A DNA stretch of 64,000 nucleotides from Solibacillus sp. FSL H8-0538. GTDB lineage: Bacteria; Bacillota; Bacilli; Bacillales_A; Planococcaceae. The stretch lies in contig NZ_JBBOPI010000001.1 of the NCBI RefSeq assembly GCF_038003525.1, forward strand, positions 735,001 to 799,000, given 5' to 3'. Under the pieces are notes generated by a model. The model was not told the origin of the DNA and made no database searches. It saw nothing but the letters and a program-made list of their open reading frames with translations. The position numbers and the translations under genes were made by a program. This document shows, piece after piece, positions 1-64,000 of this stretch; the stretch's first letter is position 1, and each line of letters starts with the position of its first letter.

Positions 1-1
1 T

Positions 2-883
2 TTACCTTCTGCACTTGATAATCGTCCGTTAAAGATTGATGAGTTTCAGTCAAAGGTGCAACAGGCTATTTATGTTTCAGCAACGCCGGGACCGTTTGAG
101 CTCGAGCATACACCGGACATGGTGGAGCAAATTATTCGTCCGACCGGTTTACTCGATCCAACCATTGATGTGCGTCCAAGAGAAGGGCAAATTGATGATT
201 TAATCGATGAAATTCAGGAGCGCATCAAGAAAAACGAACGTGTTTTAGTCACAACCTTAACGAAGAAAATGTCCGAGGATTTAACGGATTATTTAAAGAA
301 AATGGGCTTGAAGGTTGAATATTTACACTCTGAAATTAAAACATTGCAACGTATTGAAATCATTCGTGAGCTACGTAAAGGCACGCATGATGTCCTAATC
401 GGTATTAACTTATTACGAGAAGGCTTAGATATACCGGAAGTTTCGCTTGTCGTCATTTTGGATGCAGATAAGGAAGGCTTCCTGCGTTCAGAACGTTCAC
501 TCATTCAAACGATTGGGCGAGCAGCACGTAATGCAAGTGGCCATGTCATTATGTATGCTGACAATATGACAGATTCGATGAAAAAGGCGCTTGATGAGAC
601 AAAGCGTCGCCGTGATATTCAACGGGCATATAACGTGGAACATGGCATTACCCCAAAAACAATCATTAAGAAAATTCCTGAAATCATTCGTGCAACACAG
701 GTGGCGGAAGAGGAAGAAACATATGTAACGAAAGTAACGAAAGGCAAGAAGCTGACGAAGGCGGAGCTAGACAAGCTAATGGCGAAGCTTGAAAGTGAAA
801 TGAAAGATGCTGCAAAGGCGCTTGATTTCGAACGGGCAGCAGAACTGCGTGATACGATATTTGAACTGAAAGTAGAAAGGTGA
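2..883 (+). CDS. uvrB: UvrABC system protein B, C-terminal part (5' end outside window)
   Basis: This is the last 293 residues of UvrB, the DNA-damage-verifying helicase-like subunit of nucleotide excision repair. The frame is open from base 2, so the gene is cut by the window edge and not truncated. Visible are the YVSATPGP helicase motif, the second RecA-like domain ([27 protein letters not shown]) and the C-terminal UVR coiled-coil motif (residues with [12 protein letters not shown]) that contacts UvrA/UvrC. uvrA follows 6 bases later, as in the usual Bacillales uvrBA operon. Confidence 0.97.
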
Positions 884-889
884 CATAGC

Positions 890-3757
890 GTGAAAAATAC
901 AGAAATCGTCGTGCAAGGTGCACGCGCACATAATTTAAAAAATATTGATGTCACGATTCCTCGCGATAAGCTAGTTGTGCTAACGGGCTTATCTGGATCA
1001 GGGAAGTCGTCACTAGCTTTTGATACGATTTACGCAGAAGGACAGCGCCGCTACGTGGAGTCTTTATCGGCGTATGCGCGCCAATTTCTCGGTCAAATGG
1101 ATAAGCCGGATGTGGATGCCATTGAGGGGTTGTCGCCTGCTATTTCAATTGACCAAAAAACAACGAGCCGTAACCCGCGCTCAACGGTAGGTACAGTAAC
1201 GGAAATTTATGATTATTTACGTTTATTATATGCGCGCGTAGGAAAGCCAATTTGTCCAAATCACGACATCGAAATTAGCTCGCAAACGATTGAGCAAATG
1301 GTGGATCGCCTACTAGAATATCCAGAGCGTACGAAAATGCAGCTACTTGCCCCAATCGTGGAAGGGCGTAAAGGGACGCATGTGAAGTTGTTTGAAGATT
1401 TAAAAAAGCAAGGCTATGTTCGTGTCCGCGTGAACGGCGAGCTGCGTGATCTAGATGATAATATTGAGCTCGATAAAAACAAAAAGCATACGATTGAAGT
1501 CGTAGTGGACCGAGTTGTGATGAAGGAAGGCATTGCCACACGTTTAAGTGATTCATTAGCGGCCGCGTTGAAATTAGCGGAAGGTCGTGTGTTAGTCGAC
1601 GTCATGGAACGTGAAGAACTGTTATTTAGTGAGCATCACGCATGTCCTCAATGTGGATTTTCTATTGGCGAGCTCGAACCGCGTATGTTTTCATTTAATA
1701 GTCCGTTTGGAGCCTGTTCGTCTTGTGATGGATTAGGGATGAAGCTAAAAGTGGATCCGGATTTGGTCATTCCAGATTGGAGCCGTACATTGCTTGAGCA
1801 TGCAATTGCGCCGTGGGAACCGACAAGCTCGCAGTACTATCCGCAGCTATTAAAATCGGTTTGTGATCATTATGATATTCCCATGGATGTCCCTGTACAA
1901 GATATTCCAAAAGAGAAAATGGATAAAATTTTAAAAGGCTCAGGCAAGGATAAAGTTCAGTTCAACTATGAAAATGAATTTGGCAGAACATTTGATAAAC
2001 AAGTTGAATTTGAAGGCGTATTAAAAAATATTGAACGCCGCTACCGCGAAACGAGTTCAGATTATGTTCGCGAGCAAATGGAAAAATATATGGCAGAGCA
2101 GTCCTGTTCGTCTTGTAAAGGTTACCGGTTAAATTCAGAATCGCTCGCGGTGAAAATAAATGACCAACATATTGCGGAAATCACGGCACACTCTATTGTC
2201 GAGTTAACGGCATTTTTCGAGCAGTTAACATTATCCGAAAAGGATGTACAAATTGCCCGATTAATTTTACGTGAAATTAATGAACGCCTTGGCTTCTTAG
2301 TAAATGTAGGACTTGATTATTTAACACTTTCACGGACAGCCGGAACACTATCAGGTGGTGAGGCGCAGCGAATTCGGTTAGCGACACAAATTGGCTCACG
2401 CTTAACCGGTGTGCTCTATATTTTAGACGAGCCGTCGATTGGTCTGCATCAGCGTGATAATGATCGCCTCATTGGTACGCTTCAAAATATGCGTGATTTA
2501 GGCAATACATTAATTATTGTCGAGCATGACGAGGATACGATGCTCGCTGCGGATTATTTAATTGATATTGGACCAGGTGCGGGTGTTCATGGTGGACAAA
2601 TTGTTGCACAAGGTACACCAGCGCAAGTAATGAAAAATAAGAATTCCATTACTGGGCAATATTTAAGTGGGAAAAAATTTATTCCGCTACCGATTGAACG
2701 TCGCCAGTCAGATGGTCGTCACTTAACGATTAAAGGCGCGGCAGAAAATAACTTGAAAAAAGTAAATGTGGATATTCCGCTTGGTCAGTTTATTGCAGTA
2801 ACCGGTGTTTCTGGATCAGGGAAATCGACGCTCATTAATGAAATTTTATATAAATCGCTCGCGCAAAAGCTCAATCGTGCCAAAACGAAGCCAGGTGTAC
2901 ATACAGCGGTGGAAGGCATGGAGCAGCTGGAAAAGGTCATTGAAGTGGACCAATCACCAATTGGTCGTACGCCACGCTCAAATCCGGCCACGTATATCGG
3001 CGTATTTGATGATGTTCGAGATGTGTTTGCGATGATGAATGAATCAAAAGTGCGCGGCTACAAAAAAGGACGTTTTAGCTTTAATGTAAAAGGCGGACGT
3101 TGTGAAGCATGTCGCGGTGATGGGATTATTAAAATTGAAATGCATTTCTTACCGGACGTGTATGTACCGTGTGAAGTTTGCCATGGCAAGCGCTATAACC
3201 GTGAAACATTAGAAATACGCTACAAAGATAAAAATATAGCCGATGTATTAGATATGACGGTTGAGGACGCTGTAGTGTTTTTCGAAAACATTCCGAAAAT
3301 CCATCGCAAGCTCCAGACAATTGTTGATGTAGGCTTAGGTTATATGAAGCTTGGTCAGCCTGCCACAACATTATCCGGTGGTGAGGCGCAACGTGTGAAA
3401 TTAGCATCAGAGCTACATCGTCGTTCAACAGGGAAATCCTTTTATATTTTAGATGAGCCAACAACTGGCTTGCATGCGGATGATATTGCGCGTCTATTAC
3501 TAGTTTTGCAACGCTTAGTTGAGAATGGTGAAACGGTACTTGTCATTGAGCATAATCTAGATGTGATAAAAACAGCGGATCATATTATAGATTTAGGTCC
3601 TGAAGGTGGAGATAAAGGTGGCACGATTGTTGCAACTGGTACACCAGAGGAAATTTGTGAAGTAAAAGACAGCTATACAGGTCGCTATCTAAAGCCGATA
3701 TTAGAGCGTGATCGCCAGCGTATGGCAGATGTGATCGAGAAGGCGACAAAAAAATAA
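890..3757 (+). CDS. uvrA: UvrABC system protein A (excinuclease ATPase)
   Basis: UvrA scans DNA for lesions and loads UvrB. The 955-residue protein has the family length and two ABC ATPase modules: Walker [10 protein letters not shown] near residue 31 and GVSGSGKST near residue 640, with two LSGGEAQR signatures. Zinc-binding Cys pairs are visible (CPQC/CSSC in the first half, CEAC/CEVC in the second). The start is GTG at 890, preceded by AAAGGTG at 876-882. It is co-transcribed with uvrB (6-base gap) and ends at a hairpin at 3762. Confidence 0.97.
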
Positions 3758-3761
3758 TCAG

Positions 3762-3796
3762 AAAGTTTCAAGAGCTCGCATGAAACTTTTTGTCCT
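3762..3796 (+). terminator. intrinsic terminator of uvrBA
   Basis: AAAGTTTCA pairs with TGAAACTTT and is followed by a T-rich run, five bases after the uvrA stop. Confidence 0.85.
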
Positions 3797-3844
3797 CCCA
3801 CCACGTATAATATTTATAGATATGGTAGAGGGAGGAATTTTTTT

Positions 3845-5053
3845 ATGCAAAATGAACGTAAACGTATTTTACAATTAGTTGAAAACGGTACAATTTCAGC
3901 AGATGAGGCGATCACGCTATTTGAGGCGCTATCAAAACAAAAGGAATCCACTCAAACTGTAATGCCGGTCAGCTCAAAGACACAAGAAGATGCGCCGAAA
4001 GTGGAGCAAATTTTTGAAGAAGTGCCAAAAGAAGACCAAACAAGACGAAGAACAACTGGCTTCGAAGAAATTTTCGGACGAGCATTTTCAAATAAAGATG
4101 CCAATAAAAAAATTGATGAATTTATGAGTGATTTAAAAGAGGATTTGTCGCAATTTAGTACACGCATGACAAGTCTAATGAATTCAACATTTACTAAAAT
4201 TAAAGATTTTGATATGGAATTCCCATTCGGAGAAAAAGTCGAATTCGATAAAATATATGCATTCCCAGCCGATGACGTAAAAGGCTTCGAGCTAGAAATC
4301 CCAAATGGTAAAATTTCGGTTGTGAAATCACAGGATGAAACAGTTCAAGTGGAAGCGCATGTGAGAACGGTACGTAATGGTTCGGAAGAAGACACGATCG
4401 AACGCTTTACAAATGAATTCGTAACATTAAACGATGGCAAATTATCGATTATAACGGATGAAAAATTAGCGCAAGTAACGGTGCGTTTAGTTATTCCACA
4501 TAAACATTATGATGTCATTATTGCTCGTTTGCTAAACGGTAGTATTTCAGTAGAAAACGTTGATACGAAGCTATTGAAAGCAAAAACATATAACGGCATC
4601 GTGAAATTAGATGACGTGCAATTTACTCATGCAGAATTGCAATCAAGCAATGGTGTCATTGAAGCACGCAATGTAATCGGTGATGATTTAGAAGCCGAAA
4701 CGGTAAACGGTCGTATTTATATTGATGGTGCATTAAAAGAAGTAGAGGCAGAATCAGTAAACGGCCATGTTGTCGTAACAACAACGAGCACAGAAGCACA
4801 TAAAGTTAAAGCGCGTACAGTGGCAGGGTCAGTTGAACTATATGTACCTAAAACAGTTGCGCTAGACGGACAAGTTTCTTCTAACTTCGGGAAAGCAGAT
4901 GTAGGTTTACATGATGTTGTGCTGCATGACGAGGAAGAGCAGTTCTTATTAAAAACAGTACGCTTTAATAAGGCACTCGAAAATGCAACATTATTAAAAT
5001 TAGTTGGGGAATCACGAACAGGCACGGTACTTGTTCGATATACAACAGATTAA
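3845..5053 (+). CDS. yvlB: YvlB-like DUF4097 protein
   Basis: A 402-residue protein. Residues 1-28 form the short N-terminal helical segment typical of this family (RILQLVENGTISADEAITLF). A charged linker follows, then a long beta-rich DUF4097 region from about residue 140 with repeated strand-turn units (NGKISVVKS, NGSISVENV, NGRIYIDG, NGHVVVTT). No signal peptide or membrane span is visible. In Bacillus subtilis yvlB also follows uvrA, supporting the name; its function is poorly known (envelope-stress-linked operon in B. subtilis). A TATAAT lies at 3806-3811 and a GAGGGAGG ribosome site at about 3827-3834. The gene's terminator is split by a mobile-element remnant (5083-5990). Confidence 0.85.
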   Translation: MQNERKRILQLVENGTISADEAITLFEALSKQKESTQTVMPVSSKTQEDAPKVEQIFEEVPKEDQTRRRTTGFEEIFGRAFSNKDANKKIDEFMSDLKEDLSQFSTRMTSLMNSTFTKIKDFDMEFPFGEKVEFDKIYAFPADDVKGFELEIPNGKISVVKSQDETVQVEAHVRTVRNGSEEDTIERFTNEFVTLNDGKLSIITDEKLAQVTVRLVIPHKHYDVIIARLLNGSISVENVDTKLLKAKTYNGIVKLDDVQFTHAELQSSNGVIEARNVIGDDLEAETVNGRIYIDGALKEVEAESVNGHVVVTTTSTEAHKVKARTVAGSVELYVPKTVALDGQVSSNFGKADVGLHDVVLHDEEEQFLLKTVRFNKALENATLLKLVGESRTGTVLVRYTTD

Positions 5054-5124
5054 GATAAAAACGGACTCGCACATGCGGCAAGCACTGAAAAACTTACATT
5101 TTTAAAATGACCAATCTTTTTCAG

Positions 5125-5628
5125 TTAAAAATAAGGCAGTTCCTGTTCAATATTGAACAGGAACTGCCTTATTTCTTTCTCTATTCCGTACTCTTTTTCA
5201 TTTAATACCTTTAATGGTTGTTTCAGATTGACAGCGAATATCGTTGTGGCACCTTGAATTTCCATGCCAAATAGACCCGCAACCGATGCCATATCGTACC
5301 CGTGTCCGTTTTTCAATCCACTATTTATTCCTCGCTTCGACTTTGCTACGATTTGCGGCTAATGGCTTAAATGATTCCGTATTTTGAGCGTGCCACTAAG
5401 TCAACGTCCGATACATCATGAATGGTTTTATTAATAAGTACTTAAACATACGGATTGGGGGAATCCCGTTACGTCCATTGTCTAAACAAGAGTTTGTTTT
5501 AACTCGTCTAAAATGAATGAAAAATCAACAAGTTCATCGATTTGGCGAAGCATGTGATCTTTTGGCACGACAATCTCATAAATCGCCATAAACGGGATTA
5601 AGTTGAGTGTTTCTTGGTTTGAAATCAT
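5125..5628 (-). pseudogene. IS1182-family transposase remnant (N- and C-terminal ends joined)
   Basis: Read on the minus strand, it starts MISNQETLNLIPFMAIYEIV and continues through an N-terminal region ending, after frame changes, in DVSDVDLVARSKYG. It then jumps to a C-terminal stretch with KNGHGYDMASVAGLFGMEIQ and a final basic segment. The central catalytic part (well over 200 residues in intact relatives) is missing, and at least two frameshifts are present. The copy at 35462-35861 has the same join. Confidence 0.65.
5130..5172. terminator. perfect hairpin with flanking A/T runs
   Basis: AATAAGGCAGTTCCTGTTCA is followed by its exact complement around a 4-base loop and TTTCTTTCT. It lies at the 3' end of the transposase remnant inside the element and could stop transcription from either side. 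Confidence 0.6.
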
Positions 5629-5721
5629 CGGGAGTATCACCTGTAATTCGTTCCTTTTAGTAGACAAGAAAATCACTCTTTTTTGAAAAGAGAATGAACC
5701 ACTCATTCTTATCAGATACAA

Positions 5722-5964
5722 GTTGATTGGAGTGGAGGCGACGACTTCTAGGGGATTAGCGAGCAGCTTGAGACCCTGGAATGAGGCCAACACGATGTTG
5801 GTCACAAAGGCGTTGCCACAGGACGTGGCGTACTTAGCCTTTGTTCCTTTGTTACCCGGAAGCGGCTCAAGGCTCGCCCCCAGAAAAGCGTTCGCCGCAA
5901 CGGAAATCAACGACATCGAAGAAAAAAGCCAGTTCTTGAACGATGTCTCGTTCAAGAACTGGCT
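5722..5964. repeat. palindromic repeat type II (copy A) with terminal hairpin
   Basis: The repeat runs from TTGATTGGAGTGGAGGCG to GGAAATCAACG, followed by a hairpin at 5927-5964 with arms AGCCAGTTCTTGAACGA. It matches copies B (15778-15959, opposite orientation) and D (35147-35327, opposite). Its apex is replaced by a 63-bp module at 5785-5847. Apparent reading frames here are repeat artefacts. Confidence 0.8.
5785..5847 (-). repeat. 63-bp nested module, copy 1
   Basis: On the minus strand it reads GGAACAAAGGCTAAG... to ...GTGTTGGCC. It differs from 23887-23949 at 2 of 63 positions. It contains two small hairpins (GCCAC/GTGGC and CCAAC/GTTGG) and sits at the apex of palindromic repeat A, where copies B and D have a short CTGAGCGCAGCGAGG-type loop. 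Confidence 0.75.
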
Positions 5965-6018
5965 AAACTATTTTTTAAACTTTTTCAGTGCCCTCGCACA
6001 TGCGCAATCCGTTTTCTT

Positions 6019-6093
6019 TATGTTATAAACTTCCAAATCACATAATAATAAACATCATATCGTGCTATTTCGGGGCGAGAAGTATCTTTCAAC
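6019..6093 (+). repeat. terminator-associated two-hairpin repeat, copy a (degenerate)
   Basis: It starts immediately after the right half of the split yvlB terminator: TTATAAACTTCC, then ATAATAAACATCATATCG, then GGGGCGAGAAGTATCTTTC. It matches the consensus seen best at 28758-28839. The rest of the gap to ftsE (6094-6360) is AT-rich, with a possible TATAAT at 6309-6314. Confidence 0.5.
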
Positions 6094-6360
6094 CGTTTAC
6101 ATAAGTTATTTCGACTATTACATGAAGGAAAGAAGGAATTTACACGAACTATGAGGAACTATAACCTAGAAGGATTTGTTCACAAACGTAAAATAGTCAG
6201 AAAACTCTTTTTTTCGAAGGGTGTAAAACATGTGAAAATAGGCATGTATTTAACGAATTTAGCCAAATAATGAAATGAAAATGTAATAAAACCAGCGATG
6301 CAAAGTGCTATAATGATAAAGAAATAAAATATCTATTCATAGAACTTAGGTGGTTTAGTC

Positions 6361-7047
6361 ATGATTCAAATGAATAATGTAGTAAAAAAATACCCGAATG
6401 GTGTCGTTGCAGCAAACGGCATAACGGTTGATATTAAAAAAGGTGAATTTGTTTATGTTGTTGGTCCTAGTGGTGCTGGGAAGTCAACTTTTATAAAGTT
6501 AATGTACCGTGAAGAAAAGCCAACTTCTGGTGATGTCTTTATAAACGGAATCAATTTAACAACATTGAAAAACAGTCGTGTTCCGCATTTACGTCGACAG
6601 CTTGGTGTTGTGTTTCAGGATTTCAAATTATTACCGAGATTAAATGTGTACGAAAATGTTGCGTTTGCGCTTGAAGTAATTGAAGAACAACCAAAAGTGA
6701 TTCGTAAGCGTGTCTTGGAAGTATTAGAGTTAGTAGGGCTGAAGCATAAAGTACGCATGTTCCCGAATGAGCTATCTGGTGGGGAGCAGCAACGCGTTTC
6801 TATCGCTCGTTCCATTGTGAATATGCCAAAAGTGGTGATTGCCGATGAGCCAACCGGAAACTTGGATCCGGAAACGTCTTGGGAAATTATGAATATTTTT
6901 GAGGAAATTAATGCGCGTGGCACAACAATTGTTATGGCAACGCATAACCGTGAAATTGTAAATACGATTCGTAAACGTGTCATCGCGATTGAGGGCGGCA
7001 TGATTGTCCGTGATGAGTATGGAGGTGACTACGGTTATGAAGGCTAG
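6361..7047 (+). CDS. ftsE: cell division ATP-binding protein FtsE
   Basis: The 228-residue ATPase powers the FtsEX complex, which controls peptidoglycan hydrolases at the membrane. Visible: Walker A GPSGAGKST (about residues 38-46), the LSGGEQQR signature and Walker B VVIADEPTGNLD. The start is ATG 6361 with TTAGGTGG upstream; TATAAT at 6309-6314 may be its -10. The end overlaps ftsX by 11 bases, so the two are translationally coupled. Confidence 0.96.
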   Translation: MIQMNNVVKKYPNGVVAANGITVDIKKGEFVYVVGPSGAGKSTFIKLMYREEKPTSGDVFINGINLTTLKNSRVPHLRRQLGVVFQDFKLLPRLNVYENVAFALEVIEEQPKVIRKRVLEVLELVGLKHKVRMFPNELSGGEQQRVSIARSIVNMPKVVIADEPTGNLDPETSWEIMNIFEEINARGTTIVMATHNREIVNTIRKRVIAIEGGMIVRDEYGGDYGYEG

Positions 7048-7933
7048 AACAATCCGTCGTCATTTCAGAGAAAGCTTTAAGTCACTCGGCCGTAATAGCT
7101 GGATGACCTTTGCATCCATTAGTGCCGTAACTGTAACCTTAATACTTGTAGGTGTGTTTTCGGTCATTATGATGAACTTAAACAAAGTAGCTAATGATTT
7201 AGAAAATGATGTAGAAATTCGTGTATTAATTGATATTATTGCCGATGAAGAAGAAGCGAAATTGGTAGAGAATCAGCTGCTAGATGAGATCCATAGCTTG
7301 CCTGAAGTGGAAGAGGTTGTGTATTCGTCGAAATCTGATGAGCTGGACAAGCTGATTAAAGACTTCGGTGATGAATTAAGTCTATATGAGCAAAACAACC
7401 CATTGCATAATGTATTGTATGTAAAAGCGATCGATCCAAAGCAAACAGCGGAAGTTGCAAGCCAAATCGAGAAATTTGATCATATTAATGAAGTTAAGTA
7501 TGGAGAAGGAAAAATAGAGAAGCTATTTAACTTCTTAGATATTAGTCGTAATGTAGGCCTAATATTAATTTTTGGCTTATTATTCACGGCAATGTTCCTA
7601 ATTTCGAATACAATTCGTATTACAATTATCGCGCGCAGAGATGAAATCGAAATTATGAAGCTTGTAGGGGCAACGAATTCATTTGTTCGTATTCCATTTG
7701 TCTTGGAAGGCATGTGGTTAGGGCTACTTGGGTCGGTTATACCGATGATTGTCGTGACAATTGTCTATTACAATGTTCATAGTTTACTAGAGCCGCGTTT
7801 AAAAGGAGAGCTTCTGCAATTACTTGAAGTGGGTCCACTCATGTATCAAGTAAACGGTTTGCTTATTTTAATTGGTATGGCAATTGGCGTATGGGGTAGC
7901 TTTATGTCAGTTCGAAAATTTTTAAAAATATAA
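7037..7933 (+). CDS. ftsX: cell division ABC transporter permease FtsX
   Basis: The 298-residue membrane partner of FtsE. One N-terminal membrane span (around ITFASISAVTVTLILVG) precedes an extracellular domain that in relatives binds the hydrolase. Three C-terminal spans carry the MacB/FtsX fold. I chose ATG 7037 (MKARTIRRHF) because GGAGGTGACT lies at 7020-7029; the frame opens earlier but without a ribosome site. The hydrolase gene follows 26 bases later. Confidence 0.95.
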   Translation: MKARTIRRHFRESFKSLGRNSWMTFASISAVTVTLILVGVFSVIMMNLNKVANDLENDVEIRVLIDIIADEEEAKLVENQLLDEIHSLPEVEEVVYSSKSDELDKLIKDFGDELSLYEQNNPLHNVLYVKAIDPKQTAEVASQIEKFDHINEVKYGEGKIEKLFNFLDISRNVGLILIFGLLFTAMFLISNTIRITIIARRDEIEIMKLVGATNSFVRIPFVLEGMWLGLLGSVIPMIVVTIVYYNVHSLLEPRLKGELLQLLEVGPLMYQVNGLLILIGMAIGVWGSFMSVRKFLKI

Positions 7934-7959
7934 GTATGCAGTGAAAGGGGCACTATTCG

Positions 7960-9228
7960 TTGGAAAAGCTTAAAACTACACCATTCAAACTTATTACAAC
8001 AGTAATCGCGCTACTATTAGTCTTCCAGGTGCCGGCCGTCTATGCGACAAGTTTGTCTGACCTTAAACAAGAAAAAAGTGGAATAGAACAACAGAAAAAA
8101 GAGCTCAATAAATCGATCGATCAAAAATCAAACGAAATTCAAACAATACAAAATACACAAGATAAATTACTAGCACAAATTCAAAAGCTAGGCGAAGAAA
8201 TGACAAAGACGAATGAGGCAATTGAAGCTGTTATGGCGGATATTGAGCAGGCCAATCAAGAGATTTCAGAGCTAGAAGTAGCTATTGTAGAGCTAGAGCG
8301 TAAAATTGAGCAACGTGATGAGTTACTTAAGGATCGTGCACGTGCTATCCAGGCAGGTGGTTCTGTCGGTTATTTAGACGTACTACTAGGAGCGAATAGC
8401 TTTGTAGATTTCATTGACCGCTTTTCGGCAGTGAGTACGTTAATGGATGCGGATCGCCAAATTATGCGCGACCAAAAAACAGATAAGGAACAGCTGGAAG
8501 AACAAAAGCTTGTCCTTGAAAACAAGAAAAAGAAATTAGTAGAAAACTATACGGAACTTGAGCGTTTAAAGGCATCATTAGACGCACAACAAGCTGAGAA
8601 AGATAAACTAATTGATGAGCTAGAAGCAGAGCAGAAAAAGCTTCGTAGTGATAAGCAACTGCTTGAAGATGAATATTCGGAAGCACTAGAGATTAGTAAA
8701 GATATTCAAAGTAAAATTACAGCAGAGCAAAATCGAATTGCTGAAATTGCACGTCAACAAGCATTACAAAACCAGCAGGCAGCAGGCAGTAACAGTGGCA
8801 GCTTGCCGTCTGTTGCAGCAGGAACGTGGACAAAGCCTACAAATGGTCGATTTACTTCACCATTCGGTTATCGTAATATGGGCTCAGGTAGTGGATTCCA
8901 CTACGGGATCGACTTAGCGAATTCAATTGGTACGCCAATTGTTGCTGCGGGTGATGGTGTTGTTTCCTATGCTTCTGCATTATCTACATACGGTAATGTT
9001 GTTATGATTACGCACTCTATTGACGGTCAAATTTGGACAACAGTTTATGCACATTTAAGTGCCTTTAATGTGAGTGTTGGCGATGTTGTATCAAAAGGAC
9101 AAAAAATTGCCGCAATGGGTAATTCCGGTCGTTCAACAGGACCGCATTTACATTTCGAAATTCATAACGGTCCATGGAGCGGTCAACGTGCAAATGCATT
9201 GAACCCGTTACGTTATATATCTTTATAA
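7960..9228 (+). CDS. coiled-coil LytM/M23 peptidoglycan hydrolase (FtsEX effector)
   Basis: A 422-residue secreted protein: signal peptide (residues 1-29, ending VYA), long coiled coil (about 30-270, rich in Gln/Glu/Lys heptads), low-complexity linker and C-terminal M23 metallopeptidase. The zinc/catalytic motifs HYGIDLA and HLHFEIH are intact. The architecture matches EnvC/CwlO/PcsB-type hydrolases activated by FtsEX, and its position directly after ftsX supports that partnership. The start is TTG 7960 with AAAGGGG 9 bases upstream. Confidence 0.9.
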   Translation: MEKLKTTPFKLITTVIALLLVFQVPAVYATSLSDLKQEKSGIEQQKKELNKSIDQKSNEIQTIQNTQDKLLAQIQKLGEEMTKTNEAIEAVMADIEQANQEISELEVAIVELERKIEQRDELLKDRARAIQAGGSVGYLDVLLGANSFVDFIDRFSAVSTLMDADRQIMRDQKTDKEQLEEQKLVLENKKKKLVENYTELERLKASLDAQQAEKDKLIDELEAEQKKLRSDKQLLEDEYSEALEISKDIQSKITAEQNRIAEIARQQALQNQQAAGSNSGSLPSVAAGTWTKPTNGRFTSPFGYRNMGSGSGFHYGIDLANSIGTPIVAAGDGVVSYASALSTYGNVVMITHSIDGQIWTTVYAHLSAFNVSVGDVVSKGQKIAAMGNSGRSTGPHLHFEIHNGPWSGQRANALNPLRYISL

Positions 9229-9235
9229 AGATATG

Positions 9236-9276
9236 AAAAGACAAAGCTCATTATTTGGTGAGTTTTGTCTTTTTTA
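9236..9276 (+). terminator. intrinsic terminator of ftsEX-hydrolase operon
   Basis: AAAAGACAAAGCTCA pairs with TGAGTTTTGTCTTTT (one mismatch) and ends in a T run, 8 bases after the hydrolase stop. Confidence 0.85.
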
Positions 9277-9368
9277 GTAAGCACATTGCGTCGCTTTATA
9301 TAGATTGTGTGTTAACATTTTGTTATAGCAGGCGCTGTTAAACGTTACTGTTGTTTTATTGGCCTATA

Positions 9369-9453
9369 CAACCGTGCTAAGCGCACAAACCGCATGAGCC
9401 CACTGTAGTGGTCTCCTACGGTTCGTCTTCGCGCTTTGTGCAAGGCACGGTTG
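9369..9453. repeat. isolated 85-bp palindromic structure
   Basis: CAACCGTGC (9369-9377) is exactly complementary to GCACGGTTG (9445-9453). Imperfect pairing continues inward, and a separate CCACTGTAGTGG sits at the centre. It is GC-richer than its AT-rich surroundings and has no reading frame. It lies in the 378-bp gap between the hydrolase and the thioredoxin-like gene. It could be an old repeat or a structured RNA. Confidence 0.5.
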
Positions 9454-9606
9454 CAGGAAGTGTTCACTACTAATCTTTATTTACATAAAAACAACAATGT
9501 TATCTAACATAGCCTAAATGTATAGAAGCTAAATATAGTCCAGTGTTATTGGTTAGGGAAATATTGAGAATTGAAAGAATGGCGTACATATTGTGGAGGA
9601 AATGAA

Positions 9607-10182
9607 ATGAAGAAAAAGAATTTGGGATTAGTCTTTGTATTGCTTCTCATAGTCATTATGGTTGGAACTTATGTCAAGCAAGAAATTGAGGACAATGAAG
9701 CGATTAGTGAGCAATCAGTTGGCTATGAAGTTGATTTGGAGAAAAAAGAAGGCTTGCAAAAAGGTCAAACTGCGCCTGATTTCACATTAACAACATTAGC
9801 TGGCGAAGAAGTGACATTATCTGAGCTTCAAGGCAAAAAAGTTGTATTAAATTTTTGGGCTACATGGTGCCCACCTTGTAAGGCAGAAATGCCACATATG
9901 CAAGACTACTATGAAAAGTATGCAGACAAGGATAATGTAGAAATTGTTGCTGTAAATTTAACTTATTCAAATAAGCCAGTAGAAAAAGTTCAGCAATTTG
10001 TGGACAGCTTTGAGCTAACATTTCCGATATTATTAGAGGAGAAGGAATCAGTTAGTAAAACATATGAAATTCTATCAATTCCGTCCACATTTATAATTGA
10101 TACGGAAGGAAAAATTCAACATCAAATTTTAGGTCCGCTCAATCAATCTACACTGCGCGAGTATGTCATTGGAATTGATTAA
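9607..10182 (+). CDS. TlpA/ResA-like membrane-anchored thioredoxin
   Basis: 191 residues: an N-terminal membrane anchor (about 5-22, LGLVFVLLLIVIMVGTYV) and an extracytoplasmic AhpC/TSA-type thioredoxin domain with the redox motif WATWCPPCKAEMP and a cis-Pro in IPSTFI. Such proteins reduce disulphides outside the membrane, for example in cytochrome c maturation. No cytochrome genes are adjacent, so the substrate is unknown. ATG 9607 is chosen because GGAGGA ends 6 bases upstream; the open frame extends to 9571. Confidence 0.85.
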   Translation: MKKKNLGLVFVLLLIVIMVGTYVKQEIEDNEAISEQSVGYEVDLEKKEGLQKGQTAPDFTLTTLAGEEVTLSELQGKKVVLNFWATWCPPCKAEMPHMQDYYEKYADKDNVEIVAVNLTYSNKPVEKVQQFVDSFELTFPILLEEKESVSKTYEILSIPSTFIIDTEGKIQHQILGPLNQSTLREYVIGID

Positions 10183-10255
10183 TTAAACAGCATTCGGTTT
10201 TTCGAAGTATGATTTCCAGCTACTTTTCATAGTGTGATGAGTAGGAGGGGAAAAT

Positions 10256-11686
10256 GTGCGGAAAAGCCGAATTTTTTTATATCTCGGCATTATTAGTTTG
10301 GTTGTGGCATGTGGAGTTTATTGGCAAGGGTTGGACCAGCCAGTACAGGGGAAGACGACCGATTTAACAGTAGTTGATGAATTGCTCAATCTAATTTCTC
10401 AGGAGTCTGTTTATAATACATCTCCAGAGAAACTGGTGGAAGGAGCATTACGTGGGATGGCTAGTGCCATTAAGGACCCGTATAGCACCTATTATTCAGA
10501 GCAAGAAGCGGCCTTGCATAAGCAAACACTTGCTGGAGAACGTGTGGGCATTGGTATCGAACTATCAGAAAAAAACGGGAAATTTATTGTCATTGCTCCA
10601 GTAAAATCATCGCCTGCTGAAAAGGCGGGAATTCGACCATTAGATGAACTTGTTCAAATAAATGATACACGACTAAATGGGAAAACGATGGGCGAGGTGA
10701 TGCAGCTCATTCAAGGAAAAGCGGGTGACAAGATAGCGCTTGTGTTATATCGTCCAAGCCTTGATAGTCAAGTAAAAGTTACTGTGAAGCGACAGGCGAT
10801 GAAAAATGAAACGGTGCATGCGGAGATCATTACTATGGATGACACTAAAATAGGCTATGTGACTGTGTCGATGTTTGGCGAGGAGACGGCAAAGGAATGG
10901 CAGCAGGCAATACAGAAAATGGCGGACAACAAAATGCAAGCACTCATTGTTGATGTACGTGACAATCCTGGAGGCTATTTACATAGTGTCGCACAAATGA
11001 TGAGCATGCTCGAGCCGAATGGAAAAATATTTGCTTATATGCAAAATAACGAAGGGACTATGGAGGCATTGAAAACCGAGCCCAATAAGGAGTTAAAAGA
11101 AATTACTGCATCACTAGCTAGGTTACCAATTGTTATTCTCCAAAATGAAGGAAGTGCATCAGCCAGTGAAGTTTTTAGTGGGGCATTACAAGACTGGAAA
11201 AGAGCGACAATTATTGGTGTAACAAGCTTTGGCAAAGGGACCGTACAACAAACATGGGAATTGAAAAACGGCGGCGAACTTAAGTTATCTACAAATAAAT
11301 GGTTAACGCCATCTAAGCAGTGGATACACGGGCTTGGCATTAAATCAGATATTGAAGTCGTACAGCATCCGCTCTTTGCTGTAGATACAAAAACATTAAC
11401 TGGTAGCTATGAAGCAGGAGATTTTAGTGAAGAGATTGCTTACAGTCAACTTGTGTTAAGTGAATTTGGTTATCAGATTGTGCGCAAAGATGGATTTTTT
11501 GATAAAGACACGGCAGAAGCGGTAGCAACATTCCGTTCGCGTCATGATTTGCCTAAAGGTAATCATATTGATGAAGTGTTTTTCGCACAATTAACGAAGG
11601 AACTACAGCTATTTAAAGAGCAAAAAGAAAATGATATGCCACTGAAAATGGGGATAAGTTTCTTAATTCATGAATTAGAAAAGTAG
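10256..11686 (+). CDS. S41 carboxy-terminal processing protease (CtpA/CtpB type)
   Basis: A 476-residue exported protease: N-terminal signal anchor, PDZ domain (about 90-180, with GIGIELSE), S41 catalytic domain with the Ser in NEGSASASEVF and the Lys in SFGKGTVQQ, and a C-terminal peptidoglycan-binding module (about 395-455). In B. subtilis the equivalent CtpB cleaves SpoIVFA during sporulation; here that role is inference. GTG 10256 follows AGGAGGGG. Confidence 0.9.
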   Translation: MRKSRIFLYLGIISLVVACGVYWQGLDQPVQGKTTDLTVVDELLNLISQESVYNTSPEKLVEGALRGMASAIKDPYSTYYSEQEAALHKQTLAGERVGIGIELSEKNGKFIVIAPVKSSPAEKAGIRPLDELVQINDTRLNGKTMGEVMQLIQGKAGDKIALVLYRPSLDSQVKVTVKRQAMKNETVHAEIITMDDTKIGYVTVSMFGEETAKEWQQAIQKMADNKMQALIVDVRDNPGGYLHSVAQMMSMLEPNGKIFAYMQNNEGTMEALKTEPNKELKEITASLARLPIVILQNEGSASASEVFSGALQDWKRATIIGVTSFGKGTVQQTWELKNGGELKLSTNKWLTPSKQWIHGLGIKSDIEVVQHPLFAVDTKTLTGSYEAGDFSEEIAYSQLVLSEFGYQIVRKDGFFDKDTAEAVATFRSRHDLPKGNHIDEVFFAQLTKELQLFKEQKENDMPLKMGISFLIHELEK

Positions 11687-11785
11687 CAAGAAAGTAGCAA
11701 CTTACTCAGACTTATACAATTTAGGCTACGCATTAGGTATCGCATTTGATACAATGACAGTAGTTACTAGTAGACGGTAGGTGGA

Positions 11786-12958
11786 ATGATGTATTCAACA
11801 ATAGTAGTAGAAATCGTAATGGCTATTGGTCGATTTTTTATGAATCCGTTATTGTATATTGCGCTTATGGTCGCCCTTTTTATAGGCTATCGTCGTGTGA
11901 AACGAGAACGCAAATATTTCAATACTCGTATTTTAAGTGGTTGGTCTGAGTTCAAAGGTTTGTTTCAAGTCGGCATTTTACTGCCGTTAGTTATATCATT
12001 TATTAGCATTGCTGTAGGATTAACAGTATCAGTAGAGTTTTTACTGCTAGTGAGTATGCTTAGTATTATTGCGCTTATGTTATATGTATTTCATTTACTA
12101 TCACCCATTATCATTTTTACAATCGCTTTTGGGGTATTAGTTGTGATGGATATGCAAAACTGGACGGTTTCTTATTTCGGCTTTGATTTTGCTGGTGTTA
12201 GTTATACGAGCGGGTTAGCGGTAACGATTCCTTTGTTAGCAGGTATGGTCCTTATCGCTGAGGGGATTTTCATTCGCAAAGATGGTAGTAAATACGCGAC
12301 ACCAATTATGGAGAAAACGAAGCGTGGGCTTAATGCTGTTGCCTATTTTAGTAAGAAGATTTGGGTGCTACCTGTTGTGTTTATCGTACCTGGAAGTGCA
12401 ATAGATGCGTATTTTCCATGGTGGCCTCATTTTTCTTTAGGAGCGGAGCAATTTACACTTGTGCTATTCCCGGTTGTCATTGGTTTTCAGCAGCTAACAA
12501 GACGTACAATGCCACTCTATGTTTATCCGAAGCTTGGTCGTAGTGTCATAATTTTAGGGCAGCTTGTTCTGTTAGGTGGTCTTGGTGCTTATTTTGAACC
12601 GCTCATTGGTGTTGGGGTTCTACTACTTGGCTTAGTTGCGAGGTTAGGTATTTCAATTAGTTATAAGCGTAGTGAACGTAATGATTCCTATGCGGTAATC
12701 CGCAGTTCAAGAGGGGCAATGATCGCAGCAGTACTACCGGATTCCCCAGCTGAGAAAATGGGTTTGATTGCGGGTGAGGTTATTAAAAAGGTAAACGGCT
12801 TGGAAGTCCACACAGAGGATGAATTGTATGAGGCATTACAAATTAATGCCGCACATTGTCGTTTAGAAGTATTAGATCATCGCAATGAAATTCGCTTAAC
12901 ACAGCATGTCGTGCACAGTGATGACCATCATCGCATTGGCTTATTATTAGTGCACTAA
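11786..12958 (+). CDS. minJ: MinJ-like PDZ membrane protein (division-site topology)
   Basis: 390 residues with about eight membrane spans in the first 290 residues and a C-terminal PDZ domain (AAVLPDSPAEKMGLIAGEVI, about 315-365). This matches MinJ (YvjD) of B. subtilis, which links DivIVA to MinCD and places the division inhibitor. It lies next to the ctp protease gene and csbA, as in relatives. The start is ATG 11786 after GGTAGGTGG. The name rests on architecture and context. Confidence 0.78.
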   Translation: MMYSTIVVEIVMAIGRFFMNPLLYIALMVALFIGYRRVKRERKYFNTRILSGWSEFKGLFQVGILLPLVISFISIAVGLTVSVEFLLLVSMLSIIALMLYVFHLLSPIIIFTIAFGVLVVMDMQNWTVSYFGFDFAGVSYTSGLAVTIPLLAGMVLIAEGIFIRKDGSKYATPIMEKTKRGLNAVAYFSKKIWVLPVVFIVPGSAIDAYFPWWPHFSLGAEQFTLVLFPVVIGFQQLTRRTMPLYVYPKLGRSVIILGQLVLLGGLGAYFEPLIGVGVLLLGLVARLGISISYKRSERNDSYAVIRSSRGAMIAAVLPDSPAEKMGLIAGEVIKKVNGLEVHTEDELYEALQINAAHCRLEVLDHRNEIRLTQHVVHSDDHHRIGLLLVH

Positions 12959-12969
12959 AGGAGTCTTTC

Positions 12970-13206
12970 ATGGAAGATCTATCCGTAAAAATTATGATGG
13001 CATTATTTATTCCAGGCTTACTCGTCGTGTTATTTATGCGTATTACATTTAATCATTATGTAGCCTTAGTGTTAGCAATCGCTTTAATCACGGCCTCTGT
13101 TTACGCAGGGTATACGACACCCTCTATTATTTTTGTAGTTGATGCGTTCTCGTTAACAGTAGGCTTTTGGTTTGCACGGACTGTAATGAGTAAGGGAAAA
13201 GAATAA
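12970..13206 (+). CDS. csbA: CsbA family small membrane protein (DUF2198)
   Basis: 78 residues with two to three hydrophobic spans and the conserved stretch ASVYAGYTTPSIIFVVDAFS, recognisable as CsbA, a SigB-controlled membrane protein of unknown function in B. subtilis. It follows minJ by 11 bases with AAAGGAG as ribosome site. In B. subtilis csbA lies next to uvrB; here the ftsEX block separates them. Confidence 0.8.
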   Translation: MEDLSVKIMMALFIPGLLVVLFMRITFNHYVALVLAIALITASVYAGYTTPSIIFVVDAFSLTVGFWFARTVMSKGKE

Positions 13207-13212
13207 TTTGCA

Positions 13213-13250
13213 TAAAAGAGGTATCTCACTAGGATGAGGTACCTCTTTTA
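13213..13250. terminator. bidirectional terminator between csbA and azlD
   Basis: AAAAGAGGTA and TACCTCTTTT arms, with CTCA/TGAG extending the stem, give A- and T-runs on both sides. It can serve csbA (+) and azlCD (-). Confidence 0.8.
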
Positions 13251-13332
13251 GTGGAAATTGAGCTCCAAGGAAAGTGGGTAAAGTTCCAGACAAAGCCAAC
13301 TTCCGAATAAGCCACCCCCAAAAAACGTTACC

Positions 13333-13644
13333 TCATATAACCAAACTATAAACCGCTAATACGCCAATCGCGCCAAGCACGACGAAGATAACATTAGAGC
13401 CAGCATAGGCAATACCAAAAGCAACTGCTGCTCCAAGTACGCCGAAGAACAGATCGCCTTCCTGTACATAAAGAATTGCCGGGAAAATAAGTGCGCCTAA
13501 AATCGCAAACGGTATATTACGTAAAATACCTGAAATAAACGGTGGTAGCTCCACCCCTTGTAAAAAGGTTAATGGAATGGCACGTGGAATATAGGTCACA
13601 AGCGCCATTCCAAGAATCATCCACCAATAAGAAATCCCCATCAT
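13333..13644 (-). CDS. azlD: AzlD-type branched-chain amino acid exporter subunit
   Basis: 103 residues, four hydrophobic segments, with the motif TYIPRAIPLTFL typical of AzlD. AzlC and AzlD together export branched-chain amino acids and their analogues. It lies 87 bases downstream of azlC on the same strand. ATG 13644 follows GGAGAGAGG. Confidence 0.88.
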   Translation of the reverse strand: MMGISYWWMILGMALVTYIPRAIPLTFLQGVELPPFISGILRNIPFAILGALIFPAILYVQEGDLFFGVLGAAVAFGIAYAGSNVIFVVLGAIGVLAVYSLVI

Positions 13645-13731
13645 AAAACCTCTCTCCGGAAATATTTAACGACTTTGTACAGGCATTTGTTCTCGCAAAG
13701 TTTGTAAGTGCGAGTTCTAAATTGCTCTGAA

Positions 13732-14448
13732 TCATTCAGTTACTTCACGAACATGTTTTCTTCGCGCTACGTTTGCGTATACTAGTTCCACTACAACCGA
13801 AGCACTGAACGCTGAAATAATAATCGCCCACCCGGTTGATAGCAAGCCTGTCCAGTAAAATAGGCAGTTTAGTAAGCCCGCAAATGTTGCCAGTAATACG
13901 ACTTTCCGATTGCCCCTCATCGATGGTACGAGTAGTCCGATAAACATTGCATAAAGCGCAATGGACATTGCTGCTTGAAGAAATTGCGGCAAGTTGGCAC
14001 CGATTAAATGGCCGACTATCGTGAAAACAACCCAACTGCTATAAGCAATTAGATTGACGCCTAAGCCAAACGCTGTCGATAACCGTTCCTCCTTGCGAGT
14101 AGCGAGTACGGAAAACGTTTCATCGGTTACCCAAAAGGCAAATAATCCTTTACGCCATTTCGCATCCGAGTCCATTTTTTCATTTAATGCTGCCGACATT
14201 AAAAAATGGCGAATATTGACGACGAATGTATTTAACACAATGACGAGTGGATCAACGCCTTTAGTAATAAGTGTTAACGAGATATATTGAGAGGCCCCGG
14301 CATAAACAAATAAACTCATCGCCGCAGCTTCTAAAATCGATAGTCCCGTTGTTTTTGCCAGTAAGCCAAAAGTTAGTGCAACAGGAAAGTAGCCGATTGC
14401 AATGGGCATACCGGCTTTCAAACCAGTAAAAAATCCGAGTTTTTTCAT
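13732..14448 (-). CDS. azlC: AzlC-type branched-chain amino acid exporter
   Basis: 238 residues, multi-spanning, with the family motifs GYFPVALTFGLLA and FVYAGASQYI near the N-terminus. It is the larger exporter subunit. ATG 14448 (MKKLGFF) is preceded by GGGAGG at 14458-14463; the frame opens at 14469 without a better ribosome site. A divergent cupin regulator gene starts about 115 bases away and may control it. Confidence 0.9.
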   Translation of the reverse strand: MKKLGFFTGLKAGMPIAIGYFPVALTFGLLAKTTGLSILEAAAMSLFVYAGASQYISLTLITKGVDPLVIVLNTFVVNIRHFLMSAALNEKMDSDAKWRKGLFAFWVTDETFSVLATRKEERLSTAFGLGVNLIAYSSWVVFTIVGHLIGANLPQFLQAAMSIALYAMFIGLLVPSMRGNRKVVLLATFAGLLNCLFYWTGLLSTGWAIIISAFSASVVVELVYANVARRKHVREVTE

Positions 14449-14562
14449 GTCTTTTTCCTCCCGCAACACTAATGATATACTATAATGAAATTAAAATATC
14501 CAGAAAATGTTTACTAGATTATACAATTGTCCGTTTAAATAAACAAGAGGGTGAAAATTAAA

Positions 14563-15114
14563 ATGGAGCAAATGAGTCGGAATTTAGGCTTCCAACTAAA
14601 AAAAATACGACAACAACGCAGTTTGAGTTTAGATGATGTAGCAAAAGCAACAGCAGTAAGTAAGGCACAGCTAGCACAAATTGAAAAAGGTGAATCGAAT
14701 CCAACTGTATCCACGATTTGGAAAATTGCTGCGGGCTTACGCATTTCTTTTTCCTCGCTATTACAGCCACCTCATGAGCAGTTCCAAAAATATGATGGCA
14801 ATCGTGCGGATTTTGTGGCGGAGGATAACGGCAAGTATCGTGTTTATTCGATTATTCCTTATGATCCTGAGCGGGGCTGGGAGTTGTATAAAGTCGAAAT
14901 GGATGCCGGTGCAGTACATAAGAGTGAGGCACATACAGAGGGCGTTGAGGAAACGATTACTGTCATTGAAGGACAAGCAATCATAGAAGCGGGCGAGATG
15001 AAGGAACTATTAATACAGGGGGAAACGTTAGTATTTTCTGGACATCAAACCCATCAATATGAAAATCCAACGAATACACGGACTGTATTACACTTAATCT
15101 TGCAATACAGGTAG
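14563..15114 (+). CDS. XRE-family regulator with C-terminal cupin domain
   Basis: 183 residues: N-terminal helix-turn-helix (about 4-60, LGFQLKKIRQQRSLSLDDVA, AQIEKGESNPTVSTIWKIA) and a C-terminal cupin (about 110-180, ending TRTVLHLIL) that probably senses a small ligand. It is divergent from azlCD, the classic place for its regulator. ATG 14563 is chosen with AGAGGGTG 9 bases upstream; GTG 14551 is the alternative. The dedA-like gene follows at once. Confidence 0.85.
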   Translation: MEQMSRNLGFQLKKIRQQRSLSLDDVAKATAVSKAQLAQIEKGESNPTVSTIWKIAAGLRISFSSLLQPPHEQFQKYDGNRADFVAEDNGKYRVYSIIPYDPERGWELYKVEMDAGAVHKSEAHTEGVEETITVIEGQAIIEAGEMKELLIQGETLVFSGHQTHQYENPTNTRTVLHLILQYR

Positions 15115-15125
15115 AGGTGAACGAT

Positions 15126-15752
15126 ATGTTAGATTGGTTAACCTTCGATAATATCGAAAATATAACGGAGCAGTATAAATTACTCGGTCCGATAATGGGC
15201 GTTTTACTAACGTTTTTTGAAGCGTTTATGCCGTTCTTACCATTAGTAGTCATTGTCGTAGCGAATGCGAGTGCATACGGCTTGTTTTGGGGCTTTATTT
15301 TATCGTGGTTAGGGACAGTGTTAGGCTCCTATGCTGTGTTTTTACTTTTGCGCCGATTCGGGCATCATAAACGTGCTAACTTCTTAACCCAGCGTGTACA
15401 AGTACAAAAGCTTATAAAATGGGTAGACATGCGCGGAATCGCACCATTATTTGCTTTACTGTGCTTCCCGTTTACACCGATTGTAATCGTTAATATTGTG
15501 GCCGGTTTATCAAATATAAAAAAGCAATATTACTTTTTGACATTATTCATTGCCAAGCCTGTTATGATTTTTAGTATGAGTTATCTCGGTAGTGATTTAC
15601 GTTCGATTTTGAGCAGTCCTGTAAAACTCATTTTTGCCGTAGTAGTGCTAATTATCGTTTGGTTTGCAGGAAAGGCTTTTGAGAATCATTTAAATAAAAG
15701 AGTAGAACGTGATTTACGTAAAATTGAACAGAGAAAACGAGACAGCCTGTAA
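15126..15752 (+). CDS. DedA/VTT-domain (TVP38/TMEM64) membrane protein
   Basis: 208 residues with five to six membrane spans and the VTT-domain features FFEAFMPFLPLVVIVVAN and LCFPFTPIVIVNIVAGLS. The family includes lipid scramblases/flippases and proteins of unknown role. ATG 15126 follows AGAGGTG at 15113-15119, which overlaps the regulator's stop, so the two genes are probably coupled. Confidence 0.85.
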   Translation: MLDWLTFDNIENITEQYKLLGPIMGVLLTFFEAFMPFLPLVVIVVANASAYGLFWGFILSWLGTVLGSYAVFLLLRRFGHHKRANFLTQRVQVQKLIKWVDMRGIAPLFALLCFPFTPIVIVNIVAGLSNIKKQYYFLTLFIAKPVMIFSMSYLGSDLRSILSSPVKLIFAVVVLIIVWFAGKAFENHLNKRVERDLRKIEQRKRDSL

Positions 15753-15758
15753 ATTTTA

Positions 15759-15959
15759 GGACACTGAAAAAGTCTTAAGCCAGTTCTTGAACGATGTATC
15801 GTTCAAGAACTGGCTTTTTTCTTCGATGTCGTTGATTTCCGTTGCGGCGGACGCTTTTCTGGGGGCGAGCCTTGAGCCGCTTCCCTCGCTGCGCTCAGTC
15901 CAGGGTCTCAAGCTGCTCGCTAAATCCCCTAGAAGTCGCCGCCTCCACTCCAATCAACT
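15759..15959 (-). repeat. palindromic repeat type II (copy B), solo IS1182-type end
   Basis: It begins with the end-like motif GGACACTGAAAAAGTC (15759-15774), then the hairpin 15778-15815 (AGCCAGTTCTTGAACGA arms plus TTTTTT), then the palindrome 15831-15959. No transposase remnant is attached, so it looks like a solo end. The hairpin with its T run lies 25 bases after the dedA-like stop and probably acts as that gene's terminator. Confidence 0.75.
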
Positions 15960-16021
15960 TTGAGCCGTTTACAAACAACATTTTGAAAAATAATAATTAA
16001 TGAAAAGAACTACTTTAGTAT

Positions 16022-16074
16022 TAAAAAAGGACATCATCGCTCACTTTTTTTGGGTGAAATGTTTCTTTCTAAGC
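16022..16074 (+). repeat. terminator-associated two-hairpin repeat, copy b (3' half)
   Basis: AAAAAAGGACATCATCGCTC, then TTTGGGTGAAATGTTTCTTTC matches the 3' half of the repeat at 28758-28839. The 5' hairpin is missing. No terminator directly precedes it. Confidence 0.5.
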
Positions 16075-16132
16075 ACCGCGAACGTGCATTCTCATGTACA
16101 ATAAATATAACAAAAAAATGGAGGTGAGGAAC

Positions 16133-19100
16133 ATGTCATTACGTATTATTTCAGGTCGAGCAGGGACTGGGAAAACAACAAAAATTCATCGAGAAATCAT
16201 TGACGATTTACAAGATCATCCGCTCGGGCCGCCAATCTTTATTATTGTCCCAGATCAGATGTCTTTTACGACGGAATATGAATTAACGAATAAATATGAT
16301 GTGCAAGGAATTATGCGTGCGCAAGTAATGACGTTTAAACGTTTAGCGTGGTATGTACTTCAGGAAACAGGCGGTATTGCCCGCGATAAACTAGATAGTG
16401 TCGGTTATCGTATGCTTATTCGCCGTGTATTAGAGGAACATAAAGAGGAGTTCCAACTATTTCGCCAGGCGGCAGGGAAGCGTGGTTTTACAAAGGAAAT
16501 TGAACGGTTACTGAAGGAGTTCAATCAATACAATGTAACTGGTGAAACTATCGGTCCAATTATTGACGAATTGCAAGCTACGAAAGCGTCCAATACATTA
16601 CTAGCAAAAATGAAGGATTTGCAAATTATTGTAGAAGAATTAGAAGCACGTGTGGGAAATAGCTATGTAGATGGAGAAGGTTTTTATCCTGTGCTTATTG
16701 AGCAGCTACCAAACGCGGAAAGCTTGCATGGCGCTCAAGTTTATTTAGACGGTTTTACATCCTTTACAATGCGAGAATTTGAAATTGTGAAGCAACTGTT
16801 ATCGTTAACGAAACGCGTGACGATTATTTTACCATTTGAAGGAGAACAGGATGCGTTTGATGCGGGCGCAATTTTCCACCGCGGTGCCCAGACGTATGAG
16901 AAGCTACTGACCTTTACAAGAGAGTTTGGTATTGAAGTAGAGGAACGCGAGCATTTGGAGCAAAATTTCCGTTTTGAAAAAGACGATATACATCATGTCG
17001 AGCGTTACTTTAATGCCCCGATAATTGAACGAAAGCAGGCAGATGGACATGTCCAAATTATAGAAGGAGCGAATCGTCGTGCGGAAGTGCAAGGTATTGC
17101 CCGGGAAATACGTCGACTAGTGGAAGAAGAAGGACTTCGATACAACAACATTGGTGTCATGTATCGACAAGCAGACGTCTATGATCCGATTATTTTTACA
17201 ACATTCGAGCAGTATGGTATCCCCCTATTCTCGAATGAAAAACGACCGATGCTACATCATCCGCTTATTGAATTTAGCCGTTCAGTTCTTGAGGCTGTAT
17301 TAACAAATTGGCAATATGAAACGGTTTTCCGTAGCATTAAAACCGATTTATTTTTCCCACTAAAAGCAAATAAAGTAGCCATGCGAGAAAAAATGGATCA
17401 GCTCGAAAACTTCGTCATTGCGAAAGGTATTATCGGCAATCGCTGGCATGATGACAATGTATGGTTTTATAAAAAAATGCGTTCATTTGAAAATGTCACA
17501 AAAATTCAAACAACGGCAGAACTTGCGATGCAAACGTATTTGACTAGTGCGCGTGATTTAGTTCGTAATCCGCTTCTGGCACTAGATAAGAAGTTGAAGA
17601 AAGCAAAAAATGGAAAGGACATTGCCGTTGCGCTCTATGAGTTTATGGAGGGTCTTTCTATTTATGATAAGCTCGTTCAGCTAAAGGACTTAGAGCTTGA
17701 AAAAGGCGAGCTAGATTATGCGAGTGAGCATGAGCAGGCGTGGAATGGCTGGGTGAATGTGCTTGAGCAGTTCGTTCTCATGTTTGGGGAGCAAGACATT
17801 TCAGTAGAGGATGCCGCACAAATTTTAGATGAAGGTTTTGAAAGCTTACAGTTCTCAAATATTCCACCATCTATTGATGAAGTAACGGTATCAACGGTTG
17901 AATTTGCTCGCTTTGATAATATGAAGGTTGTATTCATTATTGGCGTCAATGATGGTATCTATCCGATGCGTATGGATAATGAAGGGATTATTTCGGATGC
18001 AGAACGTGAAAGTTTTGAGGCTATCCAATACGAGCTGTCTCCAAGTTCTAAAAACCGCCTATTACAAGAATCATTTTTAATTTATCGTGCATTTTCATCT
18101 CCAAAATACCGCTTATACGTGACGTATCCGAGTGCAGATGAGGAAAGTAAAGGATTACTACCATCCCTTTATATTAACCGTTTGCATAAATTATTTGAGG
18201 TGAATGGCAAGCGAACATTGCCACACACACGTATTTTCATTGATCCAATTGAGGAAATGGATGCTGCGAAGGTTTTATCTTATTTACGTCATCCTGCACC
18301 CGCGCTAGGATTTTTAATGATGCAATTAAAGCGTGCCGAGACTGCGCAAGATGTAGCAGATGAGTGGCTCGCGCTGAAGGCCTATTATGAGCAGGATGCA
18401 GAGTGGCAGCGCGTGCTGGAAGTTGTGATGAAGCCGCTTCTGCAAAAAAATGAGGCAGAGCCGCTACGTGAAGAGATTACGCAACAATTATACGGCGAGG
18501 AATTACGCGCAAGTGTGTCGCGTATTGAGAAATTTTATAGTTGTGCATTCTCGCATTTCTCAGCGTACGGCTTACGCTTAAATGAACGTTCGGAATACCG
18601 TCTTGAAACGTTTGCGATGGGGGACCTGTTCCACGAGGCACTGCGTCAAATTTTATCAGAAACAGAGCCACAAGCATTTAAAACGTATTCCCAATGTTTA
18701 GCAAAGGCGCGTCAAACAGTGGAAAGTTTAGTGAGTATTTTCTCCTACCGCATTTTGGAAAGCAATGCGCGTTATACGTATATTAAAGAAAAGCTAATTC
18801 GCATTGTTGGACGTACTTTATTTGCCTTAAATGCACATGACACGAAATCAAAATTCAAGCCACTTGTGCATGAGAAACCATTTGGGATGACCGATGCGAA
18901 AAACATTGATGAAGCACAGCAAAAGTCTTTAAAAGCGCTTGAGATTAAATTAAAAAATGAACGGAAAATGCTGTTAAGTGGCCAAATAGACCGGATTGAT
19001 GGCTATAAAGAGGGTAGTAATTACTTTATGCGTGTCGTTGATTATAAATCATCTGGCCGCCAGTTGGATTTAAATGAAGTATATTACGGGATTTCTTTGC

Positions 19101-19684
19101 AGTTACTAACGTATTTAGACGTGGCACTGCGTAATGCGAAGGACTTGATTCCGAATATGGCCGAAATTGAAAACTTAATCGCAAAATCTGCAGGTGTACT
19201 GTATGTGCATGTGCATGATCCGCTGTTAACGCTTGAAGATTACGGCAATGAAGTGCTGCGTGAGCAAACACGTTTAGAAAATTACCGGATGACAGGGTTA
19301 CTGACGAATGAAACGAATGTCCTACAGGCAATGGATGATGAGCTGAATCCACAAGTGAAGTCAGCAATAATTCCAGTAGAATTGAAAAAAGATGGCAGCC
19401 CAAATGCCCATTCTAAAGTAGTAGATGAACAGGAAATGGACGTACTGCAACGCTTCGTTCACCGTAAATTAGAGGACGCCGGCAATGAAATTTACGCAGG
19501 AACAACGGCAATTAATCCGTTCAGCTTGCGCACGAAAAACGCCTGTACGTTTTGTAGCTTCAAATCCGTTTGTCAGTTTGATTTGACGGAAAGTGACCAG
19601 CAATATAATCAATTAAAACCAGCGAAGTCAGCGGACATACTAGGCACGATTAAAAAGGAGTTGAACGTTGATGATACCGACTAA
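16133..19684 (+). CDS. addB: ATP-dependent helicase/deoxyribonuclease subunit B
   Basis: AddB partners AddA in the RecBCD-like enzyme that resects double-strand breaks and recognises Chi. It is 1183 residues, the usual length. The N-terminal Walker A is GRAGTGKTT; the C-terminal nuclease has VVDYKSSG. Iron-sulphur cluster cysteines are visible, one in FYSCAFSHF and the CTFCSFKSVC group near the end. ATG 16133 is chosen after GGAGGTGAGG; the frame also opens at 16094. addA overlaps its end by 14 bases. Confidence 0.96.
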   Translation: MSLRIISGRAGTGKTTKIHREIIDDLQDHPLGPPIFIIVPDQMSFTTEYELTNKYDVQGIMRAQVMTFKRLAWYVLQETGGIARDKLDSVGYRMLIRRVLEEHKEEFQLFRQAAGKRGFTKEIERLLKEFNQYNVTGETIGPIIDELQATKASNTLLAKMKDLQIIVEELEARVGNSYVDGEGFYPVLIEQLPNAESLHGAQVYLDGFTSFTMREFEIVKQLLSLTKRVTIILPFEGEQDAFDAGAIFHRGAQTYEKLLTFTREFGIEVEEREHLEQNFRFEKDDIHHVERYFNAPIIERKQADGHVQIIEGANRRAEVQGIAREIRRLVEEEGLRYNNIGVMYRQADVYDPIIFTTFEQYGIPLFSNEKRPMLHHPLIEFSRSVLEAVLTNWQYETVFRSIKTDLFFPLKANKVAMREKMDQLENFVIAKGIIGNRWHDDNVWFYKKMRSFENVTKIQTTAELAMQTYLTSARDLVRNPLLALDKKLKKAKNGKDIAVALYEFMEGLSIYDKLVQLKDLELEKGELDYASEHEQAWNGWVNVLEQFVLMFGEQDISVEDAAQILDEGFESLQFSNIPPSIDEVTVSTVEFARFDNMKVVFIIGVNDGIYPMRMDNEGIISDAERESFEAIQYELSPSSKNRLLQESFLIYRAFSSPKYRLYVTYPSADEESKGLLPSLYINRLHKLFEVNGKRTLPHTRIFIDPIEEMDAAKVLSYLRHPAPALGFLMMQLKRAETAQDVADEWLALKAYYEQDAEWQRVLEVVMKPLLQKNEAEPLREEITQQLYGEELRASVSRIEKFYSCAFSHFSAYGLRLNERSEYRLETFAMGDLFHEALRQILSETEPQAFKTYSQCLAKARQTVESLVSIFSYRILESNARYTYIKEKLIRIVGRTLFALNAHDTKSKFKPLVHEKPFGMTDAKNIDEAQQKSLKALEIKLKNERKMLLSGQIDRIDGYKEGSNYFMRVVDYKSSGRQLDLNEVYYGISLQLLTYLDVALRNAKDLIPNMAEIENLIAKSAGVLYVHVHDPLLTLEDYGNEVLREQTRLENYRMTGLLTNETNVLQAMDDELNPQVKSAIIPVELKKDGSPNAHSKVVDEQEMDVLQRFVHRKLEDAGNEIYAGTTAINPFSLRTKNACTFCSFKSVCQFDLTESDQQYNQLKPAKSADILGTIKKELNVDDTD

Positions 19685-22600
19685 ACCAGCAACTGCACAA
19701 TGGACTGCTGAACAATGGAAGGCGATTTGGGCTAGTGGACAAGACATCCTTGTGTCAGCAGCAGCTGGCTCAGGAAAAACCGCCGTCTTAATCGAACGCC
19801 TTATTCAAAAAATACTTGCTCCAGAAGAGCGCCGCATAGACGTGGATCAGCTACTCGTTGTAACGTTTACAAACGCATCTGCTGCAGAAATGCGTAGCCG
19901 AATGGCGGAGGCGTTAGAAAAAGCGATTGCCAATGATCCTGAAAATACGTTTTTACGCCGTCAACTTAGCTTATTAAATAAGGCGCAAATTTCTACATTG
20001 CACTCCTTTTGTTTAGCGATCTGCCGTCAATATGCGTATTTAATTGATTTGGATCCAGGCTTCCGTATTGCGAGCCAAGATGAAGTAGCGCTACTGCGTG
20101 ATGATGTATTAGCAGAAGTACTTGAACAATCGTACCGCGAGGACAATGCGACAGATTTTACAAAGGACGATATGTATTTACTTGTCGATAGCTTTACCGC
20201 GGACCGTAATGATCAGGACATTGAAGTATTAATTGAAAAGCTTTATGAAATGTCACGTGTGCAACCGGATCCGTTTAAATGGCTAGACCGTTTGCCAACT
20301 GAATATGAAATACCGGAACATTATACAGTCGATGATCTTGACTATGTACAAGATTTAAAACAGTCAATTGCCTACTCACTCATGCAAGCGTGTGAAAACT
20401 TAGAGGCAACAAAAAAGTTTTGTACGGATTCGTTTGGATTAGAAGCCTATGGGGAAATGGCGACAATTGAAGCCTTCGCTGCTGAGCAATTACTGCAATT
20501 CATTCAAAAAGATACGTGGGAAGACGTTTACAACTATATCCATACGATGGAGTGGCGTGATTTACGTAAAGGCCCCAGACCGAAAAATCCAGATAAAGAG
20601 ATAAAGGATTTAGCGATGGCGAAGCGTAAAGAAGCAAAAGAGATTATTGATGGGATTAAGAGCAAGTTTTTCGCGCGAAAGCCGCATTATTTAATTCAAG
20701 AAATTCGCAATATGCGTCCGATTATTGAAACGCTTGTGAAGCTAACAAAGCTGTATAGTGTGGCGTTTAAAGCCGCTAAACTTGAGCGTGGACTTGTTGA
20801 TTTTTCTGATTTAGAGCATTTTGCACTCGAGATTTTAACGCTACGAGATGAGCAAGGGGGACTGCAACCGTCTGATGTGGCGATGCAGTTCCAGGAGCGC
20901 TTTAGTGAAGTTCTTGTCGATGAATATCAGGATGTAAACATGCTACAAGAGACGATTTTACAGCTTGTGAAAAGCGGGGATGAGGCAACCGGCAATATGT
21001 TCATGGTCGGGGACGTGAAGCAATCTATCTATGCGTTTCGCTTAGCGGAGCCACGCTTGTTTTTAAATAAATACAAAAAGTTTGAAGAAAATCCAACGCA
21101 TAATGGCATGAAAATTGATTTAAATGCCAATTTCCGTAGCCGTCAAGAAGTACTCGCAAGCACAAACTATGTGTTCGAGCAAATTATGGATGAGACGGTT
21201 GGCGAAATTGACTATGATGAACAAGCAGCACTGAAATTTAGTGCCCGTTACAATGAAAAAAATATTCCAGTAGAGCTTGTAGTACTAGATGAAAAAACGA
21301 CGGAAGCACCGAGTGGAGAAGCGGATGATAGCCAAGACGAAAAAGAAGAGGAAACATTAAAGCGTGTGCAAAAAGAAGCGCGTTATATGATTCAACAAAT
21401 TCGTAAAATGGTTGATAGCGGAATGGAAGTATTTAATCCGAAAGATCATTCCACACGTCCAGTTCGTTATAGCGATATTGTTATATTAATGCGTTCGATG
21501 AGCTGGGCACCGCAGCTTTCCGAGGAGTTTAAAGCAGCGGGAATCCCGTTATATGCAGAGTCCTCAAAAGGGTACTTTGATGCACTGGAAGTAATGATCA
21601 TGCTAAATACGTTAAAGGTAATTGATAATCCGTACCAAGATATTCCACTTGCCTCTGTACTGCGTGCACCGTTTATCGGGTTGACAGAAAATGAACTCGC
21701 GGAAATACGCTTAGCGAAACAGAATGCCACGTTTTATGAGGCGTTAAAGTCGTATATGGACAACGAGACAGGTACGTTATCCATTGATACGGAAAGCAAA
21801 TTGAAGAAGTTTGTCAGCCATCTGGAGCAGTGGCGTGATTTTGCCCGCCGCGGATCATTAGCGGATTTAATTTGGCAAATTTATTTACAAACAAATTATT
21901 TTGAAATGGTCGGGGCGATGACAAACGGCAAGCAGCGCCAGGCAAATTTACGTGCGCTTCATGACCGTGCCCTAAGCTATGAAAAGACCTCATTCCGCGG
22001 GTTATTCCGCTTCCTACGTTTTATTGATCGTATGAAGTCACGCGGTGATGATTTAGGTATTGCGAAGTCAATTGGTGAAGGGGATAATGTTGTCCGCCTT
22101 GTGACAATTCACTCGTCAAAAGGACTGGAGTTTCCGGTAGTATTCGTGGCAGATATGGCTCATCGCTTTAATACGAAAGATTTCCATGGTAAGTATATTT
22201 TTGATCAAGACTTTGGTTTAGCGGTGAAGGCAATTGATCCGATAGAGCGCATTATTGCAACATCTCTACCATTTTTGGCTTTGAAGGAAAAGAAAATGGC
22301 AAAGATGAAAGCAGAGGAGATGCGTATTTTATATGTAGCGATGACACGTGCAAAAGAACGCCTTATTTTAGTCGGCTCCGTAAAAAACTGGGAGAAGAAA
22401 AAAGCGCAGTGGGATTTAATGCAAAATATTGCGGCCAATGAAATTTTGCCAAGCTATCTTCGTGCCTCTAGCTCCAATTATTTAGAGTGGGTTGGTCATG
22501 CGGTGGCACGTCATAATGACTATTTAACAATCGCTTCTACGGACACCGATACGACAGAAACAGCATTAACAACTTCTTTATGGCATGTTAAAGTCGTGCC

Positions 22601-23384
22601 AGCCGAGCGCTTCACGACACCGGTTGAGCAAGGAGAAGTTGTGGAGGAAATGGAGCAACGTCCGGTAAACAAGGAGCTGCTAGAGCAGTTAACGAAACGC
22701 TTTACGGCAAGCTATCCGTTTGCCAATGCTGTGACGAAAAAATCGAAAACATCGGTAACAGAAATTAAACGGATCGTTAGTTTGCAGCAGGAGGAGCAAG
22801 ATTATAATCCATCTGTGCGCAATACGAAGGCGATTATGAAACGACCGAGCTTTATGCAGGAGAAGGAGCTATCGTCTGCTGAAAAGGGAACGGCTGTTCA
22901 TACAGTGATGCAACTTGTTCCACAGCAAGGACTGACAACCGAACAGGAAGTAGCGAATTTTATTGCGACACTCGTTGAAAAAGAGCTACTGAAACAGTCG
23001 GAAGCAGATGTGATTGAATCGGAACGTATTTTGCAGTTTTTCCATTCTGCAATCGGTCAGCGTTTTACGAACGCACAAAAAGTGTTACGTGAAGTACCAT
23101 TTACGTTAAGTCGAAAGGATGCAGATGGCGATAAGCAAATCGTGCAAGGGGTAATTGACTGTATGTTCCAAGAAACGGATGGGGACTGGGTTCTACTCGA
23201 CTATAAGACGGACCAAATCCGCAAGCCATTTGATACAGAACCAGCGCTAACCGAGGAACTGACTAAGCGCTACAAAGTACAGCTAGAAATTTATACAGAA
23301 GCGATAGAAAACATTAAACACGTAAAGGTAAAGGAGAAAGTGCTTTACTTATACGCAATTGGTGAAAGCATCATAATTGCTTAA
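19671..23384 (+). CDS. addA: ATP-dependent helicase/nuclease subunit A
   Basis: A 1237-residue UvrD-type helicase plus nuclease. Visible: Q-motif region and Walker A AAAGSGKTAVL (about 31-41), VDEYQDVNMLQ (motif II), RLVTIHSSKGLEFPVVF (motif V), MTRAKERLILVG (motif VI) and the C-terminal nuclease motif LLDYKTDQI. ATG 19671 follows AAAAGGAG by 10 bases; TTG 19668 is possible. It overlaps addB, giving coupled synthesis of the two subunits. Confidence 0.96.
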   Translation: MIPTKPATAQWTAEQWKAIWASGQDILVSAAAGSGKTAVLIERLIQKILAPEERRIDVDQLLVVTFTNASAAEMRSRMAEALEKAIANDPENTFLRRQLSLLNKAQISTLHSFCLAICRQYAYLIDLDPGFRIASQDEVALLRDDVLAEVLEQSYREDNATDFTKDDMYLLVDSFTADRNDQDIEVLIEKLYEMSRVQPDPFKWLDRLPTEYEIPEHYTVDDLDYVQDLKQSIAYSLMQACENLEATKKFCTDSFGLEAYGEMATIEAFAAEQLLQFIQKDTWEDVYNYIHTMEWRDLRKGPRPKNPDKEIKDLAMAKRKEAKEIIDGIKSKFFARKPHYLIQEIRNMRPIIETLVKLTKLYSVAFKAAKLERGLVDFSDLEHFALEILTLRDEQGGLQPSDVAMQFQERFSEVLVDEYQDVNMLQETILQLVKSGDEATGNMFMVGDVKQSIYAFRLAEPRLFLNKYKKFEENPTHNGMKIDLNANFRSRQEVLASTNYVFEQIMDETVGEIDYDEQAALKFSARYNEKNIPVELVVLDEKTTEAPSGEADDSQDEKEEETLKRVQKEARYMIQQIRKMVDSGMEVFNPKDHSTRPVRYSDIVILMRSMSWAPQLSEEFKAAGIPLYAESSKGYFDALEVMIMLNTLKVIDNPYQDIPLASVLRAPFIGLTENELAEIRLAKQNATFYEALKSYMDNETGTLSIDTESKLKKFVSHLEQWRDFARRGSLADLIWQIYLQTNYFEMVGAMTNGKQRQANLRALHDRALSYEKTSFRGLFRFLRFIDRMKSRGDDLGIAKSIGEGDNVVRLVTIHSSKGLEFPVVFVADMAHRFNTKDFHGKYIFDQDFGLAVKAIDPIERIIATSLPFLALKEKKMAKMKAEEMRILYVAMTRAKERLILVGSVKNWEKKKAQWDLMQNIAANEILPSYLRASSSNYLEWVGHAVARHNDYLTIASTDTDTTETALTTSLWHVKVVPAERFTTPVEQGEVVEEMEQRPVNKELLEQLTKRFTASYPFANAVTKKSKTSVTEIKRIVSLQQEEQDYNPSVRNTKAIMKRPSFMQEKELSSAEKGTAVHTVMQLVPQQGLTTEQEVANFIATLVEKELLKQSEADVIESERILQFFHSAIGQRFTNAQKVLREVPFTLSRKDADGDKQIVQGVIDCMFQETDGDWVLLDYKTDQIRKPFDTEPALTEELTKRYKVQLEIYTEAIENIKHVKVKEKVLYLYAIGESIIIA

Positions 23385-23459
23385 AAAAACTACTTATTAT
23401 TTTTTGAGCGAGCTTGGATTAATGATAGGATTTTATGGCACCAGATTTAAAAAATAATT

Positions 23460-23722
23460 GAATGATATACCGTATTTTGAGCGTTCCACTAAGTCGACGT
23501 CTGCTACATCATGAAGTGCCTTTAATAATAAGTACCTAAACATAAGGATTTGGGAACCGCGTTACGTTTATTATCTAAACAATATTTTGTTTTTAACTCT
23601 TCTAATATGAATGTAAAATTTACAAGTTCATTGATTTGGCGAAGCTTTTTATCTTTTGGTACAACGATCTCATAAATCGATATGTATGGACTTAGGTTAA
23701 AGGTTTCTTGATTTGAAATCAT
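23460..23722 (-). pseudogene. IS1182-family transposase remnant (N-terminal part only)
   Basis: On the minus strand it reads MISNQETFNLSPYISIYEIV, continues to TKYCLDNKRNAV, then breaks by frameshift into the DVADVDLV-like region ending near 23470. It matches 5381-5628 and 35600-35861. The C-terminal part seen in those copies is absent. The 1-kb gap 23385-24384 holds this remnant, repeats C and c, and otherwise AT-rich sequence with no gene. Confidence 0.6.
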
Positions 23723-23763
23723 GGGGCGCACCACCTGTATTTACTTTATTTTATTATCCAGGA

Positions 23764-24043
23764 AAGGATGTTTCTTAGAGAGGAAAAGAAACATCCTTCT
23801 AAGAAAGCAGATACTAGTTGATTGGAGTGGAAGGCGGCGACTCCAGCCGGAATAGCATGAGGTGAAGACCCCGCAGGAGCGATTTAGGAACAAAGGCTAA
23901 GAACGCCACGTCCTGTGGCAACGCCTTCGTGACCAACATCGTGTTGGCCCGAGGAGGCTGAGGCCATGCCGGCGGAACGCGTCCGCCTGGAACGCAAATC
24001 AACGGCTCGCTATGAAATACCTAGAGGACTTTTCAGTACCCTC
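23764..24043. repeat. palindromic repeat type I (copy C) with 63-bp insert and IS-like end
   Basis: A leader (GGATGTTTCTTAGAGAGG and a complementary arm) precedes the palindrome 23819-24003, which begins TTGATTGGAGTGGAAGGC and ends AACGCAAATCAACGGC. An end-like motif GAGGACTTTTCAGTACC follows. It matches copy E (35945-36224). Its apex holds the 63-bp module at 23887-23949 in place of the TAGCGA seen in copy E. Confidence 0.75.
23887..23949 (+). repeat. 63-bp nested module, copy 2
   Basis: GGAACAAAGGCTAAG... to ...GTGTTGGCC; 61 of 63 bases equal the minus-strand copy at 5785-5847. Hairpins GCCAC/GTGGC and CCAAC/GTTGG are preserved. The host repeat belongs to a different type (I, not II). Confidence 0.75.
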
Positions 24044-24052
24044 CTATTTTTT

Positions 24053-24125
24053 AGTGGATAAGAAATTATAACGTTCCCATCCACATCAACTCGTCCAATT
24101 TCTGGGCGAGTTGTGTTTTTCTAAG
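24053..24125 (+). repeat. terminator-associated two-hairpin repeat, copy c
   Basis: After CTATTTTTT it reads GTGGATAAGAAATTATAACG and, on the 3' side, CAACTCGTCC/GGGCGAGTTG followed by TGTTTTTCTAA. The 3' hairpin carries compensating changes relative to CATCTCGCCC/GGGCGAGATG of other copies. Confidence 0.6.
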
Positions 24126-24384
24126 AATTTTTTATAAGGGGAGTATTTTTTCTTAATGAACACTCAAATAGACGAAATGAACATACAACTTAACCGTAAA
24201 TAAGTGCCATTTGCACTTAATTTCAAATAAGTTGTATATCAAGTTCGACGATTTTTACAATTCACGTAAATAAATTTCGCTGGTAATTTTCCTCGCTCGG
24301 ATTTTAGCAATATACTTTTTTTAGTGTAGAATGGAGTTACATAGTTACGTCACGAATTTTGTTTGCGTATAGGAGGACAACAGT

Positions 24385-25560
24385 GTGAATTTTCAACCCG
24401 TGGGAGCGAATGAACGAATTTCATCGCTTGATATTTTAAGAGGATTTAGTTTACTTGGTATTTTACTAGTTAATATGTTCGGTTTTTATTTACCAATGCC
24501 GTACGTGTTTGACTTAAGTTATTGGTTTACGGAGGCGCAAGATATTATTTTGCATCAAATCTTAGATATTTATGTGCAAAGTAGTTTTTATCCGTTATTT
24601 TCAATGTTGTTCGGTTATGGCTTAGCCATGCAATATATGAAGGCGCAAAAAACAGGAACCAATTTTTATCAATTTGCACCGAAGCGTTTAGTCATTTTAT
24701 TTATTATTGGAATGCTGCACGCCATTCTTATTTGGTGGGGCGATATTTTAGCAATTTACGCATTTTGCGGCTTCTTTTTACTGATGCTCCTTCGTTTCAA
24801 GGGCGGTACATTACTAACAATTGCTCTTGCCATAAATGGATTGTTTCACGCCTTTTTATTGTTTGTTTATGCACAGATGGGTATGTTGTCAATGCCGGTT
24901 GAGAAGGCAGCTGTAGATATCACGGCGATTGAAAATGTGATTACAGCATACGGTGTCGGTACTTGGACAGATGCATTTATGCAACGTCTCGACGATCTGT
25001 CCTTACAGATGGGCGGCGACATGTGGATCTCTGGATTATTTACAATTTTACCGTATATGTTAGTCGGTGCAGCTGCAGCAAAATGGCGTTTAATTGAGCG
25101 TGCCAAGGAAAAAATGGGTCTCTGGATTGCGCTCGCTATACTCGGCCTTGGACTTGGTATTTTTATTAAAAGTGCACCGATTACGTTTACACGTACATAT
25201 GGACTCGATTATTTAAAAGTGTATGTCGGAGGGCCGCTATTATCGATCGGCTATATTGCTGTAATTGTTCTTGTATGCTTACTTCCTATTGCCTTAAAAC
25301 TATTAGGACCAATTGCGAAAGCCGGTCGTATGTCTATGACGCTATATTTAATGCAATCCGTTATTTGTACAACATTATTTTATCATTGGGGCTTTGGATT
25401 ATATGGACAAGTAGATGTACAAATGGGTATCTACATTGCACTTGGAATTTATGCTACTCAGCTTGTCATTGCTGAACTATGGCTATCGAAATTTACTCAA
25501 GGTCCAGTTGAAGCAACAGTGAAAAAATTAACTTATAGAAAAAAGTTGTCAGAAAAGTAA
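24385..25560 (+). CDS. DUF418 family membrane protein (YeiB-like)
   Basis: 391 residues with about nine membrane spans. The N-terminus RISSLDILRGFSLLGILLVN is the family hallmark, and the C-terminal DUF418 region includes AGRMSMTLYLMQSVICT and GPVE near the end. The family resembles membrane acyltransferases; its substrate is unknown. GTG 24385 follows TAGGAGGACAACA. A weak TAGAAT is at 24327-24332. Confidence 0.85.
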   Translation: MNFQPVGANERISSLDILRGFSLLGILLVNMFGFYLPMPYVFDLSYWFTEAQDIILHQILDIYVQSSFYPLFSMLFGYGLAMQYMKAQKTGTNFYQFAPKRLVILFIIGMLHAILIWWGDILAIYAFCGFFLLMLLRFKGGTLLTIALAINGLFHAFLLFVYAQMGMLSMPVEKAAVDITAIENVITAYGVGTWTDAFMQRLDDLSLQMGGDMWISGLFTILPYMLVGAAAAKWRLIERAKEKMGLWIALAILGLGLGIFIKSAPITFTRTYGLDYLKVYVGGPLLSIGYIAVIVLVCLLPIALKLLGPIAKAGRMSMTLYLMQSVICTTLFYHWGFGLYGQVDVQMGIYIALGIYATQLVIAELWLSKFTQGPVEATVKKLTYRKKLSEK

Positions 25561-25616
25561 GGCAAGTTCTGTGGATATGATGTATCATGTAGGAAAAAGA
25601 AGGAGCGCTTTATACT

Positions 25617-26519
25617 ATGAAAATGTTATCATTTAAGCTAAATGAGCAAGTGAAGTTCGGTCCGAAAGTTAAAAGAGAAGAAGCAGTTTGGGATGTAGTA
25701 GAAATTCAACAACAACTACAAGTACTACCTTCTTTTCCGTCAACAATTATTGACGGGATCTCGTTAGGTTTTGATTTCGTTGAGCAAATTCGCAAATTAG
25801 TAGATGCTGCTCAAAAAGCGGAAAATGGGGACCGATTTAAATGCGCATTCACTGAAATTGAGTGGCTTTCACCAATTCCACGTACGCCTAAAAATATTTT
25901 GTGTGTTGGCAAAAACTATGATGAGCACGCAAAAGAAATGGGCGCTGAAAAAGCACCTGAAGACATTATGGTTTTCACGAAGTCTCCAACAGCAATTGCT
26001 GCGGATGAAGCAACATTACCGATCCATGCTGAAAAGACGAGTACGCTAGATTACGAGGGTGAACTTGCAGTAGTGATTGGCAAGCGCGGCAAGGATATTC
26101 CTAAAGGGATGGCGTTTGATTACGTATTCGGGTATACAATCGGCAACGATATTACAGCACGAGAGCTACAAGAAAAACATAAGCAGTATTTCTTAGGAAA
26201 AAGCTTGGAAGGAACTTGTCCATTAGGTCCGTACCTTGTCACGAAGGACGAAATTCCTGATCCACATGCACTTTCCGTTGTCACGAAAGTAAATGGCGAG
26301 GTACGTCAAAACGGTTCTACAAAGGACATGATGTTCTCAGTAGGTGACATTGTTTCGATTTTATCGCAGCATGTAACACTTGAACCGGGAGATGTCATTT
26401 TAACGGGTACGCCAGCTGGAGTCGGTAAAGGCATGAACCCACCAGTATATTTAAAAGCTGGCGACGAAGTGAAAATTTCGATTGAGGGTATTGGTACATT
26501 AGCGAACCGTTTTGCTTAA
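25617..26519 (+). CDS. yisK: YisK-like fumarylacetoacetate hydrolase family protein
   Basis: 300 residues. The C-terminal FAH fold (about 95-300) has the metal-binding acidic residues in LDYEGELAVVIGK and the typical GYTIGNDITARELQ and GDVILTGTPAGVG motifs. B. subtilis YisK, which also sits next to yisL, has been reported to have oxaloacetate decarboxylase activity and to associate with Mbl; transferring this here is inference. ATG 25617 follows AAGGAGC; ATG 25623 is possible. Confidence 0.85.
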   Translation: MKMLSFKLNEQVKFGPKVKREEAVWDVVEIQQQLQVLPSFPSTIIDGISLGFDFVEQIRKLVDAAQKAENGDRFKCAFTEIEWLSPIPRTPKNILCVGKNYDEHAKEMGAEKAPEDIMVFTKSPTAIAADEATLPIHAEKTSTLDYEGELAVVIGKRGKDIPKGMAFDYVFGYTIGNDITARELQEKHKQYFLGKSLEGTCPLGPYLVTKDEIPDPHALSVVTKVNGEVRQNGSTKDMMFSVGDIVSILSQHVTLEPGDVILTGTPAGVGKGMNPPVYLKAGDEVKISIEGIGTLANRFA

Positions 26520-26642
26520 CTCGTTCGATGAAAAGACAAGATTCATTAATTTCTAAAGATATCCAAGCCATATAATTGAATCACATCCCATCGCATGTTA
26601 GGATATTGCATGAAGAGAAAAAAATATGAGGTGGGAAAAAGA

Positions 26643-27011
26643 ATGGATTTATTAACTGGTTCAACACATTTACACATTACAACATGGGTACTGGCAATCA
26701 TTCTATTTTTAGTAGCAGCACTTGCAAGCAAAAAGTTAACAGGCGTTCAAATGGCGCTACGTGTCGTGTACATATTAATGATCATTACTGGTGGTGCATT
26801 ATTTATGGAATACCGCGATATCGTAACTGAAGGCGGCATGTATTACGACATGAAAGTATTGTTCGGTGTGTTAGTGATCGGATTTATGGAAATGATTTTA
26901 GCTCGTAAAAATAAAGGTAAATCATTAAATATCTTCTGGATTTTATTTGGTGTTGTTTTACTTGTAACGCTTTACTTAGGTTTAAGTGGCGGTATTGGTA
27001 TGAATTTCTAA
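26643..27011 (+). CDS. yisL: YisL-like DUF1516 membrane protein
   Basis: 122 residues with four hydrophobic spans; recognisable start STHLHITTWVLAIILFLVA and RVVYILMIITGGALF. Function unknown. It follows yisK as in B. subtilis. ATG 26643 is chosen with GAGGTGGG at 26628-26635; the frame opens at 26595 without a site. Confidence 0.85.
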   Translation: MDLLTGSTHLHITTWVLAIILFLVAALASKKLTGVQMALRVVYILMIITGGALFMEYRDIVTEGGMYYDMKVLFGVLVIGFMEMILARKNKGKSLNIFWILFGVVLLVTLYLGLSGGIGMNF

Positions 27012-27025
27012 TAGATGAATGATCG

Positions 27026-27060
27026 AAAGCTACTTCGGAAATTTTGAAGTAGCTTTTTTT
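27026..27060 (+). terminator. intrinsic terminator of yisL
   Basis: AAAGCTACTTC pairs with GAAGTAGCTTT and is followed by a T run, 14 bases after the stop. Confidence 0.9.
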
Positions 27061-27216
27061 TAGGTAAATATAGCCGTTTGAGAAAATACTGAGATTCATT
27101 TTCACGATTGTCACCTTTTTGTCGTAAATAAATAGAAATAACTGTGAAAAGGTAGCGACCAACAGATGAATTTTTGGTAAAATTACGTTTGATTGTTGTG
27201 AAAGAGAGGGATTAAT

Positions 27217-28686
27217 TTGAGATTTAAAAAGTGGATCGGTGCGACTGCGGCAAGCGTATTACTTGCGGCCTCGTTTTCAACAGCCTCTATTGCGAGTGCT
27301 GAAGCAACACGTACAATCGCGGATGAAAGTATATATGATTTATTAGTAGACCGTTTCTTTAATGGTACAGGTACAAATGATATTGATGTGAATGCAAAAG
27401 ACCCAACATTGTTTGCTGGTGGCGACTTTAAGGGACTTGTTGCCAAAAAAGACTTCATCGATAAAATGGGCTTTACGATTGTTTCGATTGGTTCTGTATT
27501 TGATACAGAAAAATATGATGGCTCAATGCCAACTAGCTACACAACACTTGAAGAACATTTCGGTACAGAAGATGAATTAAAAGAAGCAATTACTGCTTAT
27601 CGTGCTAGCGATATGAAAATTATGGTCGATTTCCCACTATCAAATGTAAGTGCTAATCATGAATGGGCGACAGATGCTTCAAAAGCAGCCTGGGTAGCTA
27701 GTTCACAAGATGGCAAGGTACAGTGGGATTTGTCGAATTCAGATGTACAGCAAGCATTAATAGATGCGGTTGTAACCTTTGTTAAAACGTCGGATGTGGA
27801 TGGCATTCGTTTAACAAATTTAGAAAATGCAGATACAGCCTTTGTGAATGAAGTAATTGATGCTATTAAAGCAGTGAAATCAACTATTTATATCATTTCA
27901 AATGAAGAAAGTGACGCAAATTTTGATGCGAAATATTACGCAGATACACAGGAAATTTACCGTAATATTTATAAAAATGTTGATTTAGATTCTACACATA
28001 TTGATGCGCATGTGGAAGAATATATAAACGGTGACGGAATTCCGACACAGTTAATGTTCGATAATTTAAATACGAATCGGTTTACATTAGATTCAGCAAA
28101 TGAAAATATGTTCCCGCCAACACGTATTAAAACAGCAATTTCTGGTACGCTTTTATTACCAGGGCTTCCAGTTATTCAGTACGGTTCGGAAATTGCGATG
28201 AATGGTGAAGCTGGTCCGGAAGCGCACCAATTCTATAACTTCAAAACAGATACAGAGTTAATTGACTATATTGGCGATTTGCAATCATTACGAAATGACT
28301 CTGAAACATTGCGTACCGGAGAATTCAAATGGCTGAAGAATGAAAATGGTTTCATTGCATTTGAACGTAAATCCGAAGATGAAACATGGATTGTTGTTAT
28401 TAATAATACAGGTGAAACTAATCGTGTGAACATTTCACCAGAAGAAATCGGCGAAGGGAAAGAACTTCGCGGGATGTTTGAAAGCGAAATTATCCGTAAA
28501 AACAAAGAGGGCTATTATCCAATAATTTTAGACCGTGAAATGGTAGAAATATACCAAGTCATTGAAAAACGTGGATTAAATACTTCATATATAGTAGCTC
28601 TTGCATTAGTTGGAATTTTATACGCAGGATTCATGGTGATTATTATTAAACGTGGACGTAAACGCCGCGCAGAAAAAGGTCAATAA
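27217..28686 (+). CDS. membrane-anchored alpha-amylase-fold (GH13) protein, probably non-catalytic
   Basis: 489 residues: signal peptide (1-28), GH13-like barrel (about 34-400), beta domain, and a C-terminal membrane span (about 462-480) with a basic tail (KRGRKRR). The fold is clear from IYDLLVDRFFNG, region I VDFPLSN, region II DGIRLTN and region IV FDNLNTNRF. Key residues are lost: the nucleophile Asp of region II is Thr200, the His-Asp pair of region IV is Leu284-Asn285, and the region I Asn-His is Ser142-Asn143. Arg198 and a possible acid Glu230 remain. It probably binds rather than cleaves. TTG 27217 follows AGAGAGGG. Confidence 0.8.
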   Translation: MRFKKWIGATAASVLLAASFSTASIASAEATRTIADESIYDLLVDRFFNGTGTNDIDVNAKDPTLFAGGDFKGLVAKKDFIDKMGFTIVSIGSVFDTEKYDGSMPTSYTTLEEHFGTEDELKEAITAYRASDMKIMVDFPLSNVSANHEWATDASKAAWVASSQDGKVQWDLSNSDVQQALIDAVVTFVKTSDVDGIRLTNLENADTAFVNEVIDAIKAVKSTIYIISNEESDANFDAKYYADTQEIYRNIYKNVDLDSTHIDAHVEEYINGDGIPTQLMFDNLNTNRFTLDSANENMFPPTRIKTAISGTLLLPGLPVIQYGSEIAMNGEAGPEAHQFYNFKTDTELIDYIGDLQSLRNDSETLRTGEFKWLKNENGFIAFERKSEDETWIVVINNTGETNRVNISPEEIGEGKELRGMFESEIIRKNKEGYYPIILDREMVEIYQVIEKRGLNTSYIVALALVGILYAGFMVIIIKRGRKRRAEKGQ

Positions 28687-28713
28687 AAAGTAGAATAATT
28701 AATAAATTATAAG

Positions 28714-28757
28714 CTGCAAGTGCATTTAGACGTCTAAATGCACTTGCAGTTTTTTTG
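28714..28757 (+). terminator. intrinsic terminator of the GH13-like gene
   Basis: CTGCAAGTGCATTTAGAC and its exact complement form an 18-bp perfect stem followed by seven T. Confidence 0.92.
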
Positions 28758-28839
28758 ATAGATAAGAAAGTATAACTTTCTTATCTACATAAGTAAGGAC
28801 ATCATCTCGCCCTATATTGGGCGAGATGTGTCTTTCTAA
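28758..28839 (+). repeat. terminator-associated two-hairpin repeat, copy d (best preserved)
   Basis: It begins directly after the T run. Hairpin 1: AGATAAGAAAGT/ACTTTCTTATCT. Linker ACATAAGTAAG. Hairpin 2: GACATCATCTCGCCC pairing with GGGCGAGATGTGTC (imperfect), then TTTCTAA. Other copies are compared with this one. The following stretch 28840-29160 is AT-rich and I recognise nothing in it beyond presumed upstream signals of the transporter operon. Confidence 0.7.
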
Positions 28840-29169
28840 CGTTTAATAAACTATAACTTCTCTATGTCATAAACTTCTACTAGCGTAGGTTTCTCTATTT
28901 TTTCACAATAGTTATTCTAATTAATTCAAGTAATATCATGTAATAAGAATAGAAATCTACGCATAAATAGTTATACATACACTACCAGTCTCTCTCATAT
29001 TGTGAACATTAATAGTTTTGCTAGCCATGAATTATAAATTTTGAATTTTCGACTATATTGAATATAAGTATTATAAAAAGAATCCGGTAAAGGATATAAA
29101 ATATGCGATATTTATTTGATTTAATTTCCTTAATATTCTAGCGTATTTTCGTTTGAAAGGAGAATTAAT

Positions 29170-30201
29170 TTGAAAACATCCAAAGAGCTATTAAAGATAA
29201 AAGATTTATACACCGGTTTTCGAATTAAAGATACGTTTTTTGATGCAGTTGACGGAGTATCGCTTACATTAAAAGAAAATGAAATTCTTGCAATTGTAGG
29301 TGAATCAGGATGTGGTAAAAGTACGCTTGCAATGTCCATTATTGGATTACATGATCACAATAGAACACGTATACAAGGAGAAATCCTATTTAAAAATAAA
29401 AACTTAGCGATAATGATGGAGGAAGAGCTCAACGATGTCCGCGGCTTAGATATCGGTATGATTTTCCAGGATCCATTATCCGCTTTAAACCCGTTAATGA
29501 GAATTGATGAGCAAATTGAAGAGGGTTTGATTTATCATACGAAATTAACAAAGGATCAGCGCAAGGCACGTGTGCAGGAGTTATTAAGGCAAGTGGGAAT
29601 ACCAAACCCCGAGCGTGTGGCAAAACAATTTCCACATCAATTATCTGGTGGTATGCGTCAACGTGTCATTATTGCAATTGCCATTTCGTGTAAGCCAAAA
29701 ATCATTATTGCGGACGAGCCAACGACAGCGCTAGATGTAACGATTCAAGCGCAGATTTTAGATTTATTAAAAGATTTACAAGCTGAAACAGGTGCTGGGA
29801 TCATTTTGATTACCCATGATTTAGGGGTTGTCGTCGAAGTAGCGGACCGCGTCTCCGTTATGTATGCAGGCCAAATTATTGAAGAAGCTTCAGTAGAAGA
29901 GCTTTTCATGAATCCGAAGCATCCGTATACGCGTTCATTATTTAACTCCATACCGCAAATGAACGCAGCGGAGGGAGCGAAGCTAAACGTCATTGAAGGA
30001 ATGGTCCCTTCATTAGTAAAGCTGCCACGTCAAGGTTGCCGATTTGCTTCACGAATTTCATGGATTCCGCTTTCTGCACATGAAGAGACACCGACGTTAC
30101 ATGAAGTTTCTCCTGGACATTTAGTACGATGCACGTGCTGGCAAGAGTTTTATTTAAAAGCGAAGAAGGAGGACGATCATCATGAGTTTCATGCAGATTA
30201 A
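29170..30201 (+). CDS. appD: peptide ABC transporter ATP-binding protein (AppD/OppD type)
   Basis: 343 residues. Walker A GESGCGKST (about 43-51), LSGGMRQR signature, Walker B IIIADEPTTALD and the C-terminal peptide-transporter extension ending HEVSPGHLVRCTCW. Of the Cys ligands usual in OppD-type tails only the first and last are kept, as I remember for AppD-type proteins. It energises uptake of oligopeptides with appF-appB-appC-appA. TTG 29170 follows AAAGGAG. It overlaps appF by 20 bases. Confidence 0.88.
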   Translation: MKTSKELLKIKDLYTGFRIKDTFFDAVDGVSLTLKENEILAIVGESGCGKSTLAMSIIGLHDHNRTRIQGEILFKNKNLAIMMEEELNDVRGLDIGMIFQDPLSALNPLMRIDEQIEEGLIYHTKLTKDQRKARVQELLRQVGIPNPERVAKQFPHQLSGGMRQRVIIAIAISCKPKIIIADEPTTALDVTIQAQILDLLKDLQAETGAGIILITHDLGVVVEVADRVSVMYAGQIIEEASVEELFMNPKHPYTRSLFNSIPQMNAAEGAKLNVIEGMVPSLVKLPRQGCRFASRISWIPLSAHEETPTLHEVSPGHLVRCTCWQEFYLKAKKEDDHHEFHAD

Positions 30202-31129
30202 TGATTTAAAAGTCCATTACCCAATTCGCGGTGGATTTTTTAATACGGTCGTAGATAAAGTCTATGCTATTGATGGGATTTCGATGGAGTTTGAAAAAGG
30301 CAAAGCGTACGGTTTAGTAGGTGAATCCGGCTGCGGGAAATCAACAACGGGTAAGGCTATTATTGGGTTAGAAAAAATTTCATCGGGTTCGATTTTTTAT
30401 GAGGGCGAAAACATGACGAATAAACGTCGAGATCGTCAGTCTTCCTATAACCGTGATATTCAGATGATTTTCCAAGATGCAAATTCAAGCTTAAATCCAC
30501 GTAAGCGTGTACAAGAAATATTAGCAGAACCCATTCATAATTTTTTAAACCTAACTCCGCATGAAGAAAACAGAAAAATCAGTGAATTACTTGCCGTTGT
30601 TGGAATGCCGGAAGATGCGAAATTAAAATATCCACATGAATTTTCGGGCGGTCAAAAGCAACGTTTAGGTATTGCACGAGCGATTGCGACAAATCCTAAA
30701 CTTATTATTGCAGATGAACCTGTCTCGGCGTTAGATTTATCCGTTCAGGCACAAGTACTGAACTTTATGAAAGATATCCAAAGTGAATTTGGACTGAGCT
30801 ATCTATTTATTTCACATGATTTAGGTGTTGTTAAACATATGTGTGACAATATTGCCATTATGTATAAAGGACGTTTCGTAGAATCTGGTTCTAAAAAAGA
30901 CATTTATGAAAATCCACAGCATATTTATACGAAGCGTTTATTATCCGCGATTCCTGATGTTACACCAATTGGTCGCGAGGCGCGCAAAGTACAACGTATT
31001 GAAGTAGAGCGTCACTATCAACAGGAACATAAAATGTATTTTGACGAAAATGGCCGTGTTTATGATTTAGCGCCAATATCCAATACACATTATGTCGCTA
31101 TAACTTCGTTAGTGAAGGGAGGCGTTTAG
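30182..31129 (+). CDS. appF: peptide ABC transporter ATP-binding protein (AppF/OppF type)
   Basis: 315 residues, the second ATPase. Walker A GESGCGKST, signature FSGGQKQR, Walker B IIADEPVSALD. The C-terminal tail ends in YDLAPISNTHYVA, as in AppF-like proteins, and lacks the Cys-rich extension. ATG 30182 follows AAGGAGGACG inside the end of appD. appB starts one base after its stop. Confidence 0.88.
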   Translation: MSFMQINDLKVHYPIRGGFFNTVVDKVYAIDGISMEFEKGKAYGLVGESGCGKSTTGKAIIGLEKISSGSIFYEGENMTNKRRDRQSSYNRDIQMIFQDANSSLNPRKRVQEILAEPIHNFLNLTPHEENRKISELLAVVGMPEDAKLKYPHEFSGGQKQRLGIARAIATNPKLIIADEPVSALDLSVQAQVLNFMKDIQSEFGLSYLFISHDLGVVKHMCDNIAIMYKGRFVESGSKKDIYENPQHIYTKRLLSAIPDVTPIGREARKVQRIEVERHYQQEHKMYFDENGRVYDLAPISNTHYVAITSLVKGGV

Positions 31130-31130
31130 G

Positions 31131-32093
31131 ATGTGGAAAACTGTAGTCCGTCGATTCTTAATAATGATTCCACAGTTAATCGTACTCAGTTTAATTATTT
31201 TCTTCATGGCAAAATTTATGCCAGGTGATCCGTTCACTGGGAAGGTAACACCGGAAACGGATCCAGCGCGTATCGAAGAACTACGAGAAAAGGCAGGGTT
31301 AAACGATCCATGGTATCAGCAATATACTCGTTGGATGGGCAATGCATTTCAAGGGGAGCTTGGGAATAGTTATACGTATAAAGTAAAGGTAACAACATTA
31401 ATTGGAGAACGTGCGTTAAATACGTTTTGGTTATCGTTGCTTAGTGCCATTTTCCTGTATGCGATTGCGGTTCCACTAGGGGTTCTCTCAGGACGCTATA
31501 GCAATTCGTTATTTGATCGGGGTGTTGTGTTGTATAGCTTTATCAGTTATGCAATCCCACTCTTCGTGTTAGCGTTAATTTTCCTTTATATTTTTGGCTA
31601 TCAGTTCCACTGGTTCCCAACGAGTGGCTCGGTAAATATTAAACATGATCCAGGTACGGTGGGGTATGTATTCAGTAAAATTTATCATATGCTGCTACCA
31701 GCGATCACCTATGCAGTACTTGGAACAACGGGTGTAATCCAATATTTACGTACAGAAGTAATCGATGCAAAAACAATGGATTATGTGCGTACTGCGCGTA
31801 GTAAAGGGGTTCCAATTCGTAAAGTGTATACAAAGCATATTTTCCGGAATTCGCTACTCCCGATTGCTGCATTCTTCGGGTTTACAATTACTGGATTACT
31901 AGGTGGATCGATTTTCATTGAAACAATTTTTGGTTTCCCTGGAATGGGTCAATTATTTATTTCTTCTATTATGTCACGTGACTACAGCGTAATTACAGCG
32001 CTTGTTATGTTATATGGCTTCTTAGCATTATTAGGTAGTCTATTATCCGATATTATTATGAGCATTGTTGACCCGCGTATTAGGATTGAATAG
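31131..32093 (+). CDS. appB: peptide ABC transporter permease (AppB/OppB type)
   Basis: 320 residues, six membrane spans, with the binding-protein-dependent permease loop RTARSKGVPIRKVYTKHIFR that contacts the ATPases. GAAGGGAGG precedes ATG 31131. Confidence 0.9.
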   Translation: MWKTVVRRFLIMIPQLIVLSLIIFFMAKFMPGDPFTGKVTPETDPARIEELREKAGLNDPWYQQYTRWMGNAFQGELGNSYTYKVKVTTLIGERALNTFWLSLLSAIFLYAIAVPLGVLSGRYSNSLFDRGVVLYSFISYAIPLFVLALIFLYIFGYQFHWFPTSGSVNIKHDPGTVGYVFSKIYHMLLPAITYAVLGTTGVIQYLRTEVIDAKTMDYVRTARSKGVPIRKVYTKHIFRNSLLPIAAFFGFTITGLLGGSIFIETIFGFPGMGQLFISSIMSRDYSVITALVMLYGFLALLGSLLSDIIMSIVDPRIRIE

Positions 32094-32130
32094 ACCATAC
32101 CATACCAAATGATGAGGAGAGGTGTCGTAA

Positions 32131-33036
32131 ATGGTTCAACTAAACAGCAAAGAGGCACTAGAAACAGGAAGCTCTCCGCCTACAGGGATGCAGGTAATTT
32201 GGCGTGAGTTTAAAAAAGATAAAGTTGCAATGTTCTCGTTAGTATCGCTTATTATAACAATCGTCGCTATTTTCATTACTGCATGGTTGTTCCTAGACCA
32301 AAAAGAAGTGATGCGTATTTCACTAGGTGGGAAATATGCGCCACCTAGTTGGGATTACTGGTTAGGAGCAGATGTTGGTGGACGGGACATTTTCGGTCAG
32401 TTAATTATTGGTGCTAAAAACTCTTTATGGATTGCCATAGCTATTACGTTAATTACGGGTGTCTTTGGGATTTTCGTGGGCTTAATATGCGGCTATTTTG
32501 GTGGGTGGATTGATAATATGTTCATGCGTATTATCGATTTCTTCATTACCATTCCGTCGTTAATGATCATTATAGTATTTATTACAATCGTACCGAAATA
32601 TGATAAATGGGCGTTTATTGGCATTATGAGTATTTTTTTATGGACAGGGACAGCCCGACTTGTGCGTTCAAAAGCGTTATCCGAAAGTAAACGTGATTAT
32701 GTAAATGCATCCAAAACGCTCGGCACAAATGATTTTGTCATTATCTTTAAAGAAGTTATGCCGAATTTAAGTTCGATTTTAATTGTGGAATTAACATTAA
32801 ACTTTGCGGGCAACGTTGGGATAGAAACAGGGTTATCTTATCTCGGATTTGGATTACCTTCATCTACGCCGTCTTTAGGAACGTTGGTAAGCTTTGCGAA
32901 TAATCCACTTGTTCTATCAACGTATTGGTGGGTGTGGTTACCCGCTTCGTTATTAATTCTATTACTCATGTTAGGTATCAACTATGTAGGGCAAGCAATA
33001 AGACGATCGGCTGATGCGAAACAACGTTTGGGATAA
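32131..33036 (+). CDS. appC: peptide ABC transporter permease (AppC/OppC type)
   Basis: 301 residues: a cytoplasmic N-terminal tail with the OppC_N segment, six membrane spans, and the EAA-like loop YVNASKTLGTNDFVIIFKEV. It pairs with appB. ATG 32131 follows GGAGAGGTG. Confidence 0.9.
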   Translation: MVQLNSKEALETGSSPPTGMQVIWREFKKDKVAMFSLVSLIITIVAIFITAWLFLDQKEVMRISLGGKYAPPSWDYWLGADVGGRDIFGQLIIGAKNSLWIAIAITLITGVFGIFVGLICGYFGGWIDNMFMRIIDFFITIPSLMIIIVFITIVPKYDKWAFIGIMSIFLWTGTARLVRSKALSESKRDYVNASKTLGTNDFVIIFKEVMPNLSSILIVELTLNFAGNVGIETGLSYLGFGLPSSTPSLGTLVSFANNPLVLSTYWWVWLPASLLILLLMLGINYVGQAIRRSADAKQRLG

Positions 33037-33100
33037 TGACTGTTATCATATTAATCCCATGAATGGAATGTTGAAATATAGGTGTTGAGAGAATTTCATA

Positions 33101-33128
33101 TTAACAGCGGTACTTTCATTTCTATAAT
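33101..33128 (+). promoter_or_regulatory. SigA-type promoter for the binding-protein gene
   Basis: TTAACA (33101-33106), 16-base spacer, TATAAT (33123-33128), about 35 bases before the appA start. It would give the abundant binding protein extra transcription independent of the upstream genes. Confidence 0.55.
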
Positions 33129-33163
33129 GTTTTTATAAATAGGGGGAAAAGGGAGGAATACAA

Positions 33164-34966
33164 ATGAAGAACAAAAAATGGTCACTTCTACTGATGTTGC
33201 TAGCAGTACTATTCGTATTAGCAGCATGTAGTAGTAAGGATGAAGAAACAGAAAAAGAGCTTGCATTTCCACTTAAAGTTGACAACGAAGGTAAGCCAAT
33301 TACAGGTGGTACATTAATGGTCGCAATGCAAAAGGATGAGCCTTTCCAGGGAATCTTCTCTTATACATTATACGAAGATGCCTATGATGATTATTTAATG
33401 CAATTTGCATCGAATAAAATTTTCGCAACGGATGGGAATTTCTTATTTACGGATAAAGGAATTGCTAGCTATGAAATAACTTCTCAAGCTACCAAAAAAG
33501 ATCCAGGCGCAAAAAACATCGTCTCGGTTAAAATCCGTGACGGTGTAAAATGGTCAGACGGTGCACCACTTAAAATTGAGGACTTAATGTTACCATATGA
33601 AATCATCGGTCACGGTGACTACACGGGCGTTCGATATGATGGTGATTTCCAAAATATCATTGGTGCAGAAGAGTATCATGCGGGTGCAGCAGACACAATT
33701 TCAGGCTTAGTGAAAGTGGATGAATCTACTTTACAATTACATTTAAAAGAAATCTCACCCGGCTTAGCTTCTGGTGGTGACGGGATCTTATACTATGCAG
33801 AGCCAAGTCATATAATTGGTGACATTCCAGTGACGGAATTATTAGAAAATGATGCAATTCGTAAAAATCCAGTTACGCTTGGTGCTTTCGTCATCGATAA
33901 AGTAGTTGCTGGTGAAACTGTGCAATACAAAGCAAACGGAAATTACTGGAAAGGTAAGCCAAAGCTGGAATCAGTCATTGTTAAAGTAGTGCCATCATCT
34001 TCTATCGCTAAAGCGTTAGAATCTGGTGAATACGATTTAACTTTAGCGTTCGGTTCAACTAAATATGTTGAGGTTGAAAATTTAACAAATATTGATATTT
34101 TAGCACGCCCAGAGCTTTACTATTCATACTTAGGTTTTAAACTAGGTAAATGGGATACTGCTACTAAATCTGTAGCCACTGATCTAGAAGGATCAAAAAT
34201 GGGTGATGTGAATCTACGTAAAGCAATGGCTTACGCTTTAAACGTAGAAGAGGTAACAGAAGTATTCTATGATGGCTTACGCGAACGTGCAAATGCAATC
34301 GTGCCGCCAGTATTTTCGTCATTCCACGACAGCAGCTTGGAAGGTTTCAATTATGATCCAGAAAAAGCAAATGAGCTATTAGATAAAGCTGGCTACAAAG
34401 ATGTGGATGACGATGGTTTCCGTGAAGACAAAAATGGGAAACCATTAGAAATTAAATTAGCGACAATGTCTGGTGACGATGTAGCAGAGCAAATCGCTGC
34501 ATTCTGGTTACAGAATTGGGAAGAGGTTGGCTTAAAAGTAACTTATACAGATGGTCGTACAATTGAGTTCAACTCATTCTACGATAAAGTGCAAGCAGAT
34601 GATCCAAAAATCGATATTTTCATGGCTGCATGGGGTGTAGCGACAAACCCATCTCCATCTGGTGTATATGGTAACGTAGCACAATATAACTTCTCTCGTT
34701 TTACTTCTGACGAGTTACAAACAGCTTTAGACAATATTGATTCTGCGAAATCTTTCGATGCGGACTACCGTGCAGAGGAATTTGCTAAATTCGAAAAAAT
34801 TATTGCAGAAAACGTACCAGTAGTACCAATGATGTTCCGTTTGGAGCTAACGGCAGTGAACAAACGTGTGAAATCATACACGATTGACTACGCGGATGTA
34901 GACTTCGACTGGAACAAGGTTGAATTAGTCGCGGATGCGCCAATTAAACAACAACCGAAGAAATAA
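33164..34966 (+). CDS. appA: peptide-binding lipoprotein (AppA/OppA type)
   Basis: 600 residues with a lipoprotein signal (lipobox LAAC, Cys at about 22) and the SBP_bac_5 fold (GVKWSDGAPLKIEDLM, RKAMAYALNVEEV). It captures oligopeptides outside the cell for AppBC. It is last in the operon, 127 bases after appC, with its own promoter. The ribosome site is GGGAGG upstream of ATG 33164. Confidence 0.9.
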   Translation: MKNKKWSLLLMLLAVLFVLAACSSKDEETEKELAFPLKVDNEGKPITGGTLMVAMQKDEPFQGIFSYTLYEDAYDDYLMQFASNKIFATDGNFLFTDKGIASYEITSQATKKDPGAKNIVSVKIRDGVKWSDGAPLKIEDLMLPYEIIGHGDYTGVRYDGDFQNIIGAEEYHAGAADTISGLVKVDESTLQLHLKEISPGLASGGDGILYYAEPSHIIGDIPVTELLENDAIRKNPVTLGAFVIDKVVAGETVQYKANGNYWKGKPKLESVIVKVVPSSSIAKALESGEYDLTLAFGSTKYVEVENLTNIDILARPELYYSYLGFKLGKWDTATKSVATDLEGSKMGDVNLRKAMAYALNVEEVTEVFYDGLRERANAIVPPVFSSFHDSSLEGFNYDPEKANELLDKAGYKDVDDDGFREDKNGKPLEIKLATMSGDDVAEQIAAFWLQNWEEVGLKVTYTDGRTIEFNSFYDKVQADDPKIDIFMAAWGVATNPSPSGVYGNVAQYNFSRFTSDELQTALDNIDSAKSFDADYRAEEFAKFEKIIAENVPVVPMMFRLELTAVNKRVKSYTIDYADVDFDWNKVELVADAPIKQQPKK

Positions 34967-34987
34967 TAGGTGTAAATTAGCCTAAAT

Positions 34988-35032
34988 AAAAAGAAAACCG
35001 CTGAAGCAAAATGCCTCAACGGTTTTCTTTTT
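34988..35032 (+). terminator. intrinsic terminator of the peptide transporter operon
   Basis: AAAAAGAAAACCG pairs with CGGTTTTCTTTTT around a partly paired loop. Confidence 0.88.
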
Positions 35033-35146
35033 CGTCGTGGTTAACCACCGAATGCTAACGGACAGAAAGAATCTAGGTTTTATGGGAAATATTTAATGAT
35101 TTATTAGTTTTTCAGGAGGGCATTGAAAAGGTCTATAAAGTAGTTT

Positions 35147-35327
35147 AGCCAGTTCTTGAACGAGACATCGTTTAAGAACTGGCTTTTTTCTTCGATGTCG
35201 TTGATTTCCGTTGCGGCGAACCCTTTTCTGGGGGCGAGCCTTGAGCCGCTTCCCTCGCTGCGCTCAGTCCAGGGTCTCAAGCTGCTCGCTAATCCCCTAG
35301 AAGTCGTCGCCTCCACTCCAATCAACT
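35147..35327 (-). repeat. palindromic repeat type II (copy D)
   Basis: The hairpin at 35147-35184 (arms AGCCAGTTCTTGAACGA with one change, T run after) is followed by a palindrome nearly identical to copy B (15831-15959). Its apex keeps the GAAGCG-type loop without the 63-bp module. A shared 60-bp tail, including AAAAAAGAGTGATTTTCTTG, continues as in copy A. Confidence 0.78.
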
Positions 35328-35461
35328 TGTAAACGCTAAGAATGAATGGATTATTCTCCTATCAAAAAAGAGTGATTTTCTTGTAAAATAAAAAGAAAGA
35401 ATACTAACCAAAGCCAAACATCCTATTTTGTTATTAAAAAGTGCAAAGTATGCCTGTTACA

Positions 35462-35861
35462 AGTCTGAATCGAATATCGTTGTGGCACCTTGAATTTCGA
35501 TGCCATATAAACGCGGAGCCGATGCCGCATTATAACCGTGTCCGTTTTCCAATTCACCATTCTTCCCTTCTACTTTTTAGTGATTTCAGGCTAATTGCTT
35601 AAAAGATTCCGTATTTTGAGCACTCCACTAAGTCGACTTTTGATGCATCATGAACCGGCTTTAATAATAAGTACTTAAAAATGCGGATTGGGGGAATCGG
35701 GTTACGTCCATTGTCTAAATGATATTTTGTTTTTAACTCTTCTAAAATGAGTGAAAATCCACGAGTTCATTGATTTGGCGAAGCATGTTATCTGTTGGCA
35801 CGACGATCTCATAAATCGCCATTTATGGACTTAGGTTAAGGGTTTCTTGATTTGAAATCAT
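35462..35861 (-). pseudogene. IS1182-family transposase remnant with the same internal deletion
   Basis: On the minus strand the N-terminal part (MISNQET start at 35861) runs to a region matching YCLDN..., then DV-DVDLV with stops and frameshifts. It then joins a C-terminal part that includes the reading GHGYNAASAPR with IQGATTIF. The join (around 35585-35600) corresponds to that of 5125-5628. Confidence 0.6.
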
Positions 35862-35900
35862 GTGGCGCATAACCTGCATTTACATTATTTTAGTATACAT

Positions 35901-35970
35901 TAGAAAGACACATCTCGCCCAAGATAGAGTGAGATGATGACCTTACTTATGTAGAAAAGAACGTTTCTTA
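35901..35970 (-). repeat. terminator-associated two-hairpin repeat, copy e (inverted, inside composite)
   Basis: On the minus strand it reads TTCTACATAAGTAAGG, then TCATCATCTCACTC/TTGGGCGAGATGTG, then TCTTTCTAATG. It is the only copy in opposite orientation and the only one embedded in an IS remnant. Confidence 0.6.
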
Positions 35971-36011
35971 GAGAGGTAAAGAAAAATTTCTTCCAAGTAA
36001 GAAGATGCTAG

Positions 36012-36191
36012 TTGATTGGAGTGGAAGGCGGCGACTCCAGCCGGAATAGCATGAGGTGAAGACCCCGCAGGAGCGTAGCGACGAGGAGGCTGAGGCCATG
36101 CCGGCGGAACGCGTCCGCCTGGAACGCAAATCAACGGCTCCCCAATTTTAATAAGCGAGTAAGTGAACGATAAATCGTTCATTTACTCGCT
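36012..36191. repeat. palindromic repeat type I (copy E) with variant hairpin
   Basis: The palindrome 36012-36135 begins TTGATTGGAGTGGAAGGC and ends CGCAAATCAACGGC, with apex GAGCGTAGCGACGAGG. The hairpin 36154-36191 has arms AGCGAGTAAGTGAACGAT; its inner TGAACGAT is shared with copies A and B, but the outer stem is different and still fully paired. Confidence 0.75.
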
Positions 36192-36247
36192 ATGATATAC
36201 CTTGAGGACTTTTTCAGTCGTCTCATTTTGAGCTGAAATAAGTCTTT

Positions 36248-37054
36248 TTATAAGTTTAAACGGTCGATTAAAATGCGGGCAATGCCGTCTTCGTTGTTGC
36301 TTAACGTAATTTCATTGGCAATGGTTTTTAATTCGTCAATCCCGTTACCCATCGCGACACCGACACCGGCATAATCAATCATCTCTAAATCATTATCTTC
36401 ATCACCAAATGCGATAATTCGCTCGCGTGGGATGTTCATTTCTTTTGCTATATGAGAAAGACCGACTGCTTTACTTAAGCCTTTACGTACGATTTCAATG
36501 ATTGGGAATGGTGCACCCCAACGACGATGTTCAATTAGCTCAGCATGTACTTCTTGCAAGTGCTGACGAATGATGGGCACATTCAATTCGGTTGCCTGAA
36601 TAAGGAGACTTGTTGGATCGTGAAGTAAATTTATTTTTAAGTCACCCATCAGTACGCGTGGGTTCCCCATATTGAAAAATTGCATCATAGCATCTGCTTC
36701 GCGGTGAATATATACATCATCGATTACTTCAGCGATTAAATTTTCATATTCATATTTATGGACAGATTCCAAGACATCATGGACAACACGCATATCAATC
36801 GGCGAGTGTATCTCACCCCATGCTTTATTTAATGGATGATGAGTAAACGCACCGTTAAAGTTTACAATAGGTGTAGTAAGGCCAAGCTCCGTATAATACT
36901 GCTGACTTGCACGAAATGGACGTCCAGTCGCAATCATCACTTGGTGGCCGGCTTCTTTTGCTTTTAGAAGCGTTTGTTTCGTTAAAGGAGAAATAGTCTG
37001 TGTATCTGTTAATAACGTGCCGTCTAAATCTAAGACGATTAAATGTTGTTTCAT
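36248..37054 (-). CDS. yitU: Cof-type HAD hydrolase (YitU-like)
   Basis: 268 residues. HAD motif I VLDLDGTLL (Asp nucleophile about residue 8), motif II ATGR, and motif IV AFGDEDNDLEMI. Such enzymes dephosphorylate flavin, sugar or pyridoxal phosphates; the substrate is not predictable. ATG 37054 is chosen because AAAGGAGC lies 7 bases upstream. yitV and yitW follow divergently, as the yitU-yitV-yitW neighbourhood of B. subtilis suggests. Confidence 0.82.
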   Translation of the reverse strand: MKQHLIVLDLDGTLLTDTQTISPLTKQTLLKAKEAGHQVMIATGRPFRASQQYYTELGLTTPIVNFNGAFTHHPLNKAWGEIHSPIDMRVVHDVLESVHKYEYENLIAEVIDDVYIHREADAMMQFFNMGNPRVLMGDLKINLLHDPTSLLIQATELNVPIIRQHLQEVHAELIEHRRWGAPFPIIEIVRKGLSKAVGLSHIAKEMNIPRERIIAFGDEDNDLEMIDYAGVGVAMGNGIDELKTIANEITLSNNEDGIARILIDRLNL

Positions 37055-37176
37055 GAGAAAAGCTCCTTTCATCAGTACAATTTTACCGTTAACTCGATTG
37101 TCACGTCAAAGTTTTGAAACAATAGGTATTTTTTGTTAATCTTATAAAGGAGACAAATTGTGAAGGAGTGAGCAAG

Positions 37177-37935
37177 GTGATTGTCATAAGGGAAGAGTGG
37201 AAAAGGATTCCGCTATTACATATTTATACTGAAGAGATGACCGAAAATACACCGGTTGTCATTTTTTTGCATGGTTTTATGAGTGCAAAAGAACATAATC
37301 TGCATTATGCCTATCAACTTGTGGAAAAAGGGGTGCGTGTCATATTACCAGATGCGTATTTGCACGGGGAACGGACGGAGCACTTATCAGAAATTCAAAT
37401 GAATTTGCATTTTTGGAAAATTGTCATGAAGTCTGTAACAGAAGTACATACTTTATATCAGGAGCTTAAATTAAAAAAATTATTAGCGGCTGAACAAATT
37501 GGTATTGCTGGCACATCAATGGGTGGCATCACCACTTCAGGGTGCTTGCGTTTATATAATTGGATCCAGGCAGCGGGTATTTGCATGGGGACAACAAGCT
37601 TCACAAAACTAGCACTGCATCAGTTAGAGGATTATACGACAAAAGGAATGAGTTTTCCGATGTCACTAGAGCAACAAGCCGCTATTTTTGAAATGCTACG
37701 TAGCCATGATCTTGAACAAGCACCTGAAGTATTTGCGCGTTGCCCGATTATTTTCTGGCACGGTCAGCAAGATCGAACAGTGCCATTTTCTATGAGTTAC
37801 CCTTTTTATGAGCAGTTGCAACAACAAGGTCAGGCAGAAAAGACACAATTTATTGTGGACGGTAAAGCGGGGCATGCTGTATCAAGACATGGCATGCTGG
37901 AAGTGACAAATTGGCTTGCGCAACATTTGGCTTAA
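37177..37935 (+). CDS. yitV: YitV-like alpha/beta hydrolase (esterase)
   Basis: 252 residues with the nucleophile elbow GTSMGG (Ser near residue 116), oxyanion region FLHGFMSAKEHN, a late Asp in GQQDRTVPF and His in GKAGHAVSR, giving a complete triad. Physiological substrate unknown. GTG 37177 is chosen because AAGGAG (37163-37168) lies 8 bases upstream; GTG 37168 overlaps that site. Confidence 0.82.
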   Translation: MIVIREEWKRIPLLHIYTEEMTENTPVVIFLHGFMSAKEHNLHYAYQLVEKGVRVILPDAYLHGERTEHLSEIQMNLHFWKIVMKSVTEVHTLYQELKLKKLLAAEQIGIAGTSMGGITTSGCLRLYNWIQAAGICMGTTSFTKLALHQLEDYTTKGMSFPMSLEQQAAIFEMLRSHDLEQAPEVFARCPIIFWHGQQDRTVPFSMSYPFYEQLQQQGQAEKTQFIVDGKAGHAVSRHGMLEVTNWLAQHLA

Positions 37936-37989
37936 ATCGTAAGTTCTGATATGATTACAGTTAACACCATCGTGAAAGGGGAAACGAAA

Positions 37990-38304
37990 ATGGCGATTGA
38001 TCAAGATATGAAAGATAGTATGTTTGGAGCATTAGAAAATGTAATTGACCCTGAGCTCGGCATTGATATTGTCAACTTAGGATTAGTATATGAGGTAGAT
38101 TTAAACGAAGAAGGCGTAGCAACCGTAAATATGACTTTAACGTCAATGGGTTGCCCACTAGGACCAGTAATTGTAGACCAAGTAAAAACAGCGCTTGGTG
38201 AATTACCAGAAGTAAAAGAAACAGAAGTAAATATCGTTTGGCAGCCAGCATGGTCAAAGGACAATATGTCGCGCTATGCGAAAATGGCTTTAGGCGTTCG
38301 CTAA
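37990..38304 (+). CDS. yitW: YitW-like DUF59/MIP18 family protein (iron-sulphur assembly)
   Basis: 104 residues with the signature DPELGIDIVNLGLVYEV and the conserved Cys in TSMGCPLGP. The family assists iron-sulphur cluster assembly or delivery (SufT-like). ATG 37990 follows GAAAGGGG; the open frame starts at 37951. Confidence 0.87.
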   Translation: MAIDQDMKDSMFGALENVIDPELGIDIVNLGLVYEVDLNEEGVATVNMTLTSMGCPLGPVIVDQVKTALGELPEVKETEVNIVWQPAWSKDNMSRYAKMALGVR

Positions 38305-38313
38305 TAAATGATG

Positions 38314-38345
38314 AAATCCCGTTGCGTTAGTGCAATGGGATTTTT
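38314..38345 (+). terminator. intrinsic terminator of yitVW
   Basis: AAATCCCGTTGC pairs with GCAATGGGATTT (one G-T pair) and is followed by T residues. Confidence 0.85.
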
Positions 38346-38422
38346 GTATGTTTAATCTACTTGTTAATTTATTGGATACAAGCAGGGGATTGGTCGGTTT
38401 AACGTTGTGACTTTAAAGTACT

Positions 38423-38478
38423 GAGCCTAAGAGCGTCACATCCTGCGATAACGACTAACTGACCCTCGTCGTGCGAGC
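38423..38478 (+). repeat. 63-bp module, degenerate third copy outside a palindrome
   Basis: GAGCCTAAGAGCGTCACATC... to ...GTCGTGCGAGCC aligns without gaps over about 55 bases to the module at 23887-23949 with roughly a quarter of positions changed. It is not inside a recognisable palindromic repeat. Confidence 0.5.
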
Positions 38479-38479
38479 C

Positions 38480-39184
38480 CTAATCAATTCGACAAATCGA
38501 AAGCGGGCAGTTCTCGCAGTCAATTTCGTCCTTTAAAAATTGTAAATCGAGGATCGTTATATAGCCTTTTCCAATGGTAATAACGCCATGCTTTTTTAAA
38601 TCATTAAGCATACGGTTAATCATTTCTCTGCTGGTCGCACAGAGATTGGCCATTTCGGTATTCGTTAATGCATAATTAATGTAAATTTCATTTTCTGAAC
38701 GAAATTCCCCGTACGTATTTGCTAAACGAATTAGCGTCGAAAATAGCGCGCCTTTTTTGCCATGAAGCACTAAATCGCGCAGGCGGCTTTGGTTTTTCAT
38801 ATTTTCTGTTTGAATCCATTTCAAATAGTCCATCATTAAAGAAGGATGCTCTGTTAACAGAAGCTCCAATGCGTCGTTATGTACAACAAGTAGCTCGGAT
38901 GCTTCAAGTGCCTTTGCAGTTGTGGCATGATAATTCAATTTGCAAAACAATAAACTTTCTCCAATTAAGCCTTCGTTACTACAAATACGGATCGTTAATT
39001 CCTTGCCGCTCTCTGTTTCTTTACTTATTTGAATCGTACCACTTTGAATAAGAAAAATACTTTCTGCACGCTCGCCTTCTTGGAAAATGTGACTTCCTTT
39101 TTCCGCTTTAGTGTGAACGCCATGCTCCTGGAAAAGTTGAGTAATTTTCAACGGTAAAGAGTTTAATGTAACGATAAAGATCAC
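38480..39184 (-). CDS. fnr: Crp/Fnr-family regulator, B. subtilis Fnr type
   Basis: 234 residues: cyclic-nucleotide-like beta barrel (about 25-110), dimer helix, and winged helix with recognition segment CATSREMINRMLNDLKKHG. The tail holds Cys223, Cys226 and Cys231 (CENCPLSIC), and Asp137 lies in the dimer helix. This is the spacing of the [4Fe-4S] ligands known for B. subtilis Fnr (three Cys plus Asp), so it probably senses oxygen and switches anaerobic genes. The start codon is uncertain (GTG 39184 has a poorly spaced ribosome site). Confidence 0.82.
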   Translation of the reverse strand: MIFIVTLNSLPLKITQLFQEHGVHTKAEKGSHIFQEGERAESIFLIQSGTIQISKETESGKELTIRICSNEGLIGESLLFCKLNYHATTAKALEASELLVVHNDALELLLTEHPSLMMDYLKWIQTENMKNQSRLRDLVLHGKKGALFSTLIRLANTYGEFRSENEIYINYALTNTEMANLCATSREMINRMLNDLKKHGVITIGKGYITILDLQFLKDEIDCENCPLSICRID

Positions 39185-39293
39185 GTCCTTTACAAAAAAT
39201 GGAGTAAGTTTGTGAAATAATTACTTCTTCATTTATACAAACATGATAACACATTTTCCACGGGATGAACGGTAAAAATAAGGAAGTGAATTT

Positions 39294-39345
39294 TTGCATT
39301 TTCGTGTAAGTCCTCCTATAATTTAATTAGTCAATAAAGGTCAAA
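39294..39345 (+). promoter_or_regulatory. SigA promoter with CtsR-type operator before clpB
   Basis: TTGCAT (39294-39299), 17-base spacer, TATAAT (39317-39322). Overlapping the expected start is AGTCAATAAAGGTCAAA (39329-39345), two direct heptads separated by 3 bases, one mismatch from the CtsR consensus (A/G)GTCAAA-NAN-(A/G)GTCAAA. This predicts heat-shock control of clpB. Confidence 0.75.
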
Positions 39346-39365
39346 CTTTAAAGGGGAGTGATTTT

Positions 39366-41498
39366 ATGCAATTTCAAAAGCAGCAAGATGACCGTACACC
39401 ATTAGAACAGTTTGGACGGAATTTAATAGAAGAAGTAAAAATTGGGAAAATGGATCCAGTAATTGGCCGTGACGAGGAAATTCGCAATGTTATACGTATT
39501 TTATCGCGTAAGACGAAAAACAATCCGGTGTTAATAGGGGAGCCAGGTGTAGGGAAAACCGCTATTGTCGAAGGGCTAGCACAGCGAATTGTACGCAAGG
39601 ATGTACCAGAAGGGCTAAAGGACTGTCTACTATACGAGCTTGATATGAGTTCATTAATTGCAGGTGCTAGCTACCGTGGTCAATTTGAAGAACGGTTAAA
39701 AGGTGTTTTGAAGCAAGTAAAGGAGTCAGAAGGCCGTATTATTTTATTTATCGATGAAATCCATACAATTGTGGGTGCAGGAAAAACGGATGGGGCGATG
39801 GATGCTGGCAATATGCTGAAGCCGATGCTTGCGCGTGGTGAGTTACATTGTATCGGAGCGACAACACTAGATGAGTACCGCATGTATATTGAAAAGGATC
39901 CTGCACTTGAACGGCGCTTCCAGCAAGTGCTTGTACGTGAGCCGTCAATCGAGGATACGGTATCAATTTTACGAGGCTTGAAGGAGCGCTTTGAGCTACA
40001 TCATGGGGTACGTATTCATGATCGTGCCATTATTGCCTCAGCCCAGCTATCAAATCGTTATATTACAGAACGTTTTTTACCAGATAAAGCGATTGATTTA
40101 ATTGATGAAGCCTGTGCAATGATTCGTACAGAAATTGACTCAATGCCGCAAGAGCTAGATATCGTAACACGCCGAATTATGCAGCTTGAAATTGAAGAGC
40201 AGGCACTGACGAAGGAAAAAGATGATGCGAGTAAGAAACGTCTTGATGCGTTGCGTGCAGAGTTAAGTTCATTAAAAGAGTCTTCGGAGGATATGCGCAA
40301 TCGTTGGCAAGTGGAGAAGGAACGCCTGCAAGATATTCAGAAAAAACGCGAGCAGTTGGATAAATTCCGCCGTGATTTAGAAGAAGCAGAAAATAAGTAT
40401 GATTTGAACCGTGCAGCAGAACTGCGTCATGGAAAAATTCCGATGCTCGAGCAGGAGTTAAATAAGTTAGAAGCGGATATTGTGGCGAGTGAAGATAGCC
40501 GGATTTTACGTGAGGAAGTTACAGCCGAAGAGATTGCCTCTATTGTTTCTCGTTGGACAGGTATTCCGGTAACGAAGCTTGTCGAAGGCGAACGAGAAAA
40601 GCTACTGCGATTGAAAGAAACGTTACATGAACGTGTCGTTGGGCAGGATAATGCGGTTACGCTTGTAACAGAGGCAGTATGGCGTGCACGTGCAGGTATT
40701 AAAGACCCGCATAAACCAATTGGAAGCTTCTTATTTCTTGGACCAACTGGGGTCGGTAAAACGGAGCTCGCGAAGGCGCTCGCAGCACAGTTATTTGATT
40801 CAGAGGATCATTTTATTCGCATTGACATGAGTGAGTATATGGAAAAGCATAGTGTGTCACGTTTAGTTGGGGCACCTCCTGGCTATATCGGCTATGAAGA
40901 GGGTGGCCAATTAACAGAGGCTGTGCGACGTAATCCATATTCAGTTGTACTGCTGGATGAAATTGAAAAGGCACATCCAGACGTAGCGAATATTTTATTA
41001 CAGGTGCTCGATGATGGCCGAATTACAGATAGCCAAGGACGAATTGTCAATTTTACAAATACGGTTATTATTATGACGTCGAATATTGGCTCCCAATATT
41101 TACTGCAAGCAAATGGAACGGATTATACAACAGAGGATTTAGTAATGGCGGCACTGCACCAGCATTTTAAGCCAGAGCTTTTAAACCGTATGGATGATAT
41201 TATTATGTTCCACTCATTGTCTGCAGAACATTTCCATGCCATTGCCTGGAAATACGTACAGCAGCTACAAAAACGTGTCGGGCAGCAAGAAATTGAATTG
41301 CAAGTAGAGGGTGCAGTTATTGACTGGGTAGTCGAACACGGGGTGGATTCACAATTCGGTGCACGTCCATTAAAACGCTTTGTGCAACGTCATCTCGAGA
41401 CGGTTGTTGCGCGTGAATTACTGCGCGGAGAGGTTGTTGCTGGAGATGTACTTGTCATGACGCTGGAAAATAAAGAAATAAAGCTAGAGAAAAGATAA
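39366..41498 (+). CDS. clpB: ClpB-type disaggregase lacking the N-terminal domain
   Basis: 710 residues. It starts directly before the first AAA+ module ([10 protein letters not shown], Walker A GEPGVGKT, about 60). It has the pore loop [13 protein letters not shown], a ClpB-like coiled-coil middle domain (about 265-380), and a second AAA+ module ([28 protein letters not shown]). The roughly 150-residue Clp N-domain is absent. No IGF/LGF ClpP-binding loop is seen, so it is a disaggregase and not a protease partner. GGGGAG precedes ATG 39366, and the promoter ends about 20 bases earlier, so no upstream exon is missing. Confidence 0.88.
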
Positions 41499-41536
41499 AA
41501 AAAGCACCTTGCGAAATAAATCGCAAGGCGCTTTTT
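41497..41536 (+). terminator. intrinsic terminator of clpB
   Basis: AAAAAGCACCTTGCGA pairs with TCGCAAGGCGCTTTTT (one mismatch), ending in T5. Confidence 0.9.
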
Positions 41537-41621
41537 AGTGGTTTAGAAAGTATAATCTTCTTAACCAGATAATAAAGGACATCAGCTTGCCCTATTTTTG
41601 GGGCTAGATATGTCTCTCTAA
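41537..41621 (+). repeat. terminator-associated two-hairpin repeat, copy f
   Basis: Directly after the clpB T run: TTTAGAAAGTATAATCTTC, AATAAAGGACATCAGCTTGC, then GGGGCTAGATATGTC and CTCTCTAA. Hairpin 2 is partly decayed. Confidence 0.6.
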
Positions 41622-41622
41622 A

Positions 41623-41814
41623 TTAGTGATGCTCCGCTTCAGCAACTGGCTCGTTTGGAATAATCGCAGCTACGATTAATACTAATACGGCGAATACTAC
41701 TGAAATGATAACACCTGTCATGAATTCGAACGGTACACCTAATACTGAACTTACTACGTAGTTTAACATAGAAATTAGTAGGAATGACCATAAAAATGTC
41801 ACAATATATTGCAT
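41623..41814 (-). CDS. yjzD: YjzD-like DUF2929 small membrane protein
   Basis: 63 residues, two membrane spans (about 3-25 and 33-55). The pattern TFLWSFLLISMLNYVVSSVLG and FMTGVIISVVFA is that of YjzD/DUF2929, which in B. subtilis also lies upstream of fabH. Function unknown. ATG 41814 is used because AGAGGTG lies just upstream; the frame opens at a GTG at 41823. Confidence 0.75.
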   Translation of the reverse strand: MQYIVTFLWSFLLISMLNYVVSSVLGVPFEFMTGVIISVVFAVLVLIVAAIIPNEPVAEAEHH

Positions 41815-41943
41815 CAATTTCACCTCTATTGAACTTTATTGAGTCTTTTCATATAACTACATCTTCAATATCATACCATACGACAACTAAAAAGAAAAAC
41901 AATCTTTATAAACATTTCATGAAGTTATCTAAAAATTAAGCAG

Positions 41944-41989
41944 TTGTGTTCACGAAAATTATGAGCTATAATTATGACCAAGTACTAAT
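41944..41989 (+). promoter_or_regulatory. fabH promoter with FapR-type operator
   Basis: TTGTGT (41944-41949), 17-base spacer, TATAAT (41967-41972). ATTATGACCAAGTACTAAT (41971-41989) is an imperfect palindrome close to the FapR consensus (TTAGTACC...GGTACTAA type) and overlaps the -10 and start. This predicts repression relieved by malonyl-CoA. Confidence 0.7.
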
Positions 41990-42020
41990 GTTTAGTCTTA
42001 AACGCAAAGGAGGACGTTTT

Positions 42021-42959
42021 ATGAATGCGGGGATTATCGGGATTGGAAAATACGTACCTAAAAAGGTCTTAACAAATGTTGATTTAGAGAAAGTATTAGA
42101 TACATCAGATGAATGGATTCGTACACGCACAGGCATTGAGGCACGTCACATTGCAGCAGAAGACGAAGAAACATCTGATTTAGCATATGAAGCAGCGAAA
42201 AATGCATTAGAACATGCTGGCATGACTGCAGATCAAATTGGGTTAATTATAGTTGCAACGGTTACACAGGATCAAAATTTCCCTAGTGTTGCTTGTCAGA
42301 TTCAAGAGCGTCTTGGCGCAAAGCAGGCAGGTGCAATGGATATTTCGGCTGCCTGCTCAGGTTTTATTTATGCAACAGTTGTCGCGAAGCAATTTGTTGA
42401 AAGTAATAGCTATGAACATGTATTAATCGTAGGTGTTGAAAAACTGTCTAAGGTTGTTGATTGGGAAGACCGGAATACAGCTATTTTGTTCGGGGATGGG
42501 GCAAGTGCAGCAGTCATTAGTAAAGTATCTGAAGGGCGCGGGATTTTATCGTTTGAGCTCGGTGCAGATGGGACTGGTGGCAAGCATTTATTGATCGATC
42601 AGCAAAATAATATTCAAATGAACGGAAGAGAAGTATTTAAATTTGCTGTTCGTCAAATGGGCGAGTCAGCAATAAATGTATTAGAAAAAGCGGGCTTAAC
42701 GAAGGAAGATGTTGATTTCCTTGTGCCGCACCAGGCAAATATTCGTATAATGGAAGCCGCTCGTGAACGATTAGGCTTACCGGAAGATAAGATGTCAAAG
42801 ACCATTCATAAATATGGAAATACATCGGCGGCGTCGATTGGAATTTCATTGGTAGACGATTTACAGGCAGGGTATATTAAGGATGATGATGTCGTTGTAC
42901 TCATTGGGTTTGGTGGAGGACTCACTTGGGGTGCTATTGCATTAAAATGGGGAAAATAA
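42021..42959 (+). CDS. fabH: 3-oxoacyl-ACP synthase III
   Basis: 312 residues. FabH starts fatty-acid synthesis by condensing an acyl-CoA primer with malonyl-ACP. The catalytic Cys is in [12 protein letters not shown] (about 112), His in VPHQANIRI and Asn in [12 protein letters not shown] 42021 follows AAAGGAGGACG; the frame also opens at 41946, inside the promoter, which rules that start out. fabF follows 32 bases later. Confidence 0.95.
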
Positions 42960-42991
42960 TTGCATAACTAATTATTGAGAGGGGTTTATTT

Positions 42992-44230
42992 ATGTCAAAG
43001 AGACGAGTTGTTGTTACAGGAATCGGAGCTGTTACACCAGTAGGTATTACAGCTGAAGAAACGTGGGAAAATGTAAAGGCTGGGAAATCGGGAGTCGGTC
43101 CACTAACACGTGTAGATGCGAGCAAGTTTCCGGTTAGCGTTGCAGCGGAAGTAAAAGACTTTAATATTGAAGATTATATAGAGCGTAAAGAGGCGCGTAA
43201 AATGGACCGCTTTACCCATTATGCGCTTGCTGCATCAATGATGGCGGCAAAGGACGCGAATTTAACAATTACAGAAGAAATGGCGCCGCGTGTAGGCGTT
43301 TGGATTGGTTCTGGTATTGGTGGGATGGAAACACATGAACAACAGTTTTTAACATTCCAAGAGCGCGGTGTACGTCGTGTTAGCCCGTTTTTCGTACCAA
43401 TGATGATACCAGACATGGCTTCTGGGCAAGTATCGATTTATTTAGGAGCAAAGGGGATTAACTCTTGTTCGGTAACGGCTTGTGCATCTGGCACGAACTC
43501 AATTGGCGATGCCTTTAAAGTAATTGAGCGCGGTGATGCAGATGTTATGATTACAGGAGGCGCAGAGGCACCGATTGTGACGATGGCGGTAGCCGGCTTT
43601 TGTGCCAATACAGCTTTATCAACAAATCCAGATGCTGCAACAGCGTCTCGTCCATTTGATAAAAATCGTGACGGCTTTGTCATTGCAGAAGGCGCGGGTA
43701 TTTTAATACTTGAGGAGCTGGAGCATGCAAAGGCGCGCGGTGCAAAAATTTATGGCGAAGTAGTAGGCTACGGTGCAACGGGTGATGCGCATCATATTAC
43801 AGCACCAGCACCGAACGGAGAAGGCGCATCTCGTGCGATGGCACAGGCACTAAAAGATGCAGGTGTAGAACCTAGTGAAGTTGGCTATATTAATGCGCAC
43901 GGTACAAGTACGCCGTATAATGATTTATTTGAAACGCAAGCGGTGAAAACAGTATTTGGTGAACATGCATATAAGCTAGCGATGAGCTCAACAAAGTCAG
44001 TAACGGGGCATTTACTCGGTGCGGCAGGTGGGATTGAAGCCATCTTTACTGTACTAGCTTTAAAAGAAGGGATCCTCCCTCCAACAATGAATTTACAAGA
44101 GCCAGATCCGGAATGTGATTTAGACTATGTGCCAAACGAGGCACGTAAAGCGGATATTGACTATGCGCTTAGCAATTCATTAGGATTCGGTGGGCATAAC
44201 GCTTGTTTACTATTTAAAAAATATAAATAA
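42992..44230 (+). CDS. fabF: 3-oxoacyl-ACP synthase II
   Basis: 412 residues. FabF elongates acyl-ACP chains. The catalytic Cys lies in [14 protein letters not shown], with His in [12 protein letters not shown] and [11 protein letters not shown]. Same operon as fabH; ribosome site GAGAGGGG. Confidence 0.96.
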
Positions 44231-44267
44231 AAAATACCTGTAGCAACTTTGCTACAGGTATTTTTTT
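44231..44267. terminator. bidirectional terminator after fabF
   Basis: AAATACCTGTAGCAA and its complement around a 3-base loop, with A and T runs on both sides. It ends fabHF and may also end the trpS transcript coming from the right. Confidence 0.9.
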
Positions 44268-44296
44268 GTGGACAACCGAATATTTGTAAGAAAAGG

Positions 44297-45745
<1,449 letters not shown>

Positions 45746-45754
45746 GTTAGTGAA

Positions 45755-45784
45755 ATTATATTATAAAATAAGTTCCTAATGCAA
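45755..45784 (-). promoter_or_regulatory. promoter of the trpS leader
   Basis: On the minus strand TTGCAT (45784-45779), 18-base spacer, TATAAT (45760-45755), just upstream of the T-box stem I. The stretch 45785-46035 beyond it is AT-rich and shows nothing I can name. Confidence 0.65.
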
Positions 45785-46038
45785 ATATTTTATCTAGGAA
45801 TAATCTATGTGTAGAATGGGTATATTATTTTTAGGGCAATTATTTAAATAGGAAATGATTAGGGAAAAGGGATTTTTCTCAATTATTTTTATTAAATGAG
45901 AATTAATAATTCGTGTTTTTAGAATTCGTAAATAGGTATTATATAGATGTATTTTATTGTATTTTAATTTACCTACAAAATATGAGTTTTTTCGAGATAA
46001 AATGTGAATAATTAATATTTCTCATCGAACTTTTTTTA

Positions 46039-46078
46039 TTGACAATGTATATTCAAAAGGTAGTATTTCATGTATAAT
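46039..46078 (+). promoter_or_regulatory. probable promoter region of spx
   Basis: TTGACA (46039-46044) with TAGTAT 16 bases later (46061-46066), and a separate TATAAT at 46073-46078. Two overlapping promoters are plausible; spx of B. subtilis is known to have several. Confidence 0.5.
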
Positions 46079-46161
46079 GGAAACATGATTTTACATTAAA
46101 CTAATTCTAAACTAATGAATAATATGAATAGATTCCAAAATTGAGGAGAGGGAGTGAAACA

Positions 46162-46560
46162 ATGTTAGTAACTTTATTTACTTCACCAAGTTGTACGTCA
46201 TGCCGAAAAGCGAAAGCGTGGTTGGAAGAACATGATATTCCATACACAGAACGCAATATTTTTTCAGAGCCATTAAGTATTAGTGAGATTAAAGAAATTT
46301 TACGAATGACTGAGGATGGAACGGATGAAATTATTTCAACACGATCTAAGATTTTTCAAAAGTTGAATGTCGATGTTGAAAATCTACCATTACAGCGCTT
46401 ATATGAGTTGATCCAAGAATACCCAGGCTTATTACGACGACCGATTATTCTAGATGAAAAACGCTTGCAGGTTGGTTATAACGAAGACGAGATTCGCCGC
46501 TTTTTACCGCGCAAAGTACGTGCCTATCAACTACAAGAAGCACAACGTATGGTGAACTAA
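46162..46560 (+). CDS. spx: transcriptional regulator Spx
   Basis: 132 residues, ArsC/Spx family. The redox switch CTSC sits at residues 10-13 ([11 protein letters not shown]). Spx binds the RNA polymerase alpha C-terminal domain and turns on thiol-stress genes when the switch is oxidised. ATG 46162 follows GGAGAGGGAG. mecA is downstream and spxH, its proteolysis adaptor, lies at 51617, as in B. subtilis. Confidence 0.96.
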
Positions 46561-46574
46561 ATACATGCACAGTC

Positions 46575-46615
46575 AGATGTTACACAGCACGCCGCTCTTC
46601 GTAACATCTTTTTTC
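46575..46615 (+). terminator. intrinsic terminator of spx
   Basis: AGATGTTAC pairs with GTAACATCT and is followed by six T. Confidence 0.85.
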
Positions 46616-46698
46616 GTTATTAAGAAATAAGCATTTTCTTAATTACATAATAAAGGACAACATCTCGCCCTATATTTCGGCGGGATGTGTCTTTTTAG
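46616..46698 (+). repeat. terminator-associated two-hairpin repeat, copy g
   Basis: Directly after the spx T run: ATTAAGAAA/TTTTCTTAAT hairpin, ACATAATAAAGGAC linker, CATCTCGCCC with CGGCGGGATG, then TGTCTTTTTAG. The remaining gap to mecA (46699-46980) is AT-rich, with a TTGACA at 46794-46799 but no convincing -10. Confidence 0.65.
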
Positions 46699-46980
46699 TT
46701 GTACGGAGATTTTGTTCTTGATTTCACTGAAACTGTGCAATACAATTTCAATATTCAAATAATTTTTTTTGATTAGTCTTTTTCCTTTTCATTTTGACAC
46801 GGTACATCATACAATAGAGTAATAGAGATTCCGATGCAGAAAGAAAGACAAACTGCATAAGCGGTGTCATGTTCAGATGTTGGAACATCGTGTATGATTG
46901 AGCTTGTTAAGTGCAAGTCTAAAAGGCGATTCATACTGACATGTAGTTCAACGAATGACTGTGAAGGGAGTTGAAGTCTA

Positions 46981-47634
46981 ATGGACATCGAACGTATTAA
47001 TGAGAATACGCTAAAACTTTTTATTACGTATAGTGATATTGAGGATCGTGGCTATAGTCGTGAGGAAATTTGGTACAATCGCTCAAAAGGGGAAGAACTT
47101 TTTTGGGATGTTATTGGGGAAGTCAATACAGATGATTACTTCGATTTGGATGGTCCAATCTGGATTCATATTAACGCTTCGGACGTTGGCTTAGAAGTTG
47201 TTGTCACACGAGCGAATATTAATACTGAATCGGACGCGTCTGCTATGATGCAAAGCTTTGAAGAAAACCGAGATATGGCAGACCAGTTAAATGGAATGGA
47301 AGATGCGCTTTATAACACGTATGGGAAAGACCTGAAGGAAGAAGCGCAAATCGTCAATGGGCGTTTCTGCTTTAAGGATATCGACGAGCTCATTCCTTTA
47401 GCAAAACGTGCTGCACCACTAGGTTTAAAGTCATCGTTATATAAATTCGAAAATTACTATTATTTATTCGTTGATTTTCAGCATATCGAAAATAACGAAG
47501 AAGTAAAAAATTTAATGGCGCTCTTTAAAGAATATTTACCGACATCAAAAGTGACGGTACATCGTTTAATCGAGTATGGAGAAGTCATTATCGCAGAAGA
47601 TTGTTTCGAAACAATTTTAACATATTTTTCATAA
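46981..47634 (+). CDS. mecA: adaptor protein MecA
   Basis: 217 residues: N-terminal substrate-binding domain (MDIERINENTLKLFITYSDI), acidic linker, and C-terminal ClpC-binding domain (about 120-217, FEDI-type and YLFVDFQHIENN stretches). MecA delivers ComK and other targets to ClpCP. ATG 46981 follows GAAGGGAG. Confidence 0.95.
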   Translation: MDIERINENTLKLFITYSDIEDRGYSREEIWYNRSKGEELFWDVIGEVNTDDYFDLDGPIWIHINASDVGLEVVVTRANINTESDASAMMQSFEENRDMADQLNGMEDALYNTYGKDLKEEAQIVNGRFCFKDIDELIPLAKRAAPLGLKSSLYKFENYYYLFVDFQHIENNEEVKNLMALFKEYLPTSKVTVHRLIEYGEVIIAEDCFETILTYFS

Positions 47635-47640
47635 TAAACG

Positions 47641-47677
47641 AGATTGCCCTTTCTTTTGGAAGAGGCAATCTTTTTTT
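47641..47677 (+). terminator. intrinsic terminator of mecA
   Basis: AGATTGCC pairs with GGCAATCT and is followed by seven T. Confidence 0.88.
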
Positions 47678-47738
47678 GATTAGAAAAGTTAACTTTCCCA
47701 TCACCTCGCCCTATTTGGTGCGAGGTGTGTCCTTCTAC
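47678..47738 (+). repeat. terminator-associated two-hairpin repeat, copy h (short linker)
   Basis: Directly after the mecA T run: GATTAGAAAAGTTAACTTTC, then CACCTCGCCC/TGCGAGGTG with compensating changes, then TGTCCTTCTA. The linker between the hairpins is almost deleted. Confidence 0.62.
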
Positions 47739-47786
47739 TGCCCACACTAGTTAAAAAAAAACTTTGCCCATATTTACATATTTTAG

Positions 47787-47815
47787 TTGAAACGAAAGAG
47801 TACCGTCCTTACAAT
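47787..47815 (+). promoter_or_regulatory. SigA-type promoter of coiA
   Basis: TTGAAA (47787-47792), 17-base spacer, TACAAT (47810-47815), about 20 bases before the coiA start. I could not see a convincing paired ComK box. Confidence 0.6.
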
Positions 47816-47835
47816 GGTGGAAAAGGAGGTGCTTT

Positions 47836-48972
47836 ATGCTTGTTGCATTAACCGAAGAGGAAGAATTATTTCAGTTAACGCCAAGCATAGCGGAAACAAC
47901 TTTACGCCAACTACGCCAAACAGCTTTATTTTATTGCCCACAATGCAAGGAACGTCTTCTACTTAAAATTGGAAAAATTAAAGTGCCCCATTTTGCTCAT
48001 TTAAAAAACAGTGCCTGTGAGTCAACTTTTTCAGAAGGTGAATCCATTACACATTTGCTTGGAAAACAACAATTTCATACATTCTTTCAGCACTTAAAAT
48101 TCAATGTAGTGCTCGAGCCCTATTTGACAAAGCTACAGCAACGCCCGGATTTGCTTGTGACGACTACGCAGCGTTCGTTCGCTATTGAATTTCAGTGTAG
48201 CCGTATTGCAGCCGAACAATTTGCTGAACGAACACAAGGTTATGTGGAACATGGTATTGTCCCAATCTGGATTTTGCAAACACCGAATGCCCACTTTAAG
48301 CAAGCTGGAGTTGTTAAAATCTCGTTAAATCATTTCGTACAACAGTTTATTATAACGCAAAACAAACAGCGCTATTTATTAACCTATGATGCGCATAGTG
48401 AACAATTTTTTTATGTAAGCAATTTGCTCCCGGTATATGGACAGCAGTATTTCGGCTTCGTTCAAATATTACCGCTGTGCAAGCAAGTTTTTCCGTTTTA
48501 TATCCCTTCATTATTAACAGAGCATGTGCATACAAACATGTTATCTCGATATATTCAATATAAAGATCGGCATGTTAAAGCGCGCCTGTTATTAAGTAGA
48601 AAGGGTGTGAATGACTTGTTATTGCGAAGTATTTATGAACTACGCCTTTCAAGAGAAGAGTTGCCATGCTTTATCGGTATCCCTGTTCGGCATAGTGAAG
48701 CCATCCCTCTGTTTTCTGTAGAATGGCAAATTGCTTTGTTTTATTTTATGCACTGCCATAGCCTAACGCCACAAAAGTTAAGTGAACAGGCCATTCCTTA
48801 TTTCTTTAAATGGGCCAAAATGTCCTATTGTGTGGAGGCAGGCGAAGCAGTTCGGCATTATATTCAACTACTGAAAAAATTGCATATTCAGCATGTGCAT
48901 TCGGTTGTTGCCGCCCCTCTATTATTTCGTGAGCTCTATTGCGAATTGGTTGCATTTGGGTGTGAAAATTGA
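47836..48972 (+). CDS. coiA: competence protein CoiA
   Basis: 378 residues. A zinc-finger-like start (CPQCKERLLLKIG ... KVPHFAHLKNSAC) leads into a predicted nuclease core (RPDLLV ... FAIEFQCSRI, PD-(D/E)XK type). CoiA acts in recombination of incoming DNA during transformation. ATG 47836 follows AAAGGAGGTG. It sits between mecA and pepF, the B. subtilis order. Confidence 0.9.
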   Translation: MLVALTEEEELFQLTPSIAETTLRQLRQTALFYCPQCKERLLLKIGKIKVPHFAHLKNSACESTFSEGESITHLLGKQQFHTFFQHLKFNVVLEPYLTKLQQRPDLLVTTTQRSFAIEFQCSRIAAEQFAERTQGYVEHGIVPIWILQTPNAHFKQAGVVKISLNHFVQQFIITQNKQRYLLTYDAHSEQFFYVSNLLPVYGQQYFGFVQILPLCKQVFPFYIPSLLTEHVHTNMLSRYIQYKDRHVKARLLLSRKGVNDLLLRSIYELRLSREELPCFIGIPVRHSEAIPLFSVEWQIALFYFMHCHSLTPQKLSEQAIPYFFKWAKMSYCVEAGEAVRHYIQLLKKLHIQHVHSVVAAPLLFRELYCELVAFGCEN

Positions 48973-49026
48973 GAAAATATAAGTGGAATTTCGAATTTCG
49001 GAATAACTAAGCTGGAGGAATAAACT

Positions 49027-50835
49027 ATGGCGAAAACAGTATTAACGCGTGCAGAAGTACCGGAACATTTAACGTGGGATTTATCTTCAATTTTTGAATC
49101 AGATGCGGTATGGGAACAAGAGTTTAAAGCGATTGAAACGTTGTCTGAAGAAGCAGTTAATTATAAAGGGAAAGTAGCAGACGGAGCGGAAAGCTTGTAT
49201 GCCACATTGCAATTTAGTGACAGCTTATATGAACGCTATAGTAAGCTTTATGTGTATGCGCATTTAAAGCATGATCAAGACACAACGAATAGTACTTACC
49301 AAGCAATGGATAGTCGTGTCAAAGCATTGGGTGCCAAAATTGGTGCGGCTTGGTCATTTATTACCCCTGAAATTTTAGCACTAGATGAAGACACACTGAA
49401 TCAGTGCGTTACAAGCTATGAGCCATTACAATTATATGCACAAAGCTTGAAGGAATTAAATTTAGGACGTCCGCATGTACTTTCAGCAGATAAGGAAGAA
49501 TTATTGGCACAACTTTCTGAAGTGTCGGCAGCTTCTGGCCAAACATTTAGTGTATTAAATAATGCAGACCTTGAATTCCCAAACGTAAAAAATGATGAAG
49601 GTGAAGAGGTACCACTAACACAAGGCTCTTACATCACATTTTTAGAAAGTGATAGCCGTGAAGTGCGTGAAGGTGCATTTAAGGCAATGTATAAAACGTA
49701 CGGTCAATTCCGTAACACTTTTGCGTCAACTTTAGCAGGTAATGTAAAATCGCATAATGCAAAGGCGAAAATTCGTAACTATGAGTCAGCACGTCACGCG
49801 GCGATGAGCAATAATTTTATTCCTGAAAAAGTATATGACCAACTCATTTCAACAGTACATGAACATTTACCATTATTACACCGTTACGTAGCATTACGTA
49901 AACAAGTATTAGGCTTAGATGAACTGCATATGTATGATCTATTTACACCGTTAGTTAAAGAGGTGAAAATGGAGATGCCTTATGATGAGGCGAAAAAAAT
50001 TATGGTCGACAGCTTTGCCCCGCTTGGAGCAGATTATCAAGCGACGGTACAAAAAGGGTTAGATAGCCGTTGGGTTGATGTTTTAGAAAACAAAGGGAAG
50101 CGTAGCGGGGCCTATTCATCAGGCACTTTTGGCACAAACCCATATGTATTAATGAACTGGCAAGATAATGTTAATAATTTATTCACACTAGCACATGAAT
50201 TCGGGCATAGTATGCACAGCTATTATACGCGCCAGACGCAGCCATATCCGTACGCGAGCTACTCTATTTTCGTAGCAGAGGTCGCTTCAACATGTAATGA
50301 AGAATTATTATTTGAACATTTATTAAACACGATTGAAGATCCGCAACAAAAAATTTACTTATTAAATCACTGGTTAGACGGCTTCCGTGGTACAGTATTC
50401 CGCCAAACAATGTTTGCAGAGTTTGAGCATTTAGTACACGAAATGGATCGGAATGGCGAAGCGCTTACTGCAGAAAAGCTAACAGAAGTGTATTACAACT
50501 TAAATAAACAATATTTCGGTGAAGCAATGGTAGTAGATGAGGAAATTGGCTTAGAATGGGCACGTATTCCTCACTTCTACTACAACTATTATGTTTATCA
50601 ATATGCAACTGGCCAATCTGCAGCAACGGCACTAAGCAAACAAATTTTAGAGGAAGGCCAACCAGCTGTTGATCGTTACATTAATCACTTCCTAAAAGCA
50701 GGCTGTTCAGACTTCCCAATAGAAGTATTAAAAGCTGCTGGCGTAAATATGGAGTCTCCAGCACCAATAGCAGAAGCATGTAAAGTATTTGAGATGAAAT
50801 TAAATGAGTTAGAAAAGTTATTGTTAAATAATTAA
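49027..50835 (+). CDS. pepF: oligoendopeptidase F (M3B)
   Basis: 602 residues with the zinc motif HEFGHSMHSYY (about 391-401) and downstream Glu in AEVASTCNEELL. It is a cytoplasmic oligopeptidase. GGAGGAATAAACT precedes ATG 49027. It lies 54 bases after coiA, probably in the same operon. Confidence 0.95.
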   Translation: MAKTVLTRAEVPEHLTWDLSSIFESDAVWEQEFKAIETLSEEAVNYKGKVADGAESLYATLQFSDSLYERYSKLYVYAHLKHDQDTTNSTYQAMDSRVKALGAKIGAAWSFITPEILALDEDTLNQCVTSYEPLQLYAQSLKELNLGRPHVLSADKEELLAQLSEVSAASGQTFSVLNNADLEFPNVKNDEGEEVPLTQGSYITFLESDSREVREGAFKAMYKTYGQFRNTFASTLAGNVKSHNAKAKIRNYESARHAAMSNNFIPEKVYDQLISTVHEHLPLLHRYVALRKQVLGLDELHMYDLFTPLVKEVKMEMPYDEAKKIMVDSFAPLGADYQATVQKGLDSRWVDVLENKGKRSGAYSSGTFGTNPYVLMNWQDNVNNLFTLAHEFGHSMHSYYTRQTQPYPYASYSIFVAEVASTCNEELLFEHLLNTIEDPQQKIYLLNHWLDGFRGTVFRQTMFAEFEHLVHEMDRNGEALTAEKLTEVYYNLNKQYFGEAMVVDEEIGLEWARIPHFYYNYYVYQYATGQSAATALSKQILEEGQPAVDRYINHFLKAGCSDFPIEVLKAAGVNMESPAPIAEACKVFEMKLNELEKLLLNN

Positions 50836-50840
50836 TTTGA

Positions 50841-50876
50841 GAAAACTACAGATATTGAATCTGTAGTTTTCTTTTC
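50841..50876 (+). terminator. intrinsic terminator of pepF
   Basis: GAAAACTACAGAT pairs with ATCTGTAGTTTTC and is followed by TTTTC. Confidence 0.88.
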
Positions 50877-51080
50877 GTTAAAATGGATTTTTTCTAATAA
50901 AAACAGTATTTTTCTGAAAAGTTTCGATTTCAAAAAATAATAATACGGGATTATTGTATTCTTAGAAAAACATTAATCTATCAACGGTTAACCCTATAGA
51001 GCAGGGATTACTAAAATCTGAAACAAGCGAAATCCACAGCTAAAGTTACACTAATTTTTGGAAACGCTTACTATATGACA

Positions 51081-51134
51081 AATTTGTGAAAGAACGCTAG
51101 TTTGATTGCATACATTATTATTCCATGATAAAGT
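51081..51134 (+). promoter_or_regulatory. roxS promoter with ResD-like site
   Basis: AATTTGTGAAAGAAC (51081-51095) resembles the ResD consensus TTTGTGAAT. TTGCAT (51106-51111), 17-base spacer and TAAAGT (51129-51134) form a weak SigA promoter of the kind that needs an activator. ResD control of roxS is known in B. subtilis. Confidence 0.55.
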
Positions 51135-51140
51135 AATAGA

Positions 51141-51259
51141 CGTGAAATACATCACATAACAAACATACACCCCTTTGTTTGAACGTGAACATTTCTCCCA
51201 TCCCCTTTGTGAAAAAGAGGCGTCCTATCTGTCGAGGGTAGAGACGTCTCTTTTGTTTT
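51141..51259 (+). ncRNA. roxS: RoxS/RsaE regulatory small RNA
   Basis: No reading frame, but the sequence carries the hallmarks of RoxS/RsaE: ATCACATAACAAACATAC near the 5' end, two unpaired C-rich motifs (ACCCCTTTGTTTGAA and CTCCCATCCCCTTTGTG), and a 3' terminator hairpin (51214-51254, AAAGAGGCGTC/GACGTCTCTTT). The position between pepF and spxH is the B. subtilis roxS locus. The RNA base-pairs with ribosome sites of central-metabolism and redox mRNAs. Ends are estimated. Confidence 0.88.
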
Positions 51260-51261
51260 TT

Positions 51262-51310
51262 TATAGATTAGAAAGTATGACTTTACCTAATTGTGGCGAG
51301 TTGATATTTT
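51262..51310 (+). repeat. terminator-associated two-hairpin repeat, copy i (truncated)
   Basis: Directly after the T run of the small RNA: TAGATTAGAAAGTATGACTT, then TGTGGCGAGTTGATATTTT. Hairpin 2 has lost its 5' arm. Confidence 0.5.
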
Positions 51311-51364
51311 TTGAAAATATTAACAACTAAAATAAAGGCTCTACACCAAAATCTGTACTTGACA

Positions 51365-51490
51365 GCACATTACACTCCAGGCGGTCGCTTTCCGCGGGCG
51401 TGGCTTGAGCCTCCTCCTCCGCTTCGCTTCGTGCGGGGTCTCAAGGCTCACGCTTTTCCCGCAGGAGTCGCCGCCTTCCGTTCCATGTGC
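51365..51490. repeat. palindromic repeat type III (copy F)
   Basis: Outer arms GCACAT/ATGTGC, then TCCAGGCGGTCGC and GAGTCGCCGCCTTCC. The GC-rich interior has TTGAGCC and GTCTCAAGGCTC stretches shared in style with types I and II. Any reading frame here is an artefact. The stretch 51491-51600 only adds a hairpin (AAAGCATGTAAGAAACGAA-type arms at about 51551-51597) that can terminate spxH. Confidence 0.7.
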
Positions 51491-51616
51491 TTATAAAGTT
51501 GTACACTTTCTTTTAAAGAAAAGCACCTGTTTTGGTAAAGACCCAAAATAAAAGCATGTAAGAAACGAAATAAATTCGTTTCCTACATGCTTTTTATAAA
51601 TTAATGTATAAGTGCA

Positions 51617-52423
51617 TTATTTTAAGCGCCATAATGTAATATCGTCATTCATCATTCGTTCTACTTTTTGTTGGAGCATACGTTTCTTTAATTCACGTTC
51701 TGCAACTGCCTCATCAATTGAATAGATTTCAGCAACTTCCGCTGTCGTTAAACTTTGAAAACGATTGAAAAGTTCATCCATGGACGGTAATGGCTGTCGA
51801 ATAATTTTCTCGCCAATCATCTCTTGTAAAACATGCTCGTATACTTCGTAGCTATACGATCCACTAACCTTTAAGCCTTCATCCTCAATGCATTCATTAA
51901 AGAAGACAATGCTTGGTACTTCGTGAACATCCATTTCACGCGTAATGTATAAATCACACTGGAATGCTCGTGCTGCTTCTTTAGAGCCAAAATCAACTGC
52001 AAATTCGTTCATATCTAAGTTGATTTCTTGTGCAATTTCTAGCAATGTCGAATGCGAATTGACATTGCGGGTTTTCAACGCAGCCACCTCTTGTAGCTTC
52101 GTTAAATAACGTGATCCTGCGCGCTTGCCTTGCAGTTCTGCAGCTTTAATAGCAATTGAAGGTAATACTGGATGTGTAATATCCAACTCATCACCTGAAA
52201 CACAGCCTTTTGTACGGTTGCCTAAACAGTTCAGTGATGTAAGCTCCGTACTTAATACATAACGCCATGTAAAATAATGTTCATACTCAAGCTGTAACTT
52301 GCGAAGCGTTGACTGCACAGCAAATGCTTCGGGGCACAACGGGTCTATGAATATATATAACTCTACTGGCTTATTTGATGTAGTAGGTGTGATAGGTTGC
52401 GATAACATTTGGACATTATTCAC
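51617..52423 (-). CDS. spxH: ClpXP adaptor SpxH (YjbH, DsbA-like)
   Basis: 268 residues with a thioredoxin-like DsbA fold: a single N-terminal Cys in IDPLCPEAF (no CxxC) and the cis-Pro region VHEVPSIVFF. SpxH binds Spx and delivers it to ClpXP; disulphide stress inactivates it, so Spx rises. GTG 52423 overlaps the haemoglobin stop by 4 bases (GTGA), with GAGGAGGGA upstream. Confidence 0.9.
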   Translation of the reverse strand: MNNVQMLSQPITPTTSNKPVELYIFIDPLCPEAFAVQSTLRKLQLEYEHYFTWRYVLSTELTSLNCLGNRTKGCVSGDELDITHPVLPSIAIKAAELQGKRAGSRYLTKLQEVAALKTRNVNSHSTLLEIAQEINLDMNEFAVDFGSKEAARAFQCDLYITREMDVHEVPSIVFFNECIEDEGLKVSGSYSYEVYEHVLQEMIGEKIIRQPLPSMDELFNRFQSLTTAEVAEIYSIDEAVAERELKKRMLQQKVERMMNDDITLWRLK

Positions 52424-52821
52424 TCAAATCCCTCCTCATCTTCATTCGGCGAGTTGATCATATGATTAGCGGTTAGCACAAGTCGTTGATAATAAATATC
52501 GCGGAATTTCCCGTCTACTCCTACTTCGTCCAACGCTTCAGCCATGCACTCAAGCCAAGCTTGTGCACGATCTGGTGTCACTTTGAAATTCATATGTCTT
52601 GCGCGCATCATTGGATGACCATGTTCTTCTGTATATAAGTTTGGCCCACCTAAGTACTGGGTCTGAAATTGTATTTGTTTGCGTATTGTTTCTGTAAAAT
52701 CTTCCGGGAAAATCGGAATTAGCTCTGGATGCTTCGCTACTCGAGAGTAGAACGCATGCATAAGCGCAGAAAGCTTTTCAGCACCAAGTTCCTCGTAAGG
52801 AATCGTATATTTTCGATTCAT
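52420..52821 (-). CDS. yjbI: group II truncated haemoglobin (YjbI)
   Basis: 133 residues with FYSRVAKHPELIPIFP and a proximal His in RHMNFKVT, plus the downstream Trp in AQAWLECM. Such globins bind oxygen or nitric oxide. It is coupled to spxH, a pairing kept across Bacillales. AAAGGAG precedes ATG 52821. Confidence 0.92.
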   Translation of the reverse strand: MNRKYTIPYEELGAEKLSALMHAFYSRVAKHPELIPIFPEDFTETIRKQIQFQTQYLGGPNLYTEEHGHPMMRARHMNFKVTPDRAQAWLECMAEALDEVGVDGKFRDIYYQRLVLTANHMINSPNEDEEGFE

Positions 52822-52848
52822 AGGCGATACTCCTTTGTTTCTACGTTT

Positions 52849-52878
52849 GTACTAAAAACGGGCTTCCCGTTTTTGTAC
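52849..52878. terminator. hairpin between yjbJ and yjbI
   Basis: GTAC-AAAAACGGG/CCCGTTTTTGTAC around CTT, symmetrical with A and T runs. It probably stops the yjbK-yjbJ transcript on the minus strand before yjbI. Confidence 0.7.
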
Positions 52879-52990
52879 AACACCATTGTTAAGTAGTTGT
52901 TTCATTTTCAGCGATACGTTCATTCTAACAACGTCTATTCTTTTTCTCAAACAAACCGCATTGCTAAATGCATAATGTCCTGTGGAAATT

Positions 52991-53779
52991 TTATGTTTGA
53001 TAGTAATTCATAACCTTTTTGACGTAGTTCATGGTTTCCTTAAAAGGAGGGATACCATTGTATTTATTTACGTTTCCAGGGCCCGCGTTGTAAGCGGCTA
53101 GTGCCGTTGAAATATTATTGTCGAATTTATCTAACATTTGACGTAAGTATTTTGCACCGCCCATAATATTTTGCTCAGGGTTTGTCGAATCGGCTACGCC
53201 TAAATATTTCGCCGTAGAAGGCATTAACTGCATGAGTCCCGTAGCACCAGCGGAACTGACTGCCGCTGGATTGAAGTTGGACTCCTGTTTCATCACCGCT
53301 GCGAGCAATTTTTCAGGGATATTATAAGTTGCTGATGCTTTAGCAATCGAATCAGCGTAAGTTTCAGCTCCTGCTAATATATTTCCGAAAGCTGTAGTGC
53401 CAGTGAAATCTGTCGAACGATACTGATCGATCGATTGGGTAACTGATGTATTTAAATAATTGTTAGCTGAAGCAATGCCCTTCGAATACATGAGTGAAGC
53501 CAAATACGGATTATCCGCTAATGGGGCAATTGCTGAAGCGTTATTTTTCGATTGAGAAAGTAAAGGTGATGAGGCAAGTGAGTTATAGCTTCCGAGCATG
53601 TTGGAAACGTCGGTCTCTAAACCTGTCGAAGCATTTGATAATACCTCGTCAATCATGTCAGAAAAGACGGATGAACTACCTGATAATAAAGAAGTTGTAT
53701 TATTATTGCTAGTACCAATTGACTGAATTGCTTGAATTTCAAGCAATGATTTCATTGACTGAATATCTATAGTGCTCAA
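52991..53779 (-). CDS. yjbJ: lytic transglycosylase, SLT domain (YjbJ)
   Basis: 262 residues. A Ser/Asn-rich N-terminal half has no signal peptide that I can see. The C-terminal SLT domain (about 145-260) has the catalytic Glu in MKQESNFNPAAVSS, then GLMQLMP and ALAAYNAGPGNV. It cleaves peptidoglycan glycan strands. TTG 53779 overlaps the yjbK stop (TTGA). Confidence 0.87.
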   Translation of the reverse strand: MSTIDIQSMKSLLEIQAIQSIGTSNNNTTSLLSGSSSVFSDMIDEVLSNASTGLETDVSNMLGSYNSLASSPLLSQSKNNASAIAPLADNPYLASLMYSKGIASANNYLNTSVTQSIDQYRSTDFTGTTAFGNILAGAETYADSIAKASATYNIPEKLLAAVMKQESNFNPAAVSSAGATGLMQLMPSTAKYLGVADSTNPEQNIMGGAKYLRQMLDKFDNNISTALAAYNAGPGNVNKYNGIPPFKETMNYVKKVMNYYQT

Positions 53780-54363
53780 CCTTTCTGACCCTGTAATGCT
53801 GCCATAAAACGGGCAATTTTTTTCGGTGTTTGTTGTGGAGAAATCGCGAACTCTGTCAAAAACTGTTCGAAAACATTTTTTCCCAAAGTTTCATCATTTG
53901 TTTCATATTCTACCTCATAATCGTCACACTGCAAATAAAAAGAATGATCGAAAACAAGTGTTCCCCCTTTATACGGCAGTTCTACGCGGTCCGTAGTCAA
54001 TGTTCCAAATACTTGTAAGGATTCAGATGGCACATGTAAATGTTGCAGACGTTTCGACACTTCTGGAGCCGGCAAGCTTTTACCTGCAAGCATTTCGTCC
54101 GCCTGTTCTCGCGTTAAGCTATCCGTTGTTTCGAGATGTTGATGGGTCGATGATTTTTCTTTTAGCGTACATTCAATCGCATGAGAGAAAATACGTATGC
54201 GCAGACCACTCGCTAAATTTTTCAAATGGCTGTCTGGCGTATCGAAGTAATGATTAATTTGTCGATGAATTTGCGATTCCGTTACGTTAAATTCGACAAG
54301 TAGCTGCTCGTAATGCGCTTTTGTTAGAAAATTTTTAAACTCAATTTCAATTTGTTGGCTCAT
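53776..54363 (-). CDS. yjbK: CYTH-domain protein (YjbK)
   Basis: 195 residues. The CYTH tunnel signature ExExK is in EIEFKNF near the start, with further charged strand motifs (LRIRIF, CTLKEK). CYTH proteins hydrolyse triphosphates such as tripolyphosphate or thiamine triphosphate; the substrate here is unknown. ATG 54363 follows AAAGGATGA. yjbJ is translationally coupled downstream. Confidence 0.87.
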   Translation of the reverse strand: MSQQIEIEFKNFLTKAHYEQLLVEFNVTESQIHRQINHYFDTPDSHLKNLASGLRIRIFSHAIECTLKEKSSTHQHLETTDSLTREQADEMLAGKSLPAPEVSKRLQHLHVPSESLQVFGTLTTDRVELPYKGGTLVFDHSFYLQCDDYEVEYETNDETLGKNVFEQFLTEFAISPQQTPKKIARFMAALQGQKG

Positions 54364-54516
54364 AAAAGTCATCCTTTTTTTTTAGATTTTCTGTAATTTT
54401 ATTCGAAATTTATTATCCTGTTAAATGTTCCGTCGTTTTCTATAAAATGCACACTGCATCAAAGTTTTCTGTATGTTAAAATATGAGAAGAATGAGTAGG
54501 AAAAGGGGTTTTTCAC

Positions 54517-54909
54517 TTGCGTAACGTTTATACAATAAACCAATTCGAAGTAGTACATAATGAGTTTCACTTTATTTTAAATGAAAGTAACGAACATATT
54601 CAAATGCAACCTGCAGGACAAGTAATTGCGGATTCAGATAATGGATCATTTATTTATATTGTGGAGGAAGGCGACGCATTTAGCTATATTAGCTTTCCAA
54701 AAACCATTTGGCCTCAGCTTTTAGAAGTTGTGAAGACAGGGCAGGATCCATTTTTACGAGTGGCTGGAGAGAGAATTCAATTAACTAATTTCTTTGAGGA
54801 GCTACACATGCTATTATTCAATATTGAAGGAAATGGTAATTACGGCGATGCGTTTGTAGCAGCTGTAGAAGAGGCTTTTGCAGAGATTTTTGTATCGGAT
54901 GAAGTATAA
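54517..54909 (+). CDS. yjbL: UPF0738 protein (YjbL-like)
   Basis: 130 residues, soluble, acidic. Recognisable mainly by position between yjbK and relQ, by length, and by AFSYISFPKTIWPQL and FFEELHMLLFNI. Function unknown. TTG 54517 follows AAAAGGGG. Confidence 0.72.
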   Translation: MRNVYTINQFEVVHNEFHFILNESNEHIQMQPAGQVIADSDNGSFIYIVEEGDAFSYISFPKTIWPQLLEVVKTGQDPFLRVAGERIQLTNFFEELHMLLFNIEGNGNYGDAFVAAVEEAFAEIFVSDEV

Positions 54910-54985
54910 TAGTAGAAAATAGTATCAATGTGTTGTTGAAATAAAAGTGTAGACGCTTTTATTTCATGCTGGGGGGTTTTTGCAG

Positions 54986-55663
54986 GTGGGACAATGGGAT
55001 ATATTTTTAAGCCCGTATAAACAAGCAGTAGATGAGTTGAAAATCAAACTAAAAGGCATGCGTTCACAATTTGGGATGATGAGTGCTAATTCACCCATTG
55101 AATTTGTCACTGGAAGAGTTAAGCCTTTAGCAAGTATTTACGATAAATCGCTTGATAAAGGTGTACCGTTTGAACCTTCCGACCGTTTAGGTAATGAACT
55201 TCAGGACATTGCAGGTGTACGTATTATGTGTCAGTTTGTTGATGATATTGCTACAGTTACAGAGCTAATTCGTCAACGAAATGATATGAAGGTTATTGAA
55301 GAAAAAGATTATATTACACATAGTAAACCGAGTGGCTATCGCTCACACCATATGATTGTTGAATATCCAGTAGAGACGATTCAAGGCAAGAAAATGGTCG
55401 TGACAGAAATCCAAATTCGTACATTAGCGATGAATTTTTGGGCATCGATTGAGCACTCTTTAAATTATAAATATAAGGGATTATTCCCAGAAGAAATTAA
55501 AAATCGCCTCCAAAGTGCAGCAGAAGCAGCATTTCGCTTGGATGAGGAAATGTCCTCAATCCGCAGTGAAATTCAAGAGGCACAAGCGTACTTTAGTGAG
55601 TTTAAAGAAGCATCAAATCCTACGATCCGAACGACTAAAGAGGAGAAGGAGCGTGAAAAATAG
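54986..55663 (+). CDS. relQ: small alarmone synthetase RelQ (YjbM)
   Basis: 225 residues, single RelA/SpoT synthetase domain without hydrolase: [63 protein letters not shown]. It makes (p)ppGpp from ATP and GTP/GDP. GTG 54986 is 9 bases after a G6 ribosome site; TTG 54980 would match the B. subtilis protein length exactly but is only 3 bases from the site. NAD kinase overlaps its stop by one base. Confidence 0.93.
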
Positions 55664-56457
55664 TGAAATTTTCAATTCAATCACGCCGAGATTCCCAATC
55701 AAATGAATTGATGGAGCTCGCAAAAACATATTTACAAGATTTTGGTCTAATATTCGATGAAGACGAGCCGGATATCGTACTATCAATTGGAGGAGATGGG
55801 ACACTGCTTCATGCGTTTCATCGCTATTCAAATCGCTTAGATAAAGTAGCGTTTGTCGGTATTCATACGGGGCATTTAGGTTTTTATGCGGACTGGAAAC
55901 CGTCAGAGCTTGAAAAATTAGTGTTATCAATTGCGAAAAAAGAATTTAATGTAGTGGAATATCCTCTGTTAGAAGTACAAATACATCGCCATAGCTCGGA
56001 GTCAAGTACGTATTTAGCCTTAAATGAAGCGACCATTAAATCACCAGACGTCACACTTGTGATGGACGTAGAGTTGAACGGGGAGCATTTTGAACGTTTT
56101 CGTGGTGATGGGTTATGTGTATCAACGCCTTCTGGTAGTACAGCATATAATAAGGCACTTGGCGGGGCAATTATTCACCCAACTTTACAAGCCTTTCAGT
56201 TAACGGAAATGGCATCGATTAATAACCGTGTATTCCGTACAGTTGGTTCGTCGCTTGTTTTGCCAGCTCATCATAACTGTGCGCTAAAGCCGGTCAATGA
56301 TCAGCAATTTAATATGACGATTGATCATGTGAGTGTAACGCAAACAGACGTGAAGTCGATTACGTTTAATGTTGCAAATGAACGCGTTCGTTTTGCACGA
56401 TTCCGTCCTTTTCCGTTTTGGGAGCGTGTGCATGATTCATTCGTGTCAAATGAGTGA
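55663..56457 (+). CDS. nadK: NAD kinase
   Basis: 264 residues with the [10 protein letters not shown] motif (catalytic Asp about 46), [17 protein letters not shown], and [17 protein letters not shown]. It makes NADP from NAD. GTG 55663 shares a base with the relQ stop. It lies 11 bases before the pseudouridine synthase gene. Confidence 0.95.
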
Positions 56458-56468
56458 ATGAGGGATAG

Positions 56469-57362
56469 ATGGATACTAGATTTCAATTAAATTTTATCGT
56501 GCAGCAGGACGGGCAGTTACTCCGTGAAGCGATTAGTGACTGGGGCATATCAAAGCGTGCCTTGACGGCGATTAAATTCGACGGCGGGGAGTTGTTAGTG
56601 AACGGCGAGGAGCGTAATGTGCGTCATCAGCTAACAAAAGGCGACCAAGTGTCCATCATTTTTCCGTCTGAAGAGGCAAGTGAAGGGCTCGTAGCAGAAA
56701 AGGGACCATTAAAGATTTTATATGAAGATGAGGCATTACTTGTTATCGATAAACCTCCTTACATGAATACAATTCCGTCACGTGAACATCCTGCAGGTAG
56801 TGTTGCAAATTTTGTCTATGGCTATTTTTTAGAGCAGCAAATTGCCTCAACTGTTCATATTGTGACGAGACTTGACCGTGATACGTCAGGCTTAATGTGT
56901 ATTGCCAAGCATCGCCATATTCATCATTTAATGAGTGAACAGCAAAAAGCAGGAGCAGTACATCGAGAATACGAAGCGCTTGTGCATGGCATTGTTCGAC
57001 AAGCTAAGCAATCTATTATTGCACCTATTGGACGTAAAGAAACGAGCATTATTGAGCGTGAGGTGCGAGGAGACGGTCAGTTTGCACATACGGATGTTAC
57101 GCTACTGAAGCTACTGAGCGAGCCGCAACCGATGTCCCAAATTCGTCTAAAACTTTATACAGGGCGCACCCATCAAATTCGTGTGCATATGGCGCATATT
57201 GGACATCCGCTTGTTGGAGATGAATTGTACGGTGGTAGCCGTGAGTTACTTGATCGTCAAGCGCTTCACTGCGTTTGGTTACAATTTGTGCACCCTTTAA
57301 CTGGCGAAAACATTAGTTTTTCAAGTGAAATACCTGAACAGTTAACACCACCTCGTAATTGA
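56469..57362 (+). CDS. yjbO: RluA/RluD-family pseudouridine synthase (YjbO)
   Basis: 297 residues. An N-terminal S4-like RNA-binding segment (VNGEERNVRHQLTKGDQVSI) precedes the catalytic RLDRDTSGLM (Asp about 140) and C-terminal LYTGRTHQIRVHMAHIGHPL. It probably modifies 23S rRNA; the exact uridine cannot be told. ATG 56469 follows TGAGGGATAG. Confidence 0.92.
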   Translation: MDTRFQLNFIVQQDGQLLREAISDWGISKRALTAIKFDGGELLVNGEERNVRHQLTKGDQVSIIFPSEEASEGLVAEKGPLKILYEDEALLVIDKPPYMNTIPSREHPAGSVANFVYGYFLEQQIASTVHIVTRLDRDTSGLMCIAKHRHIHHLMSEQQKAGAVHREYEALVHGIVRQAKQSIIAPIGRKETSIIEREVRGDGQFAHTDVTLLKLLSEPQPMSQIRLKLYTGRTHQIRVHMAHIGHPLVGDELYGGSRELLDRQALHCVWLQFVHPLTGENISFSSEIPEQLTPPRN

Positions 57363-57380
57363 TTAACTAATAGTTAACGG

Positions 57381-57414
57381 AAAGATGTTCGCCAAAACGG
57401 ACATCTTTTCACTG
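57381..57414 (+). terminator. intrinsic terminator of the relQ-nadK-yjbO operon
   Basis: AAAGATGTTCG pairs with CGGACATCTTT with one wobble; the T tail is short (TTTTC). Confidence 0.75.
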
Positions 57415-57591
57415 TTTTAGGGAAGAAATTTGTAAAATAAAACGTCAATCAGTGGGGATTCCGAAGTATTGGACAGAGCGATATTAGTCAGCCTGCCCGT
57501 TAATGCAAGATAAAAGTTTTGTTAAGTTTAAAAAAGGTATTTACGAATGGCGACAGTGCGTTATGATGGATGTTGAGAGGAGGGGACAAGT

Positions 57592-58968
57592 ATGAAAGAC
57601 CCACAATACGATAATGGCGAAGTGCAATATGATGAAGCCTATTTACGCAGGCTGTTAGTAGACGAAGAAATCGAAGCATTCCGCGAGCATTTTTTAGTAC
57701 TTCATCCGTATGATCAAGCCCAGTTTTATGAGAAGGTAGGACCTGATATACGTCAGACCATCTATCGCTTCTTGTCTCCTCAAGAAATGTCTAATATTTT
57801 TGAGGCAATTGAGCTAGACGATGATGAATATGAAGGCTTCCTAAACGAGATGGATACCGCATATGGGGCTGCAATGCTTTCGTTCATGTATACCGATGAT
57901 GCCGTAGACGTGTTAAATGAACTAGATAATGAACAACGTGAAAGCTATTTGGAAATGATGGATAGTGAAACAGTCGATGAAATTAATGAATTACTGGCAT
58001 ATGAGGAATATACAGCCGGTTCAATTATGACGACTGAATACGTTTCAATATTGGAAACATCAACTGTGCGTTCTGCAATGGCTGTTTTGCGTAAGGAAGC
58101 GCCAAATGCTGAAACGATTTACTATATTTTCGTAGTGAATGATAATCATCTATTAACGGGCGTTATTTCGCTTCGAGATTTAATTATTGCGGGTGAGGAT
58201 ACACTTATTCGCGACATTATGAGTGAACGTGTCGTATCGGTAAAATTAACGGATGACCAAGAAGGTATTGCGCAAATTATGAAAGACTATAATTTCCTTG
58301 CCATCCCAGTCGTAAACGAAGCGCGTGAACTGCAGGGGATTATTACAGTCGATGATATTATTGATGTTATCGATGAAGAAGCTGAAGATGATTACTCAAA
58401 ATTAGCCGGGATTTCAGATATGGATGATATTGATGCAGGTCCATTAAGAGCGGCAGGTAAACGTTTACCATGGCTCATTATTTTATTAATCCTTGGTATG
58501 TTTACTGCAAATTTAATAGGGCACTTTGAGGAAACATTAGACAAAGTAGCACTGCTCGCCGTATTCATCCCACTTATTTCTGGAACTTCAGGGAATAGTG
58601 GCACTCAGGCGCTTGCGGTTGCAGTACGCGGGATTGCAACAGGGGAAATTGGTGGACAGAGCAAGCTGAAGCTCGTGATGCGTGAGCTATGTACGGGTCT
58701 TATTATGGGGCTTGTAAGCGGTGCAGTTGTTGTCGGCATTATTTTCGTCTGGATGCATCAGCTTATTATCGGGTTATTAGTTGGGGCGGCAATTTGCTGT
58801 TCGATATTAGTAGCGACGCTAGCAGGTTCGTTTATTCCGCTACTAATGCATAAGCTTGGCATTGACCCAGCCGTTGCATCTGGCCCGTTCATTACAACAT
58901 TGAATGATGTGACGAGTATTTTAATATATCTTGGCCTAGCGACGACCTTCCTCAGTCAAATTATGTAG
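57592..58968 (+). CDS. mgtE: magnesium transporter MgtE
   Basis: 458 residues: N-terminal helical domain (about 20-135), two CBS domains (TAGSIMTTEYVSI and IRDIMSERVVSVK) and five membrane spans with the pore region SGTSGNSGTQALAVAVRG. CBS domains close the channel when Mg is plentiful. ATG 57592 follows GAGAGGAGGGG. A weak promoter TTTACG-16-TATGAT is at 57540-57567. I found no M-box riboswitch in the 230-base leader. Confidence 0.94.
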   Translation: MKDPQYDNGEVQYDEAYLRRLLVDEEIEAFREHFLVLHPYDQAQFYEKVGPDIRQTIYRFLSPQEMSNIFEAIELDDDEYEGFLNEMDTAYGAAMLSFMYTDDAVDVLNELDNEQRESYLEMMDSETVDEINELLAYEEYTAGSIMTTEYVSILETSTVRSAMAVLRKEAPNAETIYYIFVVNDNHLLTGVISLRDLIIAGEDTLIRDIMSERVVSVKLTDDQEGIAQIMKDYNFLAIPVVNEARELQGIITVDDIIDVIDEEAEDDYSKLAGISDMDDIDAGPLRAAGKRLPWLIILLILGMFTANLIGHFEETLDKVALLAVFIPLISGTSGNSGTQALAVAVRGIATGEIGGQSKLKLVMRELCTGLIMGLVSGAVVVGIIFVWMHQLIIGLLVGAAICCSILVATLAGSFIPLLMHKLGIDPAVASGPFITTLNDVTSILIYLGLATTFLSQIM

Positions 58969-58972
58969 CTGT

Positions 58973-59001
58973 CACGGTATAAGGCGGATTTGCATATGGT
59001 A
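58973..59001 (+). promoter_or_regulatory. SigK-type promoter of cotO
   Basis: CATATGGTA (58993-59001) fits the SigK -10 consensus CATANNNTA exactly, with a CAC -35 element about 17 bases upstream (at about 58973). Late mother-cell expression is expected for a coat gene. Confidence 0.65.
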
Positions 59002-59018
59002 TGAAAAAGGATGTGCGA

Positions 59019-59360
59019 ATGATGCCAGAGGAGCCTTTGCTCTATATTTCTACGCCAACGTATCACTTAGTCCAAAAACCGATTAGCGAGGAAAGTACGC
59101 CCATCAATGAGGAAAGTACGTCCATCTATGAAAGGCCTGCGCCAGACGTTATTCGTAATGAATTGATTGCTCGTCAGCTACACTTCTTTGCTCGACCTGT
59201 AAAGCAGGCCCGTCCATTATTGATCGTATTAACTAGTGGCGAGCGATTCATTGGAACGCTACTCAATGTTCAGGGCAAGCAAGTGAAAATTAATTGTTAC
59301 GAACAGATTAGGCTAATTGATGGCAATGAAATCGAAGCAATTTATATAACAAAATCATAA
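59019..59360 (+). CDS. cotO: CotO-like spore coat protein
   Basis: 113 residues. A low-complexity N-terminal half has a duplicated EESTP/S-I unit (tandem 21-bp repeat near 59087-59130). The conserved C-terminal domain (LLIVLTSGERFIGTLLNVQG and INCYEQIRLIDGNEI) resembles CotO, a coat morphogenesis protein. ATG 59019 is chosen because AAAAAGGA lies 7 bases upstream and because an ATG at 59001 would overlap the promoter -10. The cotZ-like gene converges from the right. Confidence 0.65.
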   Translation: MMPEEPLLYISTPTYHLVQKPISEESTPINEESTSIYERPAPDVIRNELIARQLHFFARPVKQARPLLIVLTSGERFIGTLLNVQGKQVKINCYEQIRLIDGNEIEAIYITKS

Positions 59361-59369
59361 TAAAAAGAA

Positions 59370-59404
59370 GGGAAAGCCTGGAAAAGCGGCTTTCCCATTT
59401 TTTT
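59370..59404. terminator. terminator between cotO and cotZ-like gene
   Basis: GGGAAAGCC pairs with GGCTTTCCC, followed by AT7. It serves cotO and, less well, the convergent coat gene. Confidence 0.85.
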
Positions 59405-59954
59405 AGTTACAAATCCCAAGATTCACGTCAGCGATACATTGTACTGCACAGAAGCAGTCTAAATCTACCGTAACACAGCTATCTGTTGCAGCAAAGTCCG
59501 TTACGCCACAAATTGCGCGCATAGAAATAGCTGTGCCGTCTTCGTTTAATAGGTCAACCGGGTCTCCGTCATTATCTAGTGGTTGCAACACTCGTAATGT
59601 TGCACAGCATCCATCAAATACATCCTCAACACGGAAGTAAATTGACGTACAGATGTCATCGCAATCATTATTTCTATTTTTACTATTATGATTGTGATTA
59701 TCCACAACCGGGCTAAAGCTCGCCATAAACGGCGTACCAAACTTCGTTAATAGCGTAAACACGCGTGTATCAGCTGATGTACGAGCTGGACTAACAATGC
59801 CACCAAGTGGCTCTAAAAAGCAGTTTGTTGTACATGATGAACAGTCATCATTAGTAGCACGATTTTGAATTTCTAAAACTGCACGTACGACCTCACAAAC
59901 GCAGCCCTTTGATTTAGATGGGCTCACTTCATTTCCTCCTCTTCCACATCCCAT
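59403..59954 (-). CDS. cotZ: CotY/CotZ-family Cys-rich spore coat protein
   Basis: 183 residues with about 15 Cys, many paired (CVCEVV, CSSCTTNC, CCATL, CFCAVQC, ending LGIC). The stretch TRVFTLLTKFGTPFMASFSP is typical of CotY/CotZ/ExsY proteins, which form the disulphide-linked outer spore crust. ATG 59954 (MGCGRGG) follows GAGGTG; the frame opens 9 bases earlier. The divergent SpoVA operon lies upstream. Confidence 0.87.
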   Translation of the reverse strand: MGCGRGGNEVSPSKSKGCVCEVVRAVLEIQNRATNDDCSSCTTNCFLEPLGGIVSPARTSADTRVFTLLTKFGTPFMASFSPVVDNHNHNSKNRNNDCDDICTSIYFRVEDVFDGCCATLRVLQPLDNDGDPVDLLNEDGTAISMRAICGVTDFAATDSCVTVDLDCFCAVQCIADVNLGICN

Positions 59955-59986
59955 TTTTTTCACCTCACTTCATTCTAGAGTCCTTC

Positions 59987-59995
59987 TACAATATG
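59987..59995 (-). promoter_or_regulatory. SigK-like -10 of the cotZ-like gene
   Basis: CATATTGTA on the minus strand fits CATANNNTA; an AC -35 element lies about 14-16 bases upstream (a little short). About 33 bases before the start codon. Confidence 0.5.
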
Positions 59996-60051
59996 AAGAA
60001 AACTAAATTGTAATCGGGCGAATGACGGGATACGCCAATTTCGACAAAAAG

Positions 60052-60082
60052 TGATTAAATGTAAAAAACAATGAACATACTT
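60052..60082 (+). promoter_or_regulatory. possible SigG promoter of the spoVA-like operon
   Basis: TGATTA (60052-60057), 18-base spacer, CATACTT (60076-60082), close to the SigG consensus (TGAATA / CATACTA). Forespore expression would fit spoVA function. Confidence 0.5.
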
Positions 60083-60101
60083 TGCTAAAAGGAGGAATTT
60101 T

Positions 60102-60506
60102 GTGCGCATAATGTTAACGATTTTCCTTATTCCATTGTTGTTATTAAGTGGATGTGGCTCTGAGCAAAAGGTGTCCATTTATCAGTCCGTCAATGATTCG
60201 GAAAAAGAGAGTGAAGTAAAGGAGATGCTGGAGCAGTCAGAAGATATTGAGCAAGCAAACGTCATTTTTATTGATGAAGAATTATTCGTAGCACTCCAAG
60301 TCAAACCATGGAAAAAATTTAAAAAGAAAAAAATTGAAAACAAGTGGCAAAAAAAGCTAGAAGAGCAATATTCAAATTTACAAGTACTTGTTTCCAGTGA
60401 TTTCAAGTTGTTTTGGGAGACGACAAAGCTGTTAGAAGAAGAGGATCGTCAGAAAGTAACTGAAAAAATTGATGTGTTGAAAAAACTGGCGAAGGAGGAA
60501 ACATGA
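60102..60506 (+). CDS. YhcN/YlaJ-like sporulation lipoprotein
   Basis: 134 residues with a lipoprotein signal (lipobox LLSGC, Cys about 18), then a basic, helical domain (KPWKKFKKKKIENKWQKKLE) like YhcN/YlaJ proteins of the spore inner membrane. Role unknown; such a lipoprotein accompanies the extra spoVA operons of some bacilli. GTG 60102 follows AGGAGGAATTT. It overlaps spoVAC by 4 bases. Confidence 0.72.
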   Translation: MRIMLTIFLIPLLLLSGCGSEQKVSIYQSVNDSEKESEVKEMLEQSEDIEQANVIFIDEELFVALQVKPWKKFKKKKIENKWQKKLEEQYSNLQVLVSSDFKLFWETTKLLEEEDRQKVTEKIDVLKKLAKEET

Positions 60507-60961
60507 TGGACGAGCAAAAATACAATGATCTCAAACAGCAAATTTCCCCGCCTATACCTTATGCACTGAACTTACTGAAGGCATTTGTCGTTGGCGGGAT
60601 TATTTGTGCAATAGGACAAGCCATTTCGTATTTTTATATAATATTTTTTGACTTTACGGAGAAAACGGCGGGCAACCCAACTGTGGCAACGATGATTTTT
60701 ATTGCCATGATTTTGACTGGATTGGGGCTCTATCGGAAACTGGGTCAGTTTGCTGGTGCGGGAAGTGCAGTGCCGGTGACGGGGTTTGGTAATGCAGTGA
60801 TTTCAGCAGCAATTGAACATAAACCTGAAGGCCTTGTTCTAGGTGTTGGTAGCAATATGTTTAAACTAGCAGGCTCTGTAATTTTGTTCGGTGTCACTTC
60901 TGCCTTTTTTGTTACACTCATTAAATTAATTCTTGTCACATTGGGGGTTGTGCAGTGGTAA
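60503..60961 (+). CDS. spoVAC: stage V sporulation protein AC
   Basis: 152 residues, four membrane spans, with [18 protein letters not shown] and GAGSAVPVTGFGNAVISAAIEHKPEG. SpoVAC forms part of the channel that moves dipicolinic acid into the forespore and out at germination. ATGATG at 60503 overlaps the lipoprotein stop; spoVAD overlaps its end by 7 bases. Confidence 0.93.
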   Translation: MMDEQKYNDLKQQISPPIPYALNLLKAFVVGGIICAIGQAISYFYIIFFDFTEKTAGNPTVATMIFIAMILTGLGLYRKLGQFAGAGSAVPVTGFGNAVISAAIEHKPEGLVLGVGSNMFKLAGSVILFGVTSAFFVTLIKLILVTLGVVQW

Positions 60962-61950
60962 TCATTTTTAAAACAAAACCCTCTTTACTAGCGACATCTG
61001 CAGTGGTAGGACCGCTTGAGAAGCGCAGTGTATTTCGGTCCTACTTTGATACAATTTTTGAGGATGAGCGTATGCAAGCGAATACAAATGAGAAAGGCAA
61101 TGCGGCGATGATCTCCGAAGCTTGCGCAGTCGTCATGAAAAAGGCCAACATAAAAAACTTAGATATTGATTATTTTTTAGGTGGTGATTTGGTTAACCAA
61201 ATGACCCCGACGACCTTTGCAGCAAGGGAACTGGCTGTCTCCTTTATTGGTTTATTTTCTGCATGTGCGACGTCTGTTTCTTCACTAATCATCGCATCCT
61301 TATTAACGGAATTAGGTGCCTCGGAGCTTGCGATTGCAGGTGCCTCTAGTCAACATAACTCGGTGGAACGGCAATTTCGCTATCCGGTTGATTACGGTGC
61401 CCAAAAACCAGCTACTGCTCAATGGACTGTAACCGCAGCAGGATATGGATTAGTCGGTAAGCATCACCCGGATTTTCCTTATATTGAAGCGGCAACAGTT
61501 GGTAAAGTAGTAGATTTCGGCGCTACTGACCCATTTCATATGGGAGGGGCAATGGCGCCCGCAGCATATCAAACGATTCAAGCGCATTTACAAAAGCGTA
61601 ACCAGAAAATTCATGATTATGACGTGATTATGACCGGTGATTTAGGGAAAATTGGTTTGAAAATTTTAAAGGCCATGTTCGCCCAAAGTGGAACTAAAAA
61701 AGAAGAGCTGCAATTGTTTCGAGATGCGGGGGCGGAGTTTTATGGAGAGGATCAAGCGTTTCTAGCAGGAGCAAGTGGTGCAGGGTGCTCGGCGGCAGTG
61801 TATTTTAGCTATATAGATGCACAGTTTAAAAGTGGTCGTTATAAACGTGTGCTACTCGTTGCGACTGGTGCGCTATTATCGCCATTATCCTATCAACAAA
61901 AGGAATCCATTCCTTGTACTGCACATGCAATTGAAATAGCAATGAAATGA
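60955..61950 (+). CDS. spoVAD: stage V sporulation protein AD
   Basis: 331 residues, thiolase-like fold ([17 protein letters not shown]) without the usual catalytic set. SpoVAD binds dipicolinic acid on the cytoplasmic face and works with SpoVAC. GTG 60955 overlaps spoVAC. Confidence 0.93.
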
Positions 61951-61951
61951 G

Positions 61952-62326
61952 GTGATCGAGATCGGGTACGCATTTTTATTTGCATTTGTTGTCGGTGGCA
62001 TTATTTGTATGATTGGTCAGATATTAATGGATGTTGGTAAACTAACGCCGGGTCATACTTTATCGGCGCTTGTAGTTGGGGGAGCCATTTTGGACGGTTT
62101 TGGATTATATGAGCCACTCATTGACTTTGCCGGAGCTGGTGCAACCATTCCGATTACATCGTTCGGCAATTCTTTAACGCACGGTGCGATGGTTGAAGCA
62201 GAGAAGCACGGCTGGGTTGGCGTTTTAACTGGAATGTTTGAAGTAACTAGCTCAGGCATTAGTGCGGCCATTATTTTTGGCTTTATTGCAGCGTTAATCT
62301 TTAAATCAAAAGGAAAAGTAGATTAG
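61952..62326 (+). CDS. spoVAE: stage V sporulation protein AE (AEb type)
   Basis: 124 residues, four membrane spans, clearly related to SpoVAC ([39 protein letters not shown]). Third part of the channel. GTG 61952 follows one base after spoVAD, with GAGGTG as a tight ribosome site. spoVAA, AB, AEa and AF are absent from the operon. Confidence 0.9.
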
Positions 62327-62357
62327 ACTAATACCCTCTTTCTAAGATGTTGTGTTG

Positions 62358-62366
62358 CATACACTA
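62358..62366 (+). promoter_or_regulatory. SigK/SigE-like -10 before yjcZ
   Basis: CATACACTA fits CATANNNTA; no good -35 is visible. 33 bases before the yjcZ start. Confidence 0.4.
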
Positions 62367-62390
62367 CAAAATAGAAGGGGGGGATTTTTT

Positions 62391-62528
62391 ATGTCAGGTT
62401 TTGGTTACGGATGGCAACAACCGCAATGTTGTAATTATGATCAGGGTGGGAGCAATAATAGTACAACGTTTGTGCTAATTGTTGTACTATTCATACTATT
62501 AATCATTGTAGGCGCTACATTTATTTAG
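62391..62528 (+). CDS. yjcZ: YjcZ-family small sporulation protein
   Basis: 45 residues: a Gly/Gln/Cys/Asn-rich start (GFGYGWQQPQCCNYDQGG) and one C-terminal hydrophobic span (FVLIVVLFILLIIVGATFI). This is the YjcZ/SscA-like pattern of tiny spore-associated proteins. GGGGGG precedes ATG 62391. spoVIF follows, as yjcZ and spoVIF do in B. subtilis. Confidence 0.82.
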   Translation: MSGFGYGWQQPQCCNYDQGGSNNSTTFVLIVVLFILLIIVGATFI

Positions 62529-62543
62529 AGGAGGGAGGGTTAA

Positions 62544-62792
62544 GTGGAAAACTCATTTTTTAAAAAAGTGGAGCGAAAAACCGGAGTAGAATTTAATGAA
62601 ATTATGGCGCTTGCAAACGCAATTCAATACGCGAATTTCAAAGATGAAAAACAAGTACGTAAAATTGTACGCCGCGTGAGTAAATTAGCAAATAAGCCGA
62701 TTACAAAGCAGCTAGAAGATCAAATTGTACAATCAATTCTACAAGATGGAAGCTCGCTCGATTTAAACAAAATCGAGAAATTAATGCGCTGA
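62544..62792 (+). CDS. spoVIF: stage VI sporulation protein F
   Basis: 82 residues, all helical, with FFKKVERKTGVEFNEIMALA and VSKLANKPITKQLEDQIVQS, matching SpoVIF (YjcC), needed for late coat assembly in B. subtilis. GTG 62544 follows GAGGAGGGAGGG. Confidence 0.85.
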   Translation: MENSFFKKVERKTGVEFNEIMALANAIQYANFKDEKQVRKIVRRVSKLANKPITKQLEDQIVQSILQDGSSLDLNKIEKLMR

Positions 62793-62794
62793 AA

Positions 62795-62837
62795 AAAGGG
62801 GTGTCTATCGGTCCAGTATACGGATCGATAGACACCC
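62795..62837. terminator. terminator between spoVIF and yjcF (mainly for yjcGF)
   Basis: GGGTGTCTATCG pairs with CGATAGACACCC. On the minus strand the hairpin is followed by six T, so it best terminates the yjcG-yjcF transcript; it may also stop spoVIF. Confidence 0.8.
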
Positions 62838-62981
62838 TTAATCTTAATCGGTAATGTCCAGGCATTGTCACCACACCCTCGAGGTTGCTTCGATCCCTTC
62901 TGGTGAATGCTAAAAAGATTGCTTTCATTTCGGGCTCTCCAGCACTTGTCCGGTGAAGACGTCGCGAATACCTTGTCGTTA
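62838..62981 (-). other. long 3' untranslated stretch of yjcF, unexplained
   Basis: 144 bases between the yjcF stop and its terminator. It is GC-richer than other gaps here and has potential short stems, but no gene, no known repeat from this window and no RNA class I can confirm. Confidence 0.35.
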
Positions 62982-63410
62982 TTAGATTTGTTTTTCCATT
63001 GCACGATGTGGAATGCCAGCGTCCATAAATTCAGGGGATGTTACCACATAGCCTAGCTTTTCATAAAACGGGACAGCATAGTTTTGTGCATGCAGTTTTA
63101 GCATTTCCCAATTGTTTTCAACCGCATATTTTTCAACGGCTTCCATAATCAGTGCGCCTAGACGTTTACCACGAGAGGATTCTAGAACGCAAACACGTTC
63201 AACCTTGCCAACTTTTGGGGCGATTTCGCGTAGGCGTGAAGCCGCGATTGTTTGGTCTCCATTATTTACGATGAAATGAATTGACGTTTGGTCATGTTCA
63301 TCAATTTCTAAATGTTGTGGAATACCTTGTTCTTCAACGAAAACTTTCATGCGGACGTCAAAGGCACGCCCGCGGTCCTCTTCGTTTTGTACTAATTTCA
63401 CTTCAAACAC
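62982..63410 (-). CDS. yjcF: GNAT-family N-acetyltransferase (YjcF)
   Basis: 142 residues, with the acetyl-CoA loop ESSRGKRLGALIM (R/Q-x-x-G-x-G/A type), FVEEQGIP near the start and FYEKLGYV near the end. Substrate unknown. GTG 63410 lies 4 bases downstream of yjcG. Confidence 0.87.
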   Translation of the reverse strand: MFEVKLVQNEEDRGRAFDVRMKVFVEEQGIPQHLEIDEHDQTSIHFIVNNGDQTIAASRLREIAPKVGKVERVCVLESSRGKRLGALIMEAVEKYAVENNWEMLKLHAQNYAVPFYEKLGYVVTSPEFMDAGIPHRAMEKQI

Positions 63411-63414
63411 AGTA

Positions 63415-63930
63415 TCATTCAGCTCCGCTCAATTTATATGTTTCATAGGTAGTCCATGAGCCATCTTCTAATTGATACACTAAATGTATACGATCAATAG
63501 ACTCCTGCGCATCTACACCAGTCATGCGCAATTGGCCGAAAATATCGTCATGTTCAGAAGCTGAAAGTTTTTGTGCAATTGTAATATGTGGTACAAACAC
63601 ATGCTTAGGCGCACCGATAGTTAACTGCTCCTGAAGCTCCGTATGAATCTTTTTAAGTTGCGATGTTGGTTCAATTCGGAAGTAAATCGTGTTCGTTGTT
63701 GGATAAAACGAACTAATACGTGAAGCATGAATTTGCAATGGTGCAAATTTCTCGGCAATCTCCTGAATCTTTTTTGAAATTTCCTGAATTTGCATATCAT
63801 CCGCATTAAATGAATCTTTTAACGTCATATGCGGTGTAATATGCGCAAAGTGTGGATCGTAGCGCTTGCGATAAGTGTTCGCTAAATCCTGTAAGTTCTT
63901 AGATGGAAATGCAACAATTCCATAATTCAA
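63415..63930 (-). CDS. yjcG: 2H phosphoesterase / RNA ligase-like (YjcG)
   Basis: 171 residues with the two catalytic HxT motifs of the 2H superfamily: HMTLKD (about 35) and HITIAQ (about 117). Substrate unknown. TTG 63930 is chosen because AAGGGAGGTAA lies 9 bases upstream. It forms an operon with yjcF; an esterase gene often precedes it and would lie beyond the window. Confidence 0.87.
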   Translation of the reverse strand: MNYGIVAFPSKNLQDLANTYRKRYDPHFAHITPHMTLKDSFNADDMQIQEISKKIQEIAEKFAPLQIHASRISSFYPTTNTIYFRIEPTSQLKKIHTELQEQLTIGAPKHVFVPHITIAQKLSASEHDDIFGQLRMTGVDAQESIDRIHLVYQLEDGSWTTYETYKLSGAE

Positions 63931-64000
63931 AGTAAATTACCTCCCTTAAAGTGATCGATTTTCTTTTTTAGTATAACAGATTGCTTTTCAATAAAACATT

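Follow-up and report, generated by a model that had tools for sequence, protein, structure and literature searches.

The question raised by positions 27,217 to 28,686 of the DNA analysed here (64,000 nucleotides of Solibacillus sp. FSL H8-0538, contig NZ_JBBOPI010000001.1, positions 735,001 to 799,000; hereafter 'the window') is what function an exported protein of α-amylase architecture may serve if its active site no longer carries the residues of an amylase. The open reading frame, with its coordinates, frame, signal peptide and membrane anchor, is exactly as an earlier note made from the sequence had described it. The motif GAGAGG precedes the TTG start, stops are abundant on the reverse strand across the same stretch, and the encoded protein is laid out as follows:

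27217..28686, + strand: gene of the putative anchored GH13 pseudo-enzyme, 489 residues plus stop, TTG start
27217..27300, + strand: signal peptide, residues 1-28, ending ...ASIASA and followed by EAT (hydropathy; cleavage site by eye)
27307..28317, + strand: GH13 (β/α)8 barrel with reduced domain B, residues 31-367, bounds approximate
28318..28554, + strand: domain C, residues 368-446, PF22026
28585..28647, + strand: C-terminal transmembrane helix, residues 457-477 (sequence, hydropathy)
28648..28683, + strand: basic tail KRGRKRRAEKGQ, presumed cytosolic (sequence)

That the protein has the α-amylase fold, as the note had also proposed, is borne out by profile searches, in which PF00128 (1.1e-20) places the GH13 fold beyond chance and the α-amylase C domain PF22026 matches at 2.6e-22, and by its nearest solved structures, Anoxybacillus ASKA (5a2b, 1.1e-71) and Geobacillus GTA (4e2o, 1.8e-67). 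An AlphaFold2 model of the window protein, computed together with 16 Lysinibacillus sequences, is of low confidence (mean pLDDT 50.6, pTM 0.40). PF00128 matches this gene alone, as two pieces, in its own 3.93-Mb genome, and in seven of 11 sampled family genomes, spread over ten genera, the triad-less protein described below is likewise the sole PF00128 gene. In plasmid records, copies of the gene are annotated as 'alpha-amylase family glycosyl hydrolase'.

Catalytic positions and ligand contacts were transferred from TASKA via a printed alignment, with the contact list taken from passages of PMC4791539. The codons of main interest, each placed by alignment, are these:

27814..27816, + strand: T200, nucleophile position, D213 of TASKA
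27901..27903, + strand: N229, acid/base position, E242 of TASKA
28066..28071, + strand: L284-N285, region IV, H309-D310 of TASKA, D310 being the stabiliser
28225..28227, + strand: H337, R362 of TASKA, a maltose contact

All three members of the TASKA triad D213/E242/D310 are altered, to T200/N229/N285. Alignment to ASKA agrees with the note in finding T200 for the nucleophile Asp, L284-N285 for the region IV His-Asp and S142-N143 for the region I Asn-His; the change at the acid/base position had gone unmentioned. The note went astray over YGSE, which it counted as a further lost site: full-triad relatives read T (19/25) or S (6/25) there, that is, mostly YGTE/YGSE, and the Glu of this motif (E325) is retained in all 153 triad-less rows of the alignment. 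Among the nine maltose contacts of TASKA, R211 is the sole survivor (R198), and the other eight are changed, with Y100, W101, Y143, H309 and R362 corresponding to S103, M104, A146, L284 and H337. The Ca2 ligands N44, N49, D50 and D65 of TASKA are all retained (N49, N54, D55 and D70), and the Ca1 ligand N139 is replaced by S142.

The same picture extends to the orthologues. The alignment comprises 178 non-redundant proteins, those with identical C-terminal 380 residues being counted once, and divides into 25 rows with a full D/E/D triad and 153 triad-less rows, 135 of which represent the window's family (Planococcaceae), among them 12 from named Lysinibacillus and a single plasmid copy from Planococcus; the named loci in a search for close homologues were Lysinibacillus in 16 of 16 cases. 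The Asp nucleophile and the Glu acid/base are retained in none of the 135 family rows: the residue at position 200 is T in 105 rows, Q in 20 and S in six, never D; that at position 229 is N in 79 rows and D in 34, never E; and position 285 varies widely, with D in 12. The loss seen in the window protein is thus shared by its orthologues, and the window's lineage holds no full-triad case. As to triads at shifted positions, which would have told against the note's reading, the window's lineage has none, although in seven of the 135 family rows, the window's own not among them, acids do lie within one residue of each of the three catalytic positions and may there form a shifted triad. One lineage (L039, L042, L043, L044, L046 and L049) carries Q200-D201, D229 and D or E285.

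Further features of GH13_45 have gone along with the triad. The tryptophan pair in helix α-3, described in passages of PMC4791539 as a hallmark of GH13_45, is WW or YW in 25/25 full-triad rows and absent from the family, where residues 187/188 read DF, EF, QF, SF, TF, GF and others; likewise the LPDIx signature (CSR-V), present as LPD.. in 25/25 full-triad rows, gives way to QVQWD, KIQWD, TIDWD and others. Entropy at positions 143, 229 and 285 amounts to 2.3, 1.7 and 3.2 bits. Within the full-triad rows the contact Y143 is conserved in just 10 of 25, and the remaining eight contacts in all 25. Domain B is mostly missing in ten family copies of 438-476 residues (L058-L062, L071, L073, L092, L112 and L136), and 36 of the 135 rows retain the Ca1 Asn. 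The side-chain ligands of Ca2, however, persist (N49 in 126, N54 in 135, D55 in 130 and D70 in 135), which argues that the fold is maintained. A further set of positions is near-invariant in the family and differs from the full-triad relatives, namely D41 (132 of 135), S90 (131), G92 (135), D101 (125) and H337 (130), the last being Arg in 25/25 full-triad rows. The C-terminal helix and its positive tail occur in 153/153 triad-less and 25/25 full-triad rows, so that the anchor is inherited and no new invention; Y458, Y469/F and F472 within this region are conserved in the family, the GH13_45 criterion being five conserved aromatics.

A quick maximum-likelihood tree, built from 88 rows sharing less than 70% identity, gathers 73 of the 75 triad-less rows into a single clade (SH-aLRT 99) nested among full-triad GH13_45 rows, a position that indicates descent of this clade from GH13_45. 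It includes other Bacilli families, and the acid/base Glu is still present in the rows closest to its base (S-E-K, S-E-L). The two triad-less types outside it, a Cytobacillus plasmid copy (L161, T-D-H) and G338/L202 (H-E-D), imply that catalytic loss has occurred more than once. A genome search detected a homologue in 255 of 261 family genomes and in 19 of 19 genera; one of the 255, G077 (81% complete), has the full-triad type only. Among the six genomes without a match, G020-G023 of genus g6 show a clean yisK-yisL locus minus the gene, and G214 and G247 are contig-edge cases; the gene is dispensable in genus g6, having been cleanly lost in four genomes. By the method of Nei and Gojobori, 125 triad-less pairs with dS between 0.1 and 1.0, many of which share ancestry and none of which contains the window gene, give a median dN/dS of 0.073 (range 0.035-0.166), and four full-triad pairs give a median of 0.034. 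The note's judgement that the gene is not decaying accords with this median, with the single old clade and with the near-universal occurrence. The triad-less state is old and not a product of local decay, and the pattern of substitutions indicates that the protein is preserved by selection.

The surroundings of the gene are conserved in many genomes, and comprise in the window:

24385..25560, + strand: DUF418/YeiB-like multi-pass membrane protein with D16-x2-R19-x10-N30, candidate partner
25617..26519, + strand: YisK-like FAA hydrolase, conserved neighbour
26643..27011, + strand: YisL (DUF1516) small membrane protein, conserved neighbour
27025..27057, + strand: terminator-like hairpin after yisL
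27108..27129, + strand: upstream box TTGTCACCTTTTTGTCGTAAAT, family-conserved
27175..27183, + strand: extended -10-like element TGGTAAAAT, family-conserved
28711..28752, + strand: terminator-like hairpin of 19 pairs after the putative pseudo-enzyme gene

Across 78 family loci with the triad-less gene (the 80 fetched and the window, after removal of three of full-triad type), same-strand upstream genes are addA in 72, yisK in 71, DUF418 in 70, yisL in 68 and addB in 59, usually in the order addA-DUF418-yisK-yisL, and yisL stands immediately before the gene in 53. The hairpin between yisL and the gene makes co-transcription improbable, and YisK and YisL were rejected as operon partners on this ground; with terminator-like hairpins on both flanks and a conserved promoter block, the gene looks monocistronic. 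The block, at 27108-27183, consists of the box TTKTCAC...TTTTGWCG..AWTT, a GAAAagATAGCG-like element and the extended -10. The box scores above 5 in 136 of 153 upstream stretches, with a matrix trained on these same stretches, and above 10 in 121 of 153, as against six of 153 after shuffling. A regulon was sought in the window's own genome among the six exact matches to the box pattern, and none was found: the matches are the gene's own, four inside open reading frames, and one (L230) that lies 91 bases ahead of an open reading frame with, by eye, a thioredoxin-like look. A link to CssR was considered and dropped, and an Rfam search of 24000-31500 returned no family reaching the gathering threshold.

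The loci of full-triad genes are composed differently. MalE/F/G-like neighbours accompany 25/25 of them and a LacI-like gene 24/25, and neither yisL nor DUF418 lies within the fetched stretches of these 25 loci. The nearest transporter genes in the window are those of Opp, not Mal; the Opp peptide transporter adjoins the gene downstream there, yet was discarded as a partner, with OppA in 15, OppB in 17, OppC in 17 and OppF in 19 of the 78 loci. In other Bacilli families, the full-triad gene follows yisL at a distance of 9-25 kb, in the same orientation, in 16/16 genomes that have both places among the matches listed (15 full-triad and G338 with H-E-D), so that the triad-less gene probably occupies the ancestral chromosomal site. 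Second copies of the Planococcus type and a plasmid copy (L098, L103 and L160) are additional triad-less copies amid CDF, P-type ATPase, ArsR and CopC/CopD-like metal genes, and in five loci a peptidoglycan hydrolase with a PcsB coiled coil and an M23 domain is encoded directly downstream of triad-less copies.

The most suggestive neighbour is the DUF418 protein. In the window it matches PF04235 (4.1e-37), with Acyl_transf_3 and YeiB below cut-off, and of 75 DUF418 copies, no fewer than 95% retain D16-x2-R19 and N30. According to passages of PMC12423673, DUF418/YeiB, AT3 and HGSNAT belong to one superfamily of transmembrane acyltransferases (TmATs), whose helix 1 carries DxxR together with Asn (HGSNAT) or His (AT3, DxxRx10H), and in some of which an extracytoplasmic domain is thought to hand the acyl group to a sugar. 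A DUF418 match is present in 257 of 261 family genomes and missing from G020-G022 and G077; G023 has only a weak match (3.9e-37), away from the locus. Contig-edge cases aside, the genomes devoid of the triad-less GH13 gene are thus also devoid of the locus DUF418, with yisK and yisL remaining in G020-G023, and this amounts to one clean event of co-loss and one doubtful one, G077 being incomplete. Among 97 yisK loci, 73 have both genes, six GH13 only (L067, L112, L206, L208, L211 and L227), four DUF418 only and 14 neither. Loci with one gene of the two speak against a dependence: DUF418 occurs apart from GH13 in L249, L256 and L271, in yisK context, and in L268; L189 was counted as DUF418-only although a triad-less GH13 gene lies more than six genes off. 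In L206, L208 and L211 the DUF418 slot is filled by a membrane protein of 311-347 residues for which no Pfam match exceeds the cut-off. Corrected for descent, four independent contrasts are left, which go the same way in 1.9 and the other way in 0.3 cases on average (median p 0.5). Co-location in 70 of 78 loci and the one clean co-loss suggest a partnership of the two proteins, an association that is non-significant after correction for descent. It is tempting to speculate, unlikely as we consider it, that the GH13 protein serves as the outer subunit, binding the acceptor, in a transmembrane acyltransferase made of two proteins, in which DUF418 would carry acyl groups across the membrane and the pseudo-amylase would present a surface sugar chain, the pair being an independently evolved bacterial counterpart of the GH13-fold heavy chain and multi-pass light chain of animals. 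If this pairing were true, it would provide the substrate-recognition half for acyltransferases whose acceptors are mostly unknown.

Several other accounts of the protein have to be weighed. It might still be an enzyme of the BmaN1 sort, hydrolysing through an unusual or shifted triad: BmaN1, with its altered Lys/Asp-Glu-His triad, is reported to hydrolyse soluble starch at 8.4 U/mg (passages of PMC5347038), seven family rows have acids close to all three positions, and in the window E230 sits one residue past the acid/base position N229. We regard this as very unlikely, however, since T200 is flanked by L199 and N201 and hence has no acid within one residue, the Glu kept by BmaN1 is N229 here, T200-N201, N229 and N285 depart from the BmaN1 pattern of Lys then Asp, Glu and His, and no family row has D200 or E229; moreover, the losses extend to the Y, W, H and R that contact maltose, ten family rows are without most of domain B, and seven of 11 genomes have no other GH13 protein, the nearest transporter in the window being Opp rather than Mal. 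The opposite extreme, a relic on its way out and retained by chance, could draw on the four genomes of genus g6 in which the gene is cleanly deleted, and on a related family whose yisK-yisL loci do not contain it. It is extremely improbable in view of the low dN/dS, the one old clade and the presence of a homologue in nearly all family genomes, with an anchor in 153/153 rows and a conserved promoter block.

A third account takes the protein for a new enzyme, with its pocket rebuilt around the fixed D41, S90, D101 and H337 and the kept D282, R288, Y322 and E325. The near-invariance of D41, S90, G92, D101 and H337, located at strand ends and in the β-2 loop, is what one would expect of it, yet positions 143, 229 and 285 drift in a manner that a working centre would not, a binding site accounts for the same conservation, and the pocket geometry comes from the alignment alone, the low-confidence model being unusable. 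We consider a rebuilt enzyme to be decidedly unlikely.

A non-catalytic role in the envelope fits these observations best, as far as sequences can tell. We find it likely that the protein is a catalytically dead, extracellular, membrane-anchored descendant of an active Bacilli GH13_45 amylase, with a non-hydrolytic function in binding or as a scaffold. The sequences show that the nucleophile, the acid/base and most substrate contacts were lost once, early, in the main triad-less clade; the protein has afterwards been kept by selection, mostly at its probably ancestral chromosomal place, and the maltodextrin operon accompanying active relatives is absent. It would be exported and held on the outside of the membrane by its C-terminal helix, leaving a binding or scaffold ectodomain as its role without hydrolysis. 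As S90, G92, D101 and H337 have become fixed to new residues, a remodelled barrel mouth, or its vicinity, probably holds a ligand or partner, pocket positions being those given by the alignment. The DUF418 transmembrane acyltransferase is a candidate for that partner, which we put forward with low confidence. One consequence is that, with the gene annotated as an amylase, counts of starch degradation in these genomes are inflated. If the binding role is true, this is an ancient pseudo-enzyme, present throughout the family, whose active ancestor is clear, whose losses fall in a dated order, with the acid/base Glu surviving in some relatives, and for which natural deletions exist; the function of a dead glycosidase would thereby become testable in easily grown bacteria.

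Closest in sequence among known systems are the full-triad GH13_45 enzymes ASKA/TASKA, GTA and BaqA, which have the signal peptide, barrel, domain C, Ca2 ligands and C-terminal anchor in common with the present family, whereas the latter lacks the triad, the maltose contacts, the tryptophan pair, LPDIx and the MalEFG operon. Triad-less GH13_45-like sequences as such have been known since 2017: in passages of their paper, Sarian et al. describe a second, smaller group of seven GH13_45-like sequences (Nos 28-34) with the entire triad changed and nearer to BaqA, which are termed putative amylases (PMC5347038). A 2025 paper states that most GH13_45 sequences are without complete conserved regions (PMC12695923), and BmaN1 is described elsewhere as bearing a C-terminal transmembrane helix (PMC11448133). 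The present family resembles the BmaN1 group in being GH13_45-like with an altered triad, but BmaN1 itself differs from the window protein in keeping the acid/base Glu and a neighbouring Asp and in its reported activity; Nos 28-34 might overlap with the present family. In the open-access literature we found no description of this Planococcaceae family as an anchored pseudo-enzyme, nor of a pair formed by DUF418 and a GH13-fold protein.

The SLC3 heavy chains of animals, 4F2hc and rBAT, likewise have a GH13-fold ectodomain devoid of hydrolysis on a single membrane helix; they are type II proteins with an N-terminal anchor, and their partner is an amino-acid transporter. The likeness to them drawn in the earlier note holds for the working plan, a putatively dead GH13 ectodomain on one membrane helix, and fails for membership: the window family has a C-terminal anchor and a cleavable-type signal peptide, arose separately inside GH13_45, and was found with no transporter partner. 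If the neighbouring DUF418 protein is indeed the partner, a further parallel would be that with two-part TmATs (AT3-SGNH proteins such as OafB/OatA, and HGSNAT), to whose superfamily it is assigned in PMC12423673; it has DxxR-x10-N, and the outer domain would here be a separate protein of GH13 fold.
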